Positions 1-32,082 of a stretch of 32,082 nucleotides of DNA are shown here, piece after piece (positions within the stretch are counted from its first letter, which is position 1; the number at the start of each line of letters is the position of its first letter). Location: NCBI GenBank assembly GCA_012840485.1, contig DULG01000035.1, forward strand, positions 1 through 32,082. The letters run 5' to 3'. Position numbers and translations under genes: made by a program. The notes beneath the pieces are model-generated. The model was not told where the DNA came from. It did not search any database and saw nothing but the letters and a program-made list of their open reading frames with translations. The stretch is from Clostridia bacterium (GTDB taxonomy: Bacteria > Bacillota > Thermoanaerobacteria > Thermoanaerobacterales > Thermoanaerobacteraceae).

Positions 1-90
1 ATGTTATTATTAAAGCAACAAAATTTAAAAAATTTAATTTTAAATTCATATAATTTAAAGCGATTAAGTGGAAAACAGGAGGGGGATGAT

Positions 91-234
91 TTGAATTTTA
101 TAAAGAAGGGTAAAATTTTTGTAGGCTGCTTGTTTATTGGTGCAGGTTTGGGAATATTTTTTGGTCATTTCATAGGAGGGCTTTTTTTAGGATTTGGAAT
201 GGGACTTGTATTAGGAGAGGTTTTTGGGAGGTGA
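91..234 (+). CDS. Glycine-rich mini membrane protein (single module)
   Basis: This is a 47-aa protein started at TTG 91, which sits about 6 bases behind an AGGAGGGGG ribosome site at 77-85. The frame is open back to base 1, but the upstream part has no ribosome site and a low-complexity composition. After a short MNFIKKGK head, the protein is one long hydrophobic stretch rich in Gly, with GxGxG spacing (FIGAGLGIFFGHFIGGLFLG), probably one hairpin or two short membrane segments. The 110-aa protein at 15115 contains two copies of the same module. The stop at 232-234 lies inside the ribosome site of the following ABC exporter, so the two are probably translationally coupled. Function is unknown. 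A small accessory subunit of the exporter is possible, but this is only inference. Confidence 0.6.
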   Translation: MNFIKKGKIFVGCLFIGAGLGIFFGHFIGGLFLGFGMGLVLGEVFGR

Positions 235-238
235 AGGG

Positions 239-1924
239 ATGAAGAAGTATTTTTTTAAGAATAAGTTACTCTTTACAGTAAATATAATCCTTACCTTGGC
301 GGAAAGTGTATTAAGTGTTATGATAGCATTTATTTTAGGAAGTTTTGTGAATGCAGCCGTACAGTACAATATGACACTTCTTTATAGTACGTGTGTAATT
401 TTTACCTTATATTTAATTGCAGTATTTATTGTATGGTATTCCTTGCGGGTTTTAAGGGCGAACTATATAAGGCAAATGCTTTATGACTTGAAAAACGACA
501 TATTTTCTAAAGTGATAGACAAAGAAATTGACCAGTTTCAAAAGGGAAACAGTGCTGCATACATTTCAACTTTAAACAACGATATAACAATACTGGAGCA
601 GGATTATTTTAAAAATATACTGACTATGATAGCATTAGTATTTTCATTTATAATTGCGACTGTGGCAATTTTTAAATTAAATTTTTACATTGCTGTGGGA
701 GTTTTTGTCATAAGTATTTTTCTCATAGTTATTCCTTCTCTTTTTAGAGAAAAAATAAGTAAAGCTAAAAGAGAATTTTCAGACAGCTTATCCGAATTGA
801 CAGTGCAGGCAAATGACATACTTTCTGGTTTTGAAGTGGTAAAAAGCTTTAATGTAGAAAAATTGGTAGGAGAACAGTACAAAAAGTACAATAAAAAAGT
901 GGAAGACAGCCGATTTTTCTTTGAGAAAATACTTGCTTTAGCAAATGCCTTGACAGAATTTTTTGGGTATTTAATGTTTTTTGCTTCACTAGGTGTTGGA
1001 GCGTATCTTGTAATAAAGCGTGTTATAGACCCTGGATTGATGATAGCTGCAGTTCAATTGATGAACAATATAGTAAATCCGATGATAGGGATTATTGAAA
1101 GAGTAAATACTTTAAAGGGAACGGAATCAATACAGAAAAAGATAATGGATATTATGAAGGACAAAAAAGAAGGAGAAGAGGAATTTATTTCAAAGGCAGA
1201 CTTTAACGATGGGATAGTTTTTGAGAATGTAAGCTTTTCTTACGGCAGCAGGGAAAAACCTGCTTTAAAGAATGTATCTTTTACAGTAAAAAAGGGAGAG
1301 AAGTATGCAATTATTGGTCCAAGTGGCAGTGGAAAATCTACAATATTAAAGCTTCTTTTGAAGTACTATAACAATTTTGAAGGAAGAATTTTAATTGACG
1401 GAATAGACATAAGAAATATAAAAACTGAAGATTTGTACAACAATCTAATTTCTGTGATACACCAGAACGTGTTTATGTTTGATACAAGTATTAAAAACAA
1501 TATAACTCTTTTTAAGGAGTACGATGAAAAAGTTATTGAAAGGGCAATTTCCTTATCTGGGTTAAAGGAATTTATAGAGAAATTACCGGATAAAGAAAAT
1601 ACAGAAGTGGGAGAAAAGGGCAGTAATTTATCAGGAGGGGAAAGGCAGAGGATAAGCATTGCACGGGCATTAATCAAAGGTACACCTATATTGGTTTCAG
1701 ATGAGCCTACCTCATCACTGGATAAAAAAACAGCTTTGAGCATAGAAAATTCCATTTTAAGCATAGAAGGATTGACAGCACTGGTAATAACTCATAATAC
1801 TTCTGAAGAAGTTCTTAAAAAATATGACAAGATAATTTTTGTAGAGGACGGGGAAGTAGTAAAAGTAGGGACTTTCGATGAAATTTTTACTCCAGCAAGT
1901 GTAGTTTTATCTGTAGTAGGTTAA
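239..1924 (+). CDS. ABC half-exporter, membrane domain fused to ATPase
   Basis: The 561-aa protein starts at ATG 239 behind GGGAGGTG (226-233). The in-frame TTG at 224 lies on that ribosome site and is less likely. The N-terminal ~300 residues contain about six hydrophobic segments typical of type I (MsbA/BmrA-like) exporters. The C-terminal ATPase has Walker A GPSGSGKS (360-367), a Q-loop in SVIHQN, the signature LSGGE (464-468), Walker B ending in D488-E489, and an H-loop H519. All catalytic residues are present. The length fits a half-transporter that works as a dimer in the cytoplasmic membrane. No peptidase domain precedes it, so it is not a C39-type bacteriocin exporter. The substrate cannot be read from the sequence. 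It is coupled to the small glycine-rich protein upstream. Confidence 0.92.
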   Translation: MKKYFFKNKLLFTVNIILTLAESVLSVMIAFILGSFVNAAVQYNMTLLYSTCVIFTLYLIAVFIVWYSLRVLRANYIRQMLYDLKNDIFSKVIDKEIDQFQKGNSAAYISTLNNDITILEQDYFKNILTMIALVFSFIIATVAIFKLNFYIAVGVFVISIFLIVIPSLFREKISKAKREFSDSLSELTVQANDILSGFEVVKSFNVEKLVGEQYKKYNKKVEDSRFFFEKILALANALTEFFGYLMFFASLGVGAYLVIKRVIDPGLMIAAVQLMNNIVNPMIGIIERVNTLKGTESIQKKIMDIMKDKKEGEEEFISKADFNDGIVFENVSFSYGSREKPALKNVSFTVKKGEKYAIIGPSGSGKSTILKLLLKYYNNFEGRILIDGIDIRNIKTEDLYNNLISVIHQNVFMFDTSIKNNITLFKEYDEKVIERAISLSGLKEFIEKLPDKENTEVGEKGSNLSGGERQRISIARALIKGTPILVSDEPTSSLDKKTALSIENSILSIEGLTALVITHNTSEEVLKKYDKIIFVEDGEVVKVGTFDEIFTPASVVLSVVG

Positions 1925-1997
1925 TGAGTATAAACTAAAAAGAGTTGAGAATCATGGCTATTACGCATTTTTAAACTTAAAAAATCGTTTTAATATG

Positions 1998-2026
1998 TAA
2001 TACAATTCTTCAGATAAGGTGTATTA
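1998..2026. promoter_or_regulatory. Inverted repeat ahead of the methyltransferase gene
   Basis: TAATACA (1998-2004) and TGTATTA (2020-2026) form a perfect 7-base inverted repeat with a 15-base centre, about 50 bases before the methyltransferase start. It could be an operator or a weak hairpin. It is AT-rich and could arise by chance. Confidence 0.25.
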
Positions 2027-2074
2027 TGGAGATTATAACAAAAATAATTTATTTTTTAAGAAAGGATGTTGGAA

Positions 2075-2701
2075 TTGAGAGATAGTGAATTTAATTTATG
2101 GGCGAAAGATTATGATATGGATGTAAAAAAATCAGAAAGGGAGAATAGATATCCCTTTGCAGCTTATAGGGATGTTTTGAATACAATTTATAAAAAAATC
2201 CCAATAAATGAGAAAAAAGTAATCTTAGACATTGGTTTTGGAACAGGGGTATTGACAAAAAGATTATATGATGATGGGCATAAAATATATGGAGTAGATT
2301 TTTCAGAGGAAATGCTAAAGATATCAAAAAGCAAAATGCCAGATGCAGTATTGGTACAATTTGATTTTTCAAAAGGACTTCCTGAAGAGTTTAGTAATAT
2401 AATTTTTGATTATGTTATAAGTACCTATGCAATTCATCATTTGACAGATGAGCAGAAAATAGAATTAATAACTAAAATGTTAAAAAATTTAAAAGACGAT
2501 GGTGCTATAATATTTGGAGACGTATCTTTTAAAAATACTGAAGAAATGCTGCAGGCAAAAGAAAAAGACAAAGACATATGGGATGATGAGGAACATTATA
2601 TTATAGCTGATAAAATAGCTAAGTTATTGCCATATTTAAAAGTAAATTTTGAAAAGCTTTCTTATTGTTCAGGAGTTTTGACTATAAGAAAAAGTGATTG
2701 A
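2075..2701 (+). CDS. Class I SAM-dependent methyltransferase
   Basis: The protein has about 208 aa. TTG 2075 is preferred because AAAGGA (2061-2065) lies 9 bases ahead; ATG 2066 would overlap that site. Motif I of the Rossmann methyltransferase fold is clear (VILDIGFGTGVLTKRL, about residues 48-63), followed by the acidic loop GVDFSEEML that contacts the SAM ribose and by the post-motif DYVISTYAIHHL. The overall layout resembles the YrrT group of putative AdoMet-dependent methyltransferases, with an N-terminal FNLWAKDYD segment. The substrate is unknown; both small molecules and proteins are possible. It stands alone in its strand context, with the exporter ending 150 bases upstream and an unrecognised gene 70 bases downstream. 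Confidence 0.85.
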   Translation: MRDSEFNLWAKDYDMDVKKSERENRYPFAAYRDVLNTIYKKIPINEKKVILDIGFGTGVLTKRLYDDGHKIYGVDFSEEMLKISKSKMPDAVLVQFDFSKGLPEEFSNIIFDYVISTYAIHHLTDEQKIELITKMLKNLKDDGAIIFGDVSFKNTEEMLQAKEKDKDIWDDEEHYIIADKIAKLLPYLKVNFEKLSYCSGVLTIRKSD

Positions 2702-2771
2702 TAAATTATTGAACGTTGATAATAACTATACCTGGTGAAAAATGGTATTTTAATAATTAGGGATTGAAACA

Positions 2772-3251
2772 ATGAATAATAGAGAGGACTTACTAAAAAA
2801 ATACAAACATAAAATTACGCCTGGTGAAAAAAGTATTGAAGAATTAATTGATTTCTTGAAACAGAAAGTGGATATTAAAGAAATTTCCACAACAGATTTG
2901 CCAGAGTCTATTATGAAGCACATTATATTAAATGCCGTTCATTGTTTGCGAAATCAGCGATTAAATCTTACTGCTAGAGAATTTAATTTCATTGCATACA
3001 AGCTTTTCAAAAATGATAAAAGTAATTTGTACTATCAGTCAAATTATGCACACATATCCAATAATGAAAAGGAAGATATCATTTATGTTGTTTTTGAAAC
3101 AAAAACAGGATGCATCCATTCAAATTGTAACAGATTGCTTTTAGAATTATTCATTGAACAAGGAATTAGTGAGTTTGATTATAAAAATGAAACACCTATG
3201 TTTTATGCTTACCTGGGTTATTTGGATGCCTATAATAATGGAGAATATTGA
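2772..3251 (+). CDS. Unrecognised 159-aa protein
   Basis: This is a soluble 159-aa protein with no signal peptide or membrane segment. A weak AGGG site lies about 9 bases ahead of ATG 2772. It is mixed helical: a charged N-terminal half (LLKKYKHKITPGEKSIEELIDFLKQ) and a C-terminal half with CIHSNCNRLLLELFIEQG and a closing MFYAYLGYLDAYNNGEY. Two Cys and a His lie close together (CIHSNC), but there is no second pair for a zinc finger. I do not recognise the family. Single small genes of this kind beside mobile-looking DNA are sometimes immunity or antitoxin proteins, but nothing here proves that. Confidence 0.6.
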   Translation: MNNREDLLKKYKHKITPGEKSIEELIDFLKQKVDIKEISTTDLPESIMKHIILNAVHCLRNQRLNLTAREFNFIAYKLFKNDKSNLYYQSNYAHISNNEKEDIIYVVFETKTGCIHSNCNRLLLELFIEQGISEFDYKNETPMFYAYLGYLDAYNNGEY

Positions 3252-3275
3252 TTAAAAAGTTTTTCAAATTCTTTC

Positions 3276-3331
3276 ATTCTCAAAATTCAAACAAAAAGAA
3301 CCGTCCCTCTTGTTTGCTCTTGTTTGAGAAT
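3276..3331. repeat. Nested inverted-repeat element with AGAACCGTCCC loop
   Basis: Two nested perfect inverted repeats are visible. The outer pair is ATTCTCAAA (3276-3284) and TTTGAGAAT (3323-3331). The inner pair is CAAACAA (3288-3294) and TTGTTTG (3310-3316). The loop holds AAAGAACCGTCCCTC. From memory, AGAACCGTCCC-type sequences next to CAAACAA occur as dispersed intergenic repeats in many Clostridia, possibly moved by REP-type transposases. That link is recollection and was not tested. The element lies between two convergent genes. Confidence 0.45.
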
Positions 3332-3411
3332 ACCAGCTATTCATTAAAGCACCTGCTAAGGCTGAACAAAATTGTAATTTAGGTATTCACGTAATATATC
3401 CATATGTAATA

Positions 3412-4235
3412 TCAACAAGAACTCTCTATTGAGATATCTATATTGTAAAACTTCTTACAACTTTCTATGGCCATCTCTTTTAATTTTTCCTGTCCCAATA
3501 TATCGAACAAATGCATTGCCTTAACAAGAGAATCTTTGTAATTTTCTCTTTTAAGGTGATATTCCGCAATTCCTTTTCTAAAGTATAAAAGGCTCAAGCC
3601 ATTTAAAGTTTTGGCTTCTATACAGGTTTTTATACCCAAGTCAGCGTAGTACAGTGCTTTTTCATGGTTAGAAAGCAAATGATAAGAATATGAAAGGTTA
3701 TAATAAAGCCTTATCTTCTCCTTTATATCTTTCGGCTCTAATTGGGACAGACAAAAAAGGAGAATTTCTATAGATTTTTCTACAGATTCCTGTTTTTCTA
3801 ATATAAAGGCTATGTTTATTAGGATTCTAATTTCAATGCTATTGTATACAAAAGCGGTGTAATCAGAGAGAGAAAACTCTGGTATGGTTATTTTCATAGC
3901 TTCTATTAATTTTTCTAAAGATATTTCATAATTATTATTGATAGTTTTTTCAATAACAGACTCAACTAGATATAAAAGTTGTTTTAATAATCGTTCATAA
4001 TAAAGGCTCATTTTACCTTCTTGAATTATTTTTTTAAGCTTTAAAGCTTCTTTTTCCAATTCTTCAAACTCTCCCACTTTCAAGCTTAGTTTCAATAGAA
4101 TTTTTTTATTTTATAAAAAGCAGAGTAATCTTTTAATCTATATTTAAGCAATATATCATTTAAGTCCTTTTTAAAAACAACAGACAATAAATCAAGAGTT
4201 TCTTGCTTGGGTATGACCTTGCCATTTTCAATTTT
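3412..4235 (-). pseudogene. Broken helix-turn-helix/TPR transcriptional regulator
   Basis: The main open frame (4095-3412, TTG start, 227 aa) is an all-helical TPR-like domain (SYSYHLLSNHEKALYYADLG, LSLLYFRKGIAEYHLKRE). It resembles the sensor half of XRE-TPR (RNPP/Rgg-like) regulators. No DNA-binding domain lies in this frame. Directly upstream in another frame, 4235-4092 reads KIENGKVIPKQETLDLL followed by DLNDILLKYRLKDYSAFY. This is the end of an XRE helix-turn-helix plus linker, and it stops at TGA 4094-4092. The first half of the helix-turn-helix is missing: an in-frame TAA stands just before KIENG, and then comes the promoter region of the divergent genes. The gene therefore has at least one frameshift and a 5' truncation. 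A free TPR protein could still be made but could not bind DNA in the usual way. Confidence 0.75.
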
Positions 4236-4247
4236 TTAACACCTCAC

Positions 4248-4292
4248 CCCGATTCAAATCGGGTTGAAATTATTTACTTTACCATATATTAT
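4248..4292 (+). promoter_or_regulatory. Promoter A with CCCGAT/ATCGGG palindrome
   Basis: A near-ideal vegetative promoter, TTGAAA (4264-4269), 17 bases, TATTAT (4287-4292), is preceded by the palindrome CCCGATTCAAATCGGG (4248-4263), which touches the -35 box. It reads rightward into the 12-codon ORF and the 60-aa membrane protein. Related palindrome-plus-GGTTGA sites occur at 8479, 13681 and 15458. An operator for a shared regulator is likely. The adjacent broken regulator is an obvious candidate for the former owner. Confidence 0.7.
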
Positions 4293-4329
4293 ATAGTTAA
4301 GGAAAAGATATGTAAAGGGGAATGGAAAA

Positions 4330-4368
4330 ATGAAAAGAAAATTAATGTATCTTCATTTTAAAACTTAA
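4330..4368 (+). CDS. Possible 12-aa peptide (MKRKLMYLHFKT)
   Basis: ATG 4330 is preceded by AAAGGGG (4314-4320) with 9 bases of spacing, and promoter A would start transcription about 30 bases earlier. The encoded peptide is basic and short and has no export signal. Its place opposite a TPR-type regulator remnant recalls peptide/regulator pairs, but known signalling peptides of that kind are usually cut from longer precursors. It could equally be a leader ORF controlling the next gene. Confidence 0.3.
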   Translation: MKRKLMYLHFKT

Positions 4369-4409
4369 TTGAGAGGCATTGCAAAATGCGGAGATAAAGG
4401 AGGTATTTT

Positions 4410-4592
4410 ATGCTTCTTTTTAGAATTATGTTAGTTACAGCATTAATAGCTGGTAATATTGCAGTTTATCAATTATATAAGTGGCAAAAAAATAGAAAGA
4501 GAGGGATTTTACTAAGCATATATTTTTTTATTCTATTAAATGGTATGCTAGTATTTCTTATCATCAATACATTTATTCCGCCAGGTAATTAA
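4410..4592 (+). CDS. Small membrane protein, two membrane segments
   Basis: This is a 60-aa protein with a strong AAAGGAGG site about 6 bases before ATG 4410. Two hydrophobic helices (about residues 3-22 and 34-54) flank a basic loop QLYKWQKNRKRG, which should face the cytoplasm. No known motif is present. It lies downstream of promoter A and of a small GCATT/AATGC hairpin (4377-4390). Function is unknown. Small bacteriocin-immunity or regulatory membrane proteins look like this, but so do many others. Confidence 0.55.
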   Translation: MLLFRIMLVTALIAGNIAVYQLYKWQKNRKRGILLSIYFFILLNGMLVFLIINTFIPPGN

Positions 4593-4903
4593 TCTCTATT
4601 AATGATCGTTAATATATTTCTAACCTTTAAAATTATGATTTAATTTGTAATATATACAGCATATATACAGTAAGGACATATATTAAATAATGTCAATAGC
4701 AAATTAAAATTTACCCTTTTTTGAGATTTGAGAGCCTTGCAAAAAAAATTATGGAACTGGGTGGCAATTGGCTTCAATACCTGGTGACAGAACATTTGCA
4801 ATTAACACTTGGGGTTTTTATTAAGCTTTTAAGTGGCATATGTGAGAGATGTCCTTCTCTCACATATGCTTAAAAATTTTATATAGGAGGGTTTTAATCC
4901 ACC
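4593..4903. other. 311-base stretch without a gene; likely 5' leader of the lipoprotein operon
   Basis: No convincing ORF is seen. It contains direct repeats ATATATACAG (near 4650-4675), a GC-richer patch around 4755-4800 (GGGTGGCAATTGGC, then ACCTGGTGACAG), and the strong hairpin at 4836-4869 close to the next ribosome site. The patch recalls a structured RNA leader but matches no riboswitch that I can name. Confidence 0.4.
4836..4869 (+). promoter_or_regulatory. 14-bp perfect hairpin just before the lipoprotein ribosome site
   Basis: GCATATGTGAGAGA (4836-4849) pairs perfectly with TCTCTCACATATGC (4856-4869) around a 6-base loop. TTTTAA/TTAAAA can extend it across a 3-base bulge. It ends about 15 bases before the TAGGAGGG site. 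The following bases (TTAAAAATTTTATAT) are not a clean U-run, so attenuation, an operator palindrome or mRNA protection are all possible. Confidence 0.55.
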
Positions 4904-5143
4904 ATGAATAGAAAATCTATATTTTTCTTATTTTCAATAGTTTTTATAGTTATTTTTATACTTGTTTTTAATTTGACATCTTGTAGTAGGGAAGAACCCA
5001 AGCTTCCAAAAGTTGATGCAGACAAAATTAGATATCTCTTATTAACGTTAAATAATGAAGAAAACAGATATGCAAAAGAGATCCTAATATATAGTAACGA
5101 AAAGAAAGCCAATTTAGAATCATATGAGGAGGTAGCATTTTGA
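4904..5143 (+). CDS. Small lipoprotein of the first FtsX-type transporter locus
   Basis: This 79-aa protein starts with a lipoprotein signal: a basic MNRK, a long hydrophobic stretch, and a lipobox LTSC, so cleavage and lipid attachment would be at Cys27. About 52 polar residues remain on the outside. The ribosome site TAGGAGGG is 12 bases away, slightly long. The stop overlaps the TTG start of the ATPase (TTGA), so the two are co-translated. The second transporter locus also carries a lipoprotein (11178), but apart from the lipobox I see no similarity. It may be an accessory subunit of the permease or a remnant of a longer protein. Confidence 0.75.
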   Translation: MNRKSIFFLFSIVFIVIFILVFNLTSCSREEPKLPKVDADKIRYLLLTLNNEENRYAKEILIYSNEKKANLESYEEVAF

Positions 5144-5841
5144 GTAATTTTAATTTGCCATCAGCCGTTAAAATCAAAGATGTCACAAAAATATATAAAA
5201 ATCAAAAAGAAGAGGAAGCTGCTTTAAAAAGCGTATATCTTGAGATTTACTCTGGAGAATTTGTGACAGTACAGGGGCCTTCGGGGGCTGGTAAAACAAC
5301 ACTTCTTAATATAATTGCAGGTTTTGAAAGGCCTACTAAAGGGGAAGTTGAAGTATTTGGAATAAATGTTTCTTCACTTAAAGGTAAGAAATTAGCTGAT
5401 TTTAGATATTCATATATTGGTTTTGTCTTCCAACAGTTTCACTTAATTCCTTCGCTTACCGTTATAGAAAATGTAATCATACCTGTACTGCCGAGGCGGA
5501 CAGAGTTTAATAAATATGAAAAAGCTCGGCTTCTTTTAAAAGAGGTGGGGCTTTTAAGTAAAGAAAATAATTTGCCAGGGGAGCTTTCAGGAGGAGAGCA
5601 GCAAAGAGTGGCGATAGCAAGGGCTTTAATTTCTAATCCGCGCATAATTTTAGCAGATGAACCAACAGGCAATCTTGATACATCGACAGGTGAAAAAATA
5701 ATAGAAATTTTAAAATTTATAAATAGGGAGTACAAAACCACCATTATAATCGTTACTCACAATGAGGAAATAGCCAAAAATTCTCCTACCAAAGTCTTTA
5801 TGAAAGACGGACGCATTTTGGAGGTTTTGAGAAATGCTTAA
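5140..5841 (+). CDS. ABC ATPase, MacB/LolD family
   Basis: The protein has 233 aa and starts at TTG 5140, overlapping the previous stop, with GAGGAGG about 10 bases ahead. Walker A is GPSGAGKT (46-53), the Q-loop is in FVFQQFHLIP, the signature is LSGGEQQR (from 149), Walker B is [11 protein letters not shown] (D173-E174), and the switch His is in VTHNEE. The FVFQQFHLIP and DEPTGNLD segments are typical of the LolD/MacB/FtsE ATPases that drive FtsX-type permeases by a mechanical stroke rather than by moving substrate through a pore. It overlaps the permease gene by 8 bases, which fits a fixed ATPase-permease pair. Confidence 0.93.
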   Translation: MSNFNLPSAVKIKDVTKIYKNQKEEEAALKSVYLEIYSGEFVTVQGPSGAGKTTLLNIIAGFERPTKGEVEVFGINVSSLKGKKLADFRYSYIGFVFQQFHLIPSLTVIENVIIPVLPRRTEFNKYEKARLLLKEVGLLSKENNLPGELSGGEQQRVAIARALISNPRIILADEPTGNLDTSTGEKIIEILKFINREYKTTIIIVTHNEEIAKNSPTKVFMKDGRILEVLRNA

Positions 5842-8434
5842 GTATATATACAGAAATTTTATCTATAGGAAAAATCGTTTGATTGTAATGCTTTTAGGGG
5901 TGGCAATTTTAGCTAGTGGTTTATCATACTTGGTAGGTATAAGTCATGATTCAAAAATAACGGTGCAAGAAGAGTTAGAAAAAAGGTGGAAAAGCTCCTA
6001 TGACATTTTAGTGCTTCCAAAAGATAAAAGCTTCCCTTTGGAGAATCTTAATATAATGGAATCCAATCAGATTTCTAATTTTTCTGGAGGGATAAGCATA
6101 AAAGATTGGGAAGAGATAAAGAAAATTGAAGAGGTAGAAGTGGCAGCGCCAGTTTCTATAATAGGTTGGAAACCTATCATGCTTTCTTTTCCATCTTTTG
6201 ATTTTAAAGACCCTGGTATATACAGAGTGATTTTAAAGACTAAAACTACGGATGGACTTAAAAACTATAGCTCTAGTTTTGTTTATTATCTGATGTGGCC
6301 TTCTTCTTTAGAGACAGTAAAGCGTCTTTATCCTTTGTTACCTGATGAACTTGATAAGTTTAAAGAAAAATATGGCATTAACTTTCCACTTAAAAGTGTT
6401 CTTAAAGCTTACGATATTTCATTTCCCAATGTAGATTTTTACAAACAAGTTTTTCTTATTGGAGCTATAGCCCCGGAAGAAGAAGCTAAACTTGTGGGAC
6501 TTGATAAAAGCGTGATAAAGGGAAGGTATTTTTCAGCAGGAGATGTTCCTGAAATAAAAGAAACGCAAAGTGGCATTCGAGAAGTAAAAGTTCCAGTGTT
6601 GGTTATGAATTGGCCTTTTGCAGATATATTTTTTGAACAGCAAATTGAAAAATTAAGAATTTCCAAAATTGACGATACAGAATTATTAGATATTTTAGAA
6701 GAAAAAGGAGGGAAAAAATATTTAGATAAAATTCCAGCAGAAAAAACTGTGTTTGATATCAAATTAAATCCAGAAGAAATACACGAAATGTTAAAAAAAC
6801 AACTTCTTGAGGGGACGATGGGAAAAGAACTTGTTGCAACAGGTAATTTCTATTTTTTACCTACGAAAGTAGATTATAGTCAAATAGAATCTCCTTACAA
6901 AGACAGATGGCCCATAGCTTTAGATGCCAAACCAGAAAAGATAAAAATTAATGAAAAAGATGAATGGATAAATTTATATTTGTCAGGAGTCCCTTCTTTT
7001 AGGCCCTTGGAGAAAGTTGAAGGGAAAGTGGTTTATTTAAAGCCCATAGGTTTTTACGATGTACAAAAGCTTAAAATTTCAAAAGACCCATTGTCTGAAC
7101 AGCCAATGGAACAATATAGGCCTGCTCAGGCACAGGTGGTACTTGATGAAAACAAAGTACCAAAAAATCCAGTAGTTACTTTAAAGCCGACGGGAAGCCC
7201 CTTAGAGATTATAACAAGCCCACCTACTATACTTACAACCATCAAATCAGCAGAAGCGATAAGGGGGGATAAGCCTATTTCTGCAATCAGAGTAAAAATA
7301 AAAGGAGCAGAGCATCTTTCTTCAGAGGCTCAAAAGAAAGCCGAGGAAATAGCAAGTAAGATAACTTCCCTAACTGGACATAAGGCTTATGTAACACTTG
7401 GTTCCTCTCCAAGAAATATCCTTGTTCATGCAAAAGGTATAGGTTATCTGCAGGAGTTATGGATTCAACTGGGCGCAGCTATGACAATTGTAAGAGAGAC
7501 TACAGTAGCCTTTTGGGTTTTTATATTGGTTTTGGTTATTGAAGCAGTGCTTTTTATGCTGGCAACGTCAATTGTGAGTATTTTGTCTCGCATGGAGGAG
7601 TTTGCTATTTTATCTGCTGTAGGCTGGAGAAATAGCCACATAAGAGGTCTAATTGTAAAAGAAGGAGTTTTCATAGGAACAATTGTTGGCATAATAGCTT
7701 CCATTCTCACAATAATAGGCGGAGATATTTTAAATAAGCCGGTTGAAATCTCAAGGCTTTTGTCTATATTTTTTATCTCTTTATTTGCTTATGTCTCCGG
7801 AACAGGGCTCTCTGCCTTCATTCAAAAAGAAGAAAACCTGACTTCCATTTTAAAATCAGGTGAGGTACAAAAGCAAAGGGTTTCAAGGTATAGTCAAAAT
7901 CCAATTTTCAATTTAATTTTGAGCAATGTATTTAACAGGCCATGGAGAGCGCTTTTATCTATATCTTCAGCATCTGTACCAGTGTTTTTGCTAAGTATAC
8001 TATTTTATATAAAAGTGCACTTAAACAGCATGTTGAACTTAACTTTGTTAGGAGAATACATTTCACTAAAAATTGAGCCACAGCATTACTTAATAGGCAT
8101 AGTTTCGGCAATTTTAGCTTTTGTAACTATTTCTGACCTAATAAGCCTTAATATATTGGACAGAAAATTTGAACTTTCACTTCTTTTGGCTTTGGGCTGG
8201 AGGAAAAGCTGGGTAAGAAATTTAGTAATAGCTGAGGGAGCTATATATGGGTTTATAGCAGGGGTGTTGGGCTTAATAGGGGCGAATGGGCTCTTACTTT
8301 TGACTTATAAAGGTGCAAACTTGGATGTGAAATTAGCATTTTTAGTGATAATTATTTCTACCGTTATAGGTGGATTAAGCGCTTTGGTGCCTTTTGAGAT
8401 AAAAATAAAACAAAGGCGTATTATTTTAAAGTAG
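5834..8434 (+). CDS. Large FtsX/MacB-type permease (866 aa)
   Basis: ATG 5834 overlaps the ATPase stop. The N-terminus has one membrane helix (about residues 15-35). A long extracytoplasmic domain of about 500 residues follows, then about seven helices in the C-terminal third in two FtsX-like blocks: about 555-662 with EEFAILSAVGWRNSHIRG, and about 700-860 with FELSLLLALGWRKSWVRN. The repeated (L/A)xALGWRxS(W/H)(V/I)R motif is the cytoplasmic coupling segment of FtsX proteins. At 866 aa it is far larger than LolC/E (~400) and carries both FtsX blocks in one chain, so one polypeptide may form the whole membrane unit. It is a clear paralogue of the permease ending at 11178. Substrate unknown. 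Confidence 0.88.
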   Translation: MLKYIYRNFIYRKNRLIVMLLGVAILASGLSYLVGISHDSKITVQEELEKRWKSSYDILVLPKDKSFPLENLNIMESNQISNFSGGISIKDWEEIKKIEEVEVAAPVSIIGWKPIMLSFPSFDFKDPGIYRVILKTKTTDGLKNYSSSFVYYLMWPSSLETVKRLYPLLPDELDKFKEKYGINFPLKSVLKAYDISFPNVDFYKQVFLIGAIAPEEEAKLVGLDKSVIKGRYFSAGDVPEIKETQSGIREVKVPVLVMNWPFADIFFEQQIEKLRISKIDDTELLDILEEKGGKKYLDKIPAEKTVFDIKLNPEEIHEMLKKQLLEGTMGKELVATGNFYFLPTKVDYSQIESPYKDRWPIALDAKPEKIKINEKDEWINLYLSGVPSFRPLEKVEGKVVYLKPIGFYDVQKLKISKDPLSEQPMEQYRPAQAQVVLDENKVPKNPVVTLKPTGSPLEIITSPPTILTTIKSAEAIRGDKPISAIRVKIKGAEHLSSEAQKKAEEIASKITSLTGHKAYVTLGSSPRNILVHAKGIGYLQELWIQLGAAMTIVRETTVAFWVFILVLVIEAVLFMLATSIVSILSRMEEFAILSAVGWRNSHIRGLIVKEGVFIGTIVGIIASILTIIGGDILNKPVEISRLLSIFFISLFAYVSGTGLSAFIQKEENLTSILKSGEVQKQRVSRYSQNPIFNLILSNVFNRPWRALLSISSASVPVFLLSILFYIKVHLNSMLNLTLLGEYISLKIEPQHYLIGIVSAILAFVTISDLISLNILDRKFELSLLLALGWRKSWVRNLVIAEGAIYGFIAGVLGLIGANGLLLLTYKGANLDVKLAFLVIIISTVIGGLSALVPFEIKIKQRRIILK

Positions 8435-8478
8435 AAAAGGGATTATGCTTTTGATTAAAGAGTGCTAATTTATATTCT

Positions 8479-8523
8479 CTCAGTTTAAATTGGGTTGAAA
8501 TTGTTTTCTTCTTTTTGTATAAT
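8479..8523 (+). promoter_or_regulatory. Promoter B with GGGTTGA palindrome element
   Basis: TTGAAA (8495-8500), 17 bases, TATAAT (8518-8523) is a consensus-grade promoter for the second transporter locus. The preceding CTCAGTTTAAATTGGG (8479-8494) aligns base for base with the palindrome of promoter A, and the shared core runs into GGGTTGAAATT. Confidence 0.75.
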
Positions 8524-8548
8524 ATAGGAAACAAAAAGAGGAAAACAA
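8501..8548. repeat. 18-base inverted repeat overlapping promoter B
   Basis: TTGTTTTCTTCTTTTTGT (8501-8518) and ACAAAAAGAGGAAAACAA (8531-8548) are inverted repeats with a single G/T-type mismatch and a 12-base centre that contains the -10 box. They fill the -35/-10 spacer and the start region, where a repressor or a supercoil-sensitive cruciform could act. Confidence 0.55.
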
Positions 8549-8607
8549 TTAAATAGGCGATGGAGAATATATAATATTAGTTGCAAAATACCAAGGGGGG
8601 ATAGGCT

Positions 8608-11178
8608 ATATTTACATATCTAAAAATCTCTATTAGGCAAAGATGGCCGGTATTTCTATTTATTTTAATAACCTTGTTTATTTTAAGTTTAGGATATTCT
8701 GGAGTTAAGAGACTAACAGAGACTGTGAGCATTAAAACGAGGGAGGACTTACAGCATCACTGGCGCTGGCAGTATGACATACTGGTTTATCCTAAGGACA
8801 GCCAGACCTATCAGGCACTGGGAGATGGTTGGGTTGCGCCTCAGACTCCACTGGCAAGCTATGGAGGGATATCTTTTGAAGATTTAGAGACTATACGCAG
8901 TATACCTGGGGTTGAAGTGGCTGCTCCTATTTCTATTTTGGGATATTTTAAATACGATTCCATTCCTGTAAGTTATGAAGATGCACAAAAAGGGAAAATT
9001 TATGAAGTTAAATATCAAATGAAAGCCTTTGATGGACTTAAAAATGTTTTACTTAAAAATTACTTAGGATATGACCAGTATGAGCCCGTGGAAGTTGGGA
9101 ATAAAGTAGATGAATTTTTTTCTCATACCAAAGTAGAAATGAAAGATTATGTAATTTTTCAAAATGCCATTGTCCCGCCAGGTATGCTGTTTAGAACTGA
9201 CAATGAATTACTTCTTGTAGCTGTAGACCCAGAAAGTGAAGACAAGCTTTATAACTTGTCTCAAGCGGTTGTCGAAGGGGATGACTTGCGCTTTGCAGAT
9301 TTAAAAATTGAAAAAGGAATAGGGGAGCCCGTGTTACCTATATTAGTCTTAAAAGATCAGGGATTGGATGTGGAGGAGTCTATGGAAGTATCTTTAGTAT
9401 CTGTTCCTAATAATATTGATTTATGGGACATGGGTAGTAATGCAATTGATTATTTAAAGGAAAGTCCCAAAAAAATTGTCGCAAGTTATAAGTTAAATGC
9501 CTATTCTCCTGAGTGGAGGTACAAATTTGCTCATATTGAGCTTAAAAATGATAAAGTAGAAGTTAGACCGCATATTATGGGAACTGCGTGGCTTGGGTTG
9601 GTTAGATATTCGCCTCTTCATTTTAAATTTTTAGGATATGAAGAAAGTGGCATACCTCTTCTTTATGTGGAAGGTCACCCGAGAGAAAAGAACCCCTTTT
9701 TTGGCAATGCAGATGAGACACAAGTTTACAGAAAAATGCTTGAAAAAGATGAAGATATTACTTTTGGATTAGATGTAGTTGGAGTTTATGATGCCCACAA
9801 GATTAAGCCTAATTACGCCTCAAGCTGGAAGCCTGGTGACCCTGTAGATATATACACACCTCACCACAGTATGATTATTGCAGATGGGGAAGGTAATCCT
9901 GTAAAGCCACGCCCTCAAATACCTTTGCCCATGAAAGACTCTTATTATACTGGCGGACCAGAAGCAATAACTGTACTTACTAAAGATGTAGCAAAGCTTT
10001 TTTACAAAGATAACCCACCTATTTCTGCGGTAAGAGTTGTTGTAAAAGGGGTGGAAGAAAGAAGTCCAATAAGTCAGAAAAAGATTGAGCAAATAGCCAA
10101 GGAGATTATGGATAAAACTGGTCACAAAGTTGAAATTATGCTAGGGGCTTCCCCTACAAAAGTTCATGTGAAATTGGGAGGGGCGCAAAAAGACGATATA
10201 GGAATGGTGGAAGAAGGTTGGATCAAAGAAGGTGTCAGCTGGGCTATAGAAGAGAAAGTTTCTAATGCAAACAAGTGGCTTTTTATCTATTTACTTGTGA
10301 TAATATTCTTTTTGCTGTATACAGTGATAACTCACAGTTTGATAAATAGGTCAGTGGAATTTGCACAGCTTCGCACTATTGGTTGGTCCAGGAAAAGGAT
10401 TATTTATGGGTTTTCTCTGGAAGTCATCAGCTTAACTATTTTTTCACTTATTCCAGTGTTATTCTTCAAGGCGTCTTATGGCAGTTTTACATGGAAAGAC
10501 ATTGCTTTTATCGGCACATTAAATGGAGCAATTATTGCTACTGGATATTTTTCTGGCAGTTACCGCAGTTTATTGCTTTCGCCGCGAATGGGGCTTTCTG
10601 GTGAGAGAACTGGAGATGGCAGAAGGCTTATCTCTGTAAGAGGATTTTTTACCTTCATCTTCCACCAGATGATGCGAAGGCCTTTGCGCTTTGGGCTACT
10701 GGTTTTATCAGTGCTACTTAGCACTTTGATGGTAATACTTTTTGTTTCAACTCAGTACAGTCTTTCAGAGTTTTTATATCTCTCGTTTTTAGGAGAGGTA
10801 GTTGATTTACATCTTTTGCCTTATCAAAAGGCGTTGTTAGGATTGGGTGTAGGTTTGACAATTGCGGTAGTTGTTGTGCTTTTGTGGCTTAATTTGTGGG
10901 AAAGGCAGGAGGAATTTGGACTGCTCTGGGCAATTGGATGGCCTAGGGGAAGGCTTACGCTATATACTCTTATTGAGGCAGGTACTATTGGAAGCTTAGG
11001 CGGTATTTTAGGTTCTTTGTCTGCTTTGATCATACTAAAACTTTTTTCTACACTTTGGCTGCCTCCGTGGGTGGTGGTAGTTGCTGTGCTGCTACCTATG
11101 GCTTTAATGATGGCGGTTACAGCGATTGTAATGCATTTTATTAGGCTTGCCTCTGGCATTAAGAGAGGAGGGAAATAA
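8608..11178 (+). CDS. Large FtsX/MacB-type permease, paralogue, probable ATA start
   Basis: The frame is open from TAG 8602-8604. The only good ribosome site, AAGGGGGG (8593-8600), puts initiation at ATA 8608, giving 856 aa with an N-terminus (IFTYLKISIRQRWPVFLFIL) that matches the paralogue at 5834. The first canonical start, TTG 8674 (834 aa), has no ribosome site and would cut away half of the first membrane helix. Paralogy is clear throughout: EVAAPISILG versus EVAAPVSIIG, and PPISAVRVVVKG versus PISAIRVKIKG. Layout is one N-terminal helix, a ~500-residue outer domain, then two FtsX blocks with VEFAQLRTIGWSRKRI and EEFGLLWAIGWPRGRL. It is co-translated with the lipoprotein gene (TAATG overlap). 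Confidence 0.85.
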   Translation: MFTYLKISIRQRWPVFLFILITLFILSLGYSGVKRLTETVSIKTREDLQHHWRWQYDILVYPKDSQTYQALGDGWVAPQTPLASYGGISFEDLETIRSIPGVEVAAPISILGYFKYDSIPVSYEDAQKGKIYEVKYQMKAFDGLKNVLLKNYLGYDQYEPVEVGNKVDEFFSHTKVEMKDYVIFQNAIVPPGMLFRTDNELLLVAVDPESEDKLYNLSQAVVEGDDLRFADLKIEKGIGEPVLPILVLKDQGLDVEESMEVSLVSVPNNIDLWDMGSNAIDYLKESPKKIVASYKLNAYSPEWRYKFAHIELKNDKVEVRPHIMGTAWLGLVRYSPLHFKFLGYEESGIPLLYVEGHPREKNPFFGNADETQVYRKMLEKDEDITFGLDVVGVYDAHKIKPNYASSWKPGDPVDIYTPHHSMIIADGEGNPVKPRPQIPLPMKDSYYTGGPEAITVLTKDVAKLFYKDNPPISAVRVVVKGVEERSPISQKKIEQIAKEIMDKTGHKVEIMLGASPTKVHVKLGGAQKDDIGMVEEGWIKEGVSWAIEEKVSNANKWLFIYLLVIIFFLLYTVITHSLINRSVEFAQLRTIGWSRKRIIYGFSLEVISLTIFSLIPVLFFKASYGSFTWKDIAFIGTLNGAIIATGYFSGSYRSLLLSPRMGLSGERTGDGRRLISVRGFFTFIFHQMMRRPLRFGLLVLSVLLSTLMVILFVSTQYSLSEFLYLSFLGEVVDLHLLPYQKALLGLGVGLTIAVVVVLLWLNLWERQEEFGLLWAIGWPRGRLTLYTLIEAGTIGSLGGILGSLSALIILKLFSTLWLPPWVVVVAVLLPMALMMAVTAIVMHFIRLASGIKRGGK

Positions 11179-12254
11179 TGAGAAAGCTTTTAAGACCTAT
11201 TTTTGTTACGATTTTGACTCTGGTGTTGCTTTTTTTGGCCTCGTGTAATCCAAAGCCTGAAATTGAGAAAAAAGAACAAACTCCAAAAAATTTATATACA
11301 ATTCCTAAGGCAGAAAAATTAGTAGAAATTACACCTATCTTTAAAGAGGCTGACCCTTTTATTCAAGGGGTAGAACGTTTGAGCGCTTTTTTGGGGCATC
11401 CTTTGACAAAAGAGATGGCAGAAAGGGTTTATAGTACTCCAAAGCAGGATTATGTGGCTTTGACTGATATACTTCACTTTCTTTCTGAAGACGGGCTTTT
11501 TCTTATTTACAAACCAATTGGAGTTGATGAGTTAAAGGAGGATATTTTAAAAGGAAGCCCTGTTTTAATTGAATTTTCTTTTAGCGGTACAAGTAAAGAT
11601 GCTGGAATTGTTTATGGTTTAGATGACGACAATCTGCATTACTACCTTCTGCCGGACATGAAAGAAAGAACTTATCCCATTGAAAAAGTGAAAGAGAAGA
11701 TAGAAGAAGGACAGCCTTTAATTGCTGTGTTTAAAGCAGAGGATAAATCTAAATGGGCAGAAGAAATGGAAAAATCAGATATATACCTTAGGCGCTGGGG
11801 ACAGGACGTCTATCAAAAGAAAGACCCTGACGCTTATAAAGAGTATATAAAGACTATTGAAAGGCTAAAATGGAGGATAGAAGATGAGGACAGAAATCAA
11901 ATTTATGCGTATTATTACATCTTTTACGATAGAAAGCCTGAAAAGGTTAAAAATATTATTTTGAAATCCTATGAGGAGAGTGAATATTTGCCCTCATCAC
12001 AAGAACTTGCTTTTATGTTATACCGCCTGTTAGGGGATAAAGAAAAAGCAGATCATATTGCTTCTCATATGAATATATCTTCCGAACAGCTTTCCTTTTA
12101 TCAGGATGAGACATTGCTTCAATTGGGATATTATTACTTAGAAGAAGGGGATATTAAAACGGCAAAGTCAATTTTGGAGTTTTTAAAGGAGAGAAATCCA
12201 GATTATCCTGGACTTAAAGAGGCTTTGAAAGAAGTTTCTAAAAAAGAAAGGTAG
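11178..12254 (+). CDS. Lipoprotein with degenerate C39-like domain and TPR-like tail
   Basis: The 358-aa protein starts at ATG 11178, sharing one base with the permease stop. A signal with lipobox LASC places the lipidated Cys at about residue 23. Residues ~60-180 resemble a C39 peptidase-like fold (PFIQGVERLSAFLG, then KGSPVLIEF, then DAGIVYGLDDDN, then YPIEKVKEKI). The family's catalytic Cys is absent in the first motif and the His of the HxxxVxGxDD motif is Asp here, so it should bind rather than cut. The remaining ~170 residues are helical and TPR-like (ELAFMLYRLLGDKEKADHIA, LQLGYYYLEEGDIKTAKSIL). Anchored outside the membrane beside the permease, it is a plausible substrate-recruiting subunit. 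The C39 resemblance is by eye. Confidence 0.72.
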   Translation: MRKLLRPIFVTILTLVLLFLASCNPKPEIEKKEQTPKNLYTIPKAEKLVEITPIFKEADPFIQGVERLSAFLGHPLTKEMAERVYSTPKQDYVALTDILHFLSEDGLFLIYKPIGVDELKEDILKGSPVLIEFSFSGTSKDAGIVYGLDDDNLHYYLLPDMKERTYPIEKVKEKIEEGQPLIAVFKAEDKSKWAEEMEKSDIYLRRWGQDVYQKKDPDAYKEYIKTIERLKWRIEDEDRNQIYAYYYIFYDRKPEKVKNIILKSYEESEYLPSSQELAFMLYRLLGDKEKADHIASHMNISSEQLSFYQDETLLQLGYYYLEEGDIKTAKSILEFLKERNPDYPGLKEALKEVSKKER

Positions 12255-12294
12255 AGTAAAAATTGAATATGGAAAATGTGTAAGGTGGTGAATA

Positions 12295-12981
12295 TTGGTG
12301 ATTCGGTTAAAAAATGTGGTAAAAATATATAAAGTAGGTGAAGCGGAGATTCGAGCGCTAAATTCAGTTTCTCTGGAGATTAAAAAAGGGGAATACGTTT
12401 CAATTGTTGGGCCTTCAGGGTCTGGCAAGACAACCCTTTTTAATGTAATAGGCGGCCTTGAACCTGTTGATGAGGGAGAAATATGGGTAGATGATAAGCC
12501 TGTTCACAAACTTAAAGAGGAAGAACTGGCGCGTCTGAGAAGAGAAAAATTAGGGTTTATTTTTCAGGACTTTTATCTTTTGCCTACTGCTACAGCTTTA
12601 GAAAATGTCATGATGCCTCAAATAGGCTTTAAGCCGACAAAAGAAATCAGGGAAAGAGCTAAGATGCTTTTAGAAAAAGTAGGGTTAAAGGATAGGCTTC
12701 ACCATCTCCCTTCCCGCCTTTCAGGGGGAGAGAGGCAGAGAGTAGCCATCGCCCGCGCTTTTGTTACCGAACCGGAAGTTATTTTGGCTGACGAACCAAC
12801 GGGAAATCTGGATAGTGAAAATAGTATAATGGTGATTGAACTACTGGAAGCCTTTCACCGTGAGAAAGGGACTACAATATTATTCATTACACACAATCTT
12901 GAACTGGCTAGCCGTGCAAAAAGACATCTTCACCTTCGTGATGGAAAGATTGTAAAGGATGTAATTGCAGAGTCAACTTAA
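12295..12981 (+). CDS. ABC ATPase, MacB/LolD family, second locus
   Basis: The protein has 228 aa and starts at TTG 12295 (GTG 12298 also possible) behind AAGGTGGTG. Walker A is GPSGSGKT (39-46), the Q-loop is in [10 protein letters not shown], the signature is LSGGERQR, Walker B is [11 protein letters not shown], and the switch His is in ITHNLE. All catalytic elements are intact. It is the counterpart of the ATPase at 5140 but stands last instead of before its permease, so the two loci are not a simple tandem copy. It probably powers the permease ending at 11178. No clear terminator follows. Confidence 0.92.
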
Positions 12982-13167
12982 AAGATTTTTATGGACTGCA
13001 GGAACTTAGCTAAAAATTATTTTACTGGTGTACGATATATTAGATGTACTTTTTTGTGATTACTATTTTGTATTATTGGATACATGTTTATAGTTTATAG
13101 GAAGTAATTTTTATACTAGAATATAAAAAGTCAGTGGAAAATAAGACAATAGATGGGGGGAAAAAAT

Positions 13168-13611
13168 GTGAAAAAAATAAAGGTCATTTCAATAATTTTA
13201 ATAATAGGCTTGGTATGGGGAATAATTTTTCTTTGCTTTACTGTAATAATTAATGAAAAGTTCACACCAATAACTCTGGCAGATAGTATGATGACTGATA
13301 AACCATTTTCTGCAATATATGATGTGTTTACAGTTGATTCTCTTGTTGGTATTTTTCGTCTTCTTTTTCTACCTTATGCAGTTGGATACGATCTATTCAT
13401 ATGGACAATAGGGTTGATTGTCTGGACAATAAAAGGAGGTTTGTGGCCGGGGGAAGCTTTAGGAAGAATGCTTATCGAATTTCCTGATTTTGGATGGTTT
13501 ATGTTGATTGCCGCTCCCCTTTTAGGGGGAGTTGTAAGTGCAACATTATTTTATTTGATAATCCGCGGAACAGGTTATTTATTAGAAAAGCTGCTTAAAG
13601 CTACAGAATAA
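13168..13611 (+). CDS. Unrecognised membrane protein, about three helices
   Basis: This is a 147-aa protein. GTG 13168 is preferred because GGGGGG (13155-13160) lies 7 bases ahead; the in-frame ATG 13153 overlaps that site. Hydrophobic segments lie at about residues 5-27, 60-90 (in two parts around YAVGYDLFIWTIGLIVWTIK) and 110-138. The C-terminus is short and basic. No motif or catalytic pattern is recognised. The gene is monocistronic as far as can be seen, about 190 bases after the second ATPase, so a link with that transporter is possible but unsupported. Confidence 0.6.
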   Translation: MKKIKVISIILIIGLVWGIIFLCFTVIINEKFTPITLADSMMTDKPFSAIYDVFTVDSLVGIFRLLFLPYAVGYDLFIWTIGLIVWTIKGGLWPGEALGRMLIEFPDFGWFMLIAAPLLGGVVSATLFYLIIRGTGYLLEKLLKATE

Positions 13612-13680
13612 AAGTTGATTTTAATTTTTATCGTTCATTAGCCAGTAAATAAGAATTTGTGTTAAAATTTTACTCTCTAA

Positions 13681-13704
13681 GCTGATTTAATTCAGGTTGA
13701 TTTT
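13681..13704 (+). promoter_or_regulatory. Element C: GGTTGA palindrome ahead of the histidine phosphatase
   Basis: GCTGATTTAATTCAGG followed by TTGATTTT aligns without gaps to elements A and B (CTGA...TCAG arms, then GGTTGA). TATTAT is present at 13713-13718 but only 10 bases from TTGATT, so this copy is not a standard promoter by itself. Confidence 0.45.
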
Positions 13705-13820
13705 GATTTATTTATTATGTGCAGTAAAAGTAAAAAAAGAAACGAAGATATAATTAATATATAAAGGTTGTACGAGAAGAATGATTCCTATAAAAAAGGT
13801 GAAAGAAGGTGAAATTAGGT

Positions 13821-14429
13821 ATGGAGATTTTAATAGTGAGACATGGTCAGTCTCAAGCAGATTTGGAAGATAGATATGAGGGGAGAGCTGATTTTTCTTT
13901 GACTGAATTAGGATGTGAGCAAGCCCAAAAGTTAGCTAAATGGGTATTGGAGAATTATAGACCTGACATAATATTAAGTAGCCCGCTAAAACGGGCAGCA
14001 CAAACTGCAGAATATATTGGAAAGGAAACGAATGTGAAGATTATTTTTGATGATGAATTGATGGAATGGGATAATGGACTATTGGCAGGATTATTACGGT
14101 CCGAAGCAGCAGAAAAATATCCTCTACCTAAAGAAGGTAGAAAACCTTATAGCGAATTTGCTGGAACTGAATCTTACATAAATTTCAGAGCAAGAGCTGA
14201 AACATTTTGGGCGAAATTTTTAGATACATATGGAACAGATGAAAATATCAGAAGAGCTTGTATAGTATCTCACGGCAAAATGATTAATATGTTGTTTAGG
14301 GCTTTTATGAAATTGCCCATTGACACAGATATAACGTTAAAAACTGGGGACACTGGAGTACATCTTTGGGTAGTGGATGGAAACAAGAGGGAGATAGTTT
14401 TTAGTAATTCGCAGGCGCATTTGTTATAA
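13821..14429 (+). CDS. Histidine phosphatase (phosphoglycerate mutase-like) superfamily protein
   Basis: The protein has 202 aa from ATG 13821. It shows the catalytic VRHGQS at the N-terminus (phospho-acceptor His8), the partner Arg in SSPLKRAAQTAE, a proton-donor Glu in ELMEWDNG, and the second His in VSHGKMI. All four pocket residues are therefore present. The length fits small phosphatases such as GpmB/CobC/PhoE-like enzymes; the true substrate is unknown. Two identical AAGGTGA ribosome sites stand in tandem: one serves GTG 13809 (six bases of spacing, adding MKLG), the other ATG 13821 (eight bases). The ATG start gives the family's usual beginning (M-hydrophobic-VRHG). Confidence 0.85.
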   Translation: MEILIVRHGQSQADLEDRYEGRADFSLTELGCEQAQKLAKWVLENYRPDIILSSPLKRAAQTAEYIGKETNVKIIFDDELMEWDNGLLAGLLRSEAAEKYPLPKEGRKPYSEFAGTESYINFRARAETFWAKFLDTYGTDENIRRACIVSHGKMINMLFRAFMKLPIDTDITLKTGDTGVHLWVVDGNKREIVFSNSQAHLL

Positions 14430-15114
14430 ATATAGACAAAGTGGCGGTTCTCCTGTCTAAATAAAAATGGTAAGCGATAAGGACAGATAAGAGCTTACCT
14501 TCTATATTTAACTCTTTACTGACAATGGTAAAAATGAGACAATGATTTCCTTTTTTACATTGGAGAGACGGGTTTATTAAATCTTGTAATAGACCTTTTT
14601 GAATTTTCAAAGTTAATATTGAATATTAATAGTCAGTAGTTGGCTCAGAGGATTAATAATGATTCCGTTACAATATCAGACTGTTTGCAATTTACAGAGT
14701 TGCAAATTTAAGCCTTAAGTTAATTTTTCTAATGCTAGCTCACTTTAAGACCAAGGTCCATATAAATCTCTCCTCATAAAAATATTTGTTTAACCTTTAT
14801 TTTATCATTTTTTAAAATTCCTTATATATGATTGAAATGGTCTGCTTTCACATGTTTTATAAGCTGAAAGTGGATTTGGTTTTTATTTTTAGAAAAAAGG
14901 AGATAAGGAAAGGAAAAGTAAGTAATAATGAGATAAATTAAGAAAATTGGATTTTTTAATGTATAATTAGAAATTTAGCATGTTTTTAATAAAGTTTAAA
15001 TAATGTTATCATTAAACTAGGAAAAATTAATAAAATTAATATTAGTTTTATTAAATTTGATAGTAGTATAAAAATTATTGCTTGAAGAATTAAAAAGAGA
15101 GGTGTTTTATTAAT
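14430..15114. other. 685-base stretch without a convincing gene
   Basis: I see no gene with a ribosome site and sensible composition on either strand. It holds a GGTAAGC/GCTTACC hairpin (14469-14499), TTTGCAA/TTGCAAA arms (14684-14690, 14700-14706), a CTTTCA/TGAAAG pair around 14850-14875, and AT-rich DNA leading to the ribosome site of the 110-aa glycine-rich protein. Confidence 0.5.
14469..14499 (+). terminator. Possible terminator after the histidine phosphatase
   Basis: GGTAAGC (14469-14475) pairs with GCTTACC (14493-14499). The following TTCTATATTT is only moderately U-rich. A TAGACA/TGTCTA pair (14433-14459) lies just upstream. The signal is weak. Confidence 0.35.
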
Positions 15115-15447
15115 TTGGAGGATTTAATCAAAGCAAAAGTCAGATGTTATTTACTGGGCTTTGCATTTATTGGTGCAGGCGTGGGATTATTTTTTGGAAA
15201 ACTTTTTGAAGGATTACTTTTGGGGATTGGCGCAGGATTTATAATTCTTTCTTTTGTATTTAAAGGTTTTTACTCAAAAATTATTGAGGGGGTAAGAGAG
15301 ATGGGTTTTGTAAAAGGTGGCTTACTTTTTATGGGTAGTATTTTTATAGGGGCAGGGATAGGACTGCTTTTTAATCATTTAGCAGTAGGAATTTTAATAG
15401 GTGTAGGCTTAGGATTTATACTTATGGGATTTTTGGCAGGATATTAA
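15115..15447 (+). CDS. Glycine-rich membrane protein with two tandem modules
   Basis: The protein has 110 aa and starts at TTG 15115 behind GAGAGGTG with about 10 bases of spacing. It is an internal duplication: FIGAGVGLFFGKLFEGLLLG (module 1) and FIGAGIGLLFNHLAVGILIG (module 2), joined by a short FKGFYSKIIEGVREMG linker. Both match the single module in the 47-aa protein at position 91. Module 2 begins with its own in-frame ATG (15301, MGFVKGG) behind a GGGGGTAAGAGAG site and would make a free 48-aa copy almost the same length as the first protein, so a fusion of two such genes is likely. Glycine-zipper-like spacing suggests tight helix packing or oligomers. No function known. A strong terminator follows. 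Confidence 0.65.
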   Translation: MEDLIKAKVRCYLLGFAFIGAGVGLFFGKLFEGLLLGIGAGFIILSFVFKGFYSKIIEGVREMGFVKGGLLFMGSIFIGAGIGLLFNHLAVGILIGVGLGFILMGFLAGY

Positions 15448-15448
15448 T

Positions 15449-15486
15449 AAAATCAACCCGGGCAAAACTCGGGTTGATTTTATTTT
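15449..15486 (+). terminator. Strong intrinsic terminator
   Basis: AAAATCAACCCG (15449-15460) pairs perfectly over 12 bases with CGGGTTGATTTT (15470-15481) around a 9-base loop, followed by ATTTT. It starts 2 bases after the stop of the two-module protein. Its right arm also forms the -35 region of element D. Confidence 0.85.
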
Positions 15487-15502
15487 CAGCATGGTACATT
15501 AT
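15458..15502 (+). promoter_or_regulatory. Element D: GGGTTGA promoter overlapping the terminator
   Basis: TTGATT (15474-15479), 17 bases, CATTAT (15497-15502), with CGGG directly before the -35 as in element A. It reads toward the two tiny ORFs. The overlap with the terminator stem may explain part of the resemblance, so this is the least certain member of the set together with C. Confidence 0.35.
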
Positions 15503-15542
15503 CGAAAAAAGAGTTAAATAAAAGATATTGGTGGTGGAGATA

Positions 15543-15671
15543 TTGCTTAAAGCAATAGGTGCTGTTATTCTTTCGCTGGTTTTAATAGCTACCAGTTATG
15601 GAATTGGTACAATTGGAAAAAGAAGGGATGAAAATATAATTAATACAGTAAAAAAGGTAGAAACTTTATGA
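15543..15671 (+). CDS. Possible 42-aa single-span membrane peptide
   Basis: The TTG 15543 frame reads MLKAIGAVILSLVLIATSYG, then GIGTIGKRRDENIINTVKKVETL. One membrane helix is followed by a basic, polar tail. GGTGGAG lies only 3-4 bases ahead, so in-frame TTG/GTG starts at 15528-15534 are also possible. It could be a true mini-protein or the 5' scrap of a decayed gene. The hydrophobic head loosely recalls SpoIIIAB-like starts, but the rest does not. Confidence 0.35.
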   Translation: MLKAIGAVILSLVLIATSYGIGTIGKRRDENIINTVKKVETL

Positions 15672-15681
15672 AAGAAATTAT

Positions 15682-15816
15682 ATGGGTACCTCACTAGATA
15701 TAAGAAATTTAACTGTTGAAAATTTAGAGGAGATAAGAAAGCAAAATGAATTGAAGAATTTAAAAAATGTGGTTGAAGTGGAAATTTCAAAGGTTTATAC
15801 AAAAGGGGAAATATAA
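15682..15816 (+). CDS. Possible 44-aa charged peptide
   Basis: ATG 15682 opens MGTSLDIRNLTVENLEEIRK, followed by QNELKNLKNVVEVEISKVYTKGEI. It is soluble and helical in its first half, with only a weak ribosome site. It follows the membrane peptide by 10 bases and may be a separate small gene or another fragment of the same broken one. Confidence 0.28.
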   Translation: MGTSLDIRNLTVENLEEIRKQNELKNLKNVVEVEISKVYTKGEI

Positions 15817-15902
15817 TGCAGGAAATGATTATCAAATGAGCACTTTATTTTTATTCGATGGCGGCAGACATTATTATTAATAAATGGTTTAAAGGAAGGT
15901 TT

Positions 15903-16661
15903 TTACTCAAATCCTGACTGGTATCTTTTTAATCCTTTGTACAGGAAAATTTTTAAAACCAAATAATATAATAAGGGAGATGAATAACACCATATATTCT
16001 CATATATACTGCTCTTGCCAAGGGCAATTCTTGCAGGAATTGCACTAAATAAGAAAATGGGAATCGCATATATGAGAAGATTGCGGAGGATTTTTGGAAA
16101 AACTGTATCGGGTTTTTCTGCCATTGTTAAAAGCTGCAGGACTATTGCTGAAATTGCTTCAGACCTTAAACCAAAAAGAGTAAAACTGTATACTATGAAA
16201 AATAGAAGTCCCATTAAAATAGAAGCACTAAAAATTGAAATGATATAAGCTATTGTCAATTTAATTCCACATATTTTCATACACCATATATTTAGAAATA
16301 TTAACAGGGGAGTTGAAAGAGCCGCAGGGAAATTTAAGTTTTTTAGTACAATATATTTTATGAGAGGCTGAGGTTTTAATAAATCAAAATCAAAATATCC
16401 TGTTAACACTGATTGTCCAAATTTAGAAACTGCTTCTGCAAAGAAGATGGCATATATGTTGTTTACTAAAAAGAAACAGGTTATGTAAAAGAGAATCTGT
16501 TCTCTGCTGTAATCTCCAAAGACAGTAATTCTCTGTGTAAGCAGGTAATAGCCTAAAAATGTTACAGTGTATAAAGATAGGTCTGCCAAAAACCAGCTGA
16601 TTAAATTTGCCCTGTATTGAATTGCTTTTTTAATTGAAAATTTTATAGATTCAATTAGCAT
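15903..16661 (-). CDS. ABC-2 type permease, second subunit
   Basis: This protein has about 252 aa and around six hydrophobic helices (SWFLADLSLYTVTFLGYYLL, ILFYITCFFLVNNIYAIFFA, and others). It resembles the ABC-2/DUF990 family, in which two different permeases pair with one ATPase. Start choice: ATG 16661 has GGAG 9 bases ahead; the in-frame ATG 16676 would overlap the previous gene by 11 bases but has no ribosome site. It is the last gene of a three-gene minus-strand operon. The C-terminal end is a basic LYKGLKRYQSGFE. Export of a peptide, lipid or drug is typical of such systems; the substrate is not readable. Confidence 0.8.
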   Translation of the reverse strand: MLIESIKFSIKKAIQYRANLISWFLADLSLYTVTFLGYYLLTQRITVFGDYSREQILFYITCFFLVNNIYAIFFAEAVSKFGQSVLTGYFDFDLLKPQPLIKYIVLKNLNFPAALSTPLLIFLNIWCMKICGIKLTIAYIISIFSASILMGLLFFIVYSFTLFGLRSEAISAIVLQLLTMAEKPDTVFPKILRNLLIYAIPIFLFSAIPARIALGKSSIYENIWCYSSPLLYYLVLKIFLYKGLKRYQSGFE

Positions 16662-16665
16662 GTTT

Positions 16666-17460
16666 TCACGCTCCATGAGAGGTGTATTTTTTTAATCCAC
16701 TTTTTATGAGTAAAAAAACAATGAAACCAAGTATTAACACCCAGATTAGAGAAATAAATAATCCTTTATTCACTATTTTAATATCAAAGCTGTTATCACT
16801 TATGAGTTTTGCAGGTATGAAGGTCATATATGGGAAAGGGGTAAGCAGCATAAATGATTCTACTTTTTTGGGTAAAAGGTCTAGAGGGAAAATAGCACCT
16901 GAAAGAAGTTCTGTCAGTAAGTTTCTTACAGCAGCTATACCCCATATTTCTGTCAGCCAAAAGGATAATAAGCCTATTATAAAGGAAAATAAAGCATTAA
17001 GTAAAAAGCCAAAAGTTAATGTAATAGGTAGATATAATAGGCGGTTTGCCGGAATCTCAATCTTTGCCCATATTGAAATTATAACAATTATAGGCAGATA
17101 TACAATTGTAAATTTAGCAAGGCTTGAGGTTAAGTAACTGTATGAAATACTTGTAAGATAATCTACAGGTAGTAAAAGTTTTTGACCAAGTCTATAAGTC
17201 TTTATATCTCTTTCAATGTCATGTTCAGCGTGGATCTGTGTAAACAAAAGTATTATATTGGAAATTAATATATAAACCATCATTTCTTTTAAGCTGTAGT
17301 TTATATGATTTTTTTCAATCAAGGTACTCCAAAAAAAGAAACTTATTATAACGGGCACGATTATTGAACTTAGAAGTTCTCCTATTATGTAGATTCTGTA
17401 CATGAGAAGCTTTTTTATTGAGTAATTAAAATACCTTATAAAAATGTACAATGTCTTCAT
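16666..17460 (-). CDS. ABC-2 type permease, first subunit
   Basis: The 264-aa protein starts at ATG 17460, overlapping the ATPase stop by four bases (ATGA), so translation is coupled. It has about six membrane helices, including an N-terminal one after RYFNYSIKKLLMYRIYIIGE and a final LIWVLILGFIVFLLIKSGLKKY. The segment ELLSGAIFPLDLLP is typical of ABC-2 permeases of the DUF990/COG4587 kind (a short ISGxxxPL-like motif). It would form a heterodimer with the next gene's product in the cytoplasmic membrane. Confidence 0.82.
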   Translation of the reverse strand: MKTLYIFIRYFNYSIKKLLMYRIYIIGELLSSIIVPVIISFFFWSTLIEKNHINYSLKEMMVYILISNIILLFTQIHAEHDIERDIKTYRLGQKLLLPVDYLTSISYSYLTSSLAKFTIVYLPIIVIISIWAKIEIPANRLLYLPITLTFGFLLNALFSFIIGLLSFWLTEIWGIAAVRNLLTELLSGAIFPLDLLPKKVESFMLLTPFPYMTFIPAKLISDNSFDIKIVNKGLFISLIWVLILGFIVFLLIKSGLKKYTSHGA

Positions 17461-18443
17461 TTTTCTGCACCCTTATATAATGATTCTATTATTATGTCAA
17501 GAGTATCGTCGTGAAAATTTATATTTGAAACTTCAATTTCATTTGATAAGACTTTCATTACATTTATCGTCTCATGAGGGTTAAACCTTATGAAGTATTC
17601 TTGCTCTTCATCTGCCTTTTCCACCTTATAATATTTACTGATTCTTTCAATAGCGCAGTTACTTGCGTTAAATCTTACTTTTCTTATATTAGGTACCATG
17701 CTTTTTAATTTATCAATTGTTCCATAGTAGAGCTCATGTCCTTTATGCAGTATGTATATATTGTCGCATAAATCTTCAATATCAGTTATGTAATGGCTTG
17801 TTAGTATTATAGAGGCATTATATTTCTTTTTATAATTTTTTAAGTAATTTCTAATTGTCCTTTGGGTGATAAAATCCAAGCCTAAAGTAGGCTCATCAAG
17901 AAAAACAATTACTGGCAGATGAATAAAAGATAATATTAATTCACCTTTCATCCTTTGTCCTAAAGACAGGGTTCTAACCTGTTTTTTCAGGTCTATTTCT
18001 GACAAGTTAAGTTCTTCTGCCATTGATTTTGCTCTTTTTATTGCTTCCTTTTTGTCAATAGAGTAAATGGAAGCAAAAAGTTTTACAGAATCAATAATAG
18101 ATAAATCAGGATCTAACTGCCCTTTTTGTCCCATGACTAATGATACTTTTCTTCTATAATCTTTGCTTCGTAAAAAGGGATCGCTGCCTAATACCTTTAT
18201 AATACCTTTGTCTGCTTTAATGATGCCGGATACTAATTTAATAGTGGTGGTTTTTCCAGCACCGTTTAGACCTATTAATCCAAGTATTTCTCCTTGATTT
18301 ACAGTAAAAGAAATGTCTTTTACTGCTTGTATGTATTTGTATTTACGATTGAAAAAGCTTTTAACTGCATTTATCATTCCATTTTCTTTTATGTATACTT
18401 TATAAGTTTTACTGACGTTTTTGACAATTATTTGAGGTTCCAT
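17457..18443 (-). CDS. ABC ATPase of the ABC-2 exporter
   Basis: The protein has 328 aa; ATG 18443 is preceded by GGAGG at good spacing. Walker A is GLNGAGKTT, the Q-loop is in VMGQKGQLDPDL, the signature region is LSLGQRMKGEL (the LSxGQ form used by this family), Walker B is VIVFLDEPTLGLD, and the switch His is in LTSHYITD. A C-terminal extension of about 90 residues (SMVPNIRKVRFNAS onward) is typical of the COG4586-type ATPases paired with DUF990 permeases. It heads the operon. The 259 bases to the divergent pepF should contain its promoter, but no consensus pair stands out. Confidence 0.9.
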   Translation of the reverse strand: MEPQIIVKNVSKTYKVYIKENGMINAVKSFFNRKYKYIQAVKDISFTVNQGEILGLIGLNGAGKTTTIKLVSGIIKADKGIIKVLGSDPFLRSKDYRRKVSLVMGQKGQLDPDLSIIDSVKLFASIYSIDKKEAIKRAKSMAEELNLSEIDLKKQVRTLSLGQRMKGELILSFIHLPVIVFLDEPTLGLDFITQRTIRNYLKNYKKKYNASIILTSHYITDIEDLCDNIYILHKGHELYYGTIDKLKSMVPNIRKVRFNASNCAIERISKYYKVEKADEEQEYFIRFNPHETINVMKVLSNEIEVSNINFHDDTLDIIIESLYKGAEK

Positions 18444-18582
18444 TGTTTTTCCTCCAAAAGAGTTTAGATTTACTTAATGCATTTATAGGTAGAGTTTTGA
18501 AAATTATATACTTAAAAGTATGTTATTGAATATTATTTAACAAACAAGTTTTCATAGTATATTATACAACAAGATTATAATA

Positions 18583-18662
18583 TTGACGAATAAAACTTTT
18601 TAGACTGTATAATTTTTAAATTAGGTTATACGTTTGCAAAATTTTTGGTAGAGTATTATAAT
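18583..18662 (+). promoter_or_regulatory. Tandem promoters for pepF
   Basis: The best candidate is TTGCAA (18634-18639), 17 bases, TATAAT (18657-18662). A second, upstream one is TTGACG (18583-18588) with TATAAT at 18608-18613, spacing 19. Both read toward the peptidase gene, whose ribosome site AAAAGGGGGA lies about 25 bases past the nearer -10. Confidence 0.6.
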
Positions 18663-18702
18663 TTTTTTAGATATTAAAAAAATTTAAAAGGGGGAAATTT
18701 TC

Positions 18703-20511
18703 TTGAGTACACGTTTGTTAGAAAGAAAAGATGTTGATGAAAGGCTGACTTGGGACTTGTCAGGAATTTTTAAAACAGAAGAAGAGTATGAGGATACAAT
18801 AAAAAAGGCAGAAAAGCTTACAAAAGAATTAGAAGAAGAGTTTAAGGGGAAGCTTACAACTTCTGAAAGAATTAATAACTGTTTAAATAAATTGAGAACC
18901 TTAGCTCAACTTCTTACTGTTGCAGGTTCTTATGCTCATTTGGCTGTTGCAGTAGACCAGACTAATACAGAAAATCTTCAAAGGCAGATGAAGTTTGCCA
19001 ACATAGCCTCTGAACTTCAAAGTAGAACAAGCTTCATTGAATCGGAAATTATACAGTTGGATGAAGAAGTAATAAAACAGGCAATAGAAAAATCGAAAGA
19101 GAATGCCAATTATCTTAAAAAAATTTTAAGGAAGAAAAAACATGCTCTTCATCCAGAGGTTGAAAAAGCTTTATCAGCATTATCAGCTGTATTAGAGGCA
19201 CCTGAACATATTTACAATATGGCAAAATTGGCAGATATGGACTTTGGAACTTTTACAGTCGATGGAAAAGAGTATCCTTTGAGTTTTTCTTTGTTTGAAA
19301 CAAAGTGGGAATATGAAGAAGATACTAGGATTAGAAGAGCTGCTTTTGAGGCTTTTTCTAAGAAATTGAGAGAATACCAACACACCATAGCAGCAGTTTA
19401 TCAGACACAGGTGCAAAAGGAAAAGACTATAGCAACTTTAAGGCGTTTTGATTCTGTTATTGACAGTCTTTTGTTCCATCAGGAAGTTGATAGAGAATTG
19501 TACGATAGGCAAATTGATTTGATAATGGAACATTTAGCACCGCATATGAGGAAATTTGCAAAGCTTTTGCAAAAAATACATAGGATAGAAGAGATGACTT
19601 TTGCTGATCTAAAATTGGAAGTAGACCCTGAATTTGAACCATCTATAACCATTGAAGAAGCTAAAAAGTACATAGAAGAAGGTTTATCAGTTTTTGGTGA
19701 AGATTACAGGGAAATGGTGAGAAGGGCATTTAATGAAAGATGGATAGACTTTGCCGAAAACAAAGGGAAGTCTACAGGAGCTTTTTGCGCTTCACCTTAT
19801 GGCTCACATCCTTATATTTTAATCAACTGGGCTGACAAAATGAGGGAAGTTTTTGTTCTTTCTCACGAATTAGGTCATGCAGGACATTTTTATTTAGCTC
19901 ACCAGCATCAAAATATTTTTGATTCTAGACCATCTATGTATTTTGTAGAGGCTCCTTCTACAATGAATGAGCTTTTAATGGCTAATTATCTGATGAAAAA
20001 TAATAAGGATAAAAGGATGAGAAGGTGGATACTTTCTACCTTGATATCGAGAACCTATTATCACAATTTTGTGACCCATCTGTTAGAAGCAGCTTATCAA
20101 AGAGAAGTATACAGGATAATTGATAAAGGTGGCTCTGTCACTGCACCTATTTTAAATAAATTAAAAAGAGAAGTTTTAGAGAAGTTCTGGGGAGATGCTG
20201 TAAAAATAAATGAGGGAGCAGAACTTACCTGGATGAGACAGCCTCATTATTATATGGGACTTTACCCTTACACTTACAGTGCAGGGCTTACTATAGCTAC
20301 ACAAGTAAACAAGAGATATTTAGAAGAAGGACAAAAGGCTTTGGAAGACTGGAAAGAGGTATTGAAAGCTGGCGGTACAAAAACTCCTGTGGAACTGGCA
20401 AAAATGGCAGGATTGGATATAACTACAGAGAAGCCGCTTTTAGATACAATTCAGCTTATTGGAAATATGATAGATGAGATAATCCAATTGACAGAAGAGA
20501 TAGATAAATAA
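18703..20511 (+). CDS. pepF: Oligoendopeptidase F (M3B zinc metallopeptidase)
   Basis: The protein has 602 aa, the normal length for PepF, started at TTG 18703 behind AAAAGGGGGA. The zinc site HELGH (His388, Glu389, His392) is followed by the third ligand Glu416 in EAPSTMNE, as in the M3 family. The N-terminal half is a helical lid; DLSGIFKTEEEYE near the start is a common PepF opening. The C-terminal HYYMGLYPYTYSAGL holds the conserved substrate-contact Tyr and His residues. It has no signal peptide, so it acts in the cytoplasm on short peptides. It has its own promoters and terminator and is not part of the cas operon. Confidence 0.96.
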   Translation: MSTRLLERKDVDERLTWDLSGIFKTEEEYEDTIKKAEKLTKELEEEFKGKLTTSERINNCLNKLRTLAQLLTVAGSYAHLAVAVDQTNTENLQRQMKFANIASELQSRTSFIESEIIQLDEEVIKQAIEKSKENANYLKKILRKKKHALHPEVEKALSALSAVLEAPEHIYNMAKLADMDFGTFTVDGKEYPLSFSLFETKWEYEEDTRIRRAAFEAFSKKLREYQHTIAAVYQTQVQKEKTIATLRRFDSVIDSLLFHQEVDRELYDRQIDLIMEHLAPHMRKFAKLLQKIHRIEEMTFADLKLEVDPEFEPSITIEEAKKYIEEGLSVFGEDYREMVRRAFNERWIDFAENKGKSTGAFCASPYGSHPYILINWADKMREVFVLSHELGHAGHFYLAHQHQNIFDSRPSMYFVEAPSTMNELLMANYLMKNNKDKRMRRWILSTLISRTYYHNFVTHLLEAAYQREVYRIIDKGGSVTAPILNKLKREVLEKFWGDAVKINEGAELTWMRQPHYYMGLYPYTYSAGLTIATQVNKRYLEEGQKALEDWKEVLKAGGTKTPVELAKMAGLDITTEKPLLDTIQLIGNMIDEIIQLTEEIDK

Positions 20512-20532
20512 AATGACATAGTACGACATTTT

Positions 20533-20565
20533 AACTGATACCTATTTTTGGGTATCAGTTTTTTA
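20533..20565 (+). terminator. Intrinsic terminator of pepF
   Basis: AACTGATACC (20533-20542) pairs perfectly with GGTATCAGTT (20551-20560) around an 8-base loop, followed by a run of T. It separates pepF from the cas genes. Confidence 0.9.
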
Positions 20566-20604
20566 TAAAATTTTACTGGAAATTTTGGAGGATTTTTAAG
20601 GTTT

Positions 20605-20632
20605 TTGTAGAATATATTAGGTAAGATAATAT
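20605..20632 (+). promoter_or_regulatory. Candidate promoter of the cas operon
   Basis: TTGTAG (20605-20610), 16 bases, TAATAT (20627-20632) lies between the pepF terminator and the cas3 ribosome site (AAAGGAG, about 20664). The match is moderate, and no better pair is seen in this gap. Confidence 0.35.
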
Positions 20633-20682
20633 CAAAAGCGGAAGACTTATTTAGAAATTTACAAAAGGAGTGTTGTGGCTTA

Positions 20683-23094
20683 ATGACCTTAAACAAGGGT
20701 GAGTATGTAAAATTTTTTAAAGAGGTTACAGGATTTGAACCCTATGATTTTCAAATAGCTATAGCGGAAGAAATATTTACCGGAAAAAATGTAATAATGC
20801 AGGCGCCTACTGGCTCAGGTAAAACTTGGGCAAGTATTATGCCATTTTTGTTTGCTAATTATAAAGGGATTAATTTTCCAAAGAAATTGATATATAGTTT
20901 ACCTTTAAGAGTACTAACTAATAGTTTATATAAAGATGTAACTGAAAGAATAGATAAAATATTTAATGGACGTATAAAAGTAACTATTCAAACAGGCGAA
21001 AATAATAATGACCCCTATTTTTTGGATGGCGATATAATATTTACAACAATAGATCAAAGTTTAAGTTCCTTGTTGTCAATACCTTTTTCCTTATCGAATA
21101 ATCAGCGTAATATAAATACCGGGGCAATAATTTCTTCTTATTTAATATTTGATGAATTTCATTTATTGGATATAAAGCGCTCATTATCTACTTTGATAAA
21201 TATTTTGACCAGACTTAATAATATAACACCATACTGTCTTATGAGTGCTACACTTAGTGATAAATTATTAGATAATTATTGTAGCAAATTAAATGCCTGC
21301 AAGATATCTGTTAAGAAAGAGGAAATTACAAAAATTAAAAGTCAGAAAAATAAGATAAGACAAGTTTTTGTAAAAGATACATTAATTAATGCAGAAGAAA
21401 TTATTAGAAATCATATCAAGAAAACAATTGTAATATGTAATACTGTAGAGGCATGCCAAAATTTATTTTTAGACCTTAAAAATAAATTTAATGAAGAAGA
21501 GTCATTGAATAATATTAAACTTTTATGTATTCATTCGCGATTTAGCTCAAAAGATAGAAAAATCAAAGAAGAATTAATAAAAAAGTATTTTAGTAAAGAA
21601 AGTGAAGAAAGTGTAATATTGGTTTCAACACAAGTTATAGAGGTCGGACTTGATATAACCTGTGATGTAATGCATCTTGAGATTTCTCCAATAAATTCTT
21701 TTCTCCAAAGGATTGGTAGATGTGCAAGATATGAAGGAGAGAAAGGAAAAATTTTTGTATACGATGTAAGTAAAAATGATAAAACAAAACCTTATTTGCC
21801 TTATGATGATGAATTGTGCGTTAAGACTTTGGACAAATTGAAGAGCATAGGAGAGGGTATAGATATTGATTATCAAAAAAGTGAATTTTTGATAAATGAT
21901 ATTCTTACTGTTAAAGAATTAGAAGATTTCAGTTATATTGAGGAAGGAGAGCATACGAAGTTTAATGAAATAGTAGATTGTTGGATAAAAAATGAAAAAG
22001 GAAATGCCAGTCGATTAATCAGAGATATAGATACAATTAATGTATTAGTGGTCCAAGATATAAATCTATTAGAAAATCCATATATATATGATGCTATTCC
22101 AATAAACAGGTATACATTAATTTCAAAATTGAAAAAAGTTGTGAAAGAAGATGAAGAAGACTGGCTGGTAAGGACTATAGAAGAGTCTGTGTTTGATGAT
22201 GAAGATTTATTTGGAAGGTTTAGTTATCCTCAAATAGCACTTGATGATATACGATTAAAAGTTGAGAATAGAGTAATTTTAAATTCTAAATATGTATTTT
22301 ATGATGATGATATTGGATTGAATTTTATGGGTGTTGGCAATCGAGAAATTCTAAAAATAGACAAGCCTAAACTAAAAGAGGACTACATAATTACTAAAGA
22401 TACTTATGAAGAACATATAAGGTATATGATGGTGGCTTTTGATGATTTATTTAAAGATAAATGTACTTATATATTTTTAAAATTAAAAGAAAGAATAGAT
22501 TTAAAGTACGATATGGAAGAATTATTGAGGTTTATTATAATAATGCATGATTATGGTAAGCTAAATATTGGCTGGCAAGCATCAGCCTGTAAATATCAAA
22601 ATGAAAAAGGAAATTATGAGAAAGGCGAATTATTAGCGCATACTGATTATAATCCCAATATTGATGTAGATAATAGACCCAAATTACCTAATCATGCGGG
22701 GATTGGTGGTATTGTAGCTGCAAGTTTAGCAGGTGATATATTACATTATGAGGTTTGTATAGCTATTTTAAATGCGATAGCTAAGCATCATTCAGTAAAG
22801 ACTGAATCTTCTATAAAATATAGAATCATAAATGAAGGCAAGAAAAAAACTTTAGAATTAATAAAAAATTATTGTCCTAACTTGTATAGAGATATTGATA
22901 AATCAAACGAATTTTTCTTGGAGGGAGATGAACAGTCTTTTGATGATTATGCAGTTAATTTTAATAAATTTGGTATTGATTATGATGCAATATTATATTT
23001 TCTTTTTGTTAGGATACTTAGGATTTGCGACCAAAAATCATTTACTTATAAACAAAAGATGATGAAAGGGGGTGACGGTAGAGATGACAGATAA
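20683..23094 (+). CDS. cas3: Cas3 helicase-nuclease with C-terminal HD domain
   Basis: This 803-aa protein should unwind and degrade DNA marked by Cascade. The superfamily 2 helicase comes first: Walker A APTGSGKT (41-48), DEFH box (157-160), MSAT (187-190), VIEVGLDI and QRIGRCAR (from 342). The HD nuclease follows at the C-terminus with all metal ligands visible: His578, His622-Asp623 in HDYGK, His671 in LPNHAG, and His702-His703 in AKHHS. This order is reversed from the usual Cas3, where HD is N-terminal; C-terminal HD is documented in a minority of type I systems. ATG 20683 has AAAGGAG ahead. The gene overlaps cas8 by 11 bases. Both activities look intact. Confidence 0.95.
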   Translation: MTLNKGEYVKFFKEVTGFEPYDFQIAIAEEIFTGKNVIMQAPTGSGKTWASIMPFLFANYKGINFPKKLIYSLPLRVLTNSLYKDVTERIDKIFNGRIKVTIQTGENNNDPYFLDGDIIFTTIDQSLSSLLSIPFSLSNNQRNINTGAIISSYLIFDEFHLLDIKRSLSTLINILTRLNNITPYCLMSATLSDKLLDNYCSKLNACKISVKKEEITKIKSQKNKIRQVFVKDTLINAEEIIRNHIKKTIVICNTVEACQNLFLDLKNKFNEEESLNNIKLLCIHSRFSSKDRKIKEELIKKYFSKESEESVILVSTQVIEVGLDITCDVMHLEISPINSFLQRIGRCARYEGEKGKIFVYDVSKNDKTKPYLPYDDELCVKTLDKLKSIGEGIDIDYQKSEFLINDILTVKELEDFSYIEEGEHTKFNEIVDCWIKNEKGNASRLIRDIDTINVLVVQDINLLENPYIYDAIPINRYTLISKLKKVVKEDEEDWLVRTIEESVFDDEDLFGRFSYPQIALDDIRLKVENRVILNSKYVFYDDDIGLNFMGVGNREILKIDKPKLKEDYIITKDTYEEHIRYMMVAFDDLFKDKCTYIFLKLKERIDLKYDMEELLRFIIIMHDYGKLNIGWQASACKYQNEKGNYEKGELLAHTDYNPNIDVDNRPKLPNHAGIGGIVAASLAGDILHYEVCIAILNAIAKHHSVKTESSIKYRIINEGKKKTLELIKNYCPNLYRDIDKSNEFFLEGDEQSFDDYAVNFNKFGIDYDAILYFLFVRILRICDQKSFTYKQKMMKGGDGRDDR

Positions 23095-24889
23095 AAAGTA
23101 TTATGTATTGAAAGAAAGTGGAACATATTCAAATGCGCTGGAGGCCTATGGATTAGCTGAATTGATTTTAGGGCTTACTCATCAGAAGGCAAAAGTATCA
23201 ATAATTGATAAAGGCATTTATTATGAACTTAATGTAAAAGAAATGGAGCTTTCTGAAATTAAATACTTTGATTTATTTCCTTATCTAAAGAAAAAAGATG
23301 ATAAGGAGGCGATAGAAAAAGGTATTAAAAATTATATTGATTTGGACGAAGAAAAAGAGAGAAAAAATCGTTATAATGATTATCTTAAAAAAATAAATGA
23401 AGAAAGAAAGAAAATAAAAAATTTACCTAATGCAAAACCCATATTAGCTGAATTAGATAAAAAAATTGAAGATTATGAAGATAAGCCAATAAGAGAAATG
23501 GATATAATAACAGGGGTTAATCAGTTTAAGGCACTCGATATGTATAAAAAAGCATATTTTAATTTATACAGCAACAAGGATAGTTTTCAAAATATTATTG
23601 ATGTGCTATTAAAATTATATTCTGATACAACTAATAACATTGAAGAAGCAAAGGCAACAATATCGGATTTAAAAAAGAAAAAGAAAATAAAAGACATAAA
23701 AGAAGTAAATAGTTTACAACTTTATAATCCTTCAATGGTTAAAGGGGCACATCCTTCAAAGAGCAATGATATAACTCCAGAACCCGTGGATGGATTTTGG
23801 TTGCAGGAATGTCTAAAAATTGCCGGAAGTTTTAATGCTATGGTTATAAAACCTGTACAAATAGCTAAACAAAAATGGGACAATAAAATCTATGTATTTG
23901 ATGTAAATAATTTGGATTGGGATAAAAGCAAAAAAATATTTAACGAATTCAAGAGATTTTTAAAGGGGAACACATCTATAAGATTAGACATTAACTCTAT
24001 TCTTTTAATGTCAAAAGAATTAATCCAACATAGGGAAGAGTATAAAAGCAGTAAAAGTTTTTTAAAAAAATATCGTCCTCATGATGAGATAAAAGGATTT
24101 TATGCAGTTTATTTTAAAAATATGGGGAATGCTAATTCTCCCACCAATATTTCTTTCCTTGAATTGCCTTTATTTATAGAGATAAATTCATATAAGGATG
24201 CAAAAGACTGGATAGAAATAATTGATGAACATTTGAAGATTATCAATAATATACGAAATTCTATTTCAGAACAAGATGAAAGTGGCAATATAATTTCTTT
24301 ACTTCAAAAGTATAGACAATTTTTAACGACATCGGATATTGATTATTTTTATGACTTCATTGGTCAATATTCAATCTTTCTCATGGAGCAAATTGCAAAG
24401 AAAAATTATTTTACTAAGCCTTTCAGTGAAAAATTAATGGAGGTGTTTTTATTGAAAACTGATAATAGAATATCAGAAATACTACAGAATCAAGGTTTTA
24501 GAAATATCGCCAAGGCCATACGTAAATCTACAATCTCAGAACAGTATGCGAAGAGCAAAGGGCAGCAAATGTATGATATCAAGTACGGACTTGCTCAAGA
24601 ACTGTTGAGAAAGTCAGCCTATAAAGAAGACTTGATAGAATTTTTGTCAGAATTTATTGTTTCTTATAATCAAGAAACAGCCAGAATGGTTGAGAAAAAT
24701 AAAGGAAAGGCTAGAGCTACAATAAAACAACAGGATTTAGAAGATTTAGTAAAATTAATAGATGAATATGATAATCCATCATTGATAGGTAAATTATTAT
24801 GCGCTTTTGGATATTCACTTGATAGAAAAGAAAAAGAAGATGAGCCGGTAGAAGATGAAAATAATGAATTTGATGGAATTCAGGATTAA
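23084..24889 (+). CDS. cas8: Cas8-family large subunit of the Cascade complex
   Basis: The protein has 601 aa from ATG 23084, 11 bases behind AAAGGGGG; GTG 23072 overlaps that site. Position and size fit the large subunit, which reads the PAM and holds the R-loop. The N-terminal part (YSNALEAYGLAELILGLTHQ) and the charged middle are not close to any subtype I can name with certainty; a Cas8a1/Csx-type or divergent Cas8b is likely. The last ~145 residues form a separate all-helical block (ISEILQNQGFRNIAKAIRKS, then YDIKYGLAQELLRKSAYKED) of small-subunit type. An internal ribosome site precedes exactly that block. No zinc finger is seen. Confidence 0.85.
   Translation: MTDKKYYVLKESGTYSNALEAYGLAELILGLTHQKAKVSIIDKGIYYELNVKEMELSEIKYFDLFPYLKKKDDKEAIEKGIKNYIDLDEEKERKNRYNDYLKKINEERKKIKNLPNAKPILAELDKKIEDYEDKPIREMDIITGVNQFKALDMYKKAYFNLYSNKDSFQNIIDVLLKLYSDTTNNIEEAKATISDLKKKKKIKDIKEVNSLQLYNPSMVKGAHPSKSNDITPEPVDGFWLQECLKIAGSFNAMVIKPVQIAKQKWDNKIYVFDVNNLDWDKSKKIFNEFKRFLKGNTSIRLDINSILLMSKELIQHREEYKSSKSFLKKYRPHDEIKGFYAVYFKNMGNANSPTNISFLELPLFIEINSYKDAKDWIEIIDEHLKIINNIRNSISEQDESGNIISLLQKYRQFLTTSDIDYFYDFIGQYSIFLMEQIAKKNYFTKPFSEKLMEVFLLKTDNRISEILQNQGFRNIAKAIRKSTISEQYAKSKGQQMYDIKYGLAQELLRKSAYKEDLIEFLSEFIVSYNQETARMVEKNKGKARATIKQQDLEDLVKLIDEYDNPSLIGKLLCAFGYSLDRKEKEDEPVEDENNEFDGIQD
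24452..24889 (+). CDS. cas11: Predicted internally translated Cas11-like small subunit
   Basis: Inside cas8, in the same frame, GGAGGTG (24439-24445) is followed after 6 bases by TTG 24452, which would initiate MKTDNRISEILQNQGF. The product is 145 aa, all helical, and equals the C-terminal block of Cas8. It is known that several type I systems (I-B, I-C, I-D) make their small subunit Cas11 from an internal start in the large-subunit gene. The site here is as strong as those of the neighbouring full genes, and TTG starts are common in this window. No separate cas11 gene exists in the operon. Expression itself is a prediction. Confidence 0.7.
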   Translation: MKTDNRISEILQNQGFRNIAKAIRKSTISEQYAKSKGQQMYDIKYGLAQELLRKSAYKEDLIEFLSEFIVSYNQETARMVEKNKGKARATIKQQDLEDLVKLIDEYDNPSLIGKLLCAFGYSLDRKEKEDEPVEDENNEFDGIQD

Positions 24890-24910
24890 AGAATGAAAGG
24901 AGAATGAAAA

Positions 24911-25876
24911 ATGGGTAAAAACTTTATTTCTTCATTGTCAATTTGCGGAGAATTGGGACTCAGTATGCATTCATTAAATAATGAAGGAGGAGAAGGAAAT
25001 CAAGTTTTAACAAGGGAAGTTACAATTGTAAATGAAAAAGGTAGGACTTTTACTGTAAATGCTGTTAGTGGAGATATGTTAAAACATATACAAGCTGAAC
25101 ACTTGTATTATATATCAATAGAAAAAGGACTTCCTCTTTGTGAAAAGTGCAAGGTTTTTGATGCAAATAGGATAAGTGGCGACAAGACTTTTACGGAGGA
25201 AGTAAAAAACAAAAAGGACGAAGAAGTTTTAGATATGTTGATAAATAGATGTGTTATAGATGATATGGAGGGTATCTTAATTACTAATAACAATAGAAAT
25301 TTACCGAGGAAGTCAGCAGCAGAGTTTGGATGGTTAATAGGAATACCTGAGAAAGTAAAAACGGATACATTTTTTCATGTTAAGTTAGTGGCAAATGCAG
25401 GAAGTAAAAGTGAAGATGAGTCTGCAAATCAAGGGCAAAATATATTTCATAGGCCTGCTAATTCTGGAATTTATGCTTTAGTATCTAATTATGATATATA
25501 CAGAATAGGTTATAATGAGATATCAAGAACCTACGCTATTGATAGCACTCAAAGATACGAAAGATATAAAGCCTTTTTGCAATCTATAATGTACACATTT
25601 GTCAAACCCAATGGTGCTATGAGAAATACCCAAGATCCCCATATTATTTCTTTTAAAGGAGTTATTACAATTTCAAATAGTACAGTTCCTGCTCCAACAA
25701 TAAGTCCATTAAATGATACATATATAAATGAGATTAAAACTATTGCAGAAAATATTAATAAATTAGAGAAAAATGTAATTAGGGTAATAGAATTCAATGG
25801 TTTGGCAGAATTTACTGAAATTATGACAGATTTAATACAAAATTATGAACCATATGAGTTGGGAGCAAATAATTAG
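24911..25876 (+). CDS. cas7: Cas7 backbone subunit, Cst2/DevR family
   Basis: The protein has 321 aa and starts at ATG 24911 behind AAGGAG. The opening FISSLSICGELGLSMHSLNN, then EGGEGNQVLTREVTIVNEKG, and AVSGDMLKHIQAEHLYYIS are characteristic of the Cst2/DevR branch of Cas7, which packs along the crRNA as the Cascade backbone. Further family features include NRNLPRKSAAEFGWLIGIPE and a fixed GQNIFHRPANSGIYALVSNY. It sits 21 bases after cas8 and 21 before cas5. This branch of Cas7 is usual in type I-B (Tneap-like) loci, the best clue to the subtype. Confidence 0.92.
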   Translation: MGKNFISSLSICGELGLSMHSLNNEGGEGNQVLTREVTIVNEKGRTFTVNAVSGDMLKHIQAEHLYYISIEKGLPLCEKCKVFDANRISGDKTFTEEVKNKKDEEVLDMLINRCVIDDMEGILITNNNRNLPRKSAAEFGWLIGIPEKVKTDTFFHVKLVANAGSKSEDESANQGQNIFHRPANSGIYALVSNYDIYRIGYNEISRTYAIDSTQRYERYKAFLQSIMYTFVKPNGAMRNTQDPHIISFKGVITISNSTVPAPTISPLNDTYINEIKTIAENINKLEKNVIRVIEFNGLAEFTEIMTDLIQNYEPYELGANN

Positions 25877-25897
25877 AAATGAAAGGGAAGATTAATT

Positions 25898-26608
25898 ATG
25901 TTTCTTGAAGCTGTTTATAAGCCGACTTCTCTATTTTCACTGAGAAGAAGTGACGCAACAAATCCTGCTGCGAAATCTTTGATAGCTCCTTCTCCGTATT
26001 CAATTAAAATGGCTTTGATTAATGCAGCAATAACCTTTAAAAGTTTTGATGACAATATATTTGAAATGATTAAAAATTTAGAAATACATTATAATCTTCC
26101 AGATTACATATGTATAAATAATTGCTTTGTTAAAAATCAAAGTAAATATGAGATAAAAACTAAAAAATCGGATGTAGATTTGGAAAAGATTGAAGGTCTT
26201 GCATTTAAGACAACAATTGGGTTTAGAGAGTATGTCTACTATAGTGATTTGATAAAAATTTTGATAAGGGTAAAAAGAGAAGAAAATATAGATTTTCTAA
26301 AATCATTGCTAATGAGGATAAATTATTTTGGGAAGAGAGGAAGTTTCTTCCAATTTATTGAAGCAAAAGAATATATTGATAATGAAAGACCTTCGGGATA
26401 TAGTTATATTTTTGATGATGCAGTATTAAATAATTATAACCATAATATGATAATTTTTAAAATGGATGATGTTGATAAAAACGCTAAATTTGATAATATG
26501 AATTCTTATTCAAAAGAGAAAGCTATGAGAGTTAGCAAAATATATTGTTTTGAATATGAGCAATATAGGGCAAATAAAAATTTTACTTTACTAAGGAAGA
26601 TAAAATGA
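25898..26608 (+). CDS. cas5: Cas5 subunit of Cascade
   Basis: The protein has 236 aa from ATG 25898 with a GAAAGGGAAG-type ribosome site. The N-terminus FSLRRSDATNPAAKSLIAPS followed by PYSIKMALINAA is the RAMP-fold start typical of Cas5 proteins next to Cst2/DevR-type Cas7. Cas5 caps the 5' handle of the crRNA and touches Cas8. The C-terminal half is less conserved. It is the last of the interference genes before an 86-base gap with a strong hairpin. Confidence 0.88.
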   Translation: MFLEAVYKPTSLFSLRRSDATNPAAKSLIAPSPYSIKMALINAAITFKSFDDNIFEMIKNLEIHYNLPDYICINNCFVKNQSKYEIKTKKSDVDLEKIEGLAFKTTIGFREYVYYSDLIKILIRVKREENIDFLKSLLMRINYFGKRGSFFQFIEAKEYIDNERPSGYSYIFDDAVLNNYNHNMIIFKMDDVDKNAKFDNMNSYSKEKAMRVSKIYCFEYEQYRANKNFTLLRKIK

Positions 26609-26618
26609 TGTTATCTGT

Positions 26619-26655
26619 GGCTATATGGTGAAGTATTTAACTTTATCATATAGCC
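26619..26655 (+). promoter_or_regulatory. 16-bp hairpin between cas5 and cas4
   Basis: GGCTATATG (26619-26627) pairs perfectly with CATATAGCC (26647-26655). Seven more pairs, two of them G-U, extend the stem to a 5-base ATTTA loop. No U-run follows directly (TTTTTTAT comes 14 bases later), so a partial terminator, an RNase processing site or a 3'-end protector is possible. Confidence 0.65.
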
Positions 26656-26694
26656 CAGTATGAGAGGTATTTTTTATATTAATAAGGTGATATT

Positions 26695-27186
26695 ATGGAT
26701 TTGGTAACTGGTACAGAAATAAATTATTATTTTGTATGTAAACATAAGCTATGGCTTTTTACTCATGGCATAAATATGGAGCATAATTCTGATTATGTGG
26801 ATATAGGAAAAGTACTTCATGAAAAAAGCTTTCAGAGGGAAGATAAAGAGATCCTTCTTGATGGACGTGTAAAAATAGATTTTGTAAAAAATCAATTGGA
26901 AATACATGAAACTAAGAAGAGTAAAGCAATAGAAGAAGCGACGAAGTACCAAGTTTTATACTATATTTACTATTTGAAAATGAAAGGTGTGGACAAAGTT
27001 ACAGGAGTTATACATTATATGGATAACCATTCGAAGGAGGAGATTACTCTTAGTGGACAGGATGAGAATAAAATAAAGGAACTAATTGAAGAAATCAACA
27101 AAATAAAATTAATGGATAAACCACCGGCTAAAGTAAAAAGTAAAATTTGTACAAAATGCAGTTATTATGAATTGTGCTTTAGTTAG
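26695..27186 (+). CDS. cas4: Cas4 nuclease of spacer acquisition
   Basis: The protein has 163 aa and starts at ATG 26695 behind AAGGTGA. The iron-sulphur cysteines are complete: Cys15 in FVCKHKLW and Cys152, Cys155 and Cys161 in the C-terminal CTKCSYYELC. The RecB-type core shows GKVLHEK, the acidic residue in DGRVKIDFV, the IHETKKSK motif and QVLYYIYYLK. Cas4 trims prespacers and fixes PAM side and orientation together with Cas1. It opens the adaptation half of the operon, 11 bases before cas1. Confidence 0.93.
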   Translation: MDLVTGTEINYYFVCKHKLWLFTHGINMEHNSDYVDIGKVLHEKSFQREDKEILLDGRVKIDFVKNQLEIHETKKSKAIEEATKYQVLYYIYYLKMKGVDKVTGVIHYMDNHSKEEITLSGQDENKIKELIEEINKIKLMDKPPAKVKSKICTKCSYYELCFS

Positions 27187-27197
27187 AAGGTGATTTT

Positions 27198-28190
27198 ATG
27201 AAAAGAAGCATATATATAAATACTAATGGACGACTCAGTAGAAAAGACAATACCATTTACTTAGAAAGTGAAACTTATGGGAAAAAGCCTATCCCAGTAA
27301 ATAATGTACAAGAATTGTTTTTATTTGGTGAGATTGACTTAAATACAAAAGCAATTAATTTTTTAGCACAAAATAATATAACAGTTCACATTTTTAATTA
27401 TTATGGATATTATACGGGAAGCTTTTATCCACGAGAGCATCTGCCTTCGGGTTTTTTGCTAGTAAAGCAAGTAGAAAAATATAAAGAGGAGCATGAAAGG
27501 CTCAAAATTGCAAAGGAAATTATTAATGGTGCCAGTCATAATATTTTAAAGAATCTCAAGTATTATGCAAATAGAAAAGAAGGATTAGATGAATATGTTG
27601 AAAGGATAGAAAATGAAAGGAAAAATATAAAAGATGCTAAGACTATAAACGAACTCATGGGAGTTGAAGGTAGGATTAGGAATATATATTATAGTGCTTT
27701 TGAAACAATAATTGAGGGGAAATTTGAATTTAAAAATAGGACAATGAACCCTCCGGATAATCCCATAAATGCCTTGATTTCTTTTGGTAATTCTATGATG
27801 TATTCTATAGTTCTTACAGAAATATACAATACTCAGTTAAATCCAACTATAAGTTATTTACATGAGCCGGGTGAAAGGAGATTTTCTTTAAGCCTTGATA
27901 TAAGTGAAATTTTTAAGCCAATAATTGTAGATAGGATTATTTTTAGTTTGATAAATCAAAAAATGATAAGAGAAGAACATTTCGATCAAGAATTAGAAAT
28001 GTGTTATCTGAATGAGAAGGGGAGAGTTATATTTCAGAGAGAATTTGAAGAAAAATTAGGCACCATAATAAAACATCCAAGACTGAACAGAAGTGTAAGT
28101 TATAGAAGGCTTATAAGACTTGAATGTTACAAGCTTATAAAGCATTTGTTGGATGAGGAACAGTATGAATCATTAAAAATGTGGTGGTAA
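27198..28190 (+). CDS. cas1: Cas1 integrase
   Basis: The 330-aa protein starts at ATG 27198 with AGAAGGTGA ahead. The metal site of the Cas1 family is visible as Glu157 (GVEGRIRNIYY), His222 (SYLHEPG) and an acidic residue in LDISEIFKPIIVDR (Glu237 by spacing). The N-terminal beta domain shows VQELFLFGEIDLNTKAINFL, then AQNNITVHIFNYYGYYTGSF. Cas1 with Cas2 inserts new spacers at the leader end. It lies one base before cas2, so they are co-translated. Nothing suggests inactivation. Confidence 0.97.
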   Translation: MKRSIYINTNGRLSRKDNTIYLESETYGKKPIPVNNVQELFLFGEIDLNTKAINFLAQNNITVHIFNYYGYYTGSFYPREHLPSGFLLVKQVEKYKEEHERLKIAKEIINGASHNILKNLKYYANRKEGLDEYVERIENERKNIKDAKTINELMGVEGRIRNIYYSAFETIIEGKFEFKNRTMNPPDNPINALISFGNSMMYSIVLTEIYNTQLNPTISYLHEPGERRFSLSLDISEIFKPIIVDRIIFSLINQKMIREEHFDQELEMCYLNEKGRVIFQREFEEKLGTIIKHPRLNRSVSYRRLIRLECYKLIKHLLDEEQYESLKMWW

Positions 28191-28191
28191 T

Positions 28192-28455
28192 GTGTATGTA
28201 CTTATAGTTTATGACGTTGAGGAAAAAAGGGTCGCAAAAGTAAATAAATTTTTAAAGACCTATTTGAACTGGGTACAAAATTCTGTTTTTGAGGGGGAAT
28301 TAACAGAGGCTCAATTAAACAGAATTATCTTATGGTTTAAAGGACATTTGGATTTAAAATGTGATTCCGTTTTAATATATACTGCCAGTTCTGAAAAGTG
28401 GCTATCTAAAAAGATTATTGGAGTAGAGAAAAACTCTACGGATAATATTTTATAA
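28192..28455 (+). CDS. cas2: Cas2 adaptation protein
   Basis: The protein has 87 aa and starts at GTG 28192, one base after the cas1 stop. MYVLIVYDVEEKRVAKVNKF is the ferredoxin-fold opening with the conserved Asp8, and WVQNSVFEGELTEAQLNRI is the usual second motif. Cas2 forms the central dimer between two Cas1 dimers. The length is normal. Confidence 0.96.
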   Translation: MYVLIVYDVEEKRVAKVNKFLKTYLNWVQNSVFEGELTEAQLNRIILWFKGHLDLKCDSVLIYTASSEKWLSKKIIGVEKNSTDNIL

Positions 28456-28474
28456 TATTTTGTGAGGGGATAAG

Positions 28475-29230
28475 ATGAGAATAAGATTGACACTATTGCC
28501 GGAAGAAAAGAAAAGTCTAAATATAAACTATAATTACTTTTTATCAGGATGGATATACAATACTTTAAAAAAAGCAAATAAAGAATACGCAGAAGAGCTC
28601 CACGCAAAAGGATATAGTTATGGAAAAAAAGTCTTTAAATTATTTACTTTTTCTCAACTGCGTAGTAAAAACCTTAAGATAGTTAATGAAAATATAATGT
28701 TTTTAGATAAGACATACTTATATATAACTTCTCCTAAAAAAGAGTTTTTGTTAAATTTTGTAGGAGAAGTCTTAAATAATGATGTTCTAAAATTGCAAGA
28801 TTATGAGTTTAAGATTGAAAGTGTAGAAGTACTAAAAGAACCAGAGTTTAATAATGAAGAAAATAAATTTATATGTTTATCTCCAATTGTAACTTCTACA
28901 GCTGTAGAAGTCGATGGTAAAAGAAAAAGTGTAAATTTACCTTTGCATCACCCGAGATTTGTAGAGAATTTAAAAAACAATCTAATTGAAAAATATTACG
29001 TGCTTTACAATACATTACCAGATAATTTAAGTCTTAATATTAATTTTGACATGGAATATTATTCACAAAAACCAAAGGGTAAAAGGACAAAATATAAAAA
29101 TGTTTATGTTCGGGGATATATGGTACCCTTTACAATGTCGGGAAATATTGAACTAATCAAAGTGGCATATAATTGTGGTATGGGAGAGAAAAATAGTGCA
29201 GGGTTTGGAATGATACAAAAAATAAGATGA
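28475..29230 (+). CDS. cas6: Cas6 pre-crRNA endoribonuclease
   Basis: The 251-aa protein starts at ATG 28475 with GAGGGGATAAG ahead. The C-terminal glycine-rich loop NCGMGEKNSAGFGMIQ is diagnostic of Cas6. His43, in LHAKGYSYGKKVFKLFTFSQ, is in the usual place of the catalytic His. Cas6 cuts each repeat transcript 8 bases before its 3' end, which would leave the handle AUUGAAAU on crRNAs. The gene ends the operon, next to the array, instead of heading it as in many type I-B loci. Confidence 0.93.
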   Translation: MRIRLTLLPEEKKSLNINYNYFLSGWIYNTLKKANKEYAEELHAKGYSYGKKVFKLFTFSQLRSKNLKIVNENIMFLDKTYLYITSPKKEFLLNFVGEVLNNDVLKLQDYEFKIESVEVLKEPEFNNEENKFICLSPIVTSTAVEVDGKRKSVNLPLHHPRFVENLKNNLIEKYYVLYNTLPDNLSLNINFDMEYYSQKPKGKRTKYKNVYVRGYMVPFTMSGNIELIKVAYNCGMGEKNSAGFGMIQKIR

Positions 29231-29246
29231 ATATTTATTAATTTAA

Positions 29247-29296
29247 TTTCTTGTCGACCTCTCCCAATGTAAAAATCATAGGAGGTCGATAAGAAA
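29247..29296. repeat. 15-bp hairpin after cas6
   Basis: TTTCTTGTCGACCTC (29247-29261) pairs with GAGGTCGATAAGAAA (29282-29296), with a single G-U. No U-run follows on the plus strand, so it is not a classical terminator. It marks the boundary between the cas operon and the leader. Confidence 0.6.
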
Positions 29297-29466
29297 AAAT
29301 TTATAATATAACGTTTTCTATTTCTCGGGAGGAAACAGGTTTTTAAACAAATGAATTATTATACATTTTATTGTGCGATTTTATTTTGCCTAGGAGATTG
29401 TAAAATAGCCAATGTTATGATAAAGTAAACTTGAATAAAAGAAGTATTATCATGCAATTTTCATGG
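29297..29466 (+). promoter_or_regulatory. CRISPR leader
   Basis: This AT-rich, gene-free stretch lies between the cas operon and the first repeat. It is placed on the correct side: repeats read plus-strand with the ATTGAAAT handle at their 3' end. TATGAT near 29415 could be a -10 box, but no good -35 stands 17 bases ahead. Confidence 0.6.
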
Positions 29467-32082
29467 GATTTAATCTAACCATAGTGGAATTGAAATTCTT
29501 CATCAAGTTCAACATTTTCAAGGTCAAGTAAGATTTAATCTAACCATAGTGGAATTGAAATGAAAATGATTGAAGAAGCTTCAGCCAAGGACGCAAGATT
29601 TAATCTAACCATAGTGGAATTGAAATGGATAAGAAAGGATGATTTTATGAAAGAAGATTTGAGATTTAATCTAACCATAGTGGAATTGAAATAAGCACCA
29701 ATGGAAATTACAGAAGAAGCAGTTGCAAAGATTTAATCTAACCATAGTGGAATTGAAATAAGAAGTTCTTCAAAGCTTGCTTGAAATTCAGTTTCCGATT
29801 TAATCTAACCATAGTGGAATTGAAATTACCTTCCGACCTCCCTCTGTCGGAGCCATTCCTCGGATTTAATCTAACCATAGTGGAATTGAAATAAAATCCG
29901 TAGGCTGGTAGTGGTGGCCTCATCACAAGATTTAATCTAACCATAGTGGAATTGAAATGGATTAGAGGTTATGACCTTGAAGTGGTAAGGTTCGCGATTT
30001 AATCTAACCATAGTGGAATTGAAATCGAGGTCAAGAATTGGGCCTAACAATGTTATTACCGGATTTAATCTAACCATAGTGGAATTGAAATTGGGGAGCT
30101 GTGGGAGGACAGAGGAGACCTCGAAGGATTTAATCTAACCATAGTGGAATTGAAATTTAAAAAACAGGGCATCATATCCCCTGTCTTCACCCGATTTAAT
30201 CTAACCATAGTGGAATTGAAATTTTTCTTATTGCCTTCCCTGTATTCCACCAGCACTTGATTTAATCTAACCATAGTGGAATTGAAATTGCCAATGGAAA
30301 CTCCGGGTAATAAGGCCGTAGCCATGATTTAATCTAACCATAGTGGAATTGAAATATTTCCTGCAAAGACATTTTTAAGAAAACTCAAAAGGATTTAATC
30401 TAACCATAGTGGAATTGAAATAAGGAACGACTGATTATGTATACTTCATTTCGCGACGATTTAATCTAACCATAGTGGAATTGAAATGAACACACATCTG
30501 GACCAGGCTGTCCTGAATAAATTTCTGATTTAATCTAACCATAGTGGAATTGAAATATATATCCATGATCCGGACGTTTTGTGGCTTATTGAGATTTAAT
30601 CTAACCATAGTGGAATTGAAATAATATTTCATTGGCTATAGCTGTAGCTTCTGCTGCGCGATTTAATCTAACCATAGTGGAATTGAAATGTTCAGGCGAC
30701 GCTTCCGAGAGTCTCTGGTTCTCTCGATTTAATCTAACCATAGTGGAATTGAAATAGGAGAACTGGCAAGAGGGACTGTTCTCGCATTGAGGATTTAATC
30801 TAACCATAGTGGAATTGAAATGTTCTCTGTTTAAGATAGTGTCTCTCAATTGGAGGGATTTAATCTAACCATAGTGGAATTGAAATACAGCAAGAGCTTT
30901 CAGGTTAAGCCCTCCTAGTTTATGATTTAATCTAACCATAGTGGAATTGAAATTTATTTCTTTACCCTCTACAGTGTGAATTTCTGCAAGATTTAATCTA
31001 ACCATAGTGGAATTGAAATGTATCTCACTCCATCCGGGCGCTGCTAGGATGTTGGGATTTAATCTAACCATAGTGGAATTGAAATGTTTAAAGACGGCAA
31101 AGGCTTAAAAATATCCATGACCGATTTAATCTAACCATAGTGGAATTGAAATCGAGGTCAAGAATTGGGCCTAACAATGTTATTACCGCGATTTAATCTA
31201 ACCATAGTGGAATTGAAATCTTTCCAGTCGTCTATGATGTATTCCCGGCCGTCGAGATTTAATCTAACCATAGTGGAATTGAAATGAGAACAACTCAACA
31301 AAATTGCTTTAGAGTATGGGAGATTTAATCTAACCATAGTGGAATTGAAATTTAAGGAACAGCTTGACACCGGTTTTGTTGGAACCACGATTTAATCTAA
31401 CCATAGTGGAATTGAAATAAATCTGCCGCAATGTACTTTTTGGGCAGACGATAAGATTTAATCTAACCATAGTGGAATTGAAATATCAAATATTGACCAA
31501 TGGTTAAATAGCGCGGCTGGATTTAATCTAACCATAGTGGAATTGAAATGGTATTCGTCATATGCTGCGGCTCTGCTTACCCAGGATTTAATCTAACCAT
31601 AGTGGAATTGAAATGAGAGCAAAGCCTCCACAGTCTGGGAAGTAGCCAGGATTTAATCTAACCATAGTGGAATTGAAATTGCGCTGCTGGCCTCTCAAAT
31701 GATCACCAAGGCGGCGATTTAATCTAACCATAGTGGAATTGAAATGCGGGAATGACCGGGCTGAAACCTATATGAATTAATAAGATTTAATCTAACCATA
31801 GTGGAATTGAAATTCTTTAGGTTCTATGTCTTTTGTATTTACGAGAACGATTTAATCTAACCATAGTGGAATTGAAATATAATGGAATTTGATCCAGATA
31901 CCAGAGCAGTAAAAGATTTAATCTAACCATAGTGGAATTGAAATTTATACGTTGCTGTTATCATTTTCTGCACCTCTTTCTTGATTTAATCTAACCATAG
32001 TGGAATTGAAATCTGGTTAAGGTCTACTTCAGGAGCTATCTCATCAAGTTGGATTTAATCTAACCATAGTGGAATTGAAATC
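29467..32082 (+). CRISPR. CRISPR array, at least 40 repeats, truncated by the window end
   Basis: Forty copies of a 30-base repeat (begins GATTTAATCTAACC, ends GTGGAATTGAAAT) run from 29467 to 32081, with 39 spacers of 35-39 bases, mostly 36. By eye all forty repeats are identical, and no degenerate end repeat is reached, so the array continues beyond the window. The repeat folds weakly (CCA-TAG-TGG only), as is usual for type I-B. Processing 8 bases before the repeat end would give the handle ATTGAAAT. Spacer 9 (30026-30061) and spacer 26 (31153-31189) are the same sequence. The minus-strand frames with recurring FNSTMVRLN are only translations of the repeat. Confidence 0.99.
30026..30061 (+). 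repeat. Duplicated spacer, copy 1 (copy 2 at 31153-31189)
   Basis: The spacer beginning CGAGGTCAAGAATTGG and ending GTTATTACCG occurs again at 31153-31189, where it is one base longer at its 3' end (ACCGC). Sixteen other spacers lie between the two copies. Confidence 0.95.

Follow-up and report, generated by a model that had tools for sequence, protein, structure and literature searches.

A conserved internal ribosome site in a bacterial cas8a gene and its predicted product, a free Cas11a small subunit

The cas8a gene of a type I-A-like CRISPR operon in a Clostridia bacterium very likely specifies two proteins, Cas8a itself and a free, internally started Cas11a of 145 aa; no protein, ribosome-profiling or mutant data are at hand for this reading. 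In the whole 32,082-nucleotide stretch of DNA analysed here (the window), we observed a ribosome site within this gene, selection on the nucleotides of that site among homologues, and a match of the downstream product to Cas11a in sequence and fold, and no separate gene for the small subunit was found. The relevant features are as follows.

20683–23094, forward strand: cas3, helicase with an HD domain at the C-terminus (NCBIfam cas3_core 2.4e-54; cas3_HD 2e-11 at 597–750)
23084–24889, forward strand: cas8a, large subunit, 601 aa (PADLOC Cas8a 2.5e-60; ATG at 23084 with its own Shine-Dalgarno sequence)
24439–24445, forward strand: internal Shine-Dalgarno (SD) site GGAGGTG inside cas8a (read directly; duplex −13.2 kcal/mol)
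24452–24889, forward strand: predicted cas11a, 145 aa, in frame within cas8a (TTG start; stop in common with cas8a)
24911–25876, forward strand: cas7, DevR/Csa2 family (Pfam DevR 3.4e-68; PDB 7r21/7tr6 chain named Cas7a, 8e-5)
25898–26608, forward strand: cas5a (PADLOC Cas5a 7.5e-84)
26695–27186, forward strand: cas4 (NCBIfam cas4 3e-24)
27198–28190, forward strand: cas1 (NCBIfam cas1_HMARI 1.7e-145)
28192–28455, forward strand: probable cas2, 87 aa (from size, sequence and place between cas1 and cas6; no profile basis)
28475–29230, forward strand: cas6 (Pfam Cas_Cas6_C 1.6e-30; Cas6_I-A 5.5e-19)
29466–32082, forward strand: CRISPR array (repeat of about 30 nt, period 65–69 nt, reaching near the contig end)

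The operon around cas8 is thus a complete type I operon, cas3-cas8-cas7-cas5-cas4-cas1-probable cas2-cas6 with a long CRISPR array, in a genome of the same family as Thermoanaerobacterium. NCBIfam and Pfam gave no name for the window Cas8. In PADLOC, Cas8a was the only Cas8 family that it matched, and this was the single match in the genome; judged from this profile, the protein is Cas8a, the signature protein of subtype I-A. Among the criteria for membership of subtype I-A, those of Cas8a, Cas5a and a Csa2-type Cas7 are all met. Two others are not: a separate csa5/cas11a, which is common in archaeal I-A and is not a signature, and a split cas3. Type I-A has been described with split cas3′ and cas3′′ (PMC10212523), and the window has a single 803-aa Cas3 in which the helicase precedes the HD domain. 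Because a separate csa5/cas11a is lacking, the operon was filed as a variant, assigned to subtype I-A by its signature gene.

The internal site consists of GGAGGTG, the spacer TTTTTA (24446–24451) and TTG (24452–24454), with the stop codon at 24887–24889. The first-pass annotation had reported this pair as 6 bases apart, in frame and opening a 145-aa product, which proved exact, and had placed it where a helical C-terminal block begins; it does lie immediately upstream of that helical domain. The ATG at 24437, which is also in frame, overlaps GGAGGTG and lacks an SD of its own. The GGAGGTG/TTG pair is the strongest internal site of cas8a (−13.2 kcal/mol; the next is −5.6). Against a background of the 22 window genes (6462 internal codons), not of the whole genome, two in-frame starts have an SD duplex at least as strong as −13.2 kcal/mol, 24452 (−13.2) and 11988 (−13.9). 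Since an equally strong internal site thus occurs elsewhere in the window, the cas8a site in the single sequence does not go beyond chance, and it is alone weak evidence. TTG is a weak start codon, which counts against internal translation, and so does the predicted mRNA structure, in which part of the site region is paired, with ordinary strength (z −1.0). An internal promoter was also considered and rejected: promoter-like matches were near chance (10 found versus 6.6 expected). The TTG at 11988 lies within a 358-aa ORF (11178–12254) and would give a product of 88 aa.

The comparison of homologues is more informative. Along with the window Cas8a, the comparison took in 30 homologues (31 sequences in all): 24 of the same phylum and six encoded on plasmids, five cyanobacterial and one of Deinococcus gobiensis. 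Their identity to the window Cas8a in the full alignment is 21–31%, save for one close relative, Thermoanaerobacterium saccharolyticum NTOU1 (L002), at about 88–89%; for most of the non-cyanobacterial members it is 23–31%. All 26 non-cyanobacterial members, the window included (25 of its phylum and the Deinococcus), carry an in-frame ATG, GTG or TTG with an SD 13–24 codons upstream of the AxAIR motif; the SD duplexes range from −8.0 to −14.6 kcal/mol and the predicted internal products from 127 to 163 aa. For 22 of these 26, the 20-codon window before AxAIR is unequalled anywhere else in the ORF, and in 11 of 12 deep representatives the conserved site outranks every other internal site (binomial probability about 6e-14, at 5% each). 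The SD sequence, the register and the start codon vary among the clades (GGAGGTG-TTG, TAAGGAGG-ATG, AAGGGGGT-ATG, AAGGTTGGTGA-TTG and GGGAGGGTG-ATG; also AGGAGG with GTG), which, from the alignment, is as would be expected if the function, not the protein sequence, were kept; the amino-acid sequence at the site also varies. The Cas8a tree is deep, and because its branches are long, bases kept merely by shared ancestry are a poor explanation. In the near relative L002, the SD is identical to that of the window and ATG stands in place of TTG, so that persistence of the pair in close relatives, named beforehand as a test, was borne out there. This test was limited to L002 and L003, both of a sister genus, because no other genome sampled from the window's genus has the gene.

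To separate the nucleotides from the protein, synonymous codons were shuffled with the protein sequence kept. For the 12 deep lineages (5000 shuffles), the combined p was 1.1e-10, the per-sequence p values being modest (0.0006 to 0.22). When the shuffle test was slid along the gene in 109 windows, significance was reached only over the site, and the best p off the site was 0.09. The position of the shuffle-test window was chosen after an initial view of the alignment. Scrambled anti-SD decoys of equal composition lowered p too (best 1.4e-6, median 0.014), because the region is generally purine-rich; part of the shuffle signal is therefore general purine richness. With the true anti-SD, p is lower than with the best decoy by four orders of magnitude. 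Two clades also show a peak of synonymous identity at the site (0.67 versus 0.40, and 0.73 versus 0.42), which is absent from the other clades. On these sequence comparisons the verdict is decisive: the SD/start pair is conserved beyond amino-acid constraint, and far beyond chance across the homologues, which is the outcome of the alignment check that had been set beforehand. Two criteria for an internally translated Cas11, an in-frame start with a ribosome site towards the 3′ end of the gene and conservation beyond amino acids, are thereby fulfilled.

The downstream product had been taken in the first-pass annotation for the Cas11 small subunit, and both the profile and the predicted fold agree. 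In PADLOC, the 145-aa product hits the Cas11a profile (3.6e-6), and so do 17 of the 30 corresponding pieces of the homologues. A genome-wide search with this profile gave its sole match inside cas8; consistent with the earlier claim that the operon has no other small-subunit gene, none was found there, nor by profile in the genome. No standalone Cas11a/csa5 was found among 398 genomes of the phylum, the profile being weak for this group and a very diverged copy not excluded. AlphaFold, run on the single sequence, models the product as a bundle of helices (pLDDT 77). Foldseek before realignment was weak, its top match being 9cro_I of type I-A Cascade (E 1.8). After realignment, the top match was 7tr6_E (108 aa; Z 9.1, rmsd 3.0, 97 of 108 residues), followed by chains of 9cro, 9crq and 9crp (Z 7.7–7.9). 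All four come from type I-A Cascade structures and are 108–126 residues long, and the best unrelated Z was 4.7. Z alone falls short of the usual mark for helical bundles, and the matched chains were taken for the small subunit on the grounds of length and complex, not of a chain name. Sequence searches of solved structures, with either the C-terminal profile or the full Cas8a profile, gave spurious matches only, and the link to the type I-A structures rests on the fold and PADLOC. The fold criterion for a Cas11 small subunit, a helical bundle like that of a small subunit of known structure, is satisfied, and a Cas11a-like nature of the C-terminal part of cas8a is supported by the profile and the predicted fold.

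From these results the following mechanism may be proposed. The 3′ quarter of cas8a would be read twice from one mRNA. Ribosomes starting at the ATG at 23084 would produce full-length Cas8a, whose C-terminal domain would be a Cas11-like helical bundle, and others would bind GGAGGTG and begin at the TTG at 24452, giving the free 145-aa Cas11a. Several free copies, together with the C-terminal domain of Cas8a, would form the belly (minor filament) of type I-A Cascade, where free Cas11a would stand in for the Csa5/Cas11 protein that archaeal I-A systems encode in a gene of its own, and the belly would steady the displaced strand of the R-loop. That Cas11a is produced, in how many copies, and what role it has (its presence in Cascade and the need for it in interference) are inferred.

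The same C-terminal domain could instead be a Cas11 domain merely fused to Cas8a, an arrangement known from types I-F and I-G, the SD and start being the relic of a once separate csa5 gene that was joined to cas8. The domain is Cas11-like and forms one ORF with cas8, as this explanation has it; a relic would decay, however, whereas the site persists in deeply diverged lineages in several SD registers and is conserved beyond amino acids, and we consider the explanation unlikely. The location of the site just upstream of the helical domain would also suit an SD-like sequence that makes the ribosome pause and so aids folding, without any initiation. Such a pause needs no start codon, yet all 26 SD-using homologues have an in-frame ATG, GTG or TTG at workable spacing, and TTG or GTG is used where the residue is not Met; we give this possibility very little credence. 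Neither a relic nor a pause accounts for an SD and an in-frame start that are both kept while the register drifts.

Least credible, and scarcely to be entertained, is that the pair is due to chance or is a by-product of a conserved protein motif. The equally strong in-frame site at 11988 is the one point in favour of it, against which stand the protein-preserving shuffles with their sliding control and the variable amino-acid sequence at the site. Internal initiation yielding a free Cas11a remains the preferred explanation.

McBride et al. (2020) reportedly described internal in-frame translation of Cas11 from cas10d or cas8 in types I-D, I-B and I-C. Such translation is documented for these types (PMC11899642, PMC7684278, PMC10212523), in which the Cas11 belly is built with the C-terminal domain of the large subunit (PMC11096372, PMC7684278, PMC11899642). 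The features that the window has in common with them are an SD and a start towards the 3′ end of the gene for the large subunit, a shared stop, a small helical product, and the absence of a separate cas11 gene; here, in contrast, the host gene is the cas8a of a type I-A-like operon. In archaeal type I-A, Csa5 (Cas11a) comes from a separate gene (PMC4141822, PMC4005679). The window product resembles it in profile match and predicted fold and would take the same belly position, but its gene lies inside cas8a. In types I-F and I-G the small subunit is fused (PMC13199841), whereas the window additionally has a conserved internal translation start. Papers up to 2026 give type I-A a distinct cas11 gene and internal translation to I-B, I-C and I-D (PMC13199841, PMC11899642), and the passages on Cas11 in the 2025 classification are silent on internal translation (PMC12669027). 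A literature search, which did not cover all primary Cas11 papers, gave no account of type I-A Cas11 being translated internally.

The first-pass annotation, which left the Cas8 family unnamed, had suggested that it may extend the phenomenon; the family being Cas8a (I-A by PADLOC), internal Cas11 translation is very probably extended from I-B, I-C and I-D to bacterial I-A, protein-level proof being absent. Internal translation is probably the normal route to Cas11 in bacterial I-A (the window's phylum, Deinococcota and, without an SD, Cyanobacteriota). If so, a separate csa5 would be confined to archaeal I-A, and genes for the small subunit would have shifted between the gene-in-gene and the separate state within one subtype. 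Gene-in-gene Cas11 would be common to four subtypes, annotation pipelines would be overlooking a core subunit in bacterial I-A, and reconstituted bacterial I-A Cascades could fail without supplied Cas11a, just as the reconstituted Cascade of a type I-B system failed unless Cas11 was supplied (PMC13199841). The internal start of the type I-B system of T. maritima did not work in E. coli (PMC13199841).

The cyanobacterial plasmid homologues all (5 of 5) have a start codon at the site without an SD. Because their cas8 likewise starts without a strong SD, these data are not clear either way. These plasmids (L032, L033, L035, L036 and L037) carry a type I-A-like operon in which cas8 is annotated merely as 'hypothetical protein'; four of the five were typed as conjugative, and in L032 and L033 cas8 comes after a csx19/RAMP module. 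No relative was found in viral contigs. Two frameshifted copies were also seen. In T. saccharolyticum NTOU1, an upstream A run of cas8a contains a frameshift (L002:3110-3130), possibly a homopolymer sequencing error, and the internal cas11a frame is intact. A second cas8a copy of one genome (L022 and L023; G145:C23:9153-10243) has a mid-gene frameshift and keeps the internal ATG and GGAGGT. Finally, two 36-base spacers in the window's CRISPR array are identical (30026–30061 and 31153–31188, 1127 bases apart), which suggests a duplication within the array.
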